A stretch of 64,000 bases of DNA. Origin: Catalimonadaceae bacterium JC749 (GTDB lineage: Bacteria > Bacteroidota > Bacteroidia > Cytophagales > Cyclobacteriaceae). Both the position numbers and the translations under genes were made by a program. The notes under the pieces were generated by a model. The model saw only the letters and a list, made by a program, of their open reading frames with translations, had not been told where the DNA came from and did not search any database. This document shows positions 1 to 64,000 of the stretch, one piece after another. The number at the start of each line of letters is the position of its first letter. Position 1 is the stretch's first letter. The stretch spans positions 62,001 to 126,000 of the forward strand of contig JAJNNC010000017.1 in NCBI GenBank assembly GCA_021730635.1. The letters are read 5' to 3'.

Positions 1-1217
1 TGCTGGGTTACCTGTGTATGCTTTTGCCAGGTTTTCCCCTTGTCGGTGCTTTTCCAGATCAGCACTTCGCCTCCGCCACCATATGGTTGAGGACTGTTCT
101 CTGTGGGGGCAATCACCATCCATTCTTTGGAGGTGACAAACAGGCTTCCCATGTCGTAGTTATGGTCGGAGGTCGCAACGATGTGGTCTTCCCAAGCCGT
201 GCCATTCCAATAAATGACATGCCATTCTCTGGGATCATTGTCAGGACCGGGTTCATGCCCGCCACTGGTCAGATACAGGCCGATGGGGTTGCCATTGTCA
301 TCAAAATTCACATCTTTCAGATACACATTCTTCCCCTGGCTGTGATAATCAATCAGCAGAGCAGGAGTCTGGAGGTCTGTAACCGGCAAACGGACAGGCT
401 TTCCTTCCACAGTTGTCCAGGTTTCACCAACATCGGTGGTTTGCAGGTAATAGAGATTGGTTCGCTGATCGACATTCCCGTTGGGATGCCAGTTAAAAAA
501 GGTGACGACTTTTTCCTCATACCGGTTGCTGATCTGATAATGGCCGGCCAGGCTGTCTTCAGCCCTCCGGATACCAGCCAGTTTTCGGTCTGTTGTCCAT
601 TGGCTGCCCTCCGGGCTGGTTTCAACATATAATTCTCTGACGCCGCTATACTTTGTAAACAAATGAATGAATCCTTTACCCGGCACATACCAGGGTTGAG
701 GATAGGTCATTTCCTCTTCTGTGATTTGGTCGAAGTGATCGATCTGATAAGGTTCCCTACTTTTGTATTTGAAACCTGGTCGGCGGGTTCCTCTTCCACT
801 GACGAATACCCAGATGTATCCTTTAGCATCTATGGCAAGGCTTGGGTTGTCGTGCGGATCGTCTACTCCTCCTTTGTCATGGACTACGGTGGGTTTAGAA
901 ACAGTATGTTGGGTATGATCATAGCTTCCGATCATACATAATAAGTAGCGGTCTGTCTCGCCTGTGGTGCCACCATATACAAAGAAAGTTTTATCTACTG
1001 CCGGCGCGTATATCGCCAGTGGAATATGTTTGGCGGTGTAGGTGCCCAGCCCTCCGGAATATTTATCGCCATATTCATAAAACTGGTTTAAAGTGAACCA
1101 TATGCCTTTGTAGCCGTCTATTTTCTGGTTATTTCTGTGGCCGGGTGCCTGCGCATAGCAAAAATGAAAGGACAGCAAAAAGACAAAACTGAAGCAAAGG
1201 GTTTTAATGGGCGTCAT
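1..1217 (-). CDS. BNR-repeat (sialidase-like propeller) secreted protein, 3' end beyond window
   Basis: Reading the minus strand from an ATG at 1217 gives an open frame to the left edge (about 405 codons, no stop), so the C-terminus is missing. Residues 1-23 form a signal peptide ending at CYAQ. The body matches the BNR_4 type of beta-propeller: HDNPSLAIDAKGYIWVF followed by SGRGTRRP near residue 125, and recurring blade motifs of the form DVGETWTT and DKGKTWQK (Asp-box like). Proteins of this type bind or cleave polysaccharides and include lyases and exo-enzymes; I cannot place the active site. It is divergent from the AraC gene and lies beside the SusCD locus, so it is probably part of the same sugar-utilisation system. 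It is exported to periplasm or outer membrane. Confident about the fold class, not the activity. Confidence 0.75.
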   Translation of the reverse strand, partial: MTPIKTLCFSFVFLLSFHFCYAQAPGHRNNQKIDGYKGIWFTLNQFYEYGDKYSGGLGTYTAKHIPLAIYAPAVDKTFFVYGGTTGETDRYLLCMIGSYDHTQHTVSKPTVVHDKGGVDDPHDNPSLAIDAKGYIWVFVSGRGTRRPGFKYKSREPYQIDHFDQITEEEMTYPQPWYVPGKGFIHLFTKYSGVRELYVETSPEGSQWTTDRKLAGIRRAEDSLAGHYQISNRYEEKVVTFFNWHPNGNVDQRTNLYYLQTTDVGETWTTVEGKPVRLPVTDLQTPALLIDYHSQGKNVYLKDVNFDDNGNPIGLYLTSGGHEPGPDNDPREWHVIYWNGTAWEDHIVATSDHNYDMGSLFVTSKEWMVIAPTENSPQPYGGGGEVLIWKSTDKGKTWQKHTQVTQ

Positions 1218-1431
1218 AGGAGATATTGATCATGAGAAATAGCGCGACGTAATTGGCCTTTCATAAATTATCATTTCCAATTTATTAAATCCTTATAATA
1301 TAGTGTTCATGCCTGCCTCTATTTCTTTTACCGGAAAGGCTTTTGATACCTTATTAAGTGTCCTGCATGATTCAGATTTACCTTGCTATTCCAGGGCATT
1401 GTGGATATATTTCATCTTATTTGAAGGATAA

Positions 1432-2319
1432 ATGAAGCCACTACTCAAGATCATAGATACAAAACAAAATCAGGCTTTTCAGATCATGATTGTGCATGAC
1501 CCTTATTTTTTTCCTTCCTGGCATTTCCATCCGGAATACGAAATTATGCTCGTGCAGGAAGGCACAGGGATGCGTTTTGTAGGCGATAGTATGGAGCGGT
1601 TCCAGGCTGGTGATATGGTATTTTACGGACCCAATATACCCCACCTCTACCGGAGTGACCGGGAATATTACCAGAGAGATTCTAAACTGCTTTCGCGGGC
1701 TACGGTTATTTATTTCAAAGAAAGCTTTCTGGGTAATGGATTTTGGGATGTTCCCGATCTGGCACCTATCAAAACTCTGTTTTCTCATGCCAAAAGAGGC
1801 ATGCGGTTTCAGGGAAAAACCAAGGAAGAACTGAGCCTGCATATGCGGAGGTTGGTACAGCAGGAAGATGGGATAGAAAGAATTACAAGCCTGCTTAGGA
1901 TGTTAAATATGATGGCGCATACCAAAGAGTACGATATGTTGTCGAGTAGTGGATTTACCAAATACATAGACGAGAAAGATTGCGAAAGAATCAACAAGGT
2001 GTACCAGTTTATCATGGATAATTATGCCCTGAATCCTTCCCTGGATGATGCCTCGAGAATAGCCAGTATGAGTACGACAGCTTTCTGCAGATATTTTAAA
2101 TCCCGGACTAATAAGACGTATACCCAGTTTGTCAATGAAGTGAAGGTGGGTAATGCCTGTAAGTTGCTCCTGGATAATAAACTGAGTATTTCCCAGGTGT
2201 GCTTTGAGATAGGGTTCAATAACTTTACTCACTTTAACAACCAATTCAAAAAAATTATTGGCCTCACACCCAGACAATACCAGGAAAAACACTTTCAAAA
2301 CAACCCTCATTCAGCGTAA
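1432..2319 (+). CDS. AraC family transcriptional regulator with N-terminal cupin
   Basis: 295 aa cytosolic regulator. Residues about 20-95 form a cupin sensor domain (WHFHPEYEIMLVQEG, then GDMVFYGPNIPHLY with conserved His). Residues about 190-288 carry the two helix-turn-helix units of AraC/XylS proteins, ending in the family signature around CFEIGFNNFTHFNNQFKK and GLTPRQYQ. It heads the plus-strand sugar locus, so it most likely senses a sugar or its degradation product and controls the downstream genes, which is inference. The ATG at 1432 is preceded by a purine-rich GAAGGA. A 250-base gap with dyads separates it from the next gene. Confidence 0.93.
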   Translation: MKPLLKIIDTKQNQAFQIMIVHDPYFFPSWHFHPEYEIMLVQEGTGMRFVGDSMERFQAGDMVFYGPNIPHLYRSDREYYQRDSKLLSRATVIYFKESFLGNGFWDVPDLAPIKTLFSHAKRGMRFQGKTKEELSLHMRRLVQQEDGIERITSLLRMLNMMAHTKEYDMLSSSGFTKYIDEKDCERINKVYQFIMDNYALNPSLDDASRIASMSTTAFCRYFKSRTNKTYTQFVNEVKVGNACKLLLDNKLSISQVCFEIGFNNFTHFNNQFKKIIGLTPRQYQEKHFQNNPHSA

Positions 2320-2370
2320 CGGTTCAATAAATTTATCTGCCTATCCACTGTTTCCAATGGATACTTGCTA

Positions 2371-2563
2371 AAATAGTTTAACTATTTGCTAATCCTCTTT
2401 AATATCCTAAAGCAGAAATCAACTAATTTTAGCTTCATAATAGTATCTATGCTGGTGGAGGCTTCAGCAATAATTTGCCATCATAGAGAGTATTATACCA
2501 GTATTTTACTTCCAGAACCGGATAGAATTTGGCTAACAATACGTCGATAGAAATCAACTAATT
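2371..2563. promoter_or_regulatory. candidate control region upstream of the SDR gene
   Basis: A near-perfect palindrome AAATAGTTTAACTATTT lies at 2371-2387. A 15-base direct repeat AGAAATCAACTAATT occurs at 2414-2428 and again at 2549-2563, the second copy ending seven bases before the ATG at 2570. Direct repeats are the usual layout for AraC-type operators, and an AraC gene is immediately upstream. No binding has been shown; this is pattern evidence only. Confidence 0.35.
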
Positions 2564-2569
2564 GAGCTT

Positions 2570-3355
2570 ATGTCTTTGTCACTATTCCACTTAGAGGGAA
2601 AGCAGGCTTTGGTAACCGGCGGCACACAAGGCATCGGGGCTGCCATTGCTCAGGGACTTGGGGTGGCTGGTGCCCGGGTGATCATCAATGCACGGGACCA
2701 GGACAAACTGGATCAGGCACTGCAAGCTTTTCATACCAAAGGACTTGTTCGTACCCAGGGCATCTTATGTGATATCACGCATGCCGATCATGTCAAAGAA
2801 ATGATCGATACCATTGAGAACAGATTGGGGCCTGTAGATATACTGGTTAACAATGCAGGTATCATCAGAAGAGCACCTGCTGAAGCCCTGTCAGAAGAAG
2901 ATTGGCATGCGGTGATTCAGACAAACCTGACCGCCCCCTTTCTCTTGTGCAAGTATGTAGGAAAGTATATGATTCAACGAAAAAGGGGGAAAATCATTAA
3001 TATTTGTTCCATCATGAGTGAACTGGGTCGGGATACGGTAGCTGCTTATGCTGCTGCCAAGGGAGGGCTCAAAATGCTTACCCGTAACCTGGCCACTGAA
3101 TGGGCGCAGCATAACATTCAGATCAATGGCATTGGACCGGGATTTACGGCGACGCCTATCAACACAGTATACCGGGAAGCAGGTAATGCTATCAATGACT
3201 ATATTATCAGCAGAACGCCTGCCGGTCGGTGGGGTACACCGGAAGATCTTATAGGAACCGCTATCTACTTAGCGTCAGCCGCCTCTGATTTCGTCAACGG
3301 GCAGATTGTATACGTAGATGGAGGTCTGCTTACTTCTTTCGGAAAAACTGATTAA
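2570..3355 (+). CDS. SDR oxidoreductase, gluconate 5-dehydrogenase-like
   Basis: 261 aa, the usual length for a classical short-chain dehydrogenase. The cofactor motif TGGTQGIG is at residues 16-23, NNAG at 94-97, and the catalytic Ser147, Tyr160 and Lys164 (YAAAK) are all present. The stretches ICSIMSELGRDTV and NGIGPGF plus the C-terminal DFVNGQIVYVDGG closely follow the gluconate 5-dehydrogenase (IdnO/Gno) subgroup, which interconverts gluconate and 5-keto-gluconate with NAD(P)H; KduD-like activity on a related keto-acid is the alternative. It begins the catabolic part of the locus, 51 bases before the TIM-barrel gene. Substrate is inferred from similarity and context. Confidence 0.88.
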   Translation: MSLSLFHLEGKQALVTGGTQGIGAAIAQGLGVAGARVIINARDQDKLDQALQAFHTKGLVRTQGILCDITHADHVKEMIDTIENRLGPVDILVNNAGIIRRAPAEALSEEDWHAVIQTNLTAPFLLCKYVGKYMIQRKRGKIINICSIMSELGRDTVAAYAAAKGGLKMLTRNLATEWAQHNIQINGIGPGFTATPINTVYREAGNAINDYIISRTPAGRWGTPEDLIGTAIYLASAASDFVNGQIVYVDGGLLTSFGKTD

Positions 3356-3406
3356 CTCCCTAAGACTGCAAGTGAAAAGTATTTTACACAAAAAACATTA
3401 TTACCT

Positions 3407-4231
3407 ATGAAGATGAGTTGTCTGTCAGTATCCTTATTTCCAGCCATTATCAATGGTGACATGACGATCAGGGAATATGCAAGGCTTTGTAAGAACCTGG
3501 GATTGGATGCTTTCGACCTTGGGCTTATCCAGTTAAAGAATCATACGCCAAAATATATTACTCAAATCAAAAAAGACATGGCAGAAGAAGGCATTTCCCT
3601 GGCGATGGTGACTACTTATCCTGACTTTACCCACCCTGATGCCTTGCAAAGAGAAAGAGAATTTGACTTCCTGGTTCATGACATAGCGTTGGCCTCCGCT
3701 ATTGGTGCCAGGTTTCTGAGAATTACGGCAGGACAAGCACATCCGGGTACCAGCGAAACGCAGGGCATCAACTGGGTGGTGGAATACTTTAAAAGAGCAG
3801 CACCGGTGAGTGATAAATATAGCATTACGCTATTGTATGAAGACCATTCCAAGCCCGGTGCCTGGGACTATATGGATTTCAGCAACCCGCCCCATATCTT
3901 TCTGGAGATTGCCAGACAGATAAAGGGTACTTCTATCGGCATCAATTTCGACACTGCAAATATCCTGGTGGCCGGTGAAGACAATACCCTGGCAGTATTG
4001 GATCAGGTAATAGATCAGGTGAAAACTATCCATGTGGCGGAAACAGCTACCAAGGGAAAGATGGACCCTGTAGCGATAGGGACTGGTATTGTGCCTTTCC
4101 TTGAAATTTTCCATTATCTGAAATCCAAAAACTTTGACGGATGGTTGTGCCTGGAAGAATGGGGCAACAAAGGCGTCGATGGAGTCAAAGAAGCCGTAGC
4201 ATTTGTAAGAAACACCTGGGAGAAAGCCTGA
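3407..4231 (+). CDS. sugar phosphate isomerase/epimerase (AP-endonuclease-2 type TIM barrel)
   Basis: 274 aa cytosolic TIM-barrel protein of the xylose-isomerase-like family. The expected divalent-metal ligands appear in order at strand ends: Glu in LLYEDH, Asp/His region in NFDTAN, His in IHVAE and Glu in CLEEWG. Family members are sugar isomerases, epimerases or dehydratases, and the exact reaction cannot be read from sequence. It sits between the gluconate dehydrogenase-like SDR and the MFS transporter (76 bases to the transporter ATG), so it likely acts on the imported sugar or sugar acid. A second, divergent member of the same superfamily lies after the transporter. Confidence 0.85.
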   Translation: MKMSCLSVSLFPAIINGDMTIREYARLCKNLGLDAFDLGLIQLKNHTPKYITQIKKDMAEEGISLAMVTTYPDFTHPDALQREREFDFLVHDIALASAIGARFLRITAGQAHPGTSETQGINWVVEYFKRAAPVSDKYSITLLYEDHSKPGAWDYMDFSNPPHIFLEIARQIKGTSIGINFDTANILVAGEDNTLAVLDQVIDQVKTIHVAETATKGKMDPVAIGTGIVPFLEIFHYLKSKNFDGWLCLEEWGNKGVDGVKEAVAFVRNTWEKA

Positions 4232-4307
4232 GAATCCAGTCAGGAAACGGATGGGCAGCAGCAAATTTCCTGCATACACTTTTACTACTAATTGGCAACC
4301 TGTACTT

Positions 4308-5603
4308 ATGAAGATGAAAAACTTTCGATGGTGGATCGTTGGGCTCATTGCCTTAGCCACAGCGATCAACTACCTGGACCGGCAAAATCTTCCTGTGGCG
4401 ATCAGTGAGATCAAGAAGTCTATTCCCATCAGCGATGCCCAATATGGACTGATCAATAGTCTTTTTCTATTCGCTTACGGAACGATGTATGCTGTGGGCG
4501 GAAGGTTACTCGACATCTTCGGCTCCAGGATAGGTTATGCGGTGATGATCATATGGTGGTCTTTAGCCAACCTGTTGCATGGGCTGGTATCCAGTGTGAT
4601 GGGGTTAGGCATTGCCCGTTTTCTTTTGGGGGTAGGAGAAGGGGGAGGGTTTCCCAGTTCAGCGAAAGCTGTTTCCGAATGGTTTCCGACTAAAGAGCGT
4701 TCGCTGGCTTTCGGTATTTTCAATACGGGGTCCAGCCTGGGAGCTGTAATGGCTCCGCCTCTCATTGCCCTGATCATTGCCGTACTCAACTGGCGGTGGG
4801 CTTTTATTCTTACTGGTGCCTTCGGACTGGTGTGGGTAGTCGTATGGCTCAGAATGTACACCGTCCCTGCCAAAAGCAAGTTTCTGACGGCGGAAGAAAA
4901 GGAGTATATAGAAACCTCCCTGCATACGGAAAGCATAGGTGCTGCTGACGAAAATGACAAAATACCCTGGATGCGTTTGTTTCAATACAGGAAAGTATGG
5001 GGGCTGCTCACCATCAAGTTTCTAACGGACGCCGGCTGGTTTTTCTTTATCTTCTGGTTACCCAAATATCTGAATGATGTCAGAGGGCTGGATATCAAAG
5101 GGATCGGTAATTATGCCTGGATACCGTATGCCTTTTCCGCGGCCGGAAGTTTCCTGGGTGGGTGGTATAGCAGTTATCTGTTGAAAAAAGGCTTGTCGCT
5201 GGATTTATCCAGAAAAATACCTCTGGGAATATCCGCCGCTTTGTTACCTGCTTCCCTCTTCATTACCGATGCTTCCTTGAGCCTGGCGATCCTGTTTTTT
5301 GGTATGGCTATGTTCGGGCATCAGTTTTGGTCTACTATCGTCCAGACGATGGCAGCCGATATGTTTCCCTCAAAGGTAGTAGGCTCTGTGGCAGGGCTGA
5401 TGGGCTGTATTGGTACGTATGGAGCCATGTTATTTAGCCTGGGCATTGGTTTTGTCATAGAACGTTATAGTTATCAGCCTGCTTTCATCATATCCGGCAT
5501 GCTGCATCCGTTGAGTTTTCTTTTAGTCTTTATCATCATTCAAAAAATAGAATTGGTGAAAATATCTACCGTTTCACAAAGAACCAGCAAGTTAAAAATA
5601 TGA
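4308..5603 (+). CDS. MFS transporter, anion:cation symporter (hexuronate/organic acid) type
   Basis: 431 aa inner-membrane permease with about twelve hydrophobic segments. The N-terminal signature RWWIVGLIALATAINYLDRQ is typical of the ACS branch (ExuT, GudP, phthalate carriers), with the loop-2/3 motif GGRLLDIFGSR and GVGEGGGFPSS following. An upstream in-frame ATG exists at 4251, but the residues between have no membrane character and the family starts just before the RWW motif, so I place the start at 4308 (MKMKNF). Probably imports a sugar acid by proton symport. The stop overlaps the next gene by four bases (ATGA), which indicates translational coupling. Confidence 0.88.
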   Translation: MKMKNFRWWIVGLIALATAINYLDRQNLPVAISEIKKSIPISDAQYGLINSLFLFAYGTMYAVGGRLLDIFGSRIGYAVMIIWWSLANLLHGLVSSVMGLGIARFLLGVGEGGGFPSSAKAVSEWFPTKERSLAFGIFNTGSSLGAVMAPPLIALIIAVLNWRWAFILTGAFGLVWVVVWLRMYTVPAKSKFLTAEEKEYIETSLHTESIGAADENDKIPWMRLFQYRKVWGLLTIKFLTDAGWFFFIFWLPKYLNDVRGLDIKGIGNYAWIPYAFSAAGSFLGGWYSSYLLKKGLSLDLSRKIPLGISAALLPASLFITDASLSLAILFFGMAMFGHQFWSTIVQTMAADMFPSKVVGSVAGLMGCIGTYGAMLFSLGIGFVIERYSYQPAFIISGMLHPLSFLLVFIIIQKIELVKISTVSQRTSKLKI

Positions 5604-6442
5604 AATTATCCATAGCCATTGCCGATACACATGCGTTGCCTAGTGCCTTTGTGGTGTACAGGGGATTTCAGGAATGTGTTCCCAAAGCTGCCCAACTGGG
5701 TTATGAAGGAATAGAACTTGCACTGAAAAGAGCCGATGAGATTCACATCAATCAACTTCAGCAGCTGCTGGAAGATCATCAAATGGAGGTGTCCTGTATC
5801 TCTACAGGCCAGGTGTATGCAGACGGCGGGCTCATGTTTACCCATGAGAGTTACCAAAAAAGAGAAGAGGTGAAGGCTATATTCCGGGAAATGATAGACC
5901 TGGCTGAAGATTTTGGGAAAATAGTGAACATCGGGCGTGTCAGAGGTGCAATAGGACACCGGTCTAAAGCACATGTAGAAGCCTTATTTGTAGAAGTAGC
6001 CAGAGAACTTTGCGACTATGCAATGCCCAAAGATGTAACTCTGATTCTGGAACCGGTAAACCGATATGAAATTGATTTTATCCATACGGTAGAAGAAGGA
6101 GGGGAGCTCCTGAAGAAAATTGACCGAGCCAATATGATGCTGATGCCGGATGTTTTTCATATGAATATAGAAGACAAAAAAATAGGTCCTGAGCTTGCCA
6201 GAAACGTTCACTGTATCAAGTATATCCATCTGGCAGATTCTAACCGGCTGGCGCCGGGGCTGGGACATATTAACTTCCAGGATATATTTTACTATTTGCT
6301 TCAGGCAGGGTATGACGGATGGGTCTCAGCCGAAATTCTTCCCAAGCCTGATCCTGATATGGCTGCTAAACAAACGGCTGATTTTTTGTTGCCTATGATT
6401 AAAGATTATAATGAGAAACGGGCAAAAATGAGGACTGCATAA
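5600..6442 (+). CDS. sugar isomerase/epimerase family protein (hydroxypyruvate isomerase-like TIM barrel)
   Basis: 280 aa TIM barrel. Metal ligands are visible as Glu in LILEPVNRYE, Asp in LMPDVFHMN, His in IHLADSNR and Glu in VSAEIL, the pattern of hydroxypyruvate isomerase, ketose 3-epimerase and related enzymes. It differs clearly from the TIM-barrel gene at 3407, so the locus has two separate isomerisation/epimerisation steps. Its ATG lies inside the transporter stop (ATGA). Exact substrate unknown; D-tagatose/psicose 3-epimerase-like activity is possible. After it a 226-base gap precedes susC. Confidence 0.85.
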   Translation: MKLSIAIADTHALPSAFVVYRGFQECVPKAAQLGYEGIELALKRADEIHINQLQQLLEDHQMEVSCISTGQVYADGGLMFTHESYQKREEVKAIFREMIDLAEDFGKIVNIGRVRGAIGHRSKAHVEALFVEVARELCDYAMPKDVTLILEPVNRYEIDFIHTVEEGGELLKKIDRANMMLMPDVFHMNIEDKKIGPELARNVHCIKYIHLADSNRLAPGLGHINFQDIFYYLLQAGYDGWVSAEILPKPDPDMAAKQTADFLLPMIKDYNEKRAKMRTA

Positions 6443-6573
6443 AGCCAGAGTCCCATTAAAGAAAGGGTAACAAAGGGAGTTGTGGCATTTTGATTTATAC
6501 ATGGGTTACCATCATATACGACTAATGCAAAGCTCTTACCTGGCCAGTAGAGGCGCTAGTATAAATAAATAGT

Positions 6574-6629
6574 ACCTGTAACGGACTCAACAGGGTCTGA
6601 CAAACCTGCTACGGACAATCAATTTGTCC
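6574..6629. promoter_or_regulatory. direct repeats and dyad upstream of susC
   Basis: Two imperfect direct repeats of the form ACCTGnnACGGAC lie at 6574-6586 and 6604-6616, exactly 30 bases apart (about three helical turns). The second copy runs into a dyad GGACAA-TCAAT-TTGTCC at 6613-6629, about 40 bases before the susC ATG. The layout suits an AraC-type activator site or operator for the SusCD transcript. No exact TAnnTTTG promoter element was found here. Confidence 0.35.
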
Positions 6630-6668
6630 ACAGAAATCTATTATGTCTAATTTTCAACAACATGTTTT

Positions 6669-9600
6669 ATGGAAACAACCTATTACAAACTACTGATCAA
6701 GATGGTATTCGGTTCCTTTATCGGAATGGTTTGCCAGCTTTTGTTTGTGGATGGATGCCTGGCCCGGAAAGCGAACGCACCAACAGGGCAAAGCAAAGCA
6801 GGCATGGAAGCTAAATATCCTGCTGTTTCTTTGGCTGAAGTATCTACCCTTGAAATCCAGGCTATTCAGGTGACAGGCACAGTACGTTCTCTGGCTGACG
6901 ACGCTCCTTTACCGGGTGTGAATGTCATTGTGAAAGGAACCAATATTGGCACCGTTACCGATAGCGACGGAAAGTACAGTATCAGTGTGCCCGATGAAAA
7001 TGACACTTTGGTATTTTCATCCATCGGATATACCCGGGAAGAATTACCTGTCAGTGGCAGGTCAGCCATTGATGTGGTCTTATCGGAAGATATCCGGAGC
7101 CTGAGTGAGGTAGTGGTGGTGGGCTATGGCACGCAGGAGAAAAGAGATCTGACAGGAGCCGTCTCTTCGGTAGATGCTAAAGCCATCAGTGAAGTAGTTG
7201 CTAACAATGCCGTACAAGCTATTCAGGGTAGAGTATCAGGGGTAAATATTTCACAGGACAGTTGGAGACCTGGTGCTGGTGCTACGGTAAGAATCAGAGG
7301 AACCCGCTCTATTACCGCCTCTAATGATCCCTTGTATGTAATTGACGGAAATCCTATAGCTCGTGGTAACATCACGATCAATGATATCAACCCATCAGAC
7401 ATAGAATCTATTGAGGTGCTGAAAGATGCTTCAGCCACTGCTATTTATGGTTCCAGAGGGGCCAATGGGGTTATTCTGATTACCACTAAAAGAGGTAAAT
7501 CCGGTAAGACGACAGTCAGCTACGATGCTTATGAAGGTTTTCAGGAGCCTTTGCGGACGGTAGACGTTTGGAATGGCGGTGAATACGCAGAGTATGTCAG
7601 AGATTCTTATCGGAACAATGACAGTCCTACTTATAACTCACCTGTGCCTAGCATGGAGGAAGATAAAGCACTCGGTCAATTTGCCCAGGACCCTTATGTG
7701 CTGGCATCAGTGCTGATGGGCTACGATGAGAATGGAAATTATGATCCTGCCAGGGTCAGGAGTTTTGACTGGATGGATGCCGTGATGCAGACGGGCCGGA
7801 TTCAAAATCATCAGCTCTCTGTGAGTGGTGGTTCTGAAAAAACAAAGGTGCTGCTTTCCGGTGGGTATTTTGCCAACAAGGGGCTGGTTAAAAACATGGA
7901 TTACAAGCGGTACAATATCAGGGTAAACTTAGACCATCAGTTGACGGAGCGCATCAAACTAAGTACTTCTTCTGTTATTTCCAGAGCCCATGAAGATATT
8001 GGCTCTAATTTATATGCCCTGGCCCGGCAGGTCAATCCGCTGGCTTCTCCCTATGATGCCAATGGAGATATGGTTTTAAATCCAGGCAATGACCCTCTCA
8101 CTTTAAATCCCCTGCTGGATATCGACGGCATTATCAATGACTCTCGGAAAGACAGGATCTTAACTAATTTCAATGTGGAAGCAGAAATCATTGAAGGGTT
8201 GAGATACCGTGCTAACTTTGGGTATGATTACAGAACAGCCAGAGACGGTAGCTTTCAAACGTCACGGTCAACAGCCAGAAGCGGGCGCACGCCCTGGGCT
8301 AGTTATGGGGGTAATGCAAGCACTGATATTATTTTAGAAAATCTGTTATTCTATGACAAGACATTCAGTGATCAGCATAAGTTAGGAGTGACCTTGCTGC
8401 AAAGTGTTCAAACCAATAAGTTTGAGGAATACGCTACTACAGTAGAAGGATTACCCTATGAGTCGCAGAAATTTTATAATGTGGGCTCTGCCAGCGAGAT
8501 TTTAGGGGTAAACAGCAATTTGACCGAGTGGCAGATGCTTTCCTGGATGGCACGTATCAATTACAACCTTTTTGATAAATATCTTTTTACCATTACCGGG
8601 CGTAGAGATGGTTCATCGGTATTAGCGGAAGGTAGAAAGTATGCTTTTTTTCCTTCCGCAGCTTTCGCCTGGCGGGTGGCTGATGAAAGCTTTTTACAGG
8701 GAGCCAGCTTTCTGAGCGATCTTAAATTGCGAATGAGTTATGGTAAGACAGGCAACTCGGCCATCAACCCATATCAGACACAGGGAAATTTAGCTATCAC
8801 CCGTTATGTTTGGGATGAAAGTGTGATCATTGGTTATGCACCCGGCGATATGCCAAACCCCTTATTATCCTGGGAAACCACCGCGCAGGCGGATCTGGGG
8901 CTGGACTTCGGTTTCTTTAAAAACCGTATCGCCGGTACCATCGACCTGTATCGCTCCAATACGGAAGGCCTTTTGATGCCCCGAAGGCTACCCATCGTTT
9001 CTGGTTTTGCCGAAGTATTGACCAATGTAGGGAAAACCCGTAATACCGGTCTGGAAATCAATGTGTCGACTGTCAACTTTGATACGAATCATGGCTTCCG
9101 GTGGAATACCAACTTTGTCTTCTCCAGAAACAAGGAAGAAATCGTAGAGCTGTCTGATGGCAAAGTGGATGATATCGGCAATGAATGGTTTATAGGCTAT
9201 CCTGTCGATGTATTCTTTGATCAGCATGTGATCGGCATTTGGCAGGATACGGAAGCAGACAGAGCCGCCATGGAGCAGCTCAATGCCAACGGGCATAATT
9301 TTGAGCCAGGACTGGTCAGGCTGGCAGACTATAACCAGGATGGTAAGATCACCACCGACGACCGCATCATTTTAGGAAGTCCCAGACCTCAATGGACGGC
9401 GGGCTTCACCAACAACTTCTACTTTAAGCCATTTGATCTCGCCTTTCAGTGGTATGCCTCTTATGGTGCTATGGGTATCTTTGACAAGAATCTGGCGCTA
9501 AACGGAAGGTACAATATGGTCGATATTGACTACTGGACACCGGAGAACCCGAGTAACCGCTATCCTAAACCCAGTGCGGGCTGGCTGGCTCCTGATTACA

Positions 9601-9836
9601 TATTTGAGTCTTACTATCAGGATGTATCTTTCTTGCGCCTGAAGTTTGTCACCTTAGGATATACTATTCCGGAGGCTGTCAGAAATAAGCTGAGCATGAG
9701 CCGGCTTCGAGTGTATGTTTCTGCTCAGAACCCTTACCTGTACACCCAATTTGACGGACTGGACCCTGAAGGTGCGCAAGGTTTTGATGCACCAAGTCCC
9801 AGAACCTTTATGGTGGGTATCAACGCCAGCTTTTAA
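6669..9836 (+). CDS. SusC/RagA family TonB-linked outer membrane transporter
   Basis: 1055 aa outer-membrane importer. After an N-terminal hydrophobic leader, residues about 65-140 form the carboxypeptidase-regulatory-like domain (GTVRSLADDAPLPGVNV, then GTVTDSDGKYSI). The SusC signature VVVVGYGTQEKRDLTGAV and a plug domain with GANGVILITTKRG follow, then the long 22-strand barrel ending in an aromatic Phe. It forms a pair with the SusD protein 48 bases downstream and takes up oligosaccharides with TonB energy. The N-terminal leader (METTYYKLL) is a little long. Length and domain order are normal for the family. Confidence 0.97.
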   Translation: METTYYKLLIKMVFGSFIGMVCQLLFVDGCLARKANAPTGQSKAGMEAKYPAVSLAEVSTLEIQAIQVTGTVRSLADDAPLPGVNVIVKGTNIGTVTDSDGKYSISVPDENDTLVFSSIGYTREELPVSGRSAIDVVLSEDIRSLSEVVVVGYGTQEKRDLTGAVSSVDAKAISEVVANNAVQAIQGRVSGVNISQDSWRPGAGATVRIRGTRSITASNDPLYVIDGNPIARGNITINDINPSDIESIEVLKDASATAIYGSRGANGVILITTKRGKSGKTTVSYDAYEGFQEPLRTVDVWNGGEYAEYVRDSYRNNDSPTYNSPVPSMEEDKALGQFAQDPYVLASVLMGYDENGNYDPARVRSFDWMDAVMQTGRIQNHQLSVSGGSEKTKVLLSGGYFANKGLVKNMDYKRYNIRVNLDHQLTERIKLSTSSVISRAHEDIGSNLYALARQVNPLASPYDANGDMVLNPGNDPLTLNPLLDIDGIINDSRKDRILTNFNVEAEIIEGLRYRANFGYDYRTARDGSFQTSRSTARSGRTPWASYGGNASTDIILENLLFYDKTFSDQHKLGVTLLQSVQTNKFEEYATTVEGLPYESQKFYNVGSASEILGVNSNLTEWQMLSWMARINYNLFDKYLFTITGRRDGSSVLAEGRKYAFFPSAAFAWRVADESFLQGASFLSDLKLRMSYGKTGNSAINPYQTQGNLAITRYVWDESVIIGYAPGDMPNPLLSWETTAQADLGLDFGFFKNRIAGTIDLYRSNTEGLLMPRRLPIVSGFAEVLTNVGKTRNTGLEINVSTVNFDTNHGFRWNTNFVFSRNKEEIVELSDGKVDDIGNEWFIGYPVDVFFDQHVIGIWQDTEADRAAMEQLNANGHNFEPGLVRLADYNQDGKITTDDRIILGSPRPQWTAGFTNNFYFKPFDLAFQWYASYGAMGIFDKNLALNGRYNMVDIDYWTPENPSNRYPKPSAGWLAPDYIFESYYQDVSFLRLKFVTLGYTIPEAVRNKLSMSRLRVYVSAQNPYLYTQFDGLDPEGAQGFDAPSPRTFMVGINASF

Positions 9837-9884
9837 TATGGGATTGATCAGCGAAATATTTGATTATGCTTAAAATTTACTGAC

Positions 9885-11675
9885 ATGAAGAATACTACAA
9901 AAATCTTAATGATATGTATAGGCGTATTTACATTTTCCTGTAATGACTTTCTAGAGGAAGAAGTGGTGTCTGATATCTCCTATAGTTATTATGAAACGTT
10001 ACAAGGTATTGAAAGCGGTGTGGGCGCTGCTTATGACCCTTTGCGGATTCATTACTCTAGCGAATCTAACGCTTCCCTTCATCAGTTAGGCACAGATACC
10101 TACCAGGACGGCAGAGATGCTGCTTACAGAACCCAGTTGAACCGGTATGAAGCCACGCTCAATTCTACCTTTGCCCAGTTGTATACCGATCACTGGGCAG
10201 TGTACTACAAAGGCATTAATACGGCTAATACCATCATGGATGCTATCGGAAAGATTGGAGAGGGGGAAATGCCAACGGAATTGAAAATAACCCGCACTGC
10301 TGAGCTGCGGTTTCTCAGAGGGCTCTATTATTTTTACCTTGTGCAGTCGTTCGGAAACATTCCTATTGTCACCCTACCCGAACTAAGTATACGAACGGAG
10401 TTTAAGCGAGCGCCTATCGCAGAGGTGTATCACCTGATTATTTCGGATTTGAGGTATGCGGTAGAAAACCTTCCTCCTACGCAGGACGATTACGGGAGAG
10501 CCACCCAGGGCGCTGCCCAGCATGCATTGGCTTTGGTATACCTGACCCGTGGAAGTGCCGTTACCGCTGTGAGAGGTCAGCAGCCCACAGATATGGACAG
10601 CGCTGCTTACTTTGCCGATGCGGTCATTCTGAGCAACACCTATCAGCTTGTTCCGGACTTTGCAGACCTGTGGGATATCAACAACCAGAAAAATAGTGAA
10701 GTGATCTTTGCTGTCCAGTTTTCTGAAACGCAGTTGTATAATAACAACAGCGGAAACAGAGACCATCTTTATTTTGGCATGACCTACGACCTGAAGCCGG
10801 GAATGAAAAGAGACGTGGAAAATGGAAGGCCCTGGAACAGAATTATTCCTACGGACTTTACCATTCTGGAGCTGTTCGACCGTAAGAACGATTCCCGCTT
10901 CTATAAAACTTTCAAGTCAACCTGGTACAGCAATAATCCGGATAACCTCCCAGTATGGGAGCCTGCCGGTGGCTTTGTGCCTCCCCCAGACCTGCTGGGA
11001 AAACCTAAGTTTGAGGTAGGCGACACGTCCATCTGGGTGACGGCAGAGATATATCCTGAAGACACCAATTTTGATTCTCTGTATGCTTCCAAGCCTTATT
11101 ATTATATGCCGATGAACCGGCAGGATAATGCTAACTTCTTTGTGCTCCTCAAACATTTAGATCCCACCCGCCCGGGTTTTAATGACGAAATCGGCTTCCG
11201 CGATGGAATTTTGTTCAGGCTGGGAGAAACCTACCTGATAGCTGCCGAAGCTTATGGCCGGAAAGGAGACTTTGAAACCGCTGTGGAGAGAGTGAACGTC
11301 ATCAGAAGACGGGCTGCTTATCAGGAAGGAGAATCTAAACCTGTGGAATATTGGAAAGTAGAAGGAGGAGATTATGCCGATCGGTTCGAGAGTACGGAGT
11401 CAGCCATGCTGCTGACAGTGGCAGATCTAGCCAGTGAACCCTCGTTCGTAGATTTTATACTGAATGAAAGAGCCCGGGAGATGAATGGAGAGCTACGGCG
11501 CTGGTGGGACCTGACCCGCACTGAGAAATTGGTAGAAAGGGTGCAAAAGTATAATCCGGGTGGAGCGGCTAATGTTAGGCCCCATCATATGCTAAGACCG
11601 ATTCCCCAGGATCATATTGACAGACTGGATCCTCAGGGACTCTTGGAAGAGGAGCAGAATGTAGGATACTTTTAA
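9885..11675 (+). CDS. SusD/RagB family surface glycan-binding lipoprotein
   Basis: 596 aa. The leader MKNTTKILMICIGVFTFSC ends in a lipobox with Cys19, followed by NDFLEEE as in many SusD proteins, so it is an outer-membrane lipoprotein. TPR-like helices follow (AELRFLRGLYYFYLVQSFG), and the C-terminal region shows the family motif NERAREMNGELRRWWDLTRT. It caps the SusC barrel and binds the glycan before import. The order SusC, SusD, GH172 is a standard polysaccharide utilisation locus arrangement. The specific glycan cannot be read from SusD sequence. Confidence 0.96.
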   Translation: MKNTTKILMICIGVFTFSCNDFLEEEVVSDISYSYYETLQGIESGVGAAYDPLRIHYSSESNASLHQLGTDTYQDGRDAAYRTQLNRYEATLNSTFAQLYTDHWAVYYKGINTANTIMDAIGKIGEGEMPTELKITRTAELRFLRGLYYFYLVQSFGNIPIVTLPELSIRTEFKRAPIAEVYHLIISDLRYAVENLPPTQDDYGRATQGAAQHALALVYLTRGSAVTAVRGQQPTDMDSAAYFADAVILSNTYQLVPDFADLWDINNQKNSEVIFAVQFSETQLYNNNSGNRDHLYFGMTYDLKPGMKRDVENGRPWNRIIPTDFTILELFDRKNDSRFYKTFKSTWYSNNPDNLPVWEPAGGFVPPPDLLGKPKFEVGDTSIWVTAEIYPEDTNFDSLYASKPYYYMPMNRQDNANFFVLLKHLDPTRPGFNDEIGFRDGILFRLGETYLIAAEAYGRKGDFETAVERVNVIRRRAAYQEGESKPVEYWKVEGGDYADRFESTESAMLLTVADLASEPSFVDFILNERAREMNGELRRWWDLTRTEKLVERVQKYNPGGAANVRPHHMLRPIPQDHIDRLDPQGLLEEEQNVGYF

Positions 11676-11757
11676 GTCAGATCATCTCAGTAGGAAGTAT
11701 ATATTACCTTAATTCTTCTAATTTTAAGCAATGGAAACTACTCAAACTATTCAGATC

Positions 11758-14049
11758 ATGAAAAAAATCACACGCTGGTGTTTGTGCGGGCTTATCCTGG
11801 TGTCCCTGCAAGTTAGTGCGCAAAACTCAGGGCAAAAAAGTAGTAAGAAGTCGGACAAATCCGCCACAATTCCTATAGGGTTGGACGCCTATCGTATGTG
11901 GGATCAGTGGCCTGTACAAAGAATTGGGGCCCGGGCCTATATGCGGAGCACCTATGACCGTTCGGGTGGTAATGAATCTGCCGATGCCAGTCACTTTCTG
12001 TTTATGAAAGAGGAAGACTATAACGTAACACTTGACGTGATCGGCAAAGGGGTTCTGTATTTTGTCAGAACCAACCACTGGCATGGCAGCCCCTGGCATT
12101 ATGTGGTAGATGGAAAGGATTTTGTGATCAAAGAAACGGCTACGGCTGATCCGGTAGATGCCAAGAAAAAACTGACCAATACCACATTCTTACCCCAGAA
12201 GGCTTTTCCCCAGCCACTGACCTATACCTGGAGTACTACCAAAGGGGCCGACCTGATGTGGGTGCCTATTGGCTTTCAGGAGTCGTTCCGGCTGGCCTAT
12301 AGTCGTACCCGCTACGGAACAGGCTATTACATCTTTCACCACTATGCCAATGAGGAATTCCTGTCTCAACCTATCCGGTCCTGGAATGTAAATAAAACGC
12401 CCGACCAGGAGGTGGTGGATCTGATTAGCCAGGCGGGCACCGATATCGCTCCCAAAGATATTGAAAAGAAGAGTGGCAGCCTGAAACTGAATCAGGAGGG
12501 GAAAATACTACTGGCACAGATAGATGCCGCTCCTTCTGCCATACGGGCCTTCAAACTAACTTTACCGCTAGACAAAGCGATAGATCTGGAGCGGCTGCGC
12601 CTGCTGGTTACCTGGGACGATGCGGAACATCCTTCTATTGATGCACCCCTATCCCTGTTTTTCGGAGCGGGCACCTTGTATAACCGCGACAATCGGGAAT
12701 ATCTGGTCAAAGGTTTTCCTATCAATATCAGGTATGATTATGATCAAAACAAAGTAGAACTGGCCTGCTATTACCCCATGCCATTTTTTAAATCTGCCAA
12801 ATTTGAGATCGGGAACATAGAGCCTGGTGACACGGAAGTTAACTATGAGATCCGCTACGAACCGTATGAAACGCCAGCCCATCAAAGCAGCTATTTTCAT
12901 GCTACCTATCAGGACATTCCTGAACCTGAAATCGGAAAAGATCTGACTTTGTTAGATACCCGGGGAGTGGAAGGACATAATGAATGGTCGGGCAATTTTG
13001 TGGGTACTTCTTTTATTTTCTCTCATCAGGCTTATCTGGGCACCTTGGAAGGCGACCCCAGGTTCTTCTTTGACGACAGCCGCACGCCCCAGGCCTATGG
13101 TACCGGCACAGAAGAGTGGGGTGGTGGTGGCGATTACTGGGGGGGACAAAATATGACCTTGCCATTTGCCGGCCATCCCTGTGGAGCGGTTAAGAAAGAA
13201 CTGGCCAAGCATGAAAAAGACTTAATTCAGTCAGCTTATCGTTTTCTGCTGGCCGACCTGATGCCTTTTGGCCACCGTGCGGTCATTCGCCTGGAGCATG
13301 GAGGAGAAAACTTATCTACCGAACATTATGAAACAGTCACCTATTGGTATGGACTACCGGCTCCTTCACTCATCAAAACGGATGAAATTGATATTGGCAG
13401 CGCTTCCAGCGAAAAAGAACATGCCTATCTCTCTCCTCAGGCATCAGCAGTAGAGACCATCACGTCCCGCTATGAGTGGGGGATCGATGCTGTTCCTTCT
13501 CGTCCGTGGGGTATAAATCCTGATAAACTATCTGCTGAATTAAAAAATAAATTAGGAAAGGATGTTTATCCTGCTCATGAGGAAGATGGACGGTATACAA
13601 AGGGTACTTCGGAGTTTACCGTAAAACTGGACCCGGATAACCTGGGCGTATTGCTGCGGCGTACGCTGGATTATAGTTTTCCCAACCAAAAAGCGGAGGT
13701 ATTGATCGCAGATGCGAGTACCCAAGAAGCCTCCCGGGATTTAAAATGGGAGTCGGCAGGGATCTGGTATCTGGCAGGTTCTAATACTTGTGTCTATTCC
13801 GATCCTAAAGGAGAATTGGATGGGCGTTTATACAACGTGCAGACTTCTAACCGCCACTTCCGGGATGATGAATTTCTGGTACCTGGCAAGCTAACGAAAG
13901 ACCGCAGTGCGATCAGGGTCAGGATTAAACACTTACCGGTAGAGCAGGAGCTGTACCCGGGTAAGTCTTTTCCTAAAGAAAGCGCCTGGAGTGAGCTTCG
14001 CTATGAAGTATACAGCTACATCACGCCTGCATTTTCTATCAATCCTTAG
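11758..14049 (+). CDS. GH172 (DUF2961) family glycoside hydrolase
   Basis: 763 aa with signal peptide (MKKITRWCLCGLILVSLQVSAQ). An ATG at 11731 is in frame, but the 11758 start gives the cleaner signal. The family motifs are MRSTYDRSGGNESADASHFL near the N-terminus and GTGTEEWGGGGDYWGG in the middle, matching the GTGTED region of DUF2961 proteins. Characterised GH172 enzymes act on alpha-fructofuranosides (difructose dianhydride I) and D-arabinofuranosides. As the only clear glycosidase here it suggests a furanoside substrate, but the family is little studied. The C-terminus has extra beta-sandwich material beyond the core. It ends the locus; no strong terminator seen. Confidence 0.85.
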   Translation: MKKITRWCLCGLILVSLQVSAQNSGQKSSKKSDKSATIPIGLDAYRMWDQWPVQRIGARAYMRSTYDRSGGNESADASHFLFMKEEDYNVTLDVIGKGVLYFVRTNHWHGSPWHYVVDGKDFVIKETATADPVDAKKKLTNTTFLPQKAFPQPLTYTWSTTKGADLMWVPIGFQESFRLAYSRTRYGTGYYIFHHYANEEFLSQPIRSWNVNKTPDQEVVDLISQAGTDIAPKDIEKKSGSLKLNQEGKILLAQIDAAPSAIRAFKLTLPLDKAIDLERLRLLVTWDDAEHPSIDAPLSLFFGAGTLYNRDNREYLVKGFPINIRYDYDQNKVELACYYPMPFFKSAKFEIGNIEPGDTEVNYEIRYEPYETPAHQSSYFHATYQDIPEPEIGKDLTLLDTRGVEGHNEWSGNFVGTSFIFSHQAYLGTLEGDPRFFFDDSRTPQAYGTGTEEWGGGGDYWGGQNMTLPFAGHPCGAVKKELAKHEKDLIQSAYRFLLADLMPFGHRAVIRLEHGGENLSTEHYETVTYWYGLPAPSLIKTDEIDIGSASSEKEHAYLSPQASAVETITSRYEWGIDAVPSRPWGINPDKLSAELKNKLGKDVYPAHEEDGRYTKGTSEFTVKLDPDNLGVLLRRTLDYSFPNQKAEVLIADASTQEASRDLKWESAGIWYLAGSNTCVYSDPKGELDGRLYNVQTSNRHFRDDEFLVPGKLTKDRSAIRVRIKHLPVEQELYPGKSFPKESAWSELRYEVYSYITPAFSINP

Positions 14050-14160
14050 AATTTTGAAGAGAATAAGCAAAGGGAATGATGACAGAAAACAAATAGGCCG
14101 ATAAATGAATCTGTATCAGCAAATGAGCCTGTAGCTCAACTAAATGTTTCCTGCTGTTTG

Positions 14161-14496
14161 TCAGAGTCTGGGAGTAATGCCCCAGACTTTCCGGGTACGG
14201 GCATCTATCAATACCTGGATAGGGCCAAGCAGTGCGTTGTCTTTGGTAGAGAACACTACTGCCTGGCTTTCGCTGTTCAGTTGAATCATTTCTCCCTCCT
14301 CATTGATGACATAAGGACAGCAGTCGTAAGGCTGTACAATAGCCTCCTGCCAGTTGATGACACTTTGCTGATCTTCTTCCGACAGATATTCCCAGGCGAT
14401 CTGCCGCAAATCTTTCTGGGTACTGGCTGTCTCTTCAGCCTCCTGGCAACACCAGCCTGTGATGCCTAAGAACAGACAGAGGATGTAAATCTTCAT
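14161..14496 (-). CDS. small hypothetical lipoprotein
   Basis: About 111 aa. The N-terminus MKIYILCLFLGITGWCC is a lipoprotein-like signal with two adjacent Cys; an in-frame ATG three codons earlier (14505) is also possible. The body has a compact pattern with QQSVINWQEAIVQ, a CCPYVINEEGEMI strand and a C-terminal ARTRKVWGITPRL, which looks like a small periplasmic beta domain. I do not recognise a named family. It lies convergent to the GH172 gene and divergent from the DinB gene, apparently unrelated to the sugar locus. Confidence 0.6.
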   Translation of the reverse strand: MKIYILCLFLGITGWCCQEAEETASTQKDLRQIAWEYLSEEDQQSVINWQEAIVQPYDCCPYVINEEGEMIQLNSESQAVVFSTKDNALLGPIQVLIDARTRKVWGITPRL

Positions 14497-14578
14497 AGGA
14501 TACATGTTTCTTCCAAGACACAGGATGGTTTCAAAAGGTTGGAGTGTGTGAGTAAGAATGTGGCACTAAACAAGGTGA

Positions 14579-14716
14579 TTATGCAAACCACTCCTTAGGT
14601 ATTATGCTACTGAGTAGTTAGCTTGCATGCAATCCAGCCTCTCCTTAGCATGCAAACCACTCCTTCAGTAGCATGCAACCCAGCCTCTTCCTTGCATGCA
14701 ACTGAACATCTGTACT
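14579..14716. repeat. 23-bp intergenic tandem repeat, six units
   Basis: Units begin at exact 23-base steps: 14579, 14602, 14625, 14648, 14671 and 14694. Each starts with GCATGCAA or TTATGC and continues with a CCACTCCTT or CCAGCCTC-type stretch. Units 1 and 4 resemble each other, as do units 3 and 5, so there may be a higher-order alternation. The GCATGC core is itself a palindrome. The array lies between two divergent genes and is not in a coding frame multiple. Rest of the 14506-14868 gap shows nothing else clear. Confidence 0.8.
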
Positions 14717-14868
14717 GTATACATACCAGCCCATGCTCATAGACGGCCCTGTAAAAATCTAAAGACGAGCACAACTTTATTTTCTCATCACTGTCTTTCA
14801 TTGGTAAGGCTGATCCCATACCTTTGACAAAGTTTTTATCTTGGATTTTTCCCTTTACTGATGCACTG

Positions 14869-15381
14869 ATGTCGCCAATAACTTTAAACCAAGCAGGCAG
14901 TAACGCTAATAGCCCGGACAAAGAAGCCTGCTTAACGCGGCTGCGTCATCAGCTCAAAGCGCTGGACTGGATGACAGACTCCCTTACGGAAGAACAGCTT
15001 CGCCACCGTGCTGATCCGGAGAAATGGTCTGTTTTCGAGAATATGGCGCATCTGGCCCGGTATCAGGAAGTCTTTATCGAGCGCTTGAATCATATATTGC
15101 AGCAGGATACGCCAGCTTTTGACCGATATGTGGCGGATACAGACCCTTCCTTTGCTGTCTGGGTAGAGAAGTCACTGGAGCCACTCAGGGAAGAGATGCA
15201 GAAAGAAAGAGAGGTGATTATCAGGAAAATAACTGGTTTATCTTCGGAGGCACTACAGCGTGTAGGAATCCACCCGGCCTATGGGCATCTGCCTGTCATG
15301 GGCTGGGCGGAATTTTTTCTGCTGCATGAAGCGCATCATCTCTTTACCATTTTCAAGCTGACCAGTCGCTTCAGACCATAA
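14869..15381 (+). CDS. DinB family protein
   Basis: 170 aa from the ATG at 14869. The frame is open back to 14824 with a TTG codon, but the family begins close to the chosen Met. It is an all-helical DinB/YfiT-type four-helix bundle: TRLRHQLKALDWMTDSLTEEQL, then NMAHLARYQEVF and LLHEAHHLF supply the three metal-binding His positions expected for this family. Members include thiol-dependent S-transferases (bacillithiol and mycothiol type) and many of unknown role. Soluble, cytosolic. Stand-alone gene with no functional link to neighbours visible. Confidence 0.8.
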   Translation: MSPITLNQAGSNANSPDKEACLTRLRHQLKALDWMTDSLTEEQLRHRADPEKWSVFENMAHLARYQEVFIERLNHILQQDTPAFDRYVADTDPSFAVWVEKSLEPLREEMQKEREVIIRKITGLSSEALQRVGIHPAYGHLPVMGWAEFFLLHEAHHLFTIFKLTSRFRP

Positions 15382-15518
15382 GCCTCTGGTATGCTGAAGG
15401 CAAAGCCGAAAACCTGTCGATACATCTTTTTACCGGATTAAAGCAGAAGAGATACTCATTTATGTAATACTTTCCTTATCTTTCTTTTTCTCATTCACCC
15501 AACACCTAAACTTAACGC

Positions 15519-16388
15519 ATGAAAAAATGTAACCTTCTTTTTCTGGCACTCATGGCCTTACTCCCTGTCTTACTCCATGCACAAACCGGAAAAGTATTTG
15601 ACGATCTTTCTATGACCAGCGAAATACTGGGAGGAGGCCGTAAATATGCTGTTTACCTGCCACCTGATTATGATATTTCTGAACGTTCCTACCCGGTATT
15701 GTATCTCCTGCATGGAGGCGGCGATGACCAGACCGGATGGGTGCAGTTCGGAGAAGTATTGCACATTACCGATGAGGCTATCAGGCAGGGAAACGCTACC
15801 CCCATGGTCATTGTGATGCCCGATGCCAACACGGGCCGCCGGGGTTATTTCAACGACATCAAAAATGAGTGGCGTTACGAAGATTTCTTCTTCGAAGAGT
15901 TCATGCCTTATATAGAAAAGACTTACCGCATTAAAGGCGATAAACGCTTTCGGGCGGTGGCTGGCTTGTCTATGGGTGGTGGGGGTTCTTTCGTCTATGC
16001 CCTGCGGCATCCGGAGCTGTTTTCTTCTGCCTGTCCGTTGAGTGCCGCCACGGGTCCGCTCACCATAGAGGATGTGAAAGCCTATCTGGAAAGAATAGGC
16101 AGCCCTGTTGGTACCCAAACAGAGATGGAATCCTATTTCAAACGGCAAAGTGTGTTGTCTATGATAGAAAATATGCCGGACGACCAAAAAGAGGCTGTAC
16201 GCTGGTATATTGACTGTGGTGATGATGATTTCCTGTTCGAAGGCAATTCCCTGGTACACATTGCCATGCGCAAAAAGGAGATTCCGCATGAATTCCGTAT
16301 CCGGAATGGGGGGCATACCTGGACTTACTGGCGTGAATCGCTTCCTACGGTATTATCCTTTGTGTCTGACGCCTTTCATCAATATTAG
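15519..16388 (+). CDS. secreted esterase of the esterase D / feruloyl esterase type
   Basis: 289 aa alpha/beta-hydrolase with signal peptide (residues 1-22, cleaving after LLHAQ). The nucleophile elbow GLSMGG places Ser151; Asp near residue 234 (YIDCGDDDF) and His266 (NGGHTW) complete a triad. YLLHGGGDD gives the oxyanion-side motif. Family members (PF00756) remove acetyl, feruloyl or similar ester groups from polysaccharides, or act on small esters. It is exported to the periplasm or surface. It may assist glycan use but is 1.5 kb away from the SusCD locus and separated by unrelated genes. Confidence 0.88.
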   Translation: MKKCNLLFLALMALLPVLLHAQTGKVFDDLSMTSEILGGGRKYAVYLPPDYDISERSYPVLYLLHGGGDDQTGWVQFGEVLHITDEAIRQGNATPMVIVMPDANTGRRGYFNDIKNEWRYEDFFFEEFMPYIEKTYRIKGDKRFRAVAGLSMGGGGSFVYALRHPELFSSACPLSAATGPLTIEDVKAYLERIGSPVGTQTEMESYFKRQSVLSMIENMPDDQKEAVRWYIDCGDDDFLFEGNSLVHIAMRKKEIPHEFRIRNGGHTWTYWRESLPTVLSFVSDAFHQY

Positions 16389-16475
16389 ATCGAGTGAGGC
16401 ATTGGGCTCTCCCAAGAGATAACCATAAGCTGTATCAATCCATTGTTTATTCACTTTTCTTAAATCTTTCCTCTG

Positions 16476-16838
16476 ATGCAATCCATCAATCTGTTAGAAA
16501 AATTCAGCAAAATAGAACAGTATTGGAATCCGAAAATTATAGGCGAACTCAATGGGCAGTACGTGAAGTTAGCCAAGGTGCAGGGGGAGTTTGTGTGGTA
16601 CGATCATGAGGCAGAAGATGAACTGTTTATGGTTTTTAAAGGCACCTTGTACATAGACTTTCAGGAAGAAACCGTAGCCGTCAAAGAAGGCGAAACGCTG
16701 ATTGTGCCCAGAGGGGTAGCCCACCGGCCCAGGACCAATGGAGAAGAAGTATATGTTTTGCTTTTTGAGCCTAAGGCTACCCAACATACCGGTAAAGTGC
16801 AGCATGAAAAAACCGTCAACCGGCTGGACTGGATTTAA
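16476..16838 (+). CDS. small cupin-domain protein
   Basis: 120 aa single-domain cupin. The two conserved motifs are present: an acidic GEFVWYDHEAEDELFMVFKG with His/Glu metal ligands, and GETLIVPRGVAHRP with the second His. Such small cupins are found as isomerases, dioxygenase relatives or mannose-6-phosphate isomerase-like proteins; no substrate can be assigned. Starts 87 bases after the esterase and ends 12 bases before the CPBP protease gene, so it may be co-transcribed with the latter. Confidence 0.82.
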   Translation: MQSINLLEKFSKIEQYWNPKIIGELNGQYVKLAKVQGEFVWYDHEAEDELFMVFKGTLYIDFQEETVAVKEGETLIVPRGVAHRPRTNGEEVYVLLFEPKATQHTGKVQHEKTVNRLDWI

Positions 16839-16850
16839 AAGGGTGAGCAA

Positions 16851-17504
16851 ATGAGCTATAAAAGCAGACTTCCCTTGTGGGTAGCACCGCTGGTGCTGCC
16901 TGTTACCTATGGTGTTTTTCAGTTGTGTGTATACTTTCTGGGCAAAACTTATGGTTACCTGGCAGGCTTCCTGTTTTATTGGGCATTTTGTATAGTTTTC
17001 GCGCTGATAGTGCTGGATCAAAAGCAGTGGAAGGAAATATATGGAACAAAACCTAAAATGCTTGTCCAGGGGTGGAGCTTATTGGCGTTCGTGCCAGCGC
17101 TAGGGCCTCTACTGATGGCTTTTATCCCTTCCGTATCAGCTTTCACGCCCTGGGCTTTTTTGGTGTTAGGAATAGTTTCTGTCTGTAATGGTGTGACAGA
17201 AGAACTGTTTTGGCGAGGTGTTTTTATAGCCTCCTTCAGAAAAGATGTGATCAAAGCCTATGTATACCCTACACTGTTTTTTTGTTTATGGCATTTTGCT
17301 TTGGCAGGTGTGGAAGAAGTCCGGTACCAGGGAGGTGCCTGGGCCTTGGTGGGGGGAGCCTTGATGCTGGGCGCGATCTGGGGGTGGGTGGCTTACCGTC
17401 AGCAATCTGTTTTTGTCACCACCCTAGCACACATAATTGTAAACTTCTTTGCCTTTTCAGGGCTGATAGCCGACAACTGGTTGTCTCAGGACTCCGTGTT
17501 GTGA
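16851..17504 (+). CDS. CPBP family intramembrane glutamic endopeptidase
   Basis: 217 aa with about six to seven membrane segments. The CPBP (Abi/Rce1-type) motifs are in place: EELFWRGVF (EExxxR) at residues about 119-127, FCLWHFAL and TTLAHIIVNFF supplying the His and Asn positions. These integral membrane proteases cleave prenylated or peptide substrates, and some protect against bacteriocins or phage; its substrate is unknown. Located 12 bases after the cupin gene. No toxin or bacteriocin gene is adjacent. Confidence 0.86.
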   Translation: MSYKSRLPLWVAPLVLPVTYGVFQLCVYFLGKTYGYLAGFLFYWAFCIVFALIVLDQKQWKEIYGTKPKMLVQGWSLLAFVPALGPLLMAFIPSVSAFTPWAFLVLGIVSVCNGVTEELFWRGVFIASFRKDVIKAYVYPTLFFCLWHFALAGVEEVRYQGGAWALVGGALMLGAIWGWVAYRQQSVFVTTLAHIIVNFFAFSGLIADNWLSQDSVL

Positions 17505-18009
17505 ACTGCACCGCACTCAGGGTTATCATGCAACTGCCCTTGGACTTTTTCAGATGGCCTGCTGCATCATTAATTAAACTTTGAAGAGCATAGCATCAAT
17601 CGAGTTGATTAGGATAAAAACAAGAATTCTTAAGGTTAATTAATGAAGGTGAAAAAGCCCGGTACCGTATGGTTTTGTATTATTCGAATAAAATGTAAAT
17701 TCAATATAAACAGAATATATATAGCCATAAAGCAGTATGATTTAGGCAAAATTTAATAAACTGTCTTCGAAATATATTGCATTATTCTTTAATAATATAA
17801 CCTTAACGCCAAATATTAGGAATATTAAATATAACTTTTTAATTGTGATTCTAGAAAAAGAAGGGCGCATCTTGCTTATATTATAAGAAATAAATAATTT
17901 CATAGCCTAACAAATACATGTATTTTGTTAATTTTTATCCTATTTCTTAACCATTTTTTACAGAACTACCTAAATCATATTTTTTTTAATTTTTTTAATC
18001 TAAACTTTG
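17505..18009. other. AT-rich gene-free stretch
   Basis: About 500 bases with no supported gene, strongly AT-rich toward the right with long T runs. A perfect 14-base palindrome AAATACATGTATTT lies at 17912-17925, a possible operator for the downstream lipoprotein gene. No tRNA, ncRNA or transposon remnant recognised. Confidence 0.4.
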
Positions 18010-18744
18010 ATGAACATGAAAAATTTAAGCGCAAAGTTTGCAGTAGTTCTATGCTTCTGCGTCATGGCTTGGGGGTGTGAAGATGAGACCCTAACCCAGG
18101 TAAGCGATCCAACGGTAACGGCCGATGCAGTTCAGGAAAGATCCAAACCTAAGAACACCAAAGACAGTAAGTTTCTAAAAAAACTCAAGGTATCCGGAGT
18201 TCTTGAAGACGGAAGAGCTTTTAAAGGAAAAGTAACCATCACAGAATTTGGTTATAGCGAAACAGAAGGATTGTGGGTCAGCGGATTTGTAAAAGGAAAA
18301 GCTGTTGAGAAAGGTGAAGAATTTGATGACGATGATTTTGATAGTGACGCTGTGGGAACTGAAGGTATGAGGACTAATGATGATGATGACGACGATGATG
18401 ATGAGGGCACCGTCGTTTTTCAGTCATTCTCACAAGTTCCTGCTACGCTGAATGAGAATCCGAGCACCAACGCACGGATGGCATCCGCTCAGGCTACCCA
18501 GGCCACCTGCGATGTGCTGTTTCTGAATTTAGGACCGCTTAGCTTAGACTTGTTAGGTCTGACAGTAGATTTATCAGAGATTACATTGGATATCAATGCT
18601 GTGTCGGGTGCGGGGAATCTACTGGGAAATCTGCTTTGTGCTGTAGCTGGATTGTTAGACCCAGCCGGATTTTTGATAGACCTGATCAACACACTGGAAA
18701 CTTTGCTTGACTTGCTTAACCAAATCAACGATCTGATTGGTTAA
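18010..18744 (+). CDS. orphan lipoprotein with Asp-rich linker and hydrophobic conserved C-terminal domain
   Basis: 244 aa (ATG 18010; 18016 also possible). Signal with lipobox ending AWGC, then a Lys/Thr-rich region, two acidic segments (EEFDDDDFDSD and a run of about eight Asp before DEGTV) and a C-terminal domain of about 75 residues full of Leu: LNLGPLSLDLLGLTVDLSE followed by GNLLGNLLCAVAGLL. That C-terminal pattern recurs in uncharacterised bacterial proteins I recall only as conserved hypotheticals. The Asp runs could bind calcium. Stand-alone gene with a strong terminator; function unknown. Confidence 0.7.
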   Translation: MNMKNLSAKFAVVLCFCVMAWGCEDETLTQVSDPTVTADAVQERSKPKNTKDSKFLKKLKVSGVLEDGRAFKGKVTITEFGYSETEGLWVSGFVKGKAVEKGEEFDDDDFDSDAVGTEGMRTNDDDDDDDDEGTVVFQSFSQVPATLNENPSTNARMASAQATQATCDVLFLNLGPLSLDLLGLTVDLSEITLDINAVSGAGNLLGNLLCAVAGLLDPAGFLIDLINTLETLLDLLNQINDLIG

Positions 18745-18762
18745 TATACCCTAGGTTAGCTT

Positions 18763-18800
18763 ATGGCGAGGATTTACTCCTCGCCATTTTTAGTTTTTTT
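18763..18800. terminator. bidirectional-looking intrinsic terminator
   Basis: Ten-base perfect stem ATGGCGAGGA (18763-18772), five-base loop, TCCTCGCCAT (18778-18787), followed by a T-rich tract to 18800. It sits between convergent genes (orphan lipoprotein and ferritin) and can serve the plus strand clearly; the minus strand side has fewer T residues. Confidence 0.85.
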
Positions 18801-18817
18801 GGACTTCATATGCATAC

Positions 18818-19363
18818 TCAGGCACCTTCCTCAGCCTCTTTGTCCGTATCATGCAGCTTACCCAATTCCTGGTCAATGGTCCAGAGTCCGATCCCTTCTT
18901 CGCCTATGATATTGAAAATTTCCAGGGCACGACGGGCCAGTGTTTCTTCCTCCCGCTGCTCTATGACAAACCACTGAAGGAAATTGAAGGTAGTAAAGTC
19001 TTTGGTGCTGAAGCAGTGATCGACTATTTTATGAATAGACTGAGTGACCTGTAGTTCGTGCTCCAGGATCAGGTCAAATACATCTCTGAGAGAGCTGAAA
19101 GAATGTTTGATGTCGGTAATTTCGGGTTGCAGGGCATGGCCGCCTGCTTCATTGATATAACGGAATAGTTTCAACATATGACCTCGCTCTTCATCGGAGT
19201 GGGTGTAAAGAAATTTTGCCGAGTGGGTGTAGCCCTGGGTTTCACACCAGGAAGCCATAGACAGATAGTAGGCAGAAGACTTGCCTTCCATCATGATTTG
19301 TTCGTTGAGTAATCGCTCAGTTTCTTCGCTCAGAGAGCGTTTAGGGGTAATAATTTCTTTCAT
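18818..19363 (-). CDS. non-heme ferritin
   Basis: 181 aa iron-storage protein of the FtnA type. The four-helix bundle carries ferroxidase ligands: Glu in NEQIMMEGKSSAYYLSMASW, Glu/His in THSDEERGHMLKLF (ExxH), Glu in LEHELQVTQ and the EQREEE segment of helix 4. Ferritin oxidises Fe(II) and stores it in a 24-subunit shell, cytosolic. The acidic tail DKEAEEGA is slightly longer than usual. An exact TATATTTG promoter element lies just upstream on the minus strand. Ends at the shared terminator. Confidence 0.95.
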   Translation of the reverse strand: MKEIITPKRSLSEETERLLNEQIMMEGKSSAYYLSMASWCETQGYTHSAKFLYTHSDEERGHMLKLFRYINEAGGHALQPEITDIKHSFSSLRDVFDLILEHELQVTQSIHKIVDHCFSTKDFTTFNFLQWFVIEQREEETLARRALEIFNIIGEEGIGLWTIDQELGKLHDTDKEAEEGA

Positions 19364-19382
19364 GGATTCACAGATTTATAGT

Positions 19383-19390
19383 CAAATATA
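19383..19390 (-). promoter_or_regulatory. Bacteroidota -7 promoter element for ferritin
   Basis: On the minus strand the octamer TATATTTG exactly matches the TAnnTTTG -7 consensus, 20 bases before the ferritin ATG. No convincing -33 TTG at the usual spacing was found. Confidence 0.55.
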
Positions 19391-19697
19391 AAGAAAAGCG
19401 GCAATTTACGGTTACCTCTGTTTTGTGGGTGTAACATAAGCAATATTACTCATTTCACAAAAGCAAAAGCAGCGGGGTAGACGCATCACTTATTCTAACC
19501 GGCCGGCTATGGAAAAAGTAGAAAATGTATGGCTAAGCTTTACTTTTTAATTTCGTTCCGATGCAGTATCTATCCCCATGGTGGGAGGGTGCACCCTGCT
19601 AAAGGATATATGTCAGGGGTGTTCGTGAGAATATCCCCCTGATATTTCATTTTTTTCTGGAAAATTACCGAAAAAGAGGGGATACCCATGAAAGGGA
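19391..19697. other. intergenic stretch without recognisable gene
   Basis: Gene-free DNA between ferritin and the HTH gene. Apart from the 15-base inverted repeat that begins at 19698 I see nothing supported: no RNA gene, no remnant ORF with family similarity. Confidence 0.4.
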
Positions 19698-19790
19698 ATA
19701 ATAGTAATATTTGTAATAAAGATAATTTCAGTTTTGCCCCTGAAATCTGCCTTTTGGTTTATACTACTGACTATGAAATATTACTATTAT
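19698..19790. repeat. 15-bp inverted repeat bracketing the HTH gene leader
   Basis: ATAATAGTAATATTT at 19698-19712 is matched by its perfect reverse complement AAATATTACTATTAT at 19776-19790, with 63 bases between. The right arm overlaps the first two bases of the ATG at 19789. It could be a paired protein-binding site, an mRNA stem that masks the start, or a decayed transposon end. Confidence 0.6.
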
Positions 19791-20103
19791 GATCAGAATT
19801 AATTTTAGAAAGGAAGACATTGAAGCACTCCGTTTTGAAAGATTTCATAACGCCAGTGCCCGCATTCAGCAAAAAATGGAAGCACTGTATCTGAAAAGTA
19901 AAGGGTTGCCGCACAACGAAATATGCCGTATCTGTGAAATTTCAAAAACAACGCTGATTGCCTACCTGCGTGAATATGAGGAAGGAGGAATCAGTAAACT
20001 GATGGAGTCCACAAAATACAAAGGAAGAATGAAAAAGGTGAAGGGCACCCGTATGGGCTATAGTCCTTATTTCCAGGATTTGGTCATGGTGAATCAATCA
20101 TGA
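19789..20103 (+). CDS. stand-alone helix-turn-helix protein, IS630-type transposase N-terminus
   Basis: 104 aa. The sequence ARIQQKMEALYLKSKGLPHNEICRICEISKTTLIAYLREYEEGGI matches the N-terminal HTH/winged-helix half of Bacteroidota IS630-family transposases, which normally continue for another 200 or so residues with a DDE catalytic domain. Here the frame stops and only 21 bases separate it from the next (convergent) gene, so no catalytic part remains. Either a transposase remnant or a repurposed DNA-binding protein. The inverted repeat over its leader favours a self-regulating role, but that is inference. Confidence 0.65.
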   Translation: MIRINFRKEDIEALRFERFHNASARIQQKMEALYLKSKGLPHNEICRICEISKTTLIAYLREYEEGGISKLMESTKYKGRMKKVKGTRMGYSPYFQDLVMVNQS

Positions 20104-20124
20104 GCACTTACTCCTTCAAACATG

Positions 20125-20994
20125 CTATCGTTCAGTTGGAATGAAAGTGGGTTGTTGCCGTTTTCTTTTCCATCGTTTGTGCGACCATAACCATTCTGCA
20201 GGAACCTCCCGGATGGCTGTTTCTACCGCTCTGGCGTATTGTTCTGTAATAAAGTGAGGGCGCGTCTGAAAGGGTGGCTCGTCTATGGTATGGAACTGAA
20301 TCTCATAGAACCCTCTTTTTTGCCGGTACATCGCCACAAAGATGACCGGCATTCCTGTTTTATGAGCGATTCGCTCCGGCCCTTCATAGAAACCGGTATC
20401 CTGATGTAAAAATTGCGTCCAGTAAAGATGTTGGGTTTCTTTGGAACTCTGATCCGCTACCATGGCAATGATTCTGGTAAGGTCTTTCCGGCGGACAATC
20501 TCCCGGAAAGAAGTTTTTTTCTCTATCAAATTCGCTCCGAAACGCCCCCGTATTTTTTTCATCAGTTTATTAAAAAACGGATTGATCAGCTCCATATACA
20601 CAGCATCTACCTGAAAAGGAAGCTGGGCACTGCAGGAAACCAGCAGCCATTCCCAGTTGCCCTGATGCGAAGTGACCACAATAATAGACTGCCCTTTATG
20701 ATAAAAAGGTTCTATCAGTTCCCGGTTGCGTATTCGTACCCGTTTGACAATTTCTTCTTTCGGAATAGTCAGTGTCTTCAGGGTTTCCACTAACACATCG
20801 GCGATGTGCCTGTAAAATTGCCGGGCAATATGCCTGTGTTGCGCTTTTGTTTTTTCAGGAAACGAATTTTCCAGGTTCTGTAGAATGACATTCCTGCGAT
20901 ACTTCACCACATACCAAAGCAAAAAGTAGAGGATATCGGCGATCAGATAAAGTGCCGGAAAAGGAAGACGTGCTATGAGTTTGAGTAGAGCCAT
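20125..20994 (-). CDS. lysophospholipid / lipid A acyltransferase (LpxL/HtrB type)
   Basis: 289 aa inner-membrane acyltransferase. An N-terminal membrane anchor (residues about 10-30, LPFPALYLIADILYFLLWYVV) is followed by the catalytic motif TSHQGNWEW with His110 and Glu115 (HX4E). A conserved MVADQS and YEGPERIAHKTGMPVIF block follows. Family enzymes transfer a fatty acyl chain from ACP onto lipid A precursors at the cytoplasmic face. Length fits LpxL. It is encoded alone, convergent with the HTH gene; its upstream region contains the 14-bp repeat array. Confidence 0.92.
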   Translation of the reverse strand: MALLKLIARLPFPALYLIADILYFLLWYVVKYRRNVILQNLENSFPEKTKAQHRHIARQFYRHIADVLVETLKTLTIPKEEIVKRVRIRNRELIEPFYHKGQSIIVVTSHQGNWEWLLVSCSAQLPFQVDAVYMELINPFFNKLMKKIRGRFGANLIEKKTSFREIVRRKDLTRIIAMVADQSSKETQHLYWTQFLHQDTGFYEGPERIAHKTGMPVIFVAMYRQKRGFYEIQFHTIDEPPFQTRPHFITEQYARAVETAIREVPAEWLWSHKRWKRKRQQPTFIPTER

Positions 20995-21071
20995 AAAAAT
21001 GTGGCAAAAATATAGATTATCAATTTAAAATGAAGAAATTTGCAACCCGAAATAAGTGAATAAATAATGGT

Positions 21072-21127
21072 CACTGTGAAACAGTCACTGTGAAACAGTC
21101 GCTGTGAAGCAGTCGCTGTGACACAAT
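21072..21127. repeat. 14-bp tandem repeat of self-complementary units
   Basis: Four units of 14 bases start at 21072, 21086, 21100 and 21114: two identical CACTGTGAAACAGT, then CGCTGTGAAGCAGT and a decayed CGCTGTGACACAAT. Each complete unit is a small dyad (ACTGT-gaa-ACAGT). It lies between the divergent acyltransferase and Rpe-like genes. Further right (21160-21215) is a degenerate CATTC/TCATT-rich tract. Confidence 0.75.
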
Positions 21128-21221
21128 ATTGATCTTACATAAAATCCGGATTATCAGCTATGCATGCATCCATTCGTTCATTCTATGATTCACTCATTGT
21201 ATCATTCAACCATTAATCGTT

Positions 21222-22229
21222 TTGAAAATATCAGCATCCTTATATTCTAATAAAGAAAAACCACTGGAAGATTTGGTGACCGAACTGGATATGCTTCGCA
21301 TCGATGCATTCCATATAGATTGTAACGACAATCCCGGGGTTTTTGATGACATTGCCCGCATCCGGAAGATCAGTCAGACACCGATAGACCTGCATATCAT
21401 CTCTTCGCAGCCTGAGCGTTATTTCGACCTTATTGTGAAACATCAGGTAGAATATGTTCAGTTTCAATATGAAAATATCAAAGCCCGAAGGCTGGAAGTA
21501 CCCCCTGCTGAAACCCAGTACGGACTGGCTGTCGTGTCTGATACCCCTTTGGAAGTGTTTGAAAACTACCGGGACAATTTTTCTTTCATTCTGCTGATGA
21601 CCACTACCCCTGGTATGAGCGGTGGTGTCTTCAGAAAAGAGAATTTCAACCGTATCCGGAAATTCAGCAAACTATACCCTGAAAAGAAGATCCATGTGGA
21701 TGGAGGTGTCAACGATGAGGTTTCCTTTATTCTCCGCAGCATGGGCGTGGACTCAGCCGTTTCCGGCTCTTTTCTGGTAAACCACCAATCGATGGGCGCT
21801 GCCATGATGGGTTTAAAGCTAAAAGAAGTGCACTCTCACTATCAGGTAAAAGACATTATGATAGAGTTAAAAGCCCTGCCGGTGCTGAATTGGGACGGCT
21901 GTACGTTTAAAGAGGTGCTTCAGACCATAGAAGATTTTAACCTGGGATTTGCGCTTTTTACAGATCAGTCCGGGCAGTTGCGGGGCGTGTCCAGCAATGC
22001 CGATGTACGCCGTGGCCTGATCAAACATCTGGAGGATCTGAACCAAACCAGGGTAAAAGATATTATCAATGCGAATCCTATTTATATTCATGAGAAAGCA
22101 ACGGTTTCCGATATGTTGGCGTTGGTAACCAGCAAATCATTTCCTATTTTGTTTTTGCCTGTGACGGATGACCATCATCGGCTGACCGGTGCTGTTACCT
22201 TTAACAATTTAATACGTGGAGAAGTATGA
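21222..22229 (+). CDS. ribulose-phosphate 3-epimerase-like protein fused to a CBS-domain pair
   Basis: 335 aa, starting at TTG 21222; no in-frame ATG lies upstream and MKISASLYS matches the Rpe N-terminus. Residues 1-205 resemble pentose-5-phosphate 3-epimerase with the metal ligands kept: His31 and Asp33 (FHIDCND), His58 (DLHII), Asp in HVDGGV, and the loop TTTPGMSGG. Residues about 213-335 form two CBS motifs, which normally bind adenine nucleotides and regulate activity. Such a fusion is unusual; arabinose-5-phosphate isomerase KdsD also carries CBS domains. Stop and next start overlap (ATGA). Likely an AMP/ATP-sensed sugar-phosphate enzyme feeding the DAHP synthase; this role is inferred. 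Confidence 0.82.
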   Translation: MKISASLYSNKEKPLEDLVTELDMLRIDAFHIDCNDNPGVFDDIARIRKISQTPIDLHIISSQPERYFDLIVKHQVEYVQFQYENIKARRLEVPPAETQYGLAVVSDTPLEVFENYRDNFSFILLMTTTPGMSGGVFRKENFNRIRKFSKLYPEKKIHVDGGVNDEVSFILRSMGVDSAVSGSFLVNHQSMGAAMMGLKLKEVHSHYQVKDIMIELKALPVLNWDGCTFKEVLQTIEDFNLGFALFTDQSGQLRGVSSNADVRRGLIKHLEDLNQTRVKDIINANPIYIHEKATVSDMLALVTSKSFPILFLPVTDDHHRLTGAVTFNNLIRGEV

Positions 22230-23224
22230 TCATTCATCTAAAAGAAAATATTACCCCCTCAGAAGCAGATAGACTGGCCGAAAAAGCCAGAGCGATTGCT
22301 TTCAGGAGAAATGGCTATCATGTGCTGGTTACCTCTTCCAAAGATAAAAGCCTGGCTCCTGAGGTAGAACCTTTTACAGCCGAATACTTTGTGCTCGACA
22401 GCGATATTCAACTGGCCAGCCGTCAGTATCAGGAGCAAATCCGTGAAATCCGCATCAATCAGGTGACGATCGGTGGAAACCAGCAGCATACGCTTATGAT
22501 TGCCGGCCCCTGCTCTATTGAATCTAAAGAGCAGATTACGCAAAGTGCGGAATTGCTGAAGTCATTGGGTATTTCCACCTTGCGGGCAGGGTGTTTCAAA
22601 CCTCGGACCTCTCCCTACACTTTTCAGGGCCTGGGCCTGGAAGGACTCAAAATGCTGGCTGGTATACGCGAGCAATATGGTTTCAACATCATTACAGAAG
22701 TGCGGGATGCTACCCATGTGGAGGCTGTGATTGAATATGCCGATATCGTACAGATTGGTGCGAAAGCCATGTACGACCAGGGTATTCTGCGTACCTGCGG
22801 CAAAGCTAACAAGCCGGTGCTGCTCAAAAGGCATTTCGGGGCTACCCTACAGGAGTTTGTGCAGGCTGCTGAGTTTATACTTTCCGGTGGAAACGAGCAG
22901 GTCATGTTGTGCGAGCGTGGGATTCGTACTTTTGAAACCAAAACCCGCTTTACCCTGGATTTATGCGGAGTAGCCTACCTGAAAGAACATACTAATTTGC
23001 CTGTTGTCTTGGACACCAGCCATGCGATGGGGTTGGCTTATGGAGTACCTGATCTGACCCGGGCTTGTATAGCCATGGGGGTGGATGGTTTGCTGATAGA
23101 AACCCATCCTAATCCTAAAGTAGCTAAATCGGATGCAGACCAGCAACTTACCCATGAAGCTTTTCGGGCTATGTACGAAACCTTGCAACCCATTGCAGCT
23201 GCGGTAGGAAGAAAATTAATTTAA
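22226..23224 (+). CDS. aroF: 3-deoxy-7-phosphoheptulonate (DAHP) synthase, type I-beta with ferredoxin-like domain
   Basis: 332 aa. Residues 1-70 form the regulatory ferredoxin-like domain; residues 80-332 are the TIM barrel with AGPCSIES (93-100), RAGCFKPRTS (120-129) and CERGIRTFE. The KPRTS motif marks erythrose-4-phosphate-using DAHP synthases, against KANRS of Kdo8P synthase, so it should condense PEP with erythrose-4-P. Normally this is the first shikimate step, but it is translationally coupled to the Rpe-like/CBS gene and followed 67 bases on by a KdsC-type phosphatase. That context hints at a 3-deoxy-sugar-acid product, unless the neighbours are only co-regulated. Confidence 0.9.
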   Translation: MIIHLKENITPSEADRLAEKARAIAFRRNGYHVLVTSSKDKSLAPEVEPFTAEYFVLDSDIQLASRQYQEQIREIRINQVTIGGNQQHTLMIAGPCSIESKEQITQSAELLKSLGISTLRAGCFKPRTSPYTFQGLGLEGLKMLAGIREQYGFNIITEVRDATHVEAVIEYADIVQIGAKAMYDQGILRTCGKANKPVLLKRHFGATLQEFVQAAEFILSGGNEQVMLCERGIRTFETKTRFTLDLCGVAYLKEHTNLPVVLDTSHAMGLAYGVPDLTRACIAMGVDGLLIETHPNPKVAKSDADQQLTHEAFRAMYETLQPIAAAVGRKLI

Positions 23225-23291
23225 TCCGGCAAATAGTAAATATCAGTGAGGGATGTCTTATATCTGATCGCTACTTTGAAATTACCTGTGC

Positions 23292-23780
23292 ATGAATAAA
23301 GCAATAGACGTAAGTCGAATCAAGTTGATTGTCTTGGATATTGACGGTACCCTGACCGATGGCGGCATCTATCTGACTGAATCAGGAGAGGAATTTAAAA
23401 AATATAATACCAAAGATGGGATGGGCATTAAGCGCCTGATTAAAAAAGGAATGCATGTGGCTTTTATCAGTGCCAGTAAAAGTGTGAAATCTGTGACCCG
23501 ACGGGCAGAGATGCTGGGCGTGGAATATTGCTATGTAGGTGAGGATCCTAAGCCTTCTATTCTGGAGAGATGGCTGGAGGACCTTCACCTGGATTACAGT
23601 CAGGTGCTGTTTATGGGCGATGATATCAATGATCTGGAAGTGATGCAGAAGGCTGCTATCTCTGTGTGCCCGGCCGACGCTTCTCCGGCTGTGCAGAAAA
23701 TAGCCGATTTGGTACTCACCCGGAAAGGGGGAGATGCTTGCTTTCGCGAACTGGTCGATCAGTATTTCCCTATCATTTGA
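23292..23780 (+). CDS. KdsC-type HAD phosphatase (3-deoxy-octulosonate-8-phosphate phosphatase family)
   Basis: 162 aa, the normal size for tetrameric cap-less KdsC enzymes. Catalytic DxD is at Asp16/Asp18 (VLDIDGTLTDGGIY), with motif II Ser in AFISASKS, Lys in EDPKPSIL and motif III MGDDINDLEVM. KdsC hydrolyses Kdo-8-phosphate; relatives act on sialic acid 9-phosphate. No kdsA or kdsB lies here, so the physiological substrate could instead be the product of the adjacent DAHP synthase. Cytosolic. Probably in one transcript with the two genes upstream. Confidence 0.88.
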   Translation: MNKAIDVSRIKLIVLDIDGTLTDGGIYLTESGEEFKKYNTKDGMGIKRLIKKGMHVAFISASKSVKSVTRRAEMLGVEYCYVGEDPKPSILERWLEDLHLDYSQVLFMGDDINDLEVMQKAAISVCPADASPAVQKIADLVLTRKGGDACFRELVDQYFPII

Positions 23781-23830
23781 AACAAAAAAGCATAGCGAGC
23801 CATTAACTCATAACACAAACCTAAAAACTC

Positions 23831-23865
23831 AGAACTTAGAACCTAGAACCCAGAACTTAGAACTA
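23831..23865. repeat. 7-bp tandem repeat AGAACNN
   Basis: Five heptamer units in a row: AGAACTT, AGAACCT, AGAACCC, AGAACTT, AGAACTA, with decayed units on both sides (to about 23879). Located in the gap between kdsC-like and the BatA gene. Short tandem repeats of this sort recur in this window's intergenic DNA. Confidence 0.75.
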
Positions 23866-23998
23866 GGCAACTCCGAACTATTCTTTTTATCTGAAGTCAC
23901 AATAAGTAAGCGAGGAAATGCTTTATTTAGAATAATAGCCTGTTAAAATAAATACATAAGGCTGCCAAAATCATGTTAACTTTTGTAGTTTTACCCTG

Positions 23999-26179
23999 AT
24001 GAGTTTTCTTTATCCACAATTTTTGTTTGGCTTGCTGGCGCTGGGGATTCCCATTATTATACATCTTTTTAATTTCCGTAGAACCCGAAAAGTATATTTT
24101 AGCAATACGGCCTTTCTGAAGAATGTAAAGGAAGCTACCACTTCCAAACTTAAGGTGAAGCACCTGTTGATTCTGCTGGCCCGTTTGCTCTTTGTATTCT
24201 TCCTGGTACTCACTTTTGCCCAGCCCTATTTTCCCACTAAAGATAGTGAGGCAGCTTTGGGCGCCAACACAGAAAATATGGTCTATATTTACCTGGACAA
24301 TTCTCTGAGTATGTCTTCCGAACTAGGGTCCAACATGCGGGGCATCGACCAGGGGGTTAATTATATTGAGGAAATCATCAACCTTTATCCTAAAAATACT
24401 TCCTATAAGTTTTTGACCAATGAATTTGGTAGTTTCTCACGGGTACCTAAAACCGGGTCAGAATTAGGGGAAACCATTGCAGAAGTAGATCTGACAGGTA
24501 TTGCGCGTAGCATGGAAGAGGTACTGAGTAAGATTGAGAGTGATGAACAATCCACTGTAGGCACTGCGGAAAAAAAACGCAGTGACGTTTACCTGATTTC
24601 TGACTATCAAAAGTCAACGGCAGGTAACCTGGAAGTGATCAAAGAGGATACGACTAACCAGATATATTTAGCCCCTATCCGTTCGACTTACCAGTCCAAC
24701 ATTTTTGTTGATTCTGTGTACCTGACCAACCCTTTTATGTTGGCAGAAGAAGCCAATGAATTGGCAGTTGTGCTGAGAAACGACAGTGAAGAAGAAGTCA
24801 GTGACCTGATTGTACGTTTACTAATCAACGATCAGCAGGTGGCCAATGCCAGTTTGGATCTGGAATCTTATGCTACCGGAACTTTACAGTTTACCCTTAA
24901 TTTCCCGCTGGAAAGTAACAACCGCTGTCAAATCACCTTTGAGGATTATCCCGTTACCTTTGACAACAGTTTCTACTTTTCTCTGAACCTGGGTGATAGA
25001 ATTCGTGTGCTGGAGATGACTGCCACCAACGCATTTCCTCAGGGGTCTACCATTGCCAAAGTATATGCCAATAACAAACTTTTTGATTTTCAATCTTACA
25101 GTATCAACAATCTGGACTACAGTCTGATAGAGAGTACAGATCTACTGGTGCTCAATGAACTGGGAAATACAGGCAACGACGCCAACCTGGCGGTGATTCC
25201 TTACATTCAGGATTTTCTTTCCAACGGCGGGCATATATTGTATATTCCTCCTGCCAATGGTAATCTGGTGTTTTTGAGGGAAATCACGGCGAATAATAAT
25301 CTTACAGCCAGCCGGGTGAATCCTTCTAATGCAGTAGAAGCCAGCAGAACCACCTTGGCTAATCTGGATCTGGCCAATCCTTTCTTTGCCAGTATGTTCG
25401 AGGGAGAATCCAGTAATTTTGAGATGCCTACTGCCATCCGCCACATAGAGCAGAATCTGCGGGGAGCTTCCCTGCTGGAATACAGAACCGGCGAACCTTA
25501 TCTTTTATCGCTGAGTAAGTCTTATATTCGTACGGAGACTGCGGCTTCCGACCCGATTTTTGTTTTCAATACGCCGCTGCGGAGTGATTTTACCAGTTTG
25601 TATCGCCATGCGATCTTTGTGCCCATTATGTATCGCTTGGCCTCCATGAGTAAGTCATTGAATAATAAGTTGTACTATTATGTAGATGAAGCGGCTATCA
25701 CTTTGGAGACAGCTAATTTTAGCAACGCTCAGGTGGGTGAAAATACGGAAAATGGAGCCAGTGTCAATGAACGGTATCTTTACAAATTGCAAAAGGATCA
25801 GCAGGAAGTAGTACCTCTCCAGCGAGTTGTCGGGGGGCGATTGTTTCTGGAGATTCCGCAGAATGTGGTGGAACCCGGCTTTTACAGCCTGTTTCCCATG
25901 GAAGAAAATGCTTCAGCCAGTAATCAGACCCAGGAGCCTCTGATTAATCTTGCTTTTGATGTGGAAAAGCAGGAATCATTGGTAGATCAGTATTCTGTAG
26001 AGGAATTGCAAAAGACATTTGATAACTCAGCAAACATTAAAATTTATGAAGCCGACGATGTGGATACTTTTTCTGAATTAATTCGAAAACAACAGACAGA
26101 TGTTTCCCTGTGGAAGTATGCACTCTTATTGGCTTTGTTTTTTCTGCTTACTGAAATCTTGCTAATCAGGTTCCTATAA
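23999..26179 (+). CDS. BatA-domain membrane protein with VWA-like region
   Basis: 726 aa. Residues 1-80 are the BatA/aerotolerance N-terminal double-membrane domain (LYPQFLFGLLALGIPIIIHLFNF, then a second segment ending FAQPYFPT). A VWA-like region follows with YLDNSLSMSS (DxSxS-like). The remainder is a large extracytoplasmic beta-rich part, and a single C-terminal membrane helix (residues about 705-725) closes the protein. Related proteins occur in Bacteroidota with MoxR/Bat systems, but none of those partners is here. It is separated by only two bases from the dihydroorotase-like gene. Function unknown; likely envelope-associated. Confidence 0.85.
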   Translation: MSFLYPQFLFGLLALGIPIIIHLFNFRRTRKVYFSNTAFLKNVKEATTSKLKVKHLLILLARLLFVFFLVLTFAQPYFPTKDSEAALGANTENMVYIYLDNSLSMSSELGSNMRGIDQGVNYIEEIINLYPKNTSYKFLTNEFGSFSRVPKTGSELGETIAEVDLTGIARSMEEVLSKIESDEQSTVGTAEKKRSDVYLISDYQKSTAGNLEVIKEDTTNQIYLAPIRSTYQSNIFVDSVYLTNPFMLAEEANELAVVLRNDSEEEVSDLIVRLLINDQQVANASLDLESYATGTLQFTLNFPLESNNRCQITFEDYPVTFDNSFYFSLNLGDRIRVLEMTATNAFPQGSTIAKVYANNKLFDFQSYSINNLDYSLIESTDLLVLNELGNTGNDANLAVIPYIQDFLSNGGHILYIPPANGNLVFLREITANNNLTASRVNPSNAVEASRTTLANLDLANPFFASMFEGESSNFEMPTAIRHIEQNLRGASLLEYRTGEPYLLSLSKSYIRTETAASDPIFVFNTPLRSDFTSLYRHAIFVPIMYRLASMSKSLNNKLYYYVDEAAITLETANFSNAQVGENTENGASVNERYLYKLQKDQQEVVPLQRVVGGRLFLEIPQNVVEPGFYSLFPMEENASASNQTQEPLINLAFDVEKQESLVDQYSVEELQKTFDNSANIKIYEADDVDTFSELIRKQQTDVSLWKYALLLALFFLLTEILLIRFL

Positions 26180-26181
26180 CG

Positions 26182-27498
26182 ATGGACATACTGTTAAAAT
26201 CAGTTACAGTAATAGACAATGAAAGCCCTTTTCATTTGAAAAAGGCTGATATTTTGATTAAAAAAGGCATGATTGCCCACATCGCCGATCCTGCGGATAC
26301 GCCTGAACAGGATGGCGTAAAAGTGATAGAAGTGCAAGGTGCATATGTGTCGGCAGGATGGATGGACATGCAGGCAAATTTTAACGATCCGGGTCATGAA
26401 TACAAGGAGGACCTGGAAAGCGGTTCTCTGGCCGCCGCTGCGGGTGGTTTTACAGAAGTAGCCCTGATGCCCAACACACATCCCGTAGTACAAACCAAGA
26501 ATGATATTCTCTATCTGAAGCGCAGAAGCGGGAGTCTGGTTCGCTTATATCCTATTGCTGCTGTTACAAAAGATGCGCAGGGAGAAGAGCTCACAGAAAT
26601 GATAGACTTGCACCAGGCAGGTGCTGTGGCTTTCTCTGATGGTAGCCAACCCCTATGGCATACGCAGGTAATGCTGAAAGCACTTCAATATGTGCAGAAA
26701 TTTGACGGGCTGCTCATCAGTCGCCCCGAAGATCAGTATTTAAATATGTTTGGCACCATGCATGAAGGTGTACAGAGTACACTCCTGGGTATGAAGGGAA
26801 TGCCTACCCTGGCTGAAACGGTAGCCATTGAGCGCGATTTATCCCTGTTGGCTTACGTGATGGAGCTGACAATCGGCCAGCCACCCCGGCTCCACTTCAG
26901 TAACCTGTCGGCTGCCTCCTCCGTAGCCCTGATCCGAAAGGCCAAAGCCATGGGATTGCCTGTGAGCTGTGATGTGGCAGCTCATCAGCTTTATTTTGAT
27001 GAGACAGCCTTAGCCGATTTTGATACTCACTATAAGGTGAATCCTCCCTTCAGAACCGCAGAAGATATTCAGGCGCTGAAAGAAGGACTGCTGGATGATA
27101 CCATCGATGTGATTGTGTCTGCCCATCAGCCACAGGATGAAGAGAGCAAGAAATGTGAATTTGATCAGGCTGCTTTTGGCATCACCGGTTTACAAACCTT
27201 CTTTCCGATTCTGGCCAGTATCCTGGGCGAAAATTTATCCTTAGAGCACCTGCTCAGGAAGATTACTGTTGCGCCAAGGGCTTTGTTGAAGTTACAGGTT
27301 CCTTCTATCAAAGTGGACGCGCCTGCAAACCTGACTGTGTTTCATCCTGAGCAGGTTTGGAAACTGGATCATACTACTAATTTTTCAAAATCGAAAAATA
27401 ATCCTTTATTCGGGAAAGAATTGAAGGGTAAAGTGCTGGCTATATTTCATGAGCAGCAATCCTGGATGGGTTTATCATCATATGACAGAAGCCGCTAA
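26182..27498 (+). CDS. dihydroorotase-like protein lacking catalytic metal ligands
   Basis: 438 aa, full length for type I dihydroorotase and similar throughout (GWMDMQANFNDPGHEYKED, MPNTHPVVQ, NPPFRTAEDIQAL, APRALLKL). However the active-site residues are replaced: the HxH of the first motif is QAN, the HAED motif reads SRPED, the HVSH region reads HFSNLS, and the TDHAPH motif reads SAHQPQ. It therefore probably cannot hydrolyse dihydroorotate. Non-catalytic dihydroorotase homologues are known as partners of aspartate transcarbamoylase, but no pyrB is adjacent. It overlaps the next gene by 17 bases; co-transcribed with the BatA gene. Confidence 0.88.
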   Translation: MDILLKSVTVIDNESPFHLKKADILIKKGMIAHIADPADTPEQDGVKVIEVQGAYVSAGWMDMQANFNDPGHEYKEDLESGSLAAAAGGFTEVALMPNTHPVVQTKNDILYLKRRSGSLVRLYPIAAVTKDAQGEELTEMIDLHQAGAVAFSDGSQPLWHTQVMLKALQYVQKFDGLLISRPEDQYLNMFGTMHEGVQSTLLGMKGMPTLAETVAIERDLSLLAYVMELTIGQPPRLHFSNLSAASSVALIRKAKAMGLPVSCDVAAHQLYFDETALADFDTHYKVNPPFRTAEDIQALKEGLLDDTIDVIVSAHQPQDEESKKCEFDQAAFGITGLQTFFPILASILGENLSLEHLLRKITVAPRALLKLQVPSIKVDAPANLTVFHPEQVWKLDHTTNFSKSKNNPLFGKELKGKVLAIFHEQQSWMGLSSYDRSR

Positions 27499-28030
27499 GC
27501 AACCGTATCCATTACTGACTGTAGCTGTTAAATACGCCCTGGTAGGGACTGCACTTACCATTGTGCTGTTCTTTGTGTTGCTATTTTTTGATAAAAATCC
27601 TTTGGTCACCAATAACTGGGTCGATTTTCTGTTACTGCCTATATTTATTTTTTTCAGTATTAAGGAATATAAGAAATATTATAATCAAGGCACTCTTCAT
27701 TTCTGGCAGGGAATGACCGTAGGATTTTTTACTTATTGCGGGATGGCTTTCGTTGTGGCTGTTTTTCTTTGGGGATATCTCTCCCTGGTAAGCCCTGCGC
27801 TGGTACAAGATTACATTACAGCCCGAACGGATCTTATCATGAGCAGTAAAGACAACTTTATTACCCAGTTTGGTGAAGAAACCTACCGCAAAGTCCTGGC
27901 GGACGTACAGCTGGTCAGGGCCTCTGATATTGCTTTAGACGATTTTATGAAGAAACTTTTGGTAGGGTTATTCATCACTTCTGTAGTCTCTGTTCTGATG
28001 AGAAGATTGCCGGTTACAGAAAAAACATAG
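27482..28030 (+). CDS. DUF4199 membrane protein
   Basis: 182 aa from the ATG at 27482 (MTEAAKQPY); the frame is open further upstream but inside the dihydroorotase-like gene. Four membrane segments are visible, with the DUF4199 hallmark of a helix pair followed by KEYKKYYNQGTLHFWQGM and a GFFTYCGMAF helix. Function of the family is unknown; it is widespread in Bacteroidota. The 17-base overlap with the upstream gene suggests coupled translation. Confidence 0.82.
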   Translation: MTEAAKQPYPLLTVAVKYALVGTALTIVLFFVLLFFDKNPLVTNNWVDFLLLPIFIFFSIKEYKKYYNQGTLHFWQGMTVGFFTYCGMAFVVAVFLWGYLSLVSPALVQDYITARTDLIMSSKDNFITQFGEETYRKVLADVQLVRASDIALDDFMKKLLVGLFITSVVSVLMRRLPVTEKT

Positions 28031-28162
28031 CCTTACAAAGTTATATTGAAGAGCAGTCGTCAGGTCTTACAGATCCTCCGTGAGAAGAATTTTAGCAGAT
28101 ACCGCCAGATTCTGCACGCTAAGTTTATATAAACCTTTATATTTATATCCTAAAAATCTATC

Positions 28163-28678
28163 ATGAATCACAACCTGAAATATGGGCTCCTTTTAGGGCT
28201 GATTAATGTGGTATTGTACCTGGCGCTCCTATTGATCGACTTTCATCTTCTGGTCAGTCCTTGGATCAGTTTCCTGATCCTGGTCATCGATATCATCGTT
28301 CTCTTTGTGGCTGGCTATGAGCTTAGAAACAAGCAGGGAGGCTATCTTACTTTCAAGGAGGCTTTTGTCTCTACCTTACTGGTATTTGCGATCGCAGGAG
28401 CTGTGAGTGTGGTTTATAACATTTTGATCTACAATGTTATTGCACCCGATGTGGCAGATACTTTACATACGGAAATTGTTGACCAAACAGCCAGCATGAT
28501 GGAAAACATCGGCGCGGAAGATGAGGTGATAGATCAGACTGTTACGGAAATGGAAGCGAATAATACTTATAGTGTGGGTAACCAGATCAAAGGTTTTTTT
28601 TATTCTTTAATCTTTGGGGTTATAATAGCGTTAATTATAGGAGCCATTATAAAGAAGAGAAAACCAGCATTTGAATAA
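28163..28678 (+). CDS. DUF4199 membrane protein, second copy
   Basis: 171 aa with four hydrophobic helices: two N-terminal, one after GGYLTFKEAFVST and one C-terminal ending in KKRKP. Same family as the gene just upstream but only distantly similar, so an old duplication. The extracytoplasmic loop is acidic and Met/Glu rich (SMMENIGAEDEVIDQ). Its TAA shares one base with the ATG of the glycosyltransferase gene, so they are co-translated. Possible partner of that transferase, by position only. Confidence 0.82.
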   Translation: MNHNLKYGLLLGLINVVLYLALLLIDFHLLVSPWISFLILVIDIIVLFVAGYELRNKQGGYLTFKEAFVSTLLVFAIAGAVSVVYNILIYNVIAPDVADTLHTEIVDQTASMMENIGAEDEVIDQTVTEMEANNTYSVGNQIKGFFYSLIFGVIIALIIGAIIKKRKPAFE

Positions 28679-29667
28679 TGGATAGTTTACAGCGGAAAGA
28701 TATTTCAGTAGTTGTTCCTCTCTATGATGAAGAAGATTCTCTGGTAGAATTATGCCAGTGGATCAGCAGAGTCATGATGGAGCATAATTTTACCTATGAA
28801 ATTATATTAGTGGACGATGGTAGCGATGATGCTTCCTGGCATATAATTACACAGATTGCAGAGGATAATCCTTTTGTGAGAGGGATACGGCTCAACAGGA
28901 ACTATGGTAAGTCCGCTGCTTTACAAACTGGCTTTTTGCATGCGTCAGGGGAAGTGGTCATCACCATGGATGCCGATCTGCAGGATAGTCCTGATGAAAT
29001 TCCCGGTTTGTACAGCATGGTGACCGAAGAAGGTTATGACCTGGTTTCCGGTTGGAAGAAAAAGCGCTATGATCCTATCAGTAAGACCATTCCTTCCCGT
29101 TTGTTCAATTTTGTGACCCAGAAAATTTCAGGCGTAAAACTGCACGATTTTAACTGTGGATTGAAAGCCTACCGAAAGAAAGTGATCAAAACATTGGAAA
29201 TATACGGAGAAATGCACCGCTATATTCCTTTGATAGCCAAACGCAATGGGTTTAATCATATCGGCGAAAAAGTAGTACAGCACCGCCCACGAAAATATGG
29301 AAAGACGAAGTTTGGCCTGGAACGTTTTATTTTTGGTTTTCTCGACCTGCTTTCCATCAGCTTTGTGTCCAAGTTCAAAAAAAGACCTATGCACTTCTTT
29401 GGTACCTTAGGTTCTTTTTGCTTTTTATTTGGTTTGGTTGTAACCATAGCGCTTATTGGTCAGAAAATATACAACATACAGCATCAGCTCACATACCGCA
29501 ATGTGGTAGATCAACCCATGTTTTTCCTCGCTTTGGTGGCTGTCATTGTGGGGGTGCAACTGTTTATGGCTGGCTTCGTCGCAGAGATGATTACCATGAA
29601 CTCCGGCAAAACCGATGATTATCTGATCACCGAAAAAGCAGGATACTCCGAAAATAAAGTAGTGTAA
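28678..29667 (+). CDS. glycosyltransferase family 2, polyprenyl-phosphate sugar synthase type
   Basis: 329 aa. GT-A domain in residues 1-230: VVVPLYDEEDSL, nucleotide-binding LVDDGSDD (DDG 46-48), metal-binding DAD 98-100 (TMDADLQDSP), acceptor motif DFNCGLKAYRK. Two C-terminal membrane helices (about 243-268 and 280-305). This is the layout of DPM1/GtrB/ArnC-like enzymes that transfer a sugar from UDP or GDP to undecaprenyl phosphate at the inner membrane. Together with the DUF4199 genes it probably serves envelope glycan assembly; sugar unknown. Confidence 0.92.
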   Translation: MDSLQRKDISVVVPLYDEEDSLVELCQWISRVMMEHNFTYEIILVDDGSDDASWHIITQIAEDNPFVRGIRLNRNYGKSAALQTGFLHASGEVVITMDADLQDSPDEIPGLYSMVTEEGYDLVSGWKKKRYDPISKTIPSRLFNFVTQKISGVKLHDFNCGLKAYRKKVIKTLEIYGEMHRYIPLIAKRNGFNHIGEKVVQHRPRKYGKTKFGLERFIFGFLDLLSISFVSKFKKRPMHFFGTLGSFCFLFGLVVTIALIGQKIYNIQHQLTYRNVVDQPMFFLALVAVIVGVQLFMAGFVAEMITMNSGKTDDYLITEKAGYSENKVV

Positions 29668-29706
29668 ATCTTTGCATGAAAGGTCTATCCGTATTACTGG
29701 CGTATG

Positions 29707-29834
29707 AGAGCATGTTCAAACTTTATCCTTTGGGCTGTAAAAGCCCTGTTACAGGACCTGGCTTCCCCTATTTTTTGAATAATAGCTCCAGCTATTGTAC
29801 AAAAACCAACAAAAACAAAATTTAAACATGCTCT
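29707..29834. repeat. 128-bp inverted-repeat element with internal hairpins (MITE-like)
   Basis: Ends are AGAGCATGTTCAAA (29707-29720) and TTTAAACATGCTCT (29821-29834), matching in inverted orientation at 13 of 14 positions. Inside are two more dyads: GGGCT-gtaaa-AGCCC at 29732-29746 and AATAGCT-cc-AGCTATT at 29781-29796. No open frame. It may be a miniature inverted-repeat transposon or a structured transcript between the glycosyltransferase and DUF4142 genes. No clear target-site duplication was seen beside it. The rest of the 29668-30041 gap shows nothing supported. Confidence 0.6.
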
Positions 29835-30041
29835 GAGGCAGACAAAAAATGGCATAGTAAATCTGTAAGTTTATGCTTACAATAGTTCATCAAGCTGTCC
29901 TCTTTCCTGAAAATTTCAATTGATTTTTGATCTAGATCGTTCTTAGGCTATACAGGGAAATCTTTCATCCTATATCTGTTGAGAATCAAACTTTTAGCGT
30001 TTAGATCTGTTTATGCTATAAAAACTAAAATTTTTTAAGCA

Positions 30042-30620
30042 ATGAAACCTATTTTTTCGATCTTATTTTCATTTGTGATTATCACTTTTCTGTTTAGTTG
30101 TGGCTCCCAGAATGCAAATGAAGCCAATAACACAGAAGATTCGGTCATCCTTAACCAATCAGCAGAACAAATCACGGATGAAGAAACCGATACAGACATA
30201 AAAGATTTGATCTATCTCACCTTCATGAATAAAGAAATGCAAGCTGCTTTAGGAGAAGTCATAGAAACCAAAAGTACTTCCAGCGATGTACAAAGTTTTG
30301 CCACTGATCTTGTACAAAACAATAAAGAAATAAGTGCCAAGATTGAGGATTTGGCTGAAGCGGCAGAAATGCAGTTACCGGGAGGTTTAGAGGTGAAACA
30401 GCAGCAAAAAATAGACAGTATTATGCAGTTATCTCCGGAGGAATTGGATAAAGCTTTCATCAACCTGATACTGGAACAACAAAAAGAAAGTATAGAACTG
30501 TTACAGGAGCTGGCCTCCAATTCAGACAATACCATCATCAGAGGGCTGGCTTCTGAGATTGCGGATGCTGAAAGATCCCAGATAGAAAGGGCTGAGATTG
30601 TACAGCAAGAAACAATGTAA
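30042..30620 (+). CDS. DUF4142-like lipoprotein
   Basis: 192 aa. Lipobox at FLFSCG (Cys20), a short Asn/Glu-rich linker, then an all-helical domain: IYLTFMNKEMQAALGEVI, SSDVQSFATDLVQNNKEI and a C-terminal amphipathic pair. This resembles the ferritin-like DUF4142 fold (with typical phrase LxxxNxxE...A..L) common in periplasmic stress proteins. No His-rich metal site is kept, so enzymatic activity is doubtful. Monocistronic, followed by an intrinsic terminator. Confidence 0.75.
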   Translation: MKPIFSILFSFVIITFLFSCGSQNANEANNTEDSVILNQSAEQITDEETDTDIKDLIYLTFMNKEMQAALGEVIETKSTSSDVQSFATDLVQNNKEISAKIEDLAEAAEMQLPGGLEVKQQQKIDSIMQLSPEELDKAFINLILEQQKESIELLQELASNSDNTIIRGLASEIADAERSQIERAEIVQQETM

Positions 30621-30642
30621 TTTGCTTTTTGTGGTTGTTAAC

Positions 30643-30675
30643 AAGGCTGACCCGACAGGGTTAGCCTTTTGTTTT
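30643..30675 (+). terminator. intrinsic terminator after DUF4142 lipoprotein
   Basis: Stem AAGGCT-g-ACCC, loop gaca, GGGT-t-AGCCTT (30643-30668) followed by TTTTGTTTT. Located 23 bases after the stop of the DUF4142 gene. Confidence 0.7.
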
Positions 30676-30728
30676 CCGTACTTTATTCATTGAATGTTGA
30701 GGAAAAACAGTGCATTACACAATTCTGT

Positions 30729-31328
30729 ATGATAGACAAACGAATCATATTAACGCTGTTACAAGCATTGATCGTAATGATGAACGGTTTTTCCCAGGCT
30801 ATAAAAGATGAAGTGGAAGAATCTATTGCAGAGCAGGAAATGCCTGAAGCGGCATTAGCGTTACTGTCTCCTCTGCTAAATGAAGCATCAGCCATCCGTT
30901 TCTACCGTGAGACAGATAACCAACAGCGAAGCTACGAGTGTAAAATGATCTGGAGAGGAAACGATTACAGTATTGAATTTCATGAGGACGGATCTTTAAT
31001 GGATATTGAGCAGTTAGTATCCTTTAGGTCACTTTCCCCGGTGTTGAGAGAAAAGATTAACAAGCATTTGTCTCAGGAATATCGTAGGTTCAAAATCAGA
31101 AAAGTGCAGAAGCAGTATTCAGCTGAGGAAACCAATGAGGCAGATAAGGAGGCCATAGAAGAATTTATGGAAAAAGATCAAGATGATCTCAGGATACGTT
31201 ACGAAATTGAGGTAGATATTAAAAGTAGGGAGGCCGTAGGATCTTTTGAAATGTTATGGGATGATGAAGGTAATTTTTTGGAGAAACGTAAAATCATTCG
31301 GCGATCCCTGGATAATCTGCTCTATTAA
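30729..31328 (+). CDS. hypothetical exported protein (PepSY-like character)
   Basis: 199 aa. The frame is open from a TTG at 30669, but that lies in the upstream terminator; the ATG at 30729 gives a short signal peptide (MIDKRIILTLLQALIVMMNGFSQA). The mature part has two repeats of a strand-helix pattern: FYRETDNQQRSYECKMIWRGNDYSIEFHEDGSLMD and RYEIEVDIKS...SFEMLWDDEGNFLEKR, reminiscent of PepSY/BLIP-like domains. No family is firmly recognised. It is followed by the DUF2490 gene after 36 bases; likely one transcript. Confidence 0.65.
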   Translation: MIDKRIILTLLQALIVMMNGFSQAIKDEVEESIAEQEMPEAALALLSPLLNEASAIRFYRETDNQQRSYECKMIWRGNDYSIEFHEDGSLMDIEQLVSFRSLSPVLREKINKHLSQEYRRFKIRKVQKQYSAEETNEADKEAIEEFMEKDQDDLRIRYEIEVDIKSREAVGSFEMLWDDEGNFLEKRKIIRRSLDNLLY

Positions 31329-31364
31329 ATGAATACACTTGCCTAATCAACTACGTCCAGCAGG

Positions 31365-32057
31365 GTGAACAAAAGTATATTTTTTTTATTGGGATTATTC
31401 TTCTTTTTTGAAAGCACCTTTGCACAGAGAGGAATATTCTTACAATGGGAACCGGAGTTTTCCTATACAAAGGATATTTCCGATCGTTGGTCATCTAACC
31501 TGAAATTAGCTCTGCGACAAAACTTTGCAGAACCCGGAAAGGAGGGAATGGTTAAAGATTACCAGATTGACTATGCACAACTGCAGGGGTTTGTAACCTA
31601 TAGTTTATGGACAAGAACCAAACTAAGTATGGGTTACGGATTTAGGTTAGAAGACTTATTAGAAGCCTCTATAGGGAATGAACACCGTATCATGGAGCAG
31701 GTAGGCTTGGTCACTCATGTGGATGGTAAGCGATTGGCCCACCGTATCAGAGCAGAACAAAGATTTCGGGAAAATGGATTGATAAATCGCTGGCGTTACC
31801 GGATTTCTTATGATGCGCCTTTGAATGGCCTTCGTTTAGATCCTGGAGAAAAGTATCTAATATTTTCTAATGAACTTTTATTTTCTTTTAATGCGGCAGA
31901 GCAGGAAGGGGAGGATAGACTTTATGTGGGGCTGGGCTGGTATTTTAATGATATGCGCAAACTGGAAACAGGGATTCAATATAGACTGGGAGCTATAGGA
32001 AGTGATAATTTAGAAAATGTCATCTGGTTGACTTCAGTCTATTATCTCAACCATTAA
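31365..32057 (+). CDS. DUF2490 family outer membrane beta-barrel protein
   Basis: 230 aa, GTG start at 31365 giving the signal MNKSIFFLLGLFFFFESTFAQ. The rest is alternating beta strands with aromatic ends: LQWEPEFSYTKDISDRWSSNLKLALRQ, RWRYRISYDAPL, LYVGLGWYFNDMRKLETGIQYRLG and a C-terminal VYYLNH. This is the DUF2490 pattern, a small predicted outer-membrane barrel of unknown function. The upstream PepSY-like gene is probably in the same operon. Convergent with the histidine kinase gene. Confidence 0.8.
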   Translation: MNKSIFFLLGLFFFFESTFAQRGIFLQWEPEFSYTKDISDRWSSNLKLALRQNFAEPGKEGMVKDYQIDYAQLQGFVTYSLWTRTKLSMGYGFRLEDLLEASIGNEHRIMEQVGLVTHVDGKRLAHRIRAEQRFRENGLINRWRYRISYDAPLNGLRLDPGEKYLIFSNELLFSFNAAEQEGEDRLYVGLGWYFNDMRKLETGIQYRLGAIGSDNLENVIWLTSVYYLNH

Positions 32058-32105
32058 CAAAATATATATTACGATAGCAAAGACTCTCTGCGTTTCTCCA
32101 TAGTT

Positions 32106-33254
32106 TCAAACTTTTCGGTTAACTGCCTCTGTGGGAAAGGTAGGTAGATATACCCACATCTCAGTCCCGTGGTCAGGTCTGCTTTTAATTTTGATTTCTC
32201 CTCCTAACCTTTCAATATTGGATTTTACAATAAAGAGTCCTAAACCACTACCTTGTGAACCTTGATTACCCCGGTAAAACATGTCAAATGCCCGATTTTG
32301 AACCTGCTTATCCATGCCTTGTCCGTTATCTTTAACTTTTATCTTTACTCCATTTTTATACTTTCTGGCAGAGATTTTAGTAACAGCGTCATCAGTATTA
32401 TTTTTTCGGTATTTGATACTGTTTTCTACAAGATTCTGAAGGATAGATCTGAATGTTTTTTCTTCTGTATTGAGTTCTATATCCCTGTTAGCAGAAATCA
32501 GTAATATCACTTGTCCCCGGCCAGGGTACCCCTCAAAACTTCTGACAACGTCCTCTATACATTCTCTGACATTAAAGTTAGAGTACGTAGGATTATTGTT
32601 GGAGGCAACACCAATTTCCAGTAATCCACTCAGAGTCCTTTCTAGTTTTTCAGTACTATTTTTGATTAAATTGAAATAATGCCTGTAAATCTCCACACTT
32701 TCTTTTTCCTGTTCAACTAAACCCAACAAGCCGGAAATAGAGGCCAAGGGACCTTTGAGGTCGTGTGAAACTCTGTATACAAATGTCTTTAATTCTTTAT
32801 TTTTCTGCTTTAGAGCGTCAGTAGCTAGCAATAGCTGTTTGATATCTTTAGCGATCAGTAAATATCCCGTAGAATTTTGATTGTTTTTTAGTACAGAAAG
32901 GGAAATAGATACAGGAAGGCTTTTTCTTTCTTTTAACTTAAACTGGGTCTCACGATTATAGAGGTGTTCTTCAAACAAAATGTCCTCTAATAACCTGTTT
33001 AGAAATCTTTGCTGACTCTTAGGAAATAAAATATTAATAGGTTGCCCAATGAGATCAAATTGATTATGATGGAGTAACTGACATGTTTTGGCATTGACAA
33101 ACTGAATGTTAAAATCATTATCAAAAATGATTAACATATCGACAATGCTTTTTAACAGACTATCAAGATAATCTCGATTAATAGAAGATTCGTTCAGTTT
33201 TTCATTTAAGAAGTCAGTTGTAGAAATCATATTATACTGATTTATTTTTAACAA
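32106..33254 (-). CDS. PAS domain sensor histidine kinase, soluble
   Basis: 382 aa without membrane segments. Residues about 30-140 form a PAS domain (MLIIFDNDFNIQFVNAKTCQLL), a short helix follows, then HisKA with H164 (VSHDLKGPLASISG) and an HATPase with N box (LQNLVENSIKYR), DNGQGMD and GSGLGLFIVKSNI. It autophosphorylates on His and would pass phosphate to a response regulator; none is adjacent, but the single-domain regulators at 45.7 and 48.0 kb are orphan candidates. A later Met (residue 9, 33230) is also a possible start. Confidence 0.9.
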   Translation of the reverse strand: MLKINQYNMISTTDFLNEKLNESSINRDYLDSLLKSIVDMLIIFDNDFNIQFVNAKTCQLLHHNQFDLIGQPINILFPKSQQRFLNRLLEDILFEEHLYNRETQFKLKERKSLPVSISLSVLKNNQNSTGYLLIAKDIKQLLLATDALKQKNKELKTFVYRVSHDLKGPLASISGLLGLVEQEKESVEIYRHYFNLIKNSTEKLERTLSGLLEIGVASNNNPTYSNFNVRECIEDVVRSFEGYPGRGQVILLISANRDIELNTEEKTFRSILQNLVENSIKYRKNNTDDAVTKISARKYKNGVKIKVKDNGQGMDKQVQNRAFDMFYRGNQGSQGSGLGLFIVKSNIERLGGEIKIKSRPDHGTEMWVYLPTFPTEAVNRKV

Positions 33255-33681
33255 AAATATAAATGCTTTTTGTATTATATAATAAATAAATTATACTTTT
33301 ATTACTTAAAGATTTTTTTAGTTAAATTAACTGTTGATTGATTTAAAAAACATTATACGTAGTGCTATGATTTTCTATTTCGATAAAAAAAAGAGGATTA
33401 TAACATAGGCAGGAGTGGGCAAAAAAAATAGTATCTAACAGGATAAATACATGAAAAGTCATATTAAGGCGTGAAATGATTCAAAAAATAGTTGATTTTT
33501 GATGAAGAAATTGCGCAGGCATAGAAAGTAAAAAGGTAGGAAAAGAGAAGTAAGCGGGTTTTAAACTATCATTGATGATATTTTAAGGCTTAAATAATAC
33601 ATACAAAATCAAGCCTTGGTTTCAGCCAACTATAGTTTTAACACCATATTCTCTAAGTTTAGGATGTAAAATCCTAAAAAA
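33255..33681. other. AT-rich intergenic region
   Basis: About 430 bases separating the divergent histidine kinase and FN3 lipoprotein genes. Very AT-rich. No exact TAnnTTTG element; TAAGTTTA near 33655 is a one-mismatch candidate. No ORF or RNA gene seen. Confidence 0.4.
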
Positions 33682-36600
33682 ATGTTGAAATATTATAAAA
33701 TATTTCTGTTCGTTTTTCTAATTATCTTTTTTGCAGGAGGCTGTGAGTTTGAAGAAAAGAATTATATCAGACCCGTACCAATCGCCCTGGAAGCAGTAGA
33801 CTTGAGTGCTACTGGGTTCACTGCTAAGTGGAAACCTATGTTAGGGGCTAATAGTTACACTTTAGAGCTTGCTACTGATGATGTTTTTGAAGAAGGTATC
33901 GTTAATAGTTTTCCAAAGGTAATTAATGATACGCTATTCAACGTAGAAAATTTGGAAGCAAGCCAAACCTACTATTACAGAGTAAAAGCTACAAGAGACA
34001 ATGGTGATACCGAATATTCTAATGTTGTAAAAGCAACAACTGACGGCTTAGCTCCTCCTAAGGTACTCGATCCAGACCATGTTACACCTGTCAGTTTTAC
34101 TGCGCAATGGCAACCTGTCCCTGAAGCTGAAAGTTACCTGCTTTATATCGCAACTGATATCGGCTTTGCTTCCATATTGGAAAAATACAATGGATTTGAA
34201 ACAACAGATACAACATATGTTATCAATGATTTAACTGTAAATCAAAAGTATTTTTATAAGGTGAAAGCAAAGCGAGGAAAAGCTACTTCTGATTTTTCCT
34301 CTACTATTTTTGCGCCTACCAGTGAGTTAGAAACACCTGTTATCCAGGAAGCTACAGAAATTAACTTAACCAGCTTTACGATCAATTGGGGAGAAGTGTC
34401 AGGCGCCACCTCTTATTTGGTATTTATCAGTACAGATCCGCTGGTAACAGATACTTTATCAGGTTATGGTCCAAAAGAAGTAACGGCCTCATCCCTGATC
34501 GTGGTGGGGTTGAATGCCAATACTACTTATTATTACCGTATACAGGCTAAAAATAGCTTGACACCCTCTGGTAAATCTGAGATTGTTGCTACAAAAACTG
34601 GCCAGCTCAGTAATCCTGTTGCACAATCAGCTAGTGATGTTCAGATTAATAGTTTCCGGGCAAATTGGGATTCTGCAGAATTTGCCACCAGTTATACATT
34701 AGATGTAGCTCGTGATCCTAATTTTACAAATTTCTTGTCTGGCTACAGGAACAGAGAAGTGGTCAATACTTCCGAAGTGGTTTCTAACCTGTTAAGAAAT
34801 ACTACCTATTATTACCGGGTGAGAGCCAAAGGGTTTGGTTCTTCTTCTGATCCTTCCAATACCGTTGAAGTCATTACAACCTCTTTTGCTAGTCCTCTGG
34901 CACTCAATGCGATTGAAGTGCAGCCTACCAGCTTTAAGGCGGTCTGGCAACCAGTTTCAAATGCTCACAGCTATCGTCTGGAAGTTGCGACAGACCCCAA
35001 CTTTACATCTACACTTTCTAACTATAATAACGTGAGTGTTGACGATACAGTAAAGCTGGTCACAGGACTAACGATTAATAAAAACTATTTCTACAGAGTG
35101 AGAGCTATAAGGGATAGTATTTTGTCAGGTTACTCAAATATTATTAGTCAGACAACTACAGACCTTTCTAAGCCTCAGATGCAGGCCGCTACTCATGTAA
35201 CACTCACTAGCTTTCATGCCAACTGGCAACCTGTGTCGGGAGCTATAAGCTATCTGATCGATGTAGCCAACGATCCGCTGTTTACAGATATCTTTGTAGA
35301 TTATGACAATAAGGAGCTAACGGCTACTACCTTGACTGTTACTGGACTGGACGCTAATAAAACTTACTATTACAGAGTCAGAGCAAAGAATAATGTGGCC
35401 ATTTCAGAAAATTCTGAGGTGGGTTCCGCCAAAACTTCCGCCATTGATCCTCCTTTGGCTTCTGCTGCCAGTAGTGTGACCATGTCCAGCTTTCAGGCCA
35501 ACTGGTCTGCCGTAACGAATGCTGATAGTTACTTGTTAGATGTAGCTGTCGATCCTAATTTTCAAAGTTTGGTGCCAGGGTTTAATGCAAAGGAGATCTT
35601 TGATACGTTTGAGATAATTTCAGACCTGGAGCCGGCCACTACTTACTATTACAGAATAAAAGCCAAAGGTCTTAATTCCACTTCTTCTTTTTCTAATGTA
35701 ATTAACGCTACCACTGCTCAGCTGCCTCCACCAAATGTATTAAATGCCACCCATCATACCGTCTTTGAATTTACGGCTAACTGGGAGGAAGTCACAGGCG
35801 CTACCAGCTATTTATTGTATGTAGCAACAGACGCAGCATTTACCCAGGTGTTACCCAATTACAATGGGAAAGAGGTGGTGGGTAGTACAGCGACTGTATC
35901 GGATTTAGAACCGCATAACACCTACTATTATCGCTTGAGAAGTAGAAGACTTTCTAAAGTTTCAGATTATTCAAATGTTAGAGCAGTGAATGCCAGCATT
36001 GCGTCTGGCTGTAGAATTTCTGAGATAGAAATTTCAGGTGTGGAAAGAGAAGTGTTTACCTATGATGATGAGGATGACCTGGTAGAGAAAATAGAATTAT
36101 TTGATATAGCAGGCCCCACCACCTTGATGCAGGATTTCTCTATGACCTACAATGGGTCTGGACAAATACTAACAGCCACCAGGAGAGAATGGAATGGAGT
36201 TGTGATGGAAACTACCGAAAATTGGAGTTTTGATTATACAAGCGGCCGGCTGTCCGGCATTGCTAAAACGGATGCCACCAATGGAAATCCCTTATCTTAT
36301 TTACAATTCCAGTATAATGATGAGGGAATGGTGTCTGAATTATTATTTTATACGGATGCTACCCAAGTAACACTTATTGACAAAGAGACATATCTGTACA
36401 ATACAAAGGGGCAGGTAACCAGCGTAGAAGATAAGGATGGCAATGAGATTAAAAAGTTTATGTATAACAATGCGTTTAATGCAGAAGCTCTCTTCCATCC
36501 TGATATTGCCTTGATGTTACATAATGCGACTGGTGGCACTAATCAGCCCATTATTCATATCCATGATCTAACTTATTATCAATATTATGATAGCGGTACC

Positions 36601-36720
36601 AGTGCCTGGAAAAACTTTTCTTATGTATATGATTACAATGAGAAGGGAGTGCCGGTTAAAATTTATGCCAATAATGGTATTCCAGATATTATCTATGAGT
36701 ATGAAGATTGTGATTTTTAA
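33682..36720 (+). CDS. lipoprotein with eight fibronectin type III repeats
   Basis: 1012 aa. Lipobox FFAGGC puts the lipid on Cys21. Eight consecutive repeats of about 92 residues span roughly 32-770, each with a SFxAxW strand (for example SFTAQWQPV, SFHANWQPV) and ending TYYYRVRAK. Residues about 775-1012 form a different domain with Tyr-rich strands (TMTYNGSGQILTAT, FQYNDEGMVSELLFY, YLYNTKGQVTSVEDKDGN) like RHS/YD wall repeats. Probably on the outer-membrane surface, where FN3 arrays bind glycans or proteins. It opens a run of closely spaced genes: 22 bases to the TonB receptor. Specific ligand unknown. Confidence 0.88.
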   Translation: MLKYYKIFLFVFLIIFFAGGCEFEEKNYIRPVPIALEAVDLSATGFTAKWKPMLGANSYTLELATDDVFEEGIVNSFPKVINDTLFNVENLEASQTYYYRVKATRDNGDTEYSNVVKATTDGLAPPKVLDPDHVTPVSFTAQWQPVPEAESYLLYIATDIGFASILEKYNGFETTDTTYVINDLTVNQKYFYKVKAKRGKATSDFSSTIFAPTSELETPVIQEATEINLTSFTINWGEVSGATSYLVFISTDPLVTDTLSGYGPKEVTASSLIVVGLNANTTYYYRIQAKNSLTPSGKSEIVATKTGQLSNPVAQSASDVQINSFRANWDSAEFATSYTLDVARDPNFTNFLSGYRNREVVNTSEVVSNLLRNTTYYYRVRAKGFGSSSDPSNTVEVITTSFASPLALNAIEVQPTSFKAVWQPVSNAHSYRLEVATDPNFTSTLSNYNNVSVDDTVKLVTGLTINKNYFYRVRAIRDSILSGYSNIISQTTTDLSKPQMQAATHVTLTSFHANWQPVSGAISYLIDVANDPLFTDIFVDYDNKELTATTLTVTGLDANKTYYYRVRAKNNVAISENSEVGSAKTSAIDPPLASAASSVTMSSFQANWSAVTNADSYLLDVAVDPNFQSLVPGFNAKEIFDTFEIISDLEPATTYYYRIKAKGLNSTSSFSNVINATTAQLPPPNVLNATHHTVFEFTANWEEVTGATSYLLYVATDAAFTQVLPNYNGKEVVGSTATVSDLEPHNTYYYRLRSRRLSKVSDYSNVRAVNASIASGCRISEIEISGVEREVFTYDDEDDLVEKIELFDIAGPTTLMQDFSMTYNGSGQILTATRREWNGVVMETTENWSFDYTSGRLSGIAKTDATNGNPLSYLQFQYNDEGMVSELLFYTDATQVTLIDKETYLYNTKGQVTSVEDKDGNEIKKFMYNNAFNAEALFHPDIALMLHNATGGTNQPIIHIHDLTYYQYYDSGTSAWKNFSYVYDYNEKGVPVKIYANNGIPDIIYEYEDCDF

Positions 36721-36742
36721 TGGCAGGATAGGCTAAAATAAT

Positions 36743-38815
36743 ATGCAACGAATTTATTGTTTCAGTTTCATTTCATTATTATTTATTCAAAATGCCCTGG
36801 CTCAGGTAGATAGCGCTCATATCGATAAACCTTATTTGCTTTCTGTAGAAGAGGATGTTCTGCCAATGGAAGTTCAAAACACCGAAGAGCGTGAAGTGTT
36901 TGCCGCTTCCAGAAATCTGGAAAAAGTATTTGAAACCGCCATTGCCACATCCATCATTACAGCTGATGAAATCAAACAAGCCGGTGCTACCAATTTGCCT
37001 GAGTCGCTAAGATTAATACCTGATTTGGTAGTGCGCCAAAAGTCAAACGGATATTATAGCGTACACATCAGAAGTGATGTGTCCTTTTCTCTGGATGACC
37101 AAAGTCCTAATTTTGATAATACGACAGTATTGCTAACTATCAATGGAATTCCCTTTAACAATTTTTATCAGGGAAGTATATATTGGGAGACCGTTCCTGT
37201 AGATTTACACGATATTAAAAGAATTGAAGTTATTAAAACCCCTCATACTGTTTTTTATGGTACCGGGGCCGCTACAGGTGTCATAAATATTGTCACTAAA
37301 GTAGTAAGTAACAATCGTTTGAAGGCTCATACTAATTTTCAGGGTGGCACCTATAATACCTATGTTCACCGTGGAGATGCTGGTTTTGCAGTTTCTGAAA
37401 AGCTACAATTTAGGATTTCAGGTTACTACCATTCCAGGGCCAGATTTATGGACCCTTACTACGTTTTCGATCAGCAAAAGTACATAAAAAGCGATTCCTT
37501 GCTTTTTTATCATGCCAGGATTGAGAAAACCAATCTTTATCCCGAAAGAGCATTACAAAGTTCAGGACTCAATGCTTATGCCTTTTGGAAGATAAATTCC
37601 CAGGCCGATGTTGAAATTTTCGCTTACACTCAAAATTCCAGTATACAGAGTGCTTCCTTAAAAACAGGAAATCTGGCATTTAACAACAGAACCTCGAAAA
37701 CAAATTCGATAAATATCAAATCAAAGATCTATCGTCTTCATGCTAATTTTTCTTACCAGTCGGGGCTACAGAATCTGGCGGTAGGATACACTGGGTATGA
37801 AATGGAAATTGGCAATATATTTTCATCGCTTGATTATCACCATTACGGCAAATTTTATCGCCTGAAAGCAGGCACTAGCTACCTCAGAAATGCAGCTCAT
37901 AATTTGTTTATCCCTAACTCTGTAGCGGAAATCAGGCAGATAACTTCTAATCCATATGTGAATCATGCGGTGCTGGGCAGAAATTTTGTGACTGATTTCG
38001 GGCTTTACCTGTCTCAAAACTTCTATTTCTTCAGAAACACCCTGAAGCTGACTGGGACGGGAAGAATGGATTATCTAAATACAACCCAACAGTTACACTC
38101 TTCTTATCAAATAGCCTCTTCTTTGAAAATAGGAGGTAAGAACATGGTAAGAATGGCACTTTCCAAAGGGCTTCAGGGAACTTATGTGATGGATTATTTT
38201 AGCTTAGAAGATTCTCTGGAGCAAACATATGTCACGTATAAGGATGTAAATCCAATCACGGTGGAAAATTTTGAACTTGGTTATAGAACCAGGCCCTTAA
38301 GAGAACTATTTGTTGATTTTACCTTATTTCACAGCAAAACCTACAATTTTTTGCAACATAGTTCTGCCAATGATAATAATGAAATAATGAATAGCAACAC
38401 TTCCGCCAGTCTGACAGGGATTACGATTGATACTGATTTTGCTTTTAATAAATTAACCTTTAAAACCTTTGTAACGCTCCAGAGTGCACATTATCAAGCG
38501 GCAGATAGCCGGGAAAAAGAAAACTTTACGCCAAGTTATGTTGGGGGGATAGCCTGCAGCTATAGTATGTTTTTAAATAAACTGAAAATTAACACCAATT
38601 TATACTTTTATGATCATTCCAGCTTTCTGAATCAGTATTATACATATGCCGTTGCTGGTAAAACCATTACTAACTTAAAAATTTCCTACAACTTCTGGGG
38701 TGAACATACTATCTATTTTAACGGAAGGAATATACTGAATAATAAAAGCATTGAATATCCTTATGCGGACGAAATTACACGCTTATATCTGGTAGGAATT
38801 GACCTAACTTTCTGA
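36743..38815 (+). CDS. TonB-dependent outer membrane receptor
   Basis: 690 aa with signal peptide (ISLLFIQNALAQ). The plug domain is at about residues 55-180 with IATSIITADEIKQAGATNLPESL and RIEVIKTPHTVFYGTGAATGVINIV, as in BtuB/Cir-type receptors. A 22-strand barrel follows and ends in a C-terminal Phe (LYLVGIDLTF). No carboxypeptidase-like N-terminal domain, so it is not SusC type. Its position between the FN3 lipoprotein and a SpoIIE-type phosphatase is unusual. Substrate cannot be assigned (siderophore, cobalamin or peptide). Confidence 0.93.
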   Translation: MQRIYCFSFISLLFIQNALAQVDSAHIDKPYLLSVEEDVLPMEVQNTEEREVFAASRNLEKVFETAIATSIITADEIKQAGATNLPESLRLIPDLVVRQKSNGYYSVHIRSDVSFSLDDQSPNFDNTTVLLTINGIPFNNFYQGSIYWETVPVDLHDIKRIEVIKTPHTVFYGTGAATGVINIVTKVVSNNRLKAHTNFQGGTYNTYVHRGDAGFAVSEKLQFRISGYYHSRARFMDPYYVFDQQKYIKSDSLLFYHARIEKTNLYPERALQSSGLNAYAFWKINSQADVEIFAYTQNSSIQSASLKTGNLAFNNRTSKTNSINIKSKIYRLHANFSYQSGLQNLAVGYTGYEMEIGNIFSSLDYHHYGKFYRLKAGTSYLRNAAHNLFIPNSVAEIRQITSNPYVNHAVLGRNFVTDFGLYLSQNFYFFRNTLKLTGTGRMDYLNTTQQLHSSYQIASSLKIGGKNMVRMALSKGLQGTYVMDYFSLEDSLEQTYVTYKDVNPITVENFELGYRTRPLRELFVDFTLFHSKTYNFLQHSSANDNNEIMNSNTSASLTGITIDTDFAFNKLTFKTFVTLQSAHYQAADSREKENFTPSYVGGIACSYSMFLNKLKINTNLYFYDHSSFLNQYYTYAVAGKTITNLKISYNFWGEHTIYFNGRNILNNKSIEYPYADEITRLYLVGIDLTF

Positions 38816-38859
38816 ATACGTTGACCATTCAAAATTTATACACCGTCAGTTTCATCTAT

Positions 38860-41490
38860 ATGGGCCGTAAGGTGACGCTACTTGGCAGCTTTATCCTGGT
38901 ATTCTGCATTGGAGCAGTCTGCCTGCCTGTTTTGATGTTTGGCCAGAATTTGTCATCAGCAGGAAAGGCACAAAAAGAAACTTATATAGAAATAGTTAAT
39001 TCACACTTACAAAAGGCAAGCAGCTATCACCAGGGCTTACAATTAGAAGAAGCTTTGGCCCAGGCACAAGAGGCTCTCAAAATATCTCAAAATAATAATT
39101 ATTTAACCGGTAAGGCACAAAGTCTCAGTCTGCTTGGAAAAATTAGCGAAGACACCGGAGAGATCTCAGAAAGTTTGAGATTTCATTTATGGGCTATTCA
39201 GACCTTAGAGTTGATCAATGATCAGCAGAAGATAGCCCAGGAGTATAAAGAAATTGGCTATTTGTACTTAAATATGAAAGCTTACAAAAAAGCCAAAGAG
39301 TATTTATTGTTGTATCAAACAACCACAGAGAAAACAGGAATCAGAATCGATGAGCAAATCAGTTTCTGGAGAGATATTGCTTTTATCCATCTGCAGTTAA
39401 AGGAATATACAGAAGCCGGAAAATATTATGTGATGTTATTAGCGGATCAAATCAATCAAAAGGATACGGTTGCCCAAGAAAGAACGTTACGCACTTTGGC
39501 TTTCATCAGTAAAAGTGCTAATCGACTTGAGGAAGCCATAAGGTATCATCAGAGGCTACTGGAAATCTATCGATCGCAGGATAATATCATTAAGCTCACT
39601 AATACATATAATGACCTTGGTTTCTTATACAAGAAAAAAAATGATCTTAAAACATCGATAGAATATTTCAATAATGGCATTAGTATTAGTCAGGAGCACA
39701 CAGAAGTATTAGATGACGATTCACAAGTTGCTTTATTTTCTAACATAGGTATAGCCTATACAAACTTATCCCTTTTTGCTCGCGCCAAAGAGTATTATTT
39801 GCATGCTCTTCGGATTCGGGAAAAACAAGAGAATCCGGAGGGAGAGGCTTATATTTATAATCAATTAGCCTCCAATTATTTTGTGAGCGGAAAAAACGCT
39901 TTAGCCTTAAAGTCGGTGATGAGTGCCATTGACATTGGTGTTACCTATGATGCCAAAGAAGTTTTGGCTACCAGTTATAAAATATTATCTCTGATCTACG
40001 AATCTGATAACAATCTGGGCAAGGCACAACTCTACGAGAAAAAGTATAGAGAGATTATGGAGCACATTGAGGAGAAAGATGCCCTGACATTTGAAGAGAT
40101 GCTGCATCGACAAAACGAGCTTGAAAGAAAAGAAGATGACATAAAAGTACAGCTCCGTGAGCAAGAGCAAAGTACCCTTGAGGCAGAGAGGAGAGAAAAT
40201 GAACTAATTCTGAAAGAAAAAGAACTTGCCATTCTTAAAAGAGATCAGGAGTTGCAGGCCATTGCCTTACAAAATCAACAGTTGGAGAAAGTCAAAGCGG
40301 AGCAGGCATTGGTTCTAGCCAGGCAGCAGTTACAGGCAGAAAAAAAAGAAACAGAATTAAGGGAGCTGGAAAAGCAAAAGCAGCTTCAAGATTTAAAACT
40401 TAAGCAACAAATGCTTGAAAAAGAACAGCAGGAAAAAGCCATCGCCTTGCTAGAAGCAGACCAGAAATTGAAAGAGCAGAAATTACAGGAGGAAGCTAGT
40501 ATAAGGAATTATGGATACGGCATCATTGCTTTGTTTATTTTCATCTTATTAGTGGTTCTATTGAGCTTTATCCAAAAAAGAAATGACAATAAGAAGTTAC
40601 AACACCAACAGGTAGAAATAAAGAAAAAAAACGAGCAACTTCTACTTAGTGAGCAGGAACTGCGGAAAAATATGGATGAGCTTAAAGATGCGCAAATAAC
40701 TTTAGCAGAACAAAAAGAACAGCTTGAATTAGAGTACAGAAAAACCCAGGAAAGTATAGAGTATGCTAAAAGAATTCAATTCTCAATTCTTCCAACTGAT
40801 ACGCAAAGGGTTAGCCTGATCCCAGACAGCTTCATTCTGTACAAACCAAAAGACATAGTATCAGGAGATTTTTATTGGATTTCCAAAAATGAGGAAAAGA
40901 TTATAGTCTCTGTGGTGGATTGCACCGGACATGGCGTGCCAGGAGCTTTGGTTTCTTTGATCGGTAACAACGTGTTGAATGAAGCTATTAATGAGCAACA
41001 ATTGTTAAATCCGGTTGAAATATTGCATTATTTGGACAAAAAGGTGCATCAAAAATTGAGACAGGATGAGGGTCAGATTAAAGATGGAATGGATTTGGGT
41101 ATATGTACACTGGAGCCTATAGGATCCACTTTAGTAAAATTGGTATATAGTGGTGCTAAAAATACCATGTTTATTGTGACTAAGGGTAAATTGTTTACTC
41201 TAAAAGGAGATAGAAAATCTATTGGTGGAGATAAAAATAATGTTCAATTCTCTTCCCAGGAAATGGTGCTGGATAGGGGAGATGTTATTTATCTTACCAC
41301 AGATGGTTTTATTGATCAAGCTAATCCGCTGAGAGAACGTTTCGGTACAAAAAAGCTCAAAATGCTTATTGAGAAAGTGCACCCGTTCACTATGGCTGAT
41401 CAAAAAGTGATTTTTGAAAATGCATTAGCGGAACATCAACAGGCCACAGAACAAAGAGATGATATCAATTTTATTGGTATAAGGATATGA
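38860..41490 (+). CDS. TPR - coiled-coil - membrane - SpoIIE/PP2C phosphatase (SiaA-like)
   Basis: 876 aa. The frame starts at TTG 38821, but ATG 38860 gives a good signal/anchor (GRKVTLLGSFILVFCIGAVCLPVLMFG). Residues about 40-400 are periplasmic TPR repeats (for example FSNIGIAYTNLSLFARAKEY), 410-545 a long Glu/Lys/Gln coiled coil, 552-572 a membrane helix, then a second coiled coil and a SpoIIE domain from about 625 (YAKRIQFSILP, DIVSGDFYWI, VVDCTGHGVPGALVS, DMGDDINFIG-like end QRDDINFIG). The phosphatase should dephosphorylate SiaC-like protein in response to a periplasmic signal. Twenty bases to the siaB-like gene. Confidence 0.93.
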   Translation: MGRKVTLLGSFILVFCIGAVCLPVLMFGQNLSSAGKAQKETYIEIVNSHLQKASSYHQGLQLEEALAQAQEALKISQNNNYLTGKAQSLSLLGKISEDTGEISESLRFHLWAIQTLELINDQQKIAQEYKEIGYLYLNMKAYKKAKEYLLLYQTTTEKTGIRIDEQISFWRDIAFIHLQLKEYTEAGKYYVMLLADQINQKDTVAQERTLRTLAFISKSANRLEEAIRYHQRLLEIYRSQDNIIKLTNTYNDLGFLYKKKNDLKTSIEYFNNGISISQEHTEVLDDDSQVALFSNIGIAYTNLSLFARAKEYYLHALRIREKQENPEGEAYIYNQLASNYFVSGKNALALKSVMSAIDIGVTYDAKEVLATSYKILSLIYESDNNLGKAQLYEKKYREIMEHIEEKDALTFEEMLHRQNELERKEDDIKVQLREQEQSTLEAERRENELILKEKELAILKRDQELQAIALQNQQLEKVKAEQALVLARQQLQAEKKETELRELEKQKQLQDLKLKQQMLEKEQQEKAIALLEADQKLKEQKLQEEASIRNYGYGIIALFIFILLVVLLSFIQKRNDNKKLQHQQVEIKKKNEQLLLSEQELRKNMDELKDAQITLAEQKEQLELEYRKTQESIEYAKRIQFSILPTDTQRVSLIPDSFILYKPKDIVSGDFYWISKNEEKIIVSVVDCTGHGVPGALVSLIGNNVLNEAINEQQLLNPVEILHYLDKKVHQKLRQDEGQIKDGMDLGICTLEPIGSTLVKLVYSGAKNTMFIVTKGKLFTLKGDRKSIGGDKNNVQFSSQEMVLDRGDVIYLTTDGFIDQANPLRERFGTKKLKMLIEKVHPFTMADQKVIFENALAEHQQATEQRDDINFIGIRI

Positions 41491-41509
41491 TTCTTTAATA
41501 TAAATAATC

Positions 41510-42052
41510 ATGCTTTCAAGAGAGAATATGTTAGATCGTTTAGTTATTATTCAAGATAAGAGAATTCTTATTTCTTATAAGGGGCCTGTTACGCCAGTAA
41601 TTATGGCTGAGATTAGCCGGGACATTCAAGATAAACTGGCCGAAAACCCAAAAGCAAGCCGAAAGGTTTTCTCTGTATTTATTGAGTTAGCACAAAATAT
41701 CCTTTACTACTCCGTTGAGAAAATTCAATATGCGGGAAGATTAGATAGTGTAGGAATGTTACAAATCATAGAGATGGACGATTATTTTGTTTTTTTGTGC
41801 GGGAACACCGTCATGAAAAAAGATGTGGCACAATTGGTTAACAATTGTAAAACCATCAATTCCTTAAACAGAGAGGAGCTTCGTAAGCTCAAGCGTTATC
41901 AGCGAAAACAACCTCAAAGCGAAACCAGTAAAGGAGCGGGTATCGGATTGGTGCAAGTAGCTATACTCTCTGATAATCCCTTGGAAATCCAGATACATGA
42001 AGTAGATGACGATCAATCATTCTTTACATTGTCAGTTAATATTAATAAGTGA
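41510..42052 (+). CDS. siaB: SiaB-type protein kinase (DUF6272)
   Basis: 180 aa GHKL-type kinase. It has an N-box-like IELAQNILYYSVEK and a G-box GAGIGLVQVA near residue 145, as in anti-sigma-factor-like kinases of partner-switching modules. In Pseudomonas SiaB phosphorylates SiaC on a Thr, opposing the SiaA phosphatase. The gene sits between SiaA-like and SiaC-like genes, exactly the known order. An alternative Met lies six codons in. Assignment is by family and neighbourhood. Confidence 0.85.
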   Translation: MLSRENMLDRLVIIQDKRILISYKGPVTPVIMAEISRDIQDKLAENPKASRKVFSVFIELAQNILYYSVEKIQYAGRLDSVGMLQIIEMDDYFVFLCGNTVMKKDVAQLVNNCKTINSLNREELRKLKRYQRKQPQSETSKGAGIGLVQVAILSDNPLEIQIHEVDDDQSFFTLSVNINK

Positions 42053-42056
42053 AATT

Positions 42057-42455
42057 ATGGAAACAACTAACTTGAATGATTTAGAAATTACAGGTGAAAA
42101 AGGCACTTATTTTATTCCTTATGTACGTTTCAACGCGGAAACTGGGAAATGTTTATTAGAAGGAGAGTCTTATCTGGAGAATACCTGGGAATTTTACAAC
42201 CAATTAAAGGCTTGGTTACAGAGCTATTCTGCCACCAATAAGCCGATCTTCCTTGATTTTAAACTTACATATTTTAACACCAGTTCCTCTAAAGGCATTT
42301 TTGAGCTATTGATGTTTTTAAAAGAATATGAAAATAATGGAGGAAAAGTAATGATTAACTGGTATTACCCTGAATATGACGAAGATCTGTTGGAGGAAGC
42401 AGAAGATTTCATAGAAGATACCCAACTGGCCATTAGATTGATACCTTACAAATAA
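42057..42455 (+). CDS. siaC: SiaC family regulatory phosphoprotein (DUF1987)
   Basis: 132 aa from the ATG at 42057; the open frame extends upstream into siaB but that part has no family similarity. The domain contains FIPYVRFNAETGKCLLEGESYLE and the phosphorylation loop LTYFNTSSSKGIFELL, in which the Thr matches the residue phosphorylated by SiaB in the Pseudomonas system. There dephospho-SiaC activates the diguanylate cyclase SiaD; no GGDEF gene is nearby, so the output target here is unknown. Four bases after the siaB-like stop, one transcript. Confidence 0.88.
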   Translation: METTNLNDLEITGEKGTYFIPYVRFNAETGKCLLEGESYLENTWEFYNQLKAWLQSYSATNKPIFLDFKLTYFNTSSSKGIFELLMFLKEYENNGGKVMINWYYPEYDEDLLEEAEDFIEDTQLAIRLIPYK

Positions 42456-42587
42456 TCAGCTTCACTTAGAAATGAGCTATATCCCTCAAAATACGGTCAT
42501 TTATTTTTAACTAAATATTAAGGGATGAAAAAGTTGTTTAAACTTCCAAATCCAGGTTATTTGCATAGCTAATAAAAGGCTGATAGT

Positions 42588-43757
42588 ATGAATCGATATG
42601 TAAAATCTCTGGATGGGTTACGTGCTGTAGCAGTACTGTTGGTCATGCTCTTTCATTTTCGGATTTACGATTTTGGTTCGGCAGGAATAGGAGTAGGCTG
42701 GATAGGAGTACAGCTATTTTTTGTGCTGTCAGGATACTTAATCACGCAGATACTGCTGGAAGAGAAGAAGAAGAGTCTTGGATTTTATCTGAAGAAATTC
42801 TACTGGCGTAGAGCCCTCCGGATTTTTCCTTTATATTTCGGGTATTTATTCGCAATATCTGCCGTCTTTTTTATTACTGACAAACCTTATTTTTTAGGGG
42901 ATAAACTTCCTTTCTTATATTCTTATACCTTCAATTTTACGCGACTCTTTCCCGACTGGAAGCATAGTCCTCTTTATACCCATCTTTGGTCCTTATCGGT
43001 AGAAGAGCAATTTTACTTATTCTGGCCATTCTTTATTTATTTTCTTTCCAGAAGAAACCTGAAAATAGGTGTCATTACCATTCTGCTTTTCATACCCGTT
43101 TTCAGATATTTTTTAGGACAGTATCTTGTATATAGTAGTCAGCTGACACCAGAAGCCATAGGCGAAGCTATCTACTGGTTTACTTTTAGTCATATTGATG
43201 CGTTTGCGATAGGAGGAGCAATTCCAATTTTTGATATGAAGCACACAGTAAAGAAGCCAACTCTCCTGTTAATAAGTTCTTTCCTGATTTTGATTTTATT
43301 TGGTTTATTTAATGCCCTGTCTATTATTCCGCAAGATGTGCATTTTGAAATCTCCAGCTTGGGATTTCCTATTGGGGGTATGCAAAATATGCAGCATGTG
43401 TGGTCCTATTCTTTGTTAAACATATCTTTTGCTGCTTTGATCTTATGGCTATTGAAGCATCAAAACCAAAAAAATATTCTGACTAATCCTTTATTGGTTT
43501 CTATAGGAAAGGTTTCTTATGGTATGTATTTGTTTCACTGGATTATTTTATCAGTATTTAGTAAAGCAGTAGAAAGATTACCCTGGACTGTCAACAGTCT
43601 GCTATTATTTATAGTATTCTTTTTAATAGTCTATGGGGTATCATGGTGTAGCTATCAACTGTACGAGAAAAGGTTTCTACGCTTAAAAGATAGGATTTAC
43701 AATGAGAAGCCGTCTGAAAATAAGATTATCTACCGGACCGATAGTGCTTCCCAGTAA
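42588..43757 (+). CDS. acyltransferase family 3 (OafA type) membrane protein
   Basis: 389 aa with about ten membrane helices. The N-terminal signature SLDGLRAVAVLLVMLFHF (with the conserved His/Arg) and LWSLSVEEQFYLFWPFF are typical of OafA/NodX/OatA O-acyltransferases, which acetylate surface polysaccharides. No periplasmic SGNH domain is attached. It follows the SiaABC-like genes by 132 bases in the same direction and may be a downstream member or regulated output, which is inference. Confidence 0.92.
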   Translation: MNRYVKSLDGLRAVAVLLVMLFHFRIYDFGSAGIGVGWIGVQLFFVLSGYLITQILLEEKKKSLGFYLKKFYWRRALRIFPLYFGYLFAISAVFFITDKPYFLGDKLPFLYSYTFNFTRLFPDWKHSPLYTHLWSLSVEEQFYLFWPFFIYFLSRRNLKIGVITILLFIPVFRYFLGQYLVYSSQLTPEAIGEAIYWFTFSHIDAFAIGGAIPIFDMKHTVKKPTLLLISSFLILILFGLFNALSIIPQDVHFEISSLGFPIGGMQNMQHVWSYSLLNISFAALILWLLKHQNQKNILTNPLLVSIGKVSYGMYLFHWIILSVFSKAVERLPWTVNSLLLFIVFFLIVYGVSWCSYQLYEKRFLRLKDRIYNEKPSENKIIYRTDSASQ

Positions 43758-43854
43758 AATATCATCTCGATTTAGAAATCGATTAAATATTAGGATTCAA
43801 AATCTTGCTTTTTAGGCCAGATAGAATACAATTCAATTGGAGTTAATAGCTGAT

Positions 43855-44793
43855 TTACCCTCTTCTTAATGTAAACAGGGTTACTTCTCCTTTACAATTA
43901 AATCTGACGGGTAATCCGGAAGTACCGCAGCCTGCACTCGTATATCCTGTCATGTTTCCTTCTTTCCATAGACCCGCCACCAAATGTTTTCCTTTGTTCA
44001 AATGAGAAATAATAGGAATACCATTGGGTAAACAGATCTGCCCGGCATGCGTATGGCCGCTCAGATATAAATGATAGCCATTGGCGGCTGCTTCTTTGTA
44101 TAATTCTGGCGTATGAACTAAAGCTATTTTAAATTCATGATGAGGAGTTTTCAGAGACTCTGTTATTTGATTAGAAAAGTATATATAGGGATCGTCTGTG
44201 CCTGTAAAAAGTATTTTATCCAAGCCACGGAATACAGGTACTGTTTCATTTGTCAACATTTGTACACCCATAGACTCTAAAATCTTTACAACAGACTGGG
44301 TATCGTGGTTACCCAAGGTGGCAAAAATACCATCTGGAGCCTGAATGATACTGGTGATTTTACGTAAAGGCTCAGTTACATTTTCAGTGTATTCTCCATA
44401 AGCACCCAGACGATAGTCACCCGTCATGACACAAATATCATATCGGAGGTCTTCTACGATATCACAAATCACATTTTCCAGGCCAGGAAGGCAATCAATA
44501 TGTAAGTCGGTAAGGTGAAGAATTCGATAACCATCAAAAGCCTTAGGAAGCTGTTCAAAAAATAATTCATGTTCTTTCAATACAATACTTAAGGCATTGT
44601 CATGTCCCCATCTATAAACACCAGCCATTTTTAAACTCAAGGTTAAATAAGGGGCCAAGTGATCCAATAAGGTAATTCTTCCTGTTTTTTTTGATCTTTC
44701 ACTAAGCTTATTAAAACGGATGGCCTCTAACTTTGAGCGATTAGTTAACCATTCTTTTCTAGCCTTATTGATCTGTTGTGAAATATCTATCAT
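43855..44793 (-). CDS. metallophosphoesterase
   Basis: 312 aa calcineurin-like enzyme. Metal motifs are complete: DLHID (LHLTDLHIDCLPG), GDYRLG, LGNHD, LVHTPE and SGHTHAGQI. The layout resembles YkuE/YaeI-type phosphoesterases, which have a membrane-near N-terminus, but here no transmembrane segment is obvious, only an amphipathic N-terminal stretch. Substrate unknown (possibly UDP-diacylglucosamine-like or phosphodiesters). Convergent with the acyltransferase. Confidence 0.88.
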   Translation of the reverse strand: MIDISQQINKARKEWLTNRSKLEAIRFNKLSERSKKTGRITLLDHLAPYLTLSLKMAGVYRWGHDNALSIVLKEHELFFEQLPKAFDGYRILHLTDLHIDCLPGLENVICDIVEDLRYDICVMTGDYRLGAYGEYTENVTEPLRKITSIIQAPDGIFATLGNHDTQSVVKILESMGVQMLTNETVPVFRGLDKILFTGTDDPYIYFSNQITESLKTPHHEFKIALVHTPELYKEAAANGYHLYLSGHTHAGQICLPNGIPIISHLNKGKHLVAGLWKEGNMTGYTSAGCGTSGLPVRFNCKGEVTLFTLRRG

Positions 44794-45736
44794 GAGGTCA
44801 AAATTTTACCGAGAATCTTATTCAATCTATTACTGCAAAATAGCACAAAGTAAGTCAAGGTTAACTGTAATTATGTGCGCACTTATTACAGACGTATTAT
44901 TATAAGCAGTACTTGCTGTCTATTTTATAATAGAATAATTCTTATGAAATTTAAAAGAATTGCAGCAAGAATGGTTCCCATTGTAAAACTGAAAAGTAAA
45001 AAAGAAGTCGGCTGCCTGCGTAATCCATTGATACCTGTTGATTTGACTATTCAACAATCATTTTTATATATCAAATTTATTTTTAAAGCTTACTTTTCTT
45101 TCTCCCACCAGGAAAGGTGATTGAAAGTAACTTGTATAGCCAAATACCTTATCCTGGGTAAGGAGTCAGCGAATTGTGTAATTTCTTTCTCATTCGCACC
45201 AATTGTCGTTAGCCTGTCTATTATGATTTAATGTCAGAAGATTTCGGATGTGTCAACGAATGAAAGATGTATGACAGTTACTAAGGCAAAATTTCACCTT
45301 AATGTTGAGTTGATATTTTTTCTTACCTCTGTTAGCCTATGATTTATGTAGGGAAGGATATCTGATACTGGCAAAACAGATTGATAAAACTTTTGTCTTT
45401 ACAAAACTTATAGATCTGTGAATGTGTGCTATCATTCTGGTGAGAGGGAAATGATAAAATGTTGATTCAACCTTCCGGTATTGAATAGTATCACTCTATT
45501 TAGGTATGATAATTCTTAGCGGGTATACTTACCCTAGACAACCTAAACTGTGTTTTCATATTCAGGAGCTTTACCTGTGTTGTATAATGGAAACCCCTCT
45601 GAATCAACATGTCCCTTGTCTTAAATCTTTTTGACCGCTGACTAAAAGCACATACGTCACAATGTTTATAATTAGCATATAAATTGAATTATTTTAAGCG
45701 ATATATTTGCTGAAATTGATAGAATTTGCATAGGTT
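44794..45736. other. long AT-rich region without supported gene
   Basis: About 940 bases with no ORF I can defend. A weak 81-codon frame at 44875-45120 has no family likeness. An 11-base inverted repeat, ATGTTGATTCA at 45459-45469 and TGAATCAACAT at 45600-45610, brackets 130 bases. The promoter of the response regulator begins at its right end. The region may be decayed mobile DNA, but I found no transposase frame in it. Confidence 0.4.
45702..45709 (+). promoter_or_regulatory. -7 promoter element for response regulator 1
   Basis: TATATTTG, exact match to TAnnTTTG, ending 28 bases before the ATG at 45737. The same element-to-start distance occurs at the paralogue (47925-47932), which supports both promoters. 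ATTG at 45683-45686 is a -33 candidate with slightly short spacing. Confidence 0.65.
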
Positions 45737-46162
45737 ATGAAGAAACCAATTTCCCTTGTTTGCATTATAGACGATGATGATTATTATGTTTTTGCTTTGA
45801 GTAGAATGATGAACCTTTTGGGGATGAGCGATAGAATCATTTCTTTTCCCAATGGTGAAGATGCCATAGATTATCTGACTATGGTCAAGGATTATCCTGT
45901 GCAGATACCAAATATTATTTTTCTGGATATAGAGATGCCAGTTATGGATGGTTGGGAATTCTTGAAAAACTTCATCCAAATTAAAGATCAACTTTCCAAG
46001 CCTGTTTGTGTTTATATTATCAGTTCTTCTAACGATTTAAAGTACATCCAAAAAGCCAAAGAATTTCCGGTAGTATCTGATTATTTAATAAAAGCAATTG
46101 ACAAAGCAGAACTGAAGCGTGTATTAGAAGAGGTGCAGGGAAGGAAAGAAAAAATAATGTAA
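45737..46162 (+). CDS. single-domain response regulator (CheY-like), paralogue 1
   Basis: 141 aa receiver domain only. Acidic pocket IIDDDDYY, phospho-acceptor Asp in IFLDIEMPVMDGW, Ser in YIISSSND and Lys in DYLIKAIDK (Ala follows Lys instead of the usual Pro). Paralogue of the gene at 47960: they share FPNGEDAIDFL/YLTMVKDYPVQIP almost completely. No output domain and no adjacent kinase, so it probably takes phosphate from an orphan kinase and acts by protein-protein contact. Lies in an AT-rich variable region. Confidence 0.92.
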   Translation: MKKPISLVCIIDDDDYYVFALSRMMNLLGMSDRIISFPNGEDAIDYLTMVKDYPVQIPNIIFLDIEMPVMDGWEFLKNFIQIKDQLSKPVCVYIISSSNDLKYIQKAKEFPVVSDYLIKAIDKAELKRVLEEVQGRKEKIM

Positions 46163-46268
46163 AAAAACTCACGAATAAAATTCAATACTTAGGTTTCGAT
46201 ATGTTCTCTTAACAGATATATTGTATTTCTCTCCTTCTTATAGCAATTAAATAGTCAAAGCAAGTATT

Positions 46269-46499
46269 TCAGTTTAACTCGCTTATATAGCAAGTACAAA
46301 TCTCTAAAATACCCTGGCCCGGAATGCGAATATTGTTGTTTTTAATTCTCAACTCAATTTCCTGGAGCGCACTATCCAATTCATGTTCATTGGAGAATTT
46401 ATAGGCATTTCGTTTAATTTCTGTCCAGGGATGGGTCTTATTTTTTTCTCCTGTAAAAAAATCGTTATTTGAATTTTTGATAATATAAAATTTCTTCAT
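46269..46499 (-). CDS. small hypothetical protein
   Basis: 76 aa beginning MKKFYIIKNSNNDFFTG, with a TW/H segment (KTHPWTEIKRNAYKFSNEHELDSALQEIEL) and ending ICTCYISELN. The amino-acid composition is protein-like and an exact TAATTTTG element lies on the minus strand at 46514-46521, 15 bases before the ATG, supporting expression. No family recognised. It sits in the gene-poor variable region between response-regulator copies. Confidence 0.55.
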   Translation of the reverse strand: MKKFYIIKNSNNDFFTGEKNKTHPWTEIKRNAYKFSNEHELDSALQEIELRIKNNNIRIPGQGILEICTCYISELN

Positions 46500-46885
46500 A
46501 ATAATGATTCTGACAAAATTAGAAATATGTGTAGTGTTAGTTTTTGTGTTTCTGTTTTGTAGATGCTAAAATAGGTATTCAAGAAGTGGCAAAACGTTCT
46601 GGCTAATTAAACTCACTGATCTCTCATAATAGTTCAAAGAAACAGTTTAGTACTTCAAACCTACCGGGAGTTACATTATATGTAGAAAAGGCTGGTATAT
46701 TCATGACACTAAATTTTTCTCAGGATGTTGTGAATATAGTAAGAGTATTGCGTTCGTAATATACAAACTAGCAGAGAAGGAAAAAAGGTAAAAAGTAGTG
46801 AAATCGGCTTAAATTTCAAGATTTCCCTGATTTTAAAAAAAAATAATGTTCATAAAAGTAAAATATGTACCTGTTCTGCAAAAGT
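46500..46885. other. AT-rich intergenic stretch
   Basis: About 390 bases. Only the putative -7 element of the small gene to the left (46514-46521, minus strand) is noted. No remnant frame recognised. Confidence 0.35.
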
Positions 46886-47071
46886 TCAAGCGTTGGTATT
46901 AGTTCGCTCCAACTCATGATTTGTCAGAAAAGTTAAGGCGGTATTTCGCATGGTATCCAAACCCTGACAATATTTTTCCAATTTCTCAGTGCATTCTTTT
47001 CTTTCTTGCCTTGTATCGTCATTTAGTAAAAAGAGCGTTAGCGCTGTATCTCCCCCTTTATCATCTTTCAT
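46886..47071 (-). CDS. doubtful small ORF
   Basis: 61 codons: MKDDKGGDTALTLFLLND, then KECTEKLEKYCQGLDTMRN and a C-terminal LTNHELERTNTNA. Charged and helix-prone, so it could be a genuine small protein, but it has no recognised family and no clear promoter. It lies just left of the broken response-regulator copy, in DNA that is decaying. Kept at low confidence. Confidence 0.3.
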   Translation of the reverse strand: MKDDKGGDTALTLFLLNDDTRQERKECTEKLEKYCQGLDTMRNTALTFLTNHELERTNTNA

Positions 47072-47133
47072 AATAACCCTTTAAAAAATCACATGAGTAA
47101 TAGGACTATTAACTAATTCTTATTTAATCTTTT

Positions 47134-47480
47134 ATGCAAAGTCCAGTCCTTTATCTTGTATAACAGATGATGATTTCTTTGTATTTTCCATAAAGAACGC
47201 CCTAGAAATCCATCATTTGGCGACATCAATGCTTGCTTTTTCTAATGGTAAAGAAGCCATGAATTATTTTATTGAAGTTAAAGATCAGCCGGAGCGACTA
47301 CCCGGTTTCATTTTTTTAGATATTAATATGCCAGGCATGAATGGTTGGCAGTTCCTTAAAAAATTTACAAAGCTCAGGAGTTAACTCTCCAAGTCTATCA
47401 GTATTTATATGGTAAGTTCATCTTTTGAAACCACAGACAATAGTCTTGATTATCAGTCAATGGGTAGCCGACTAGTGTGA
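47134..47480 (+). pseudogene. broken response regulator, paralogue 3
   Basis: From about 47136 the frame reads CITDDDFFVFSIKNALEI, then FSNGKEAMNYF and GFIFLDINMPGMNGWQFLKKF, clearly a receiver domain related to the intact copies on both sides. It lacks an in-frame start: the ATG at 47134 is one base out of frame. A TAA at 47382-47384 interrupts it after FTKLRS, yet similarity continues in the same frame (SISIYMVSSSFETTD) to a TGA at 47480, short of the C-terminal YLIKP helix. Thus frameshift, nonsense codon and truncation. An IS3 remnant begins 31 bases later. Confidence 0.85.
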
Positions 47481-47511
47481 ACTCTGGTAAGTAACATTAA
47501 TATTTATGTAA

Positions 47512-47694
47512 CCGGGAAAGCTTACGCAGAATAGCTTTGTGGAACGGCTTAAGGGTAGTCTGAGAAAAAAACTTTTGGATTCCTATGCCTTTCATTCACT
47601 CAAGCAAGTTCGGCAGATGATAGAAGTATGGAAGACAGATTTTAATTATGAAAATGGCCTCATCAGTCGCTCAACTTGGCCCGAAATAAAGTAA
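47512..47694 (+). mobile_element. IS3-family transposase (OrfB) C-terminal remnant
   Basis: Sixty codons plus stop read PGKLTQNSFVERLKGSLRK then KLLDSYAFHSLKQVRQMIEVW, matching the last part of IS3-family DDE transposases (the NxFIERFNGSLRxELLD region containing the catalytic Glu, then the WxxxYN motif, here WKTDFNY). The conserved RPH tail and the N-terminal two-thirds are missing, and no terminal inverted repeats were found. It abuts the truncated response regulator, so the insertion or its deletion probably destroyed that gene. Confidence 0.8.
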
Positions 47695-47959
47695 AGGCTC
47701 AAGGCTAGGGGGTTTCTTAAAATTACACTTATGTTTTTTATTTGGCCAATTGCCTTAGCTGTAAAAGGCTGGAGTATATTTTTTTTCAACAAACTACCAC
47801 AACAAAGCGCTCAAAGAAAAAGTAAATCTAAACCCACCATTACCACCTTTTTAATGACAAACAATCTATTATCACATATGTTATTTTATATTTATTTAAT
47901 ATTAATTTATATTTTTTAAATAAATATTTTTGTATTTATAAACTAAACATTAAATGATT
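47695..47959. promoter_or_regulatory. AT-rich leader of response regulator 2 with -7 element
   Basis: Very AT-rich 265 bases. TATTTTTG at 47925-47932 is an exact TAnnTTTG and ends 28 bases before the ATG at 47960, the same distance as at paralogue 1. A 62-codon frame at 47731-47919 is low-complexity and not believed. Confidence 0.55.
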
Positions 47960-48382
47960 ATGGATAAATCAAAACCTCTGGCTTGTGTCATTGACGATGA
48001 TGAGTTCTACGTCCTGGCGCTAACAAGAATGATTGAAATCTTTAAACTGGCGGAATCTACCATTCACTTTCCCAATGGAGAAGATGCTATTGATTTTCTT
48101 ACCATGGTCAAAGATTATCCTGTACAGATACCCGATATCATATTTCTGGATATCAACATGCCTATTATGAATGGCTGGAGATTTCTTGATAAATTTATAA
48201 ACCTCAAGGATCAGCTTTCTAAGCCTGCCAAAATCTATATGACGAGCTCTTCTTTCAACAGCCTGGATATGTATAAGGCTAAAACTTATGGGACAATAGC
48301 TGACTACCTTATTAAACCAGTAATGAAGGCAGATTTAATTAGGGTATTCAAGGAATTGCAAAATGAAAGAGCGATTTCTTGA
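47960..48382 (+). CDS. single-domain response regulator (CheY-like), paralogue 2
   Basis: 140 aa. The start at 47960 (MDKSKPLAC) lines up residue for residue with the paralogue (MKKPISLVC) and keeps the same promoter distance; an ATG two codons earlier is in frame. Acidic residues VIDDDEFY, phospho-acceptor Asp in IFLDINMPIMNGW, Thr/Ser in YMTSSSFN and Lys-Pro in DYLIKPVMK are all present. Single receiver domain with no output. The shared FPNGEDAIDFLTMVKDYP segment shows recent duplication with 45737. Confidence 0.92.
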   Translation: MDKSKPLACVIDDDEFYVLALTRMIEIFKLAESTIHFPNGEDAIDFLTMVKDYPVQIPDIIFLDINMPIMNGWRFLDKFINLKDQLSKPAKIYMTSSSFNSLDMYKAKTYGTIADYLIKPVMKADLIRVFKELQNERAIS

Positions 48383-48403
48383 GGAAGAATGAGATTAAAG
48401 AGG

Positions 48404-48487
48404 TGCTAGAGGTGGGAGTCGAACCCACACGAGATTACTCTCACACGCCCCTGAAACGTGCGCGTCTACCAGTTCCGCCACTCCAGC
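48404..48487 (-). tRNA. tRNA-Leu (anticodon CAG)
   Basis: Minus-strand cloverleaf of 84 nt: acceptor GCTGGAG/CTCTAGC with discriminator A, D stem GCG/CGC, anticodon stem CACGT/GCGTG with loop TTCAGGG (anticodon CAG), long class II variable arm GAGA-gtaa-TCTC, and T arm GTGGG-TTCGACT-CCCAC. CCA is not encoded. Reads CUG leucine codons. It bounds the AT-rich variable region. Confidence 0.95.
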
Positions 48488-48587
48488 ATGGTACAAATAT
48501 GATATAGTTTTTGATTTCTTACAAAGGTAATAGCAAAAAAACTAAGCTATTTTTTTAAGGACCTTGTCGTAACACCCCTTGTTATCT

Positions 48588-49121
48588 TCAGTAAATTCTT
48601 CGTACGCCCTGAAATCTTTTTTGATAGTAAGGATGTGCTAAAGAATCAATGCGGATACCCTGGCTGCTGGAAGCATGAATAAAAGTGACATCATTATTTT
48701 CTAAGGCCACCTCTATCACCAGCCCTACATGATTAATGTTATTTTTCAGATTATGGAAAAAAACAAGATCTCCTTTTCTGATGCTATCCATGCTGATTTC
48801 CTTGCCTTGGGTAAACTGGGTTCGAGAGGAAGCATTCAACTGTATGCCTACATGCTGAAAAACATAACGGGTAAAGCCTGAGCAGTCAAAACCTTCCGGA
48901 TTTTTTCCTCCATACCGGTAAGGGGCCCCTTGAAAAGCTAAAGCATAATTGACAAGACTATCCGTTTTTTCTTCCAACCCTAATTTCACGCTGTGGCTCA
49001 CCGGATCTGTAGTCCGGGTAGCTGTCAGGAAAATGACTATGCCACTCAGGAGAAAATAGAGTTCTATTCGTTTGAGCAGTCTGCCTGCGTAAAAACAAAC
49101 CAACTGATGGGGTGGTATCAT
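48588..49121 (-). CDS. NlpC/P60 family cell-wall peptidase
   Basis: 177 aa. An N-terminal hydrophobic segment (IELYFLLSGIVIFLTATRTT) anchors or exports it. The NlpC/P60 domain (about 52-177) has the full catalytic set: Cys80 in GFDCSGF, His131 in NHVGL and His149 in FIHAS, after PYRYGGKNPEG. Such enzymes cleave gamma-D-Glu-meso-DAP bonds of peptidoglycan stem peptides. Last gene of a minus-strand operon running from pcm; spacing to the upstream hypothetical gene is nine bases. Confidence 0.93.
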   Translation of the reverse strand: MIPPHQLVCFYAGRLLKRIELYFLLSGIVIFLTATRTTDPVSHSVKLGLEEKTDSLVNYALAFQGAPYRYGGKNPEGFDCSGFTRYVFQHVGIQLNASSRTQFTQGKEISMDSIRKGDLVFFHNLKNNINHVGLVIEVALENNDVTFIHASSSQGIRIDSLAHPYYQKRFQGVRRIY

Positions 49122-49130
49122 AATCTGCGT

Positions 49131-49646
49131 TTAACCTAAAAACAACTCCTGCAAACTTTGCCAAAGTTTTTTCTTCTTAAGGGGATCCTGCCTGAGATCG
49201 TTCAGCGAATCAGCCAGAAGAAATTTTCTTCGGGTATCGTCACTACTAACCGTATATTTTACAAAAAAGTTGCTTATAGGCCAAGCGTCCGGCTCAGCGC
49301 CAAATGAGATAAAAATTTGAAAAGGAATATTTTTTAGTATTTCAGGAAGCATAGCAGGCTCAAAAGGCACATTTTTCAAATTTATCAGCGCCACATCTTC
49401 CAGTGAAAGTGCTACGGCATTCAGGATATTTTGTAAGAGTTGTTCGTTGGTCTGTGAGATAAAAGCTGTATGGTTTTCTTCTACAAGGATGAGTACCTTT
49501 TTTTTATTGCCACCTAGCACGGGAATGTTTGAAAGATCCGGCTTTGTTTCCGCTTGGCCTGGTGAGAAAGAAGGTTCCTTGATACTATAGATGGGTTCCT
49601 TCAGAAAGAAGGGAAGAAAGTGAAGGCCATCGTCAGCTTCTGTCAT
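49131..49646 (-). CDS. conserved hypothetical protein
   Basis: 171 aa soluble protein. After a disordered N-terminus, KKVLILVEENHTAFISQTNEQLLQNILNAV and ALINLKNVP suggest an alternating beta/alpha core; FQIFISFGAEPDAWPIS and the C-terminal KKKLWQSLQELF follow. The pattern recalls Bacteroidota proteins resembling DNA polymerase III psi-type subunits, but I cannot confirm that. It lies three bases from the thioesterase gene and nine from the NlpC/P60 gene, so it is translated from the same mRNA. Confidence 0.65.
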   Translation of the reverse strand: MTEADDGLHFLPFFLKEPIYSIKEPSFSPGQAETKPDLSNIPVLGGNKKKVLILVEENHTAFISQTNEQLLQNILNAVALSLEDVALINLKNVPFEPAMLPEILKNIPFQIFISFGAEPDAWPISNFFVKYTVSSDDTRRKFLLADSLNDLRQDPLKKKKLWQSLQELFLG

Positions 49647-49649
49647 CGA

Positions 49650-50171
49650 TTAGTTTTTTATGTCAAAAATAGATTTTAATTCATGGGCTTCTTCAGGTTT
49701 CATTCTTCCGGCCAGCACCAAACGAAGTTGTCTTCTTCTCAGGGCACTTTCAAATAAAGTAATTTCCTCATGGGCTTCAGGAATCACTTCCGGTACTTCT
49801 ATTTTGTTTCCCTCCATATCGATGGCTACCATCGTAAAAAAAGCGCGATGGCTTTCTACTATCCTCTGTTGGGGAACATCTTCTGCCTGTACCTCAATGT
49901 GTACTTCCATAGAAGTGTTAAAGGCTCTTGTCACTTTAGCTTTCAGGGTGACCACATTCCCGATTTTAATGGGTTGAGAGAAGGATACATTATCCACAGA
50001 AGCAGTGACTACATAACTGTTGGCATGTTTCTGTGCAGCAATAGCAGCCACAATATCCATCCAGTATAAAAGCCGGCCTCCCATCAATCCATTCAAACCA
50101 TTGATATCATTTGGAAATACCATTTCTGTCATGGTTGTAAAAGAGGCCTGGGCGGGTTTCGCATCTCGCAT
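49650..50171 (-). CDS. acyl-CoA thioesterase (hotdog fold)
   Basis: 173 aa. One hotdog domain with the YciA/BFIT-type active-site block: NGLMGGRLLYWMDIVAAIAAQKHA (Asp/Gly region), VDNVSFSQPIKIGNVVTLKAKV and VHIEVQAED. A helical C-terminal tail (VLAGRMKPEEAHELKSIFD) is characteristic of the Acot-like acyl-CoA hydrolases. It hydrolyses acyl-CoA to free acid and CoA in the cytosol; chain preference unknown. Second gene of the pcm operon, ten bases after it. Confidence 0.9.
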   Translation of the reverse strand: MRDAKPAQASFTTMTEMVFPNDINGLNGLMGGRLLYWMDIVAAIAAQKHANSYVVTASVDNVSFSQPIKIGNVVTLKAKVTRAFNTSMEVHIEVQAEDVPQQRIVESHRAFFTMVAIDMEGNKIEVPEVIPEAHEEITLFESALRRRQLRLVLAGRMKPEEAHELKSIFDIKN

Positions 50172-50181
50172 AGGTTAATTG

Positions 50182-50835
50182 TTAATTTTGCCAGCCGTAT
50201 TCGCCCAGCAGCGGAACAAAGCTAAAGTTAGGAAATTCTTTTTTGGTGATCTGGCCGTCTGGTTCTTTTTGTACCAGAAGCATGCGCTGAGATTGGCGGT
50301 CGCCTACCGGAATAACCAACCGACCACCCGGTTTAAGTTGTTCTATCAGTGCCAGTGGGACCGTAGGAGCTCCTGCCGTGACAATGATACCATCAAAAGG
50401 GGCGTATTGTGGCAAGCCCTTCGAGCCATCGCCATGAAAAGTATGGGCCTTATAACCAAGTTTTTGAATTGTCTTCCTGGCCCGTTGGTACAATATCCAG
50501 TTATATTCAATGGTATAGACCTGAACGCCCATAGCCAGGAGTACACAACACTGGTAGCCCGAGCCGGTGCCAATTTCCAGTATTTTTGCTTTAGGCTGCA
50601 CATCGAGCAATTGGGTCTGAAATGCCACAGTAAATGGTTGAGATATGGTCTGCCCTTCTCCTATCTGGAATGCCTTATCCTGGTAAGCATGTTCCAGAAA
50701 TGCTTCGTCCAGAAAAACATGCCTCGGGACCGTATCAATAGCATGAAGAACTTTTTCGCTGGTGATTCCTTTCTTTTGGATGGTTCTTACCAAAGCCCTA
50801 CGCATTCCCTTATGTTTATAACTATCCTCAAACAT
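50182..50835 (-). CDS. pcm: protein-L-isoaspartate O-methyltransferase
   Basis: 217 aa from the ATG at 50835 (MFEDSYKHKGMRRALV), the normal length for this family. The frame is open to 50964, but the extra 43 residues have no similarity. SAM-binding motifs: ILEIGTGSGYQCCVLLAM, VYTIEYN and GDGSKGLPQYAPFDGIIVTAGAP. The substrate-binding region IGEGQTISQPFTVAFQTQLL is intact. It repairs isoaspartyl damage in proteins by methylating the alpha-carboxyl. First gene of the operon with the thioesterase, a hypothetical protein and NlpC/P60. Confidence 0.93.
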   Translation of the reverse strand: MFEDSYKHKGMRRALVRTIQKKGITSEKVLHAIDTVPRHVFLDEAFLEHAYQDKAFQIGEGQTISQPFTVAFQTQLLDVQPKAKILEIGTGSGYQCCVLLAMGVQVYTIEYNWILYQRARKTIQKLGYKAHTFHGDGSKGLPQYAPFDGIIVTAGAPTVPLALIEQLKPGGRLVIPVGDRQSQRMLLVQKEPDGQITKKEFPNFSFVPLLGEYGWQN

Positions 50836-51015
50836 GGCAAAGTTTCTTTTTGGAATCCGCATATGATGATCAACGGGGTAAATGAGAGTTTCCGAATTTC
50901 CCGCGAATATAAGCATCCTTCCTGCTTCGTCCAATGACCTGATAATAATGAATATTTTTTGCAAGTCAAATACAAAACTTTATCTTTATAAGTAGTTGAA
51001 TATCAAACAGAAACT

Positions 51016-51459
51016 ATGGGAAATAAAAAAGTTAAGGTAGATAATAATTTAAATGTCATTGTGGGAAAGGCTTCCCGGTTAATGAGTAACCGCTTGAGCA
51101 AGAACCTCTCTGAATTTAATGTTACCTCCGAACAATGGGCCGTTTTAGCCAGTTTATGGAAAAAAAATGGCCAAACCCAGCAGGATTTAGCCAATATTGC
51201 TAATAAAAATAAAGCTAGCATTACCCATCTGATTGATAACATGGAGAAGCGGAGCCTGGTCGTGCGGCAATCAGATGAAGGAGACCGGCGTAATAACCTG
51301 ATATTTTTAACTGAAGAAGGTAAAAATATGAAGGAAACACTCAATAAAATCGTAAAAAAAACGACTAAAGAGATTACGAGTGGTATTGACAAGAAGGATT
51401 TAAAAATCAGTAAAAAGGTTCTCAAGAAAATAATAGAAAACCTGGTGGCCGAGTCATGA
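51016..51459 (+). CDS. MarR family transcriptional regulator
   Basis: 147 aa winged-helix regulator. Recognition part QWAVLASLWKKNGQTQQDLANIANKNKASITHLIDNMEKRSLV and wing QSDEGDRRNNLIFLTEEGK are standard MarR features. Divergent from pcm and 12 bases before the soluble histidine kinase, so it likely regulates or belongs with the kinase/flavoprotein pair. No Cys in the DNA-binding domain region that would indicate thiol sensing. Confidence 0.92.
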   Translation: MGNKKVKVDNNLNVIVGKASRLMSNRLSKNLSEFNVTSEQWAVLASLWKKNGQTQQDLANIANKNKASITHLIDNMEKRSLVVRQSDEGDRRNNLIFLTEEGKNMKETLNKIVKKTTKEITSGIDKKDLKISKKVLKKIIENLVAES

Positions 51460-51471
51460 TATATATTCCCT

Positions 51472-52866
51472 ATGGAAACTTCTTTACTTGACGATGTAAA
51501 AGCCGTTCCTACCTTTCAAGGAATACCGGAGGAACATTTACAATGGTTGATTGACCATGCAGACCTGATCACACTGAAGGCTGGCGATTATCTTTTTAAG
51601 AAAGGAGACCCTGCCCTTTACATGTATGTCATTCTGGAAGGGAATATTCAGATAAAACTGCCTCAGGGAAATCAATACCGGGAGGTAGCTACACAGGAAA
51701 AAGGCACTATTACCGGATTGTTGCCCTTTTCCCGAATGAAAGAAGCTGCCGGGAATGGGATCGCTACCGGTCCTACACGGGTGTTGTCATTGCACAAAGA
51801 ACATTTTGAGGAGATGGAAAAAGTAAGCCATGAAATGGTGCAGGCCCTGGTATCGGTGATGACTTCCCGTACCAGAGATTTTACCCGTCTGCAACAGCAG
51901 AATGAAAAAATGATGGCTTTGGGAAAATTGTCGGCAGGGTTGGCACATGAGTTAAACAACCCGGCTTCAGCGATTGTGCGCAGTTCTGCCACTCTGAAAA
52001 AACATTTACATACAACTCCCGAGACCTTCAAACAGGTAATCTCTATCCGTATGACTCCCGAAGAGGTGGATGCGGTGAATGATATTTTGTTTTCCAAGAT
52101 CGCACAAAAACTGGAAAATCATCTGAGTATGCTGGAGCGTACCAATCGGGAAGAGGAGATAGCCGAATGGCTGGAAGATCATGGCGTGGAAGACGGATAT
52201 GGCATGGCAGAAACTTTTGTGTCTTTCGACCTGACCATGGATGAAATAGAAGAGATCGGTGAGATAGTGAAGCCTGAGTATATACCACCTGTATTTGGTT
52301 GGCTCAACAATGTGCTGACAACCGAAAGACTGGTCAATGAAATTGAACATGCTTCGCTGCGTATTGCTGAACTGATACAGTCAGTGAAGACGTATTCTCA
52401 CATGGATAAGGCACCCGACCGGGAGTTAAGTGATATTCATACCGGCATCAATAGTACTTTGACCATGCTGGGCCATAAAATCAAGGAAAAAAACATAGAA
52501 GTGATTAAAAATTATCAGGGGAACTTGCCCAAACTGTCTCTGTATGTGAGTGAAATGAATCAGGTATGGACAAATCTGATTGACAACGCCATTGATGCCA
52601 TGAACCCAGGAGGGCGACTGGAAATCAAAACCTGGCAGGAACTGAATAATATCAAGGTTGACATTATAGACAATGGTTCCGGTATTCCACCAGATATTAT
52701 CAACCAAATTTTTGACCCTTTTTTTACCACCAAAGAAGTAGGCAAAGGCACTGGCTTGGGGTTGGATATTGTAAAGAAAATCGTAGATCAACACCAGGGC
52801 TCTGTCGATGTGACTTCCAGTCCGGGCCATACGGTTTTCAGGTTGTGTTTTCCTATGCACGCTTAG
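51472..52866 (+). CDS. soluble histidine kinase with N-terminal cyclic-nucleotide-binding domain
   Basis: 464 aa without membrane segments. Residues about 10-115 form a cNMP-binding (CRP-like) domain: [22 protein letters not shown]. Then HisKA with H159 ([18 protein letters not shown]), a long helical insert (about 180-300), and HATPase with N box ([15 protein letters not shown]), [25 protein letters not shown]. It likely phosphorylates the response-regulator domain of the flavoprotein encoded 69 bases downstream. The insert between His and ATPase domains is longer than usual. Confidence 0.93.
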
Positions 52867-52935
52867 CCATTGCCTGCAAAAATTTATTTGAATAAACTAC
52901 CTTCCTACTTATCTTTTATGCCGTAATATATTGAT

Positions 52936-54597
52936 ATGAAACGCCCCATCATTTTTACTGTCGATGATGATCCACAGGTACTTGGCGCTATTACCAGAGA
53001 CCTTAGAAATCAATATCGAAAGAGTTACAAAATATTGAGTACCGGCTCAGCCCAGGAGGCCCTGGACTCTTTAAAGGAATTAAAGTTACAGGGAGAAGAA
53101 ATCGCTTTGTTTGTATCTGATCAGCGGATGCCTGAAATGCTGGGCGTCGAGATGCTACAAAAGGCGAAAGAATTTTATCCCAATGCCAAGAAAGTACTCT
53201 TAACAGCATACTCTGATATCGATGCCGCTATTAAGGCGATCAATGAAGTGCAACTGGACTACTATCTAATGAAACCCTGGGACCCCCCGGAAGAAAAACT
53301 GTATCCTACCTTGGATGATTTGCTGGAAGCCTGGCAAAGTGAGTATATTCCGGATTATCATGGCATCCGTGTTATAGGGTACCAATACAGTCCCTTGTCT
53401 CATGAAATCAAGGACTTCTTGGCAGGAAATCTGGTTCCCTATCAATGGATGGATGTCCAAAACAGTGACAAAGCCTGTGATTTGCTGGCTTTGCATGAAA
53501 TACCGGAGAAAAAGTTACCAGCCGTTTTTTTTGAGGACAACAGCTACCTGGTTAGTCCAAACATCAATGATCTGGCCAACAAACTGGGCATGAAAATCCA
53601 GGCGACGGATTCCTTGTATGACGTGGTAATTATTGGAGCAGGCCCCGCCGGTCTGGCTGCTGCGGTGTACGGTGCCTCAGAGGGTCTTAAAACATTGTTA
53701 GTAGAGAAAAGGGCACCCGGCGGACAGGCAGGAACCAGTTCCCGAATTGAAAATTACCTCGGCTTTCCTAAAGGGCTGAGTGGTGCCGATCTCACCCGAC
53801 GAGCCATTTCGCAGGCCAAAAGACTGGGTACCGAATTCCTGGCTCCTTTGGAAGTGACGAACCTCCGTTTGCAGGATCATTATAAAATCTTGCAACTATC
53901 CGATGGAAGTGAAATCAAAGCGCTGAGCATTATCATTGCCACTGGTGTCAATTACAGAAAGCTGGAAGCTAAAGGAGTGCATGACTTTACGGGAGCAGGT
54001 GTATATTATGGGGCAGCCACAACCGAGGCTGTGAGCTGTAAAGAAAAGGATGTATATATCGTGGGAGGAGGAAATTCTGCCGGACAGGGTGCGATGTATC
54101 TTTCTAATTTTGCCCGCAACGTGTATATCCTCGTCCGAAAAGAAGATCTCTCTTCTTCTATGTCGCAATATTTGATTGACCAGATCAACCGTACGCAGAA
54201 TGTTCATGTGATGGGTAAAACACAGGTGATAGAGGCCTGCGGTAATGAGCATCTGGAAGAACTGGTCATAGAATATATAGATACCGGAGAAAGAAAATCA
54301 GTAGAAGCGGCTGCTTTGTTCATTTTTATAGGCAACAAACCCTTTACGGATTGGATTACCCTTGATGTCATTAAAAACAAAAAAGGTTTTCTGGAAACCG
54401 GACGCGATCTGCAAAAATACCCAGACTTCAAAAAAGCCTGGAAACAGCCCAGAGACCCTTTCCTGCTGGAAACCTGTGTCCCCGGTATATTTGCCGCAGG
54501 GGATGTCAGGGCTGGTGCCATGAACCGGGTAGCCTCCGCTGTAGGGGAAGGTTCTATGGCTATTAAGTTAATTCATGAATATCTGGCAACTGTGTAG
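52936..54597 (+). CDS. fused response regulator - thioredoxin-reductase-like flavoprotein, no CxxC
   Basis: 553 aa. Residues 1-120: receiver domain with TVDDDP, Asp62 (FVSDQRMPEM) and Lys113 (YLMKPWD). Residues about 140-215: glutaredoxin/thioredoxin-like fold where the CxxC position reads YSPLS. Residues 225-553: thioredoxin-reductase-like FAD/NAD(P) domains with GAGPAG (234-239), GGQAGTSSRIENYLG and VGGGNSAGQ. The redox CxxC of true reductases (near 359-364) is replaced by YYGAATTE. Thus the flavin should still react with NAD(P)H but cannot use the classical disulfide relay. Paired with the kinase upstream; the same fusion is known from databases as a named family. Confidence 0.93.
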   Translation: MKRPIIFTVDDDPQVLGAITRDLRNQYRKSYKILSTGSAQEALDSLKELKLQGEEIALFVSDQRMPEMLGVEMLQKAKEFYPNAKKVLLTAYSDIDAAIKAINEVQLDYYLMKPWDPPEEKLYPTLDDLLEAWQSEYIPDYHGIRVIGYQYSPLSHEIKDFLAGNLVPYQWMDVQNSDKACDLLALHEIPEKKLPAVFFEDNSYLVSPNINDLANKLGMKIQATDSLYDVVIIGAGPAGLAAAVYGASEGLKTLLVEKRAPGGQAGTSSRIENYLGFPKGLSGADLTRRAISQAKRLGTEFLAPLEVTNLRLQDHYKILQLSDGSEIKALSIIIATGVNYRKLEAKGVHDFTGAGVYYGAATTEAVSCKEKDVYIVGGGNSAGQGAMYLSNFARNVYILVRKEDLSSSMSQYLIDQINRTQNVHVMGKTQVIEACGNEHLEELVIEYIDTGERKSVEAAALFIFIGNKPFTDWITLDVIKNKKGFLETGRDLQKYPDFKKAWKQPRDPFLLETCVPGIFAAGDVRAGAMNRVASAVGEGSMAIKLIHEYLATV

Positions 54598-54883
54598 CTT
54601 TTCCCTGTTTTTTTAAGATTTTACCACTCCTGGTACTCATCAGTACCCAGTCAAATCCCTATTTCCCCTTCCTGAGAGGTGTTTAAACACCTTCAAACAC
54701 TCCTTTAGTACTCAAAAATAAATTTAAATATTCTAATAATTATTTTAAAAATTCAAATAATTTATTACTTTTACATAAATTTATCACGGTAATATTACAT
54801 ATGTAATGAAGGTAACTAATAATAATGAATCTCCATTACATGAAACATTTAGAAAAATTCAATTGGTGAAACCAGGATTTTGT
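54598..54883. promoter_or_regulatory. palindrome-rich leader of the giant T9SS gene
   Basis: Three dyads in 286 bases: GGTACT-catc-AGTACC at 54632-54647, a perfect 16-base AGGTGTTTAAACACCT at 54677-54692 and a perfect 14-base ATTACATATGTAAT at 54794-54807. The first two may be transcript ends of the upstream gene, the last an operator. No exact TAnnTTTG was found. An in-frame ATG at 54806 falls within the last palindrome. Confidence 0.45.
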
Positions 54884-57800
54884 ATGAAAAGCATTACTAC
54901 TTTTCTTTCCTTATTTTTAATTGCTTTCGCAGGTTCATTTTTTAAAGCTGAAGCGCAATCTGCTTCAGAATGGAAGCAAAAACAATATGTTTCCACGTAT
55001 GGTAACGGTCAAAACTTTTACTATCTGGAATATCTTCCCCAGGCCTATCGTGACAATACTAACGACTATCCGGTTATTATTTCACTACATGGATTGGGTT
55101 TTGCTACGCCAGGAACAGGTATTTTCTGGGATCGGCTGAAAAACGCTGATTTTGAGAGAACGATCCGGGATGGAAGAAATTATCCCTTTATTGTTTTAAG
55201 CCCTCATCAACCTACAGAGGTCAATGGGCGCTATAACCACACTGCTACCTACAATGACAGTCTGCGTTGGGATCCAAAAATCATTGATGAAGTGCTGGAA
55301 AGAGCTAAAACTGAACTCCGTATTGATGAGAGCAGGATTTATTTATTAGGGAGCTCTATGGGTGGTGGCGGTGTTTGGTCTTATCTGCAAGCGCATGGAG
55401 ATAAAATTGCTGCCGCTGTGCCCATCGCCGGCTATACTGTTTTCAACGATGAATCAGGCGATATCAACGTATATACGGAGTATCCGTCTGCCTTAGCCTG
55501 TAATGATAAGGTGAAAAAGACACCTGTCTGGGCTTTTCATGCGGGTAATGATACCTGGATTTCTCCTTTGTATGCCTATAAAGGGGTTAAAGCCATCAAT
55601 CAGTGTACACCCGCTCCTTCACCATTGGCTCGTTTAACCATGTTTGCCAGTGGGGGACACACAGAAATCCAGCAAAAGATTTTTCAGTATACCGGCAACA
55701 CGGCTGATTATAATCTTAGTGCAGACCCTACGTATTCTTCAGGGGTGACCCAGACGGCCTATATGCCTAATAATGCTTTTGGAAATGATATTTTTGCCTG
55801 GTTTCTTTCTCATACCAGCAGTGGTGGAGCTTCTCCGGCGCCAACTTTCTCAGTGAATCTGGGCGATGATTTTTCGCTGGTACCTTCCGATAAAAGCACA
55901 ACCATTCCCAGCACGGTCAACGGAACAGCCACATCCTATAACTGGACACAAATCAGCGGGCCTAACACCGCTACTTTGAGTGGAAAAACAACCGCTACGC
56001 TCACCGTCAGCAATATGATTGTGGATGGGACGTATGCCAGCCAAAACAGGCCGGAAGGTTATGTTTTCAGGCTGACTGTCACCAATGCTCAGGGACAGAC
56101 AGCCTATGATGAAATAAGGGTGAAGCATGCCACGCCTGCTTTAGGAACCAAGATTACAACTTACGCATACCAGCAAAAAATATTTAACTGGGATACCTCA
56201 CCTTACCTGTCTTACAAATATTCTAACATTCCTTTCCGACTTATTTTCCCCAGGGATTATACCAGCCGGAATGATGGCAAGAAGTACCCTTTAATCCTGA
56301 TGATCCACGGAAGAGGCGAGACCGGGACAGATAACGATTATCATTTGAAAAACGGGGGGAAACTCCATATGGACGCTGTTTTAAACGGGACTTTCGACGG
56401 ATTCATCTTATTCCCTCAATGGAGTGCTCCTCAGCAACCGTCGAGTGATAACATCAACAAAATGAAGGAAATTATAGATGAGTTGATCCTTCATAATAAA
56501 GTAGATATTGACAGAGTGCATGTGCATGGATTATCCAGTGGGGCTATGGGTGTATGGGATGCAATTATGAGACATCCTAAAGTATTTGCTACGGCTATGC
56601 CTATGGCATGGACTGTGAATATGTACGGGTATGATTACAATGTAGCCAAATACATGCATTTACCGCTGTGGGTTTCACAAGGAGGACAAGACGGCACTGC
56701 CAATCCGGAAACCGCCAACAATGTAGTCAAACAAATCAGGAAGTATGGAGGCAATGTGCGTTATCTGTATTTCCCGAATCATGGGCATAATGCCTGGGAT
56801 GATACCTATAAAGACGCTGACTTTTTCCCCTTCTTTACCAGACGCAAAAAGACTGATATTCATGTATATTTCGGACAGACTGAATTCTGTAAAGGAGATG
56901 TGATCAACGTACGCATGGGGCTTACCCCCGGCTTTACCGATTATGAATGGCAAAAAGATGGTGTTACCATCGCCACCGGTGCCACCAAAAACGAATTAGT
57001 AGTCACAGAAGTGGGCATTTACCGGGTACGTTTCAAAAGAGGTACTGTTTGGACAGAATGGTCTGAACCCGTTAATATCAATCGGAACAGAGCTCCTTCT
57101 CCCAAGCCTGTGATCACGACCAACAAAAAGAGTGTTCATTTGCCCAGTCTGGATGGAAGAGATGAAGTGACGTTGTATGCCACTACAGGCAATGCCCAGT
57201 ATTTCTGGTATAAAAACGGACAACTGATCAGTGGCGCTACCACTTCATCGCTTACTTTGCGGGATGCTGGCAGCTATACTGTTACAGTAGTGGAGCCAGG
57301 TCCTCCTGCGACCGGTGCTATTCCGGAAGAATACCGTCCGGCACCAGCCAGATGTGAAAGTTTACCTGCTGATGCCATTGTGGTGACAACTCAAAAAGGA
57401 CCCAATGCGCCCAAAGCACCTGTGAATCTGTTCGCTTTCAGCCGTTCGGAGACTTCCGTAGAACTGAGTTATGAAGATAAAGCCAATAATGAAACAGGCT
57501 TTGAGATTTACCGTTCCACACAATCTGGCGGACCTTATACCATCATTGATATCATTGGAGCCAACAATCTGCCTAACCCCGTTTCATATTTTGACAACAA
57601 TCTTACGAACGGAACGGCCTACTTTTATAAAATCCGTGCGATTAACAACGATGGTGGATCTGACTACTCCAATGAAGCCAGCACCACAACAGTAGCGGAT
57701 AATCAGGCACCTTCAGCCCCACAAAATTTGATTGCAGCCAATTCTACCCGGTCCTCTATCAGAGTACAGTGGGATCCGGCTACGGATAATGTAGGGGTGG

Positions 57801-60800
57801 TGGAATATCAGGTGTTTATGGATGGAAATCTTGTAGGAACTACGGCGAATACTCATTTTACAGCTGAGGGGCTGATCGCCAAGACATCTCATACCTTTTA
57901 TGTACTGGCAAAAGATGCCGCCGGTAATATTTCTTCTCCCAGTAATCAGATTACGGCTGCGAGCATTAACAGTGGCTTATTCTATACTTATTATCATGTG
58001 ACTGGCATTAAAACCGTTCTTGATATAGAAAGTAAAGCAACTTTTATCAAATCCGGTCATCTGAATAATTTCTCTCTGAGCCCGAAGGAGCGTAACGATG
58101 GAATTGCTTTTATCTATGAAGGGAATATCACCATTCCCACCAGCGGACAATATACTTTTTACCTGAGTTCTGATGATGGAAGCCGTTTGTATATTGACGG
58201 GCAGGAAATTATCAATCATGATGGTGATCATGGTTGTACTGAAAAATCCAGTAATGTAACGCTGGCGGCAGGTACTTATCCGATTAAGGTGATGTTTTAT
58301 GAAGCGGGTGGTGGCGAGTGTTTAAATGTGAGATGGCAAGGGCCGGGTATTAGCAAAGCATTGATACCAGATTCAGCGCTGAAAGATGAGTTTACCTATC
58401 CTCAGGGACCAGCTGTGCCCAACAACCTGCAGGTGGCTGTTGCTTCTTATCAGCAGCTTAATCTGACCTGGCTGGATAACAGCAACAACGAAACCGGTTT
58501 TGAAATTTACCGCTCAAAGAATTCAGGAGGCCCTTTCACCATTATCCACAAGACAGCAGCCAACGTTAAAGCTTACAGTGATAAAGGATTAAGTGGTAAC
58601 ACCAGATATTATTATAAAATCAGAGCGGTTAATGCGAGCAATGCCTCCGATTTCACTGGGGTAAAGAATGCTACGACCTTAGCAACCCCGGCCGCACCCA
58701 ACAAGCCGAATAACCTGACTGCTTCAAGCGTAAGCTCGTCTTCTATTCAGCTGCAATGGGCTGATGCTTCTTCTAATGAAACCGGTTTTGAAATCTGGCG
58801 TACTACTTCTGCTGCCGGCAATGGATTTATACTGGTCAGCACGGTAGCGGCCAATATCATAACATTTACTGACCTTCAATTACCGGGTAATACTACTTTT
58901 TATTATAAAGTGAGAGCGAAAGGTGATGGTGGTTATTCAACGTATACCAATACGGCTAGTGCCACCACTCAAAACAATACGCCTGTATTGCAGGAAATCC
59001 TGAGCCGCACGGTAAAGTTTAATACGACACTGGCTTTTGATATTTATGTTACCGATCAGGATAAAAATGACCCCATTAACTTCAGTATCACAGGGTTACC
59101 TTCTTTTGGAAGTTTTACCAACAATGGGGACAATACAGGTACTTTTACTTTCGCCCCCGGTAGTGGAAATGGTGGTGCCTATAATATTTCAGTAAGGGCT
59201 TATGATCAGGCTGGCGCTTCCAGCACAAAATCTTTTACCCTCACTGTCAATAACAATGCAACCCCTGTGGTAGCGGCTATTGCGGATCAGGAGATCAGCC
59301 AGGGAAATTCAAGAAATATTAATGTGTCGGCTTCGGATGCTGATGGCAACGCTTCTCTGACACTCTCTTTGATGAATCAGCCTTCTTTTGTTACTATCGT
59401 AAACAACGGAAATGGAAATGGCGTCATCAAAATCAATCCGGATCTATTTGAGACACCCGGTACTTTTTCACACATACAGGTGATCGCCAAAGATGCACAG
59501 GGAGGAGTAGGTGTGGCTACCTTTGACCTGGTGGTGAAAGGCGTGGACAGAGATTTTACGGTATATGTCAACTTTAGTCATGGAACTAGCCTGGCGGCTT
59601 TTCCCTGGAACAATACAGGAAATGCCGGTGCGAAAGAAGTGTTAGACAAGCTGGTGGACGAAGAAGATAAAATTTCCGGTTTACAGTTGAAATTAAGACA
59701 GGATGGCGGACCAGCCTGGAACTCCTTACGGTCTGAAGTTGAAGCCGAGCTATATACACCCGATGTGAGAGATACCCGTTACTGGTCTTTCTCTACACCG
59801 CCTGTTCGTATGACGCTGAGTGGGCTGAACCCGCTGTTGAAATACAACTTTACTTTCTTTGGCAGCAGCAATGAGTATGATTCTTATAACAGAACAAGGA
59901 TTACGCGGTATGCCATTGGCAATGAGTACGGAGAAATTGAAACGTATAATAATACAAAAGAAACAGTAAACCTCACCAATATACAGCCTGATCAGAATGG
60001 AACGATTACCATATCGGTCACTAAAAAATCTTCCAGCGACTGGAAAATGGTCATCAACTCTATGATTATTCAGGCTTATTATGATGATGGCAGTGCACCG
60101 GATGCACCCTCGAATCTGTCGGCCACGGTGCTATCACCTTCTAAGGTACGTTTAAACTGGCTGGATAACTCAAAAAGTGAAGATGGCTTTGAGTTACTAA
60201 GAGCTACTAACAGCAATGGCCCTTATGCTATCGTTACTGCTACCTCTAACAACGTCAGCACATACCTTGACGAAACAGTGGTAGGACGGACTACCTACTT
60301 TTACAAAGTGCGTGCTTTTAGTGGTAATGGAAGGTCTGAAGACAGTAATGTGTTTACGGTAACGACCCCCAACAGTGCTCCGCAGCTGACCGCGCCTACT
60401 GCCATCGTCGTGAAGGTAGGGGATACCAAGGTGATTGCTGTGACAGCAACCGATGCTGAAAAAGATGCGATCACTTTAAGGGCTGTCGGACTTCCTGCTT
60501 TCGCTACATTTGCAGATCAGGGAAATGGGACAGGAACCTTATCTATCGCGCCTGGTAAGCTGTCTCAGGTAGGACGTTATCAGATAAAGTTAACAGCCCT
60601 TGACGACACCGACAGCAAAGACCAGTTGGTAACTTTGACAGTGTTGAGCAATGAGTACGATGAAGCTATCTACATCAATTTTGGTAATAACGTAGCGGAT
60701 CTGCCCTGGAATAATACCAACCGTGTGCCTGCTGCTAATCAGATTTACAATAACCTGAAGGATGGCTTAGGCAACGCAAGTCCCATAACTTTTACCGTAC

Positions 60801-63331
60801 AGAGCGGGTGGACTACAGCTGAGAAAAAGGGAGTGAATACCCAAGAAAACTCCGGCGTGTATACTGATTCTGTCATGTACAGCTACTGGAATACGGCGAA
60901 TACAGCTAGTCTGAAGATAAGTGGTCTGAATCCTGCCAAACTGTACAATTTTGTATTCTTTGCAAGCCACGAGACGACTCACGAAGGAAATACAAACTAT
61001 ACTATAGGCACTAATACTGTAAAGTTAAATGCAGCCAATAATAGTAAAAATACAGTAGCCCTTAATGGGATCACCCCTGACAGTAATGGAGATGTGCTGA
61101 TCACAGTGGCCAAAACACAGTTTTCAACAGGAGGTTATTTAGGTGCTTTGGTTATTCAGTCTTATCCTACGAATGCCAAACCGATTACACCAACTACTTT
61201 AACGGCTACTGCTCAATCCAGAACAAAAATTAAACTGGACTGGAAAGACAATGCAGGTAACGAAACGGCTTACCGGGTTTACCGTTCACAGTCTCCGAAC
61301 ACCGGTTATAGTCTGATCGCTACGTTGGGTGCTAATAGCAGCAGCTATGTAGACAATACAGTGGTGAAAAACCGCACTTACTACTATAAAGTGTTGACCG
61401 TTAAGGGAGAGCTTACCTCTGAATACAGCAATATGGCCTGGGCTACTACGTATGAATTCCTGGTCTACATCAATTTTGTAGGAAATGAAACCAGGTATAC
61501 TTATCCCGGAACGCCCTGGAACAATACTAAAATAGCAGCCTATAGTGGGTATACTTTCGCCAATTTGAAAAATGATGCAGGAGGTAACACTACAGTGGAT
61601 CTGATCATTGATCAGTGGCCTAGTGATGGAGGTAATAATGATTTAGGCATCAGTACAGGCAACAACAGTGGTATCTACCCCGACGCAGTGTTGAAAGCCT
61701 TTTACTTCCTGGAAGCCAATACGACTGCTAAAATGAGGATTGCCGAATTAGATCCAAATTACCAGTACAGCTTTATTTTCCTGGGTAGTGGTGACCCCAA
61801 CATTGGTCTGTTCAAAACTTCCGGTAACCTTACTACTGATTATACTTTTGGACAAACTACCATTACACAGAACGCTCTGGGAAACACCAGTGAGACTGTT
61901 CAGTTAGATGGATTAGTACCAGATGCAAACCGTGAGATTGCTTTTGAAATCAAATCACATAAGTTTGGTAGCGTATCGGCCAACTATGCAATCTTCAATA
62001 CGCTGGTCATTGGGGCTTATACGCCCGAAACAGTGGTGGTGGATGAAGAAGCTCCTACAGTGCCGGGTAATCTTGTAGCTTCTAAAATGGCACCCAACAG
62101 TATTACTTTAAGCTGGAGTCCCTCTATTGATAACAGCGGCACTATTGCTTCTTATGAACTGTATAATGGCAATCAGCTGATCGCTCTGGTAAATGGAAAT
62201 GCGAATAGCTATACCATTAACAATACGATTCCTGGCGATACCTACAATTTTAGTGTGCTGGCAGCTGACGGAGCAGGCAACAAGTCTCAGCCTAGCGGAG
62301 TATTGCCTTTGACGTATGAGGTATTGAATGGTTTAAATTATGCCTACTATGAAGGAACCTGGAGTGCTATGCCTAATTACGCGTCCATGACGCCGGTAAA
62401 AACCGGATTTGTAGACAACTTTTCGCTGACGCCTAAAGCAAGGAATAGTAATTTTGGCTTCAGATTCTACGGCTATCTTCGGGTAACCAATGCCGGTAAC
62501 TATACTTTCTATACAAAATCCAATACAGGTAGTAAACTCTACATCGATGGCGCGGAAATTGTGAGTAATGACTTTGCCAATAATGCTTCCGAACGTTCTG
62601 GCATAGCTTATAACCTGAGCAGTGGTTGGCATGAGATTGTACTTGACTATCGTAACGCGCAGGAAACGGATCTGTTGGAAGTATGGTATAGCGGACCAGG
62701 CGTGTCTAAAGTTAAAATCCCGAACCAGGTATTGTCTCGTACGGCTCTGGTCTCACCGGTGGGCCAGCCTGTAGAGTTTATTGAAGTAAAGGCCGCTTTG
62801 GTTGAACAGGAAGTGCAAGTGGATTGGAGCACAGCCAGTGAAACGAATAATGACTTCTTCACCATAGAAAAGTCCTATGATTTGGATAAGTTTGTGTCCG
62901 TTGGCCAGGTGAAAGGTGCGGGTGACAGTCACGAAGTAAAACACTACAACTTTGTGGATCATCGTGTAAGACCCGGCATAGCTTATTACAGAATCAGGCA
63001 AACGGATTTTGACGGTACAGAAAAATATTCCAAAGTGGTCAGTGTTAATGCTGATGATATTTATAAATTAGCCGAGGTAACCTTGTTTCCGAACCCAGCG
63101 ACCAACGATAACATCAATATAAGGCTGATGAGTATGGACGCTGACAGTGAAGTGACCGTGACGATTATGGACATGATGGGCCGGGTAGTATTGGAAGAAG
63201 TATTTGATGCGGTAACCCTGATGGAAGGGCAGCGGATAAAACCCACTCATGGATTAGGCGTGGGAACTTACATCGTCAATATCAAACAAGGTAGCCAGGT
63301 AGTACGTCAGAGATTGATAATTCAGAGATAA
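54884..63331 (+). CDS. giant T9SS-secreted protein with two esterase-type hydrolase domains, FN3, PA14 and repeat modules
   Basis: 2815 aa from the ATG at 54884; an ATG at 54806 would add 26 residues ahead of the signal peptide (1-25, ending KAEAQ). Domains in order: hydrolase 1 (30-300, GSSMGG near 156); Ig/PKD-like (322-415); hydrolase 2 (425-650, GLSSGAMG near 549, HGHNAWDD); two Ig-like; FN3 pair; PA14 (1028-1170); FN3 pair; cadherin-like (about 1365-1555); three about-170-residue modules with NFxxxxxxPWNNT (1560-1735, 1925-2094, 2190-2385), separated by FN3; PA14 (2481-2620); linker; T9SS type A sorting domain (about 2730-2815, FPNPATND). Both hydrolases resemble PHB depolymerase/prolyl-oligopeptidase-type esterases. 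Probably a cell-surface polymer-degrading enzyme. Confidence 0.92.
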   Translation: MKSITTFLSLFLIAFAGSFFKAEAQSASEWKQKQYVSTYGNGQNFYYLEYLPQAYRDNTNDYPVIISLHGLGFATPGTGIFWDRLKNADFERTIRDGRNYPFIVLSPHQPTEVNGRYNHTATYNDSLRWDPKIIDEVLERAKTELRIDESRIYLLGSSMGGGGVWSYLQAHGDKIAAAVPIAGYTVFNDESGDINVYTEYPSALACNDKVKKTPVWAFHAGNDTWISPLYAYKGVKAINQCTPAPSPLARLTMFASGGHTEIQQKIFQYTGNTADYNLSADPTYSSGVTQTAYMPNNAFGNDIFAWFLSHTSSGGASPAPTFSVNLGDDFSLVPSDKSTTIPSTVNGTATSYNWTQISGPNTATLSGKTTATLTVSNMIVDGTYASQNRPEGYVFRLTVTNAQGQTAYDEIRVKHATPALGTKITTYAYQQKIFNWDTSPYLSYKYSNIPFRLIFPRDYTSRNDGKKYPLILMIHGRGETGTDNDYHLKNGGKLHMDAVLNGTFDGFILFPQWSAPQQPSSDNINKMKEIIDELILHNKVDIDRVHVHGLSSGAMGVWDAIMRHPKVFATAMPMAWTVNMYGYDYNVAKYMHLPLWVSQGGQDGTANPETANNVVKQIRKYGGNVRYLYFPNHGHNAWDDTYKDADFFPFFTRRKKTDIHVYFGQTEFCKGDVINVRMGLTPGFTDYEWQKDGVTIATGATKNELVVTEVGIYRVRFKRGTVWTEWSEPVNINRNRAPSPKPVITTNKKSVHLPSLDGRDEVTLYATTGNAQYFWYKNGQLISGATTSSLTLRDAGSYTVTVVEPGPPATGAIPEEYRPAPARCESLPADAIVVTTQKGPNAPKAPVNLFAFSRSETSVELSYEDKANNETGFEIYRSTQSGGPYTIIDIIGANNLPNPVSYFDNNLTNGTAYFYKIRAINNDGGSDYSNEASTTTVADNQAPSAPQNLIAANSTRSSIRVQWDPATDNVGVVEYQVFMDGNLVGTTANTHFTAEGLIAKTSHTFYVLAKDAAGNISSPSNQITAASINSGLFYTYYHVTGIKTVLDIESKATFIKSGHLNNFSLSPKERNDGIAFIYEGNITIPTSGQYTFYLSSDDGSRLYIDGQEIINHDGDHGCTEKSSNVTLAAGTYPIKVMFYEAGGGECLNVRWQGPGISKALIPDSALKDEFTYPQGPAVPNNLQVAVASYQQLNLTWLDNSNNETGFEIYRSKNSGGPFTIIHKTAANVKAYSDKGLSGNTRYYYKIRAVNASNASDFTGVKNATTLATPAAPNKPNNLTASSVSSSSIQLQWADASSNETGFEIWRTTSAAGNGFILVSTVAANIITFTDLQLPGNTTFYYKVRAKGDGGYSTYTNTASATTQNNTPVLQEILSRTVKFNTTLAFDIYVTDQDKNDPINFSITGLPSFGSFTNNGDNTGTFTFAPGSGNGGAYNISVRAYDQAGASSTKSFTLTVNNNATPVVAAIADQEISQGNSRNINVSASDADGNASLTLSLMNQPSFVTIVNNGNGNGVIKINPDLFETPGTFSHIQVIAKDAQGGVGVATFDLVVKGVDRDFTVYVNFSHGTSLAAFPWNNTGNAGAKEVLDKLVDEEDKISGLQLKLRQDGGPAWNSLRSEVEAELYTPDVRDTRYWSFSTPPVRMTLSGLNPLLKYNFTFFGSSNEYDSYNRTRITRYAIGNEYGEIETYNNTKETVNLTNIQPDQNGTITISVTKKSSSDWKMVINSMIIQAYYDDGSAPDAPSNLSATVLSPSKVRLNWLDNSKSEDGFELLRATNSNGPYAIVTATSNNVSTYLDETVVGRTTYFYKVRAFSGNGRSEDSNVFTVTTPNSAPQLTAPTAIVVKVGDTKVIAVTATDAEKDAITLRAVGLPAFATFADQGNGTGTLSIAPGKLSQVGRYQIKLTALDDTDSKDQLVTLTVLSNEYDEAIYINFGNNVADLPWNNTNRVPAANQIYNNLKDGLGNASPITFTVQSGWTTAEKKGVNTQENSGVYTDSVMYSYWNTANTASLKISGLNPAKLYNFVFFASHETTHEGNTNYTIGTNTVKLNAANNSKNTVALNGITPDSNGDVLITVAKTQFSTGGYLGALVIQSYPTNAKPITPTTLTATAQSRTKIKLDWKDNAGNETAYRVYRSQSPNTGYSLIATLGANSSSYVDNTVVKNRTYYYKVLTVKGELTSEYSNMAWATTYEFLVYINFVGNETRYTYPGTPWNNTKIAAYSGYTFANLKNDAGGNTTVDLIIDQWPSDGGNNDLGISTGNNSGIYPDAVLKAFYFLEANTTAKMRIAELDPNYQYSFIFLGSGDPNIGLFKTSGNLTTDYTFGQTTITQNALGNTSETVQLDGLVPDANREIAFEIKSHKFGSVSANYAIFNTLVIGAYTPETVVVDEEAPTVPGNLVASKMAPNSITLSWSPSIDNSGTIASYELYNGNQLIALVNGNANSYTINNTIPGDTYNFSVLAADGAGNKSQPSGVLPLTYEVLNGLNYAYYEGTWSAMPNYASMTPVKTGFVDNFSLTPKARNSNFGFRFYGYLRVTNAGNYTFYTKSNTGSKLYIDGAEIVSNDFANNASERSGIAYNLSSGWHEIVLDYRNAQETDLLEVWYSGPGVSKVKIPNQVLSRTALVSPVGQPVEFIEVKAALVEQEVQVDWSTASETNNDFFTIEKSYDLDKFVSVGQVKGAGDSHEVKHYNFVDHRVRPGIAYYRIRQTDFDGTEKYSKVVSVNADDIYKLAEVTLFPNPATNDNINIRLMSMDADSEVTVTIMDMMGRVVLEEVFDAVTLMEGQRIKPTHGLGVGTYIVNIKQGSQVVRQRLIIQR

Positions 63332-63333
63332 GT

Positions 63334-64000
63334 ATGGTGAATCATCGTTATTCACAATCGAATGGTGCTCTTATTAAGAATACAGGTCATCGCCCGGAAG
63401 TAGTGACAGCCAAACCTAAGGTTTCATATTTACACTACATCCACTACTTCCGGGCGGTCGCCATTATAGGTATCGTGGCCGTCCATTGCAAAAGCTCTTT
63501 TCTGTGGGGCAGTAAACTTGAAGAGCAATTCTGGTCCTCCCTGCTTGTATACAGTACCGTTTTATTTGTTTTTATCGCAGGATTTCTATTTCAGCATATT
63601 CATAGCAGGAGGTTTGATTATAAGAATTACCTCAGCAAGAAGTTTACGTATGTAATTATACCCTATATATTCGCTTCTATTCCCGCTATCCTGGAAAAAC
63701 TGTACCTCGATCCGGAGAGCATGACCTGGCTGCCTGTATATTTGCAGGATCAGCCAGCTATTCTGAAGGTATTCTATATGCTGTTGACAGGCAAACACTT
63801 CGGGCCATTCTGGTTCATTCCTATGATCTCAATGGTGTATGTGATTTCTCCCCTGCTGGTTTACCTGGATAAAAAACCCTGGTTTTACCGATTTGTGTTT
63901 CCTCCGGTTTTTGTCGCTGGCTTGTTCATGTTCAATTTTGGGTATGAGTTTACCACCATAGAGTCTTTTGCCTTTTTTATTCCTATCTATATCTTCGGCA
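63334..64000 (+). CDS. acyltransferase family 3 membrane protein, 3' end beyond window
   Basis: Two bases after the giant gene stop; ATG at 63334. 222 codons without stop to the window edge. The segment YIHYFRAVAIIGIVAVHCKS is the N-terminal motif of acyltransferase-3 proteins (R/H with AI), followed by membrane helices (LLVYSTVLFVFIAGFLFQ, GPFWFIPMISMVYVISPLL). Likely O-acylation of an envelope glycan. The spacing suggests co-transcription with the giant gene. The first arm of a perfect inverted repeat falls in its variable N-terminal leader; the second lies in the conserved motif. Confidence 0.85.
   Translation, partial: MVNHRYSQSNGALIKNTGHRPEVVTAKPKVSYLHYIHYFRAVAIIGIVAVHCKSSFLWGSKLEEQFWSSLLVYSTVLFVFIAGFLFQHIHSRRFDYKNYLSKKFTYVIIPYIFASIPAILEKLYLDPESMTWLPVYLQDQPAILKVFYMLLTGKHFGPFWFIPMISMVYVISPLLVYLDKKPWFYRFVFPPVFVAGLFMFNFGYEFTTIESFAFFIPIYIFG
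63391..63456. repeat. 15-bp perfect inverted repeat within the start of the acyltransferase gene
   Basis: CGCCCGGAAGTAGTG (63391-63405) and its exact reverse complement CACTACTTCCGGGCG (63442-63456), separated by 36 bases. In mRNA this gives a very stable stem in the first third of the leader-coding region. The right arm encodes the conserved HYFRAV. Confidence 0.8.

Follow-up and report, generated by a model that had tools for sequence, protein, structure and literature searches.

The window, the 64,000-nucleotide stretch of DNA from Catalimonadaceae bacterium JC749 analysed here, carries a row of five genes in which those for an FN3-repeat lipoprotein and a TonB-dependent receptor (TBDR) are followed by those for a TPR-SpoIIE phosphatase, a SiaB-family kinase and a SiaC (DUF1987) phosphoprotein. 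The components and their linkage are well supported, and the joining of a receptor to a SiaABC-type switch, put forward in a preliminary description of this DNA, is a real and conserved gene set. In Pseudomonas, work on the SiaABC switch has shown that c-di-GMP is under its control. We lean towards the hypothesis that the locus in the window is a trans-envelope relay, in which the receptor and lipoprotein act through the TPR phosphatase, set against SiaB, on SiaC and from there on a target other than c-di-GMP.

Gene organisation

The head-to-tail arrangement of the five genes, with the coordinates and gaps first described for it, was reproduced from the open reading frames (Table 1). An in-frame TTG at 38821 offers an alternative start for the phosphatase, with which the gap to the TBDR gene would be 5 bases and not 44. 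None of the four module junctions has a terminator-like site, and the whole scan gave 8 against 7.8 (sd 2.8) in shuffles. Promoter-like sites numbered 58 against 44.3 (sd 6.9) in shuffles, the consensus used being that of sigma-70, which fits the phylum of the source bacterium poorly, so that we base no conclusion on the scan.

Table 1. Features of the locus, in positions of the window
Feature	Position	Strand	Remarks
Soluble PAS histidine kinase gene, possible part	32106..33254	-	Divergent from module; PAS, HisKA, HATPase_c
FN3 lipoprotein gene	33682..36720	+	ORF; first of five-gene row
TBDR gene	36743..38815	+	22 bases after lipoprotein gene
Conserved box, TBDR residues 31-42, TonB-box candidate	36833..36868	+	Codons near mature N-terminus
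TPR-SpoIIE phosphatase gene	38860..41490	+	44 bases after TBDR gene
SiaB-family kinase gene	41510..42052	+	19 bases after phosphatase gene
SiaC (DUF1987) gene	42057..42455	+	4 bases after SiaB gene
Acyltransferase (Acyl_transf_3) gene	42588..43757	+	132 bases after SiaC gene; neighbour, not kept part

Domain structure of the encoded proteins

The lipoprotein matches fn3 in Pfam (E 2.8e-39); a count by eye gives eight repeats, and the protein ends in a C-terminal domain to which Pfam assigns no name. Its Pfam matches are to fn3 and Ig-like families, with none to SusD. The lipobox cysteine (Cys21) and a following motif, C-x5-[EDN]-[FY]-I-x-P, are present in all 14 orthologs of the window's family and in 7 of 9 listed orthologs from other families. 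For the TBDR the TonB plug (E 3.5e-16) is the sole Pfam match, and neither an STN domain nor a carboxypeptidase-like N-terminal domain was found by Pfam. Its AlphaFold2 model is a plugged barrel (pLDDT 79.7, pTM 0.83), with best structural matches to BtuB (VIA Z 38.5, 2.2 Å, 532 residues, over residues 49-690); the uptake receptors Cir and FecA (barrel) are also matched, and the VIA listing includes SusC-type barrels (6zlt). From the Plug match, the model and the BtuB match, the TBDR is predicted to be a plug inside a 22-strand barrel. Residues 18-47 are modelled without structure (pLDDT < 50) and hold an N-terminal box of the type Y-x-L-x-V-x-x-D-x-L, the Asp38 of which is invariant in 22 aligned orthologs; the box may act as a TonB box.

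The phosphatase combines TPR_12 (E 1.9e-19) with SpoIIE (E 3.2e-18, 66.8 bits against a cut-off of 25), and five acidic residues, D670, D687, D745, D815 and D868, which we take to be those of the metal site, are invariant in 22 orthologs. Hydropathy gives two hydrophobic segments (7-25 and 553-571), and the AlphaFold2 model, with a pLDDT of 83.1 but a pTM of 0.50, places TPR helices to residue 382, a long helix at 386-545 (pLDDT < 50 in its second half), another at 554-643 and then the SpoIIE domain. The predicted architecture is thus TPR, long helix, membrane segment, helix and SpoIIE/PP2C, a topology which fits the periplasmic TPR sensor suggested earlier.

SiaB passes the cut-off of the SiaB-family kinase model NF038262 (151.7 bits against 85) and matches PDB 6KKO chain A (7.1e-18), with E59, N63 and G142-A-G-x-G invariant in 8 sequences. 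SiaC, in which hydropathy finds no hydrophobic segment and which is predicted to be cytoplasmic, passes the cut-off of PF09345 (129.2 bits against 24.5) and aligns at 9.6e-19 with 6KKO chain C, the SiaC of P. aeruginosa (YLNTSSIK). Its Thr75, in YFNTSSSK, aligns with the NTSS threonine of that chain, which corresponds to Thr68 in a passage of PMC7647112, and N74-T75-S76-S77-S78 is invariant in 15 orthologs. Passages of PMC7647112 and PMC8457831 describe Thr68 of SiaC as the site on which SiaA and SiaB act, and a helical stalk as what SiaC binds. The marks of a SiaABC system, namely a SpoIIE/PP2C phosphatase in a membrane protein and, by sequence, a SiaB-family kinase and a SiaC with its phospho-site threonine, were all found in the window, with all three proteins falling below the NCBIfam equivalog cut-offs (SiaA 191/700, SiaB 90.1/225 and SiaC 83.1/150 bits); the SiaA value is that of the phosphatase C-terminal part against NF038263 (3.7e-56).

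Conservation of the row within the family

Synteny in relatives had been set beforehand as a check on the arrangement, and it is present rather than absent. Fourteen genomes, from 5 genera of one family, carry the whole order from FN3 lipoprotein through TBDR, TPR-SpoIIE and SiaB to SiaC, which places it beyond chance, and in 2 further genomes it is interrupted by contig ends. These come from a search of 390 genomes for this type of SiaB, found in 18 (14 complete rows, 2 cut); G023 and G120 have a SiaB of the window's type without the TBDR. The named search yielded 62 loci, four of which (L064, L065, L067 and L070) duplicate the contigs of G001, G197, G146 and G176 and were not counted again. 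The row lies on one strand throughout, and at the longest ORFs of 13 loci its successive junction gaps are -26 to 171, -28 to 20, -17 to 42 and -14 to 94, the lipoprotein-TBDR gap of 167-171 bases in one genus leaving space for a promoter. The outward parts are more divergent than the inward parts, as judged by mean pairwise identity (TBDR 0.36, lipoprotein 0.36 and TPR 0.37, against 0.52-0.54 for the helices, 0.52 for SpoIIE and 0.55 for SiaC).

A single tree was built from the SpoIIE C-terminal part, SiaB and SiaC, in which some inner nodes have support of 46-80 and the tip L065 is a repeat of L148. The same clade holds a multi-pass SpoIIE protein in L009, with similar ones in L153 and L155, and cytosolic PAS/GAF SpoIIE proteins in L055, L100 and L102, suggesting that the SiaB-SiaC core may operate with these other inputs too. 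Three further TBDR relatives inside the family (L210-L212) are without SpoIIE within two genes.

Related receptors in other families

Of 51 matches to the TBDR, 5 belong to the family of the window and 46 lie outside it; 37 loci, holding 38 of these 46, were examined, and G547, G435, G567, the second of G436, the second of G556, G510, G447 and G040 were left out. In these 37 loci, from other families of the order, SpoIIE was called by sequence motif, with the profile run on at most 10 of the proteins outside the family, and a SpoIIE gene was found within two genes of the TBDR in 19 (on the strand of the TBDR in 17 and with an FN3 lipoprotein also present in 10) and in the other 18 was not. SiaB/SiaC lie within three genes of the TBDR in only 2 of the 37, in other arrangements: SiaB-SiaC-kinase-TBDR-TPR-SpoIIE in L242 and YfiR-YfiR-TBDR-SpoIIE-SiaB-SiaC in L243, two separate links outside the family. 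Because SpoIIE accompanies the TBDR so much more often than SiaB/SiaC do, the lipoprotein, TBDR and TPR-SpoIIE look like the most widely shared part and older core, with SiaB-SiaC a later link. Adjoining SiaB-SiaC are mainly a feature of one family, and, with no SiaB/SiaC within three genes of the TBDR in 35 of the 37 loci, the link between TBDR and SiaC need not be general.

Flanking genes and the output

The divergent PAS histidine kinase, which the preliminary description does not mention, has no hydrophobic segment by hydropathy. Of the 13 complete copies with a visible upstream side, 7 have it in the same position (the window, L050, L148, L149, L150, L152 and L154). On the other side, among the copies seen, only the window and G001, which share a genus, have the acyltransferase (Acyl_transf_3, E 5.9e-34) after SiaC, and no such gene was found next to the module in the 13 complete copies that belong to other genera. 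We have therefore rejected it as the output, and the cell-envelope modification proposed earlier is left without support. The flanks vary by genus: L148 has a mannitol dehydrogenase-like gene, L050 and L154 one for a receiver-domain protein, L160 one for a cellulase-type enzyme and L161 one for a scramblase-family protein, and so no common output gene adjoining the module was found.

That no diguanylate cyclase is visible, at first an observation on the neighbouring genes, now extends to the whole genome and to all 16 module genomes. GGDEF gave no match over the cut-off in 36 genomes (own 0/1, relatives 0/15 and 0/20), incomplete ones being G543 (62%), G525 (84%), G555 (88%) and G527 (89%); there was one sub-threshold match (G234, 21 bits), and the controls gave a signal in 8 of 14. 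On this basis we reject SiaD and other GGDEF proteins; the module does not have a SiaD-type cyclase as its output. SiaC, by comparison, is present in all 15 relatives searched, the same 15 in which no GGDEF exceeds the cut-off, with 2 to 44 matches per genome, which points to a large signalling network. Other SiaC genes stand in the contexts MlaE-MlaF-SiaC (own genome and G013), SpoIIE-SiaB-SiaC-TerB/ABCG (several genomes) and, as lone SiaC, near PTPS/FolE genes; as candidate SiaC targets these neighbours are suggestive only.

Proposed mechanism and alternatives

In the relay that we propose, the FN3-repeat lipoprotein and the BtuB-like TBDR would form the outer-membrane input, and their occupancy, or the ligand delivered, would be sensed by the TPR domain that the membrane-spanning phosphatase has in the periplasm. 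From there the change would pass along the long helix and through the membrane segment to the cytoplasmic SpoIIE domain, which would take the phosphate off SiaC Thr75, while SiaB would restore it. Unphosphorylated SiaC would then bind a target protein encoded elsewhere and other than a GGDEF diguanylate cyclase. As the row is kept in genera without a detected c-di-GMP synthase, the switch probably signals the state of the receptor to some target that is not c-di-GMP. We infer that receptor and phosphatase are in contact, which way the signal runs, that the phosphatase acts on SiaC and what kind of target is reached.

One possibility is that the TBDR is a transporter only and that the TPR domain binds the imported ligand, so that the phosphatase senses the ligand and not the state of the receptor. 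The model of the TBDR resembles uptake receptors and is without an STN signalling domain, a TonB-box-like motif is kept, and the divergence of TPR, TBDR and lipoprotein together would be expected if all three track a ligand. We nevertheless consider this rather unlikely, in that the phosphatase gene stays by this type of TBDR across several families, even where the genes are reordered (L202 and L204), which fits contact but does not require it. Control could also run in reverse, with SiaABC answering another periplasmic cue and setting the expression or activity of an adjoining TBDR and lipoprotein; adjacency alone gives no direction, and DUF1987 proteins are suggested in a passage of PMC8457831 to modulate adjacent proteins. 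Direct action of SiaC on the TBDR is, however, unlikely because one is predicted to be cytoplasmic and the other lies in the outer membrane, and SiaB-SiaC adjoin so few of the related TBDR loci that we regard reverse control as improbable.

A further possibility is that genes for uptake and a SiaABC cassette of general function lie side by side with no signalling between them, given that SiaB-SiaC cassettes are common in these bacteria (SiaB matches in 42 of 59 relatives, and more than 40 SiaC in some genomes). This we find very improbable when set against the recurrence of one gene order with tight junctions across five genera. The genome of the window, moreover, has 116 plug matches and 7 SpoIIE genes, and only the TBDR of the window lies within 10 kb of a SpoIIE gene, a frequency of 1/116, against 19/37 among relatives of this receptor.

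Comparison with known systems

The known route from a TBDR to the cell is mainly of the FecA/FecR type. Tentatively, and with some doubt, we extend the relay to Cytophagales, where a class of TBDR with an FN3 lipoprotein might signal via a membrane TPR-PP2C phosphatase, instead of an anti-sigma/sigma pair, and drive c-di-GMP-free SiaC switching, the SiaC family having been re-purposed and strongly multiplied (over 40 copies in some genomes) for other targets by direct binding, with ABC transporters as candidates. If this is true, signalling by way of a phosphatase would add a second route by which an outer-membrane receptor is read, in a phylum where TBDRs are plentiful, as the plug matches in the window's own genome illustrate, and SiaABC switching would not depend on c-di-GMP.

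With SiaABCD of Pseudomonas aeruginosa (SiaA phosphatase, SiaB kinase, SiaC phosphoprotein and SiaD diguanylate cyclase) the window shares the membrane SpoIIE phosphatase, SiaB, SiaC and the order A-B-C, and its proteins keep the catalytic and phospho-site residues; however, its genome is without SiaD or any GGDEF over the cut-off, and its input differs, a periplasmic TPR domain preceded by TBDR and lipoprotein. As in FecA-FecR-FecI signalling, a TBDR stands beside an inner-membrane protein whose periplasmic part could read the receptor, but here the TBDR lacks STN and the inner-membrane protein is a phosphatase; no anti-sigma/sigma (FecR- or FecI-like) Pfam match was found among the 19 window proteins scanned (23999-52866). 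The pairing of a TBDR gene with an outer-membrane lipoprotein gene recalls the SusC-SusD pairs of Bacteroidota, although the lipoprotein consists of FN3 repeats with no SusD match, and the TBDR is closest to BtuB and is without the carboxypeptidase-like N-terminal domain. Finally, distant relatives of the TBDR adjoin YfiR (DUF4154) genes; the window proteins scanned include no YfiR match, but one such locus, L243, also has SpoIIE-SiaB-SiaC.

Gene order and its conservation

The preliminary description placed a TonB-dependent receptor (TBDR) and an FN3 lipoprotein in one row with SiaABC genes, and this observation is right; the intergenic gaps it gave (22, 44, 19 and 4 bases) match the ORFs measured in the window. 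An acyltransferase (Pfam/NCBIfam) follows 132 bases after SiaC and, among the copies seen, lies 3' of the module in the window and G001 only. Two single receiver-domain proteins are encoded downstream, and a receiver gene likewise stands 3' of SiaC in loci L050 and L154.

Features with coordinates
Feature	Location	Strand	Basis
Module, head to tail: FN3-repeat lipoprotein, TBDR (plug), TPR-SpoIIE phosphatase, SiaB-family kinase, SiaC phosphoprotein	window 33682-42455	+	ORFs; Pfam, NCBIfam
Single receiver-domain proteins	window 45737-46162; 47954-48382
Multi-pass SpoIIE protein, SiaB, SiaC (own-genome paralog)	L009:9446-12126
Two YfiR, TBDR, HAMP-GAF-PAS SpoIIE protein, SiaB, SiaC	L243:2216-10285
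SiaC directly 3' of lipid-transport genes MlaE and MlaF (own genome and G013)	L012:8564-10918; L250:5353-7630
Apparently fused double SiaB kinases (372-390 aa, two matches per open frame)	G038:C132:3985-4971; G030:C1:1863665-1864708; G027:C49:49800-50753		SiaB matches

A SiaB profile made from the SiaBs of the module and a close paralog, and thus not a general SiaB survey, reached E 1e-40 or lower in 18 of the 390 genomes searched from the window's family (7 of 84 genera). The complete five-gene order was found in 14 of these, spread over 5 genera; the module is cut by contig ends in two (G001, G176), and SiaB occurs without a TBDR in two (G023, G120). The gene linkage is kept in relatives, which, with the correct initial observation, makes it worth bench work. 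Junctions, taken from the longest ORFs, are mostly short or overlapping, the exceptions being a lipoprotein-TBDR gap of 167-171 bases in one genus and a SiaB-SiaC gap of 91-94 bases in two genomes. The upstream side can be seen in 13 complete copies, and 7 of them have a divergent PAS histidine kinase there. Four copies of another genus have an upstream gene of 335-336 aa; the protein from L160, the one examined, matches CBS, PAS and, weakly, HisKA. Next to three further TBDR relatives from within the family (L210-L212) there is no SpoIIE gene.

Predicted structure and invariant residues

The TBDR is modelled as a plugged barrel, nearest to BtuB and with no extra N-terminal domain. Since the phosphatase runs from an N-terminal hydrophobic segment through TPRs and a long helix to a second hydrophobic segment (553-571) and the catalytic domain, its TPRs are predicted to be periplasmic; overall confidence in the model is low (pTM 0.50). 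Outward-facing parts of the module are more diverged than inward-facing parts. PMC5080379 gives the Bacteroidota surface lipoprotein export signal as K-(D/E)2 or Q-A-(D/E)2, and an acidic stretch behind the Cys of the window lipoprotein makes surface exposure possible.

Window SiaB aligns to Pseudomonas aeruginosa SiaB, and window SiaC to its P. aeruginosa counterpart (PDB) around the phosphorylated Thr. The alignments made show no variation at this SiaC Thr, at the Glu, Asn and Gly residues of the kinase or at the acidic residues of the phosphatase. The SiaC of paralog L009 is 73% identical to that of the window, so cross-talk between the two systems is possible.

Receptor loci beyond the family and changing inputs

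The module TBDR profile was run on 390 genomes of the order, scoring the two best candidates per genome; the outside-family sample was 37 loci, covering 38 of 46 TBDR matches. In 19 loci the TBDR has a SpoIIE gene no more than two genes away (on the same strand in 17), and the lack of one at that distance in the other 18 counts against linkage. Ten of the 19 also have the FN3 lipoprotein, with no SiaB or SiaC seen nearby, the contig of L196 ending right after the phosphatase gene. The C-terminal part of seven outside-family phosphatases tested matches the SiaA model, under its cut-off. For comparison, plug matches number 116 in the own genome and SpoIIE matches 7, and the window pair is the only one within 10 kb. 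In L238 a YfiR gene takes the place of SpoIIE. Two loci tie a TBDR to SiaB-SiaC in other arrangements: L242 (SiaB, SiaC, split histidine kinase, TBDR, then separate frames for a TPR protein and for SpoIIE) and L243, whose row joins YfiR-type to SiaABC-type signalling.

In a tree built from 33 loci (C-terminal part of SpoIIE with SiaB and SiaC), the TBDR-linked copies fall in one clade (support 100), within which are nested multi-pass membrane (L009, L153, L155) and cytosolic PAS/GAF (L055, L100, L102) SpoIIE inputs. This nesting implies that the SiaB-SiaC core is modular, its input being replaced over evolution, and that linkage to a TBDR has arisen or disappeared repeatedly.

Output and candidate SiaC targets

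In P. aeruginosa, SiaC in its unphosphorylated state attaches to the helical stalk of the cyclase SiaD, and SiaB blocks this by phosphorylating Thr68 (PMC8457831, PMC7647112). No GGDEF match exceeded the cut-off in the own genome, 15 relatives and 20 more (36 genomes, taking in all 16 module genomes), one match being sub-threshold. SiaC was found in 15 of 15 relatives searched, with 2 to 44 matches each; the own genome has five. Presence of SiaC with GGDEF absent over cut-off argues that the module SiaC would act on a target other than a GGDEF cyclase. SiaC (PF09345) reaches 44 matches in G485 and 42 in G434 (family f15), both genomes without a GGDEF match.

No gene common to module flanks was found across genera. 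Elsewhere SiaC genes adjoin MlaE-MlaF or a TerB/ABC transporter gene, neighbours we take only as leads to the target. The latter belongs to a second SiaABC cluster (SpoIIE, SiaB, SiaC, TerB/ABC transporter, lipoprotein; L010, L061, L062, L063, L252, L253, L256, L261), in which the one SpoIIE protein tested (L010) is HAMP-GAF-PAS and CheB/GAF genes lie alongside in five marker-scanned loci (L252, L253, L256, L261 and reference L010).

Proposed relay and relation to known systems

From gene order and topology we infer the main step, that receptor state is passed to the phosphatase. A full trans-envelope relay, from receptor and lipoprotein through the TPR domain and the opposed phosphatase and SiaB to SiaC, is a reading we favour slightly. 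The boldest form, a Cytophagales TBDR class with FN3 lipoprotein signalling through a TPR-PP2C phosphatase, with SiaC re-purposed and multiplied for other targets (ABC transporters being candidates), is tentative and somewhat less likely than not.

Neither TonB-dependent receptor, SpoIIE and partner switching, nor SpoIIE, TonB-dependent, Bacteroidetes and tetratricopeptide, were found together in the open-access literature searched; three papers there name both TonB-dependent receptor and SpoIIE, and in two of them no such link was found described. DUF1987 is named in one paper of that literature. The module belongs to SiaABC switching in the broad sense but not to the SiaABCD system of P. aeruginosa, and we class it as a new form of such switching.
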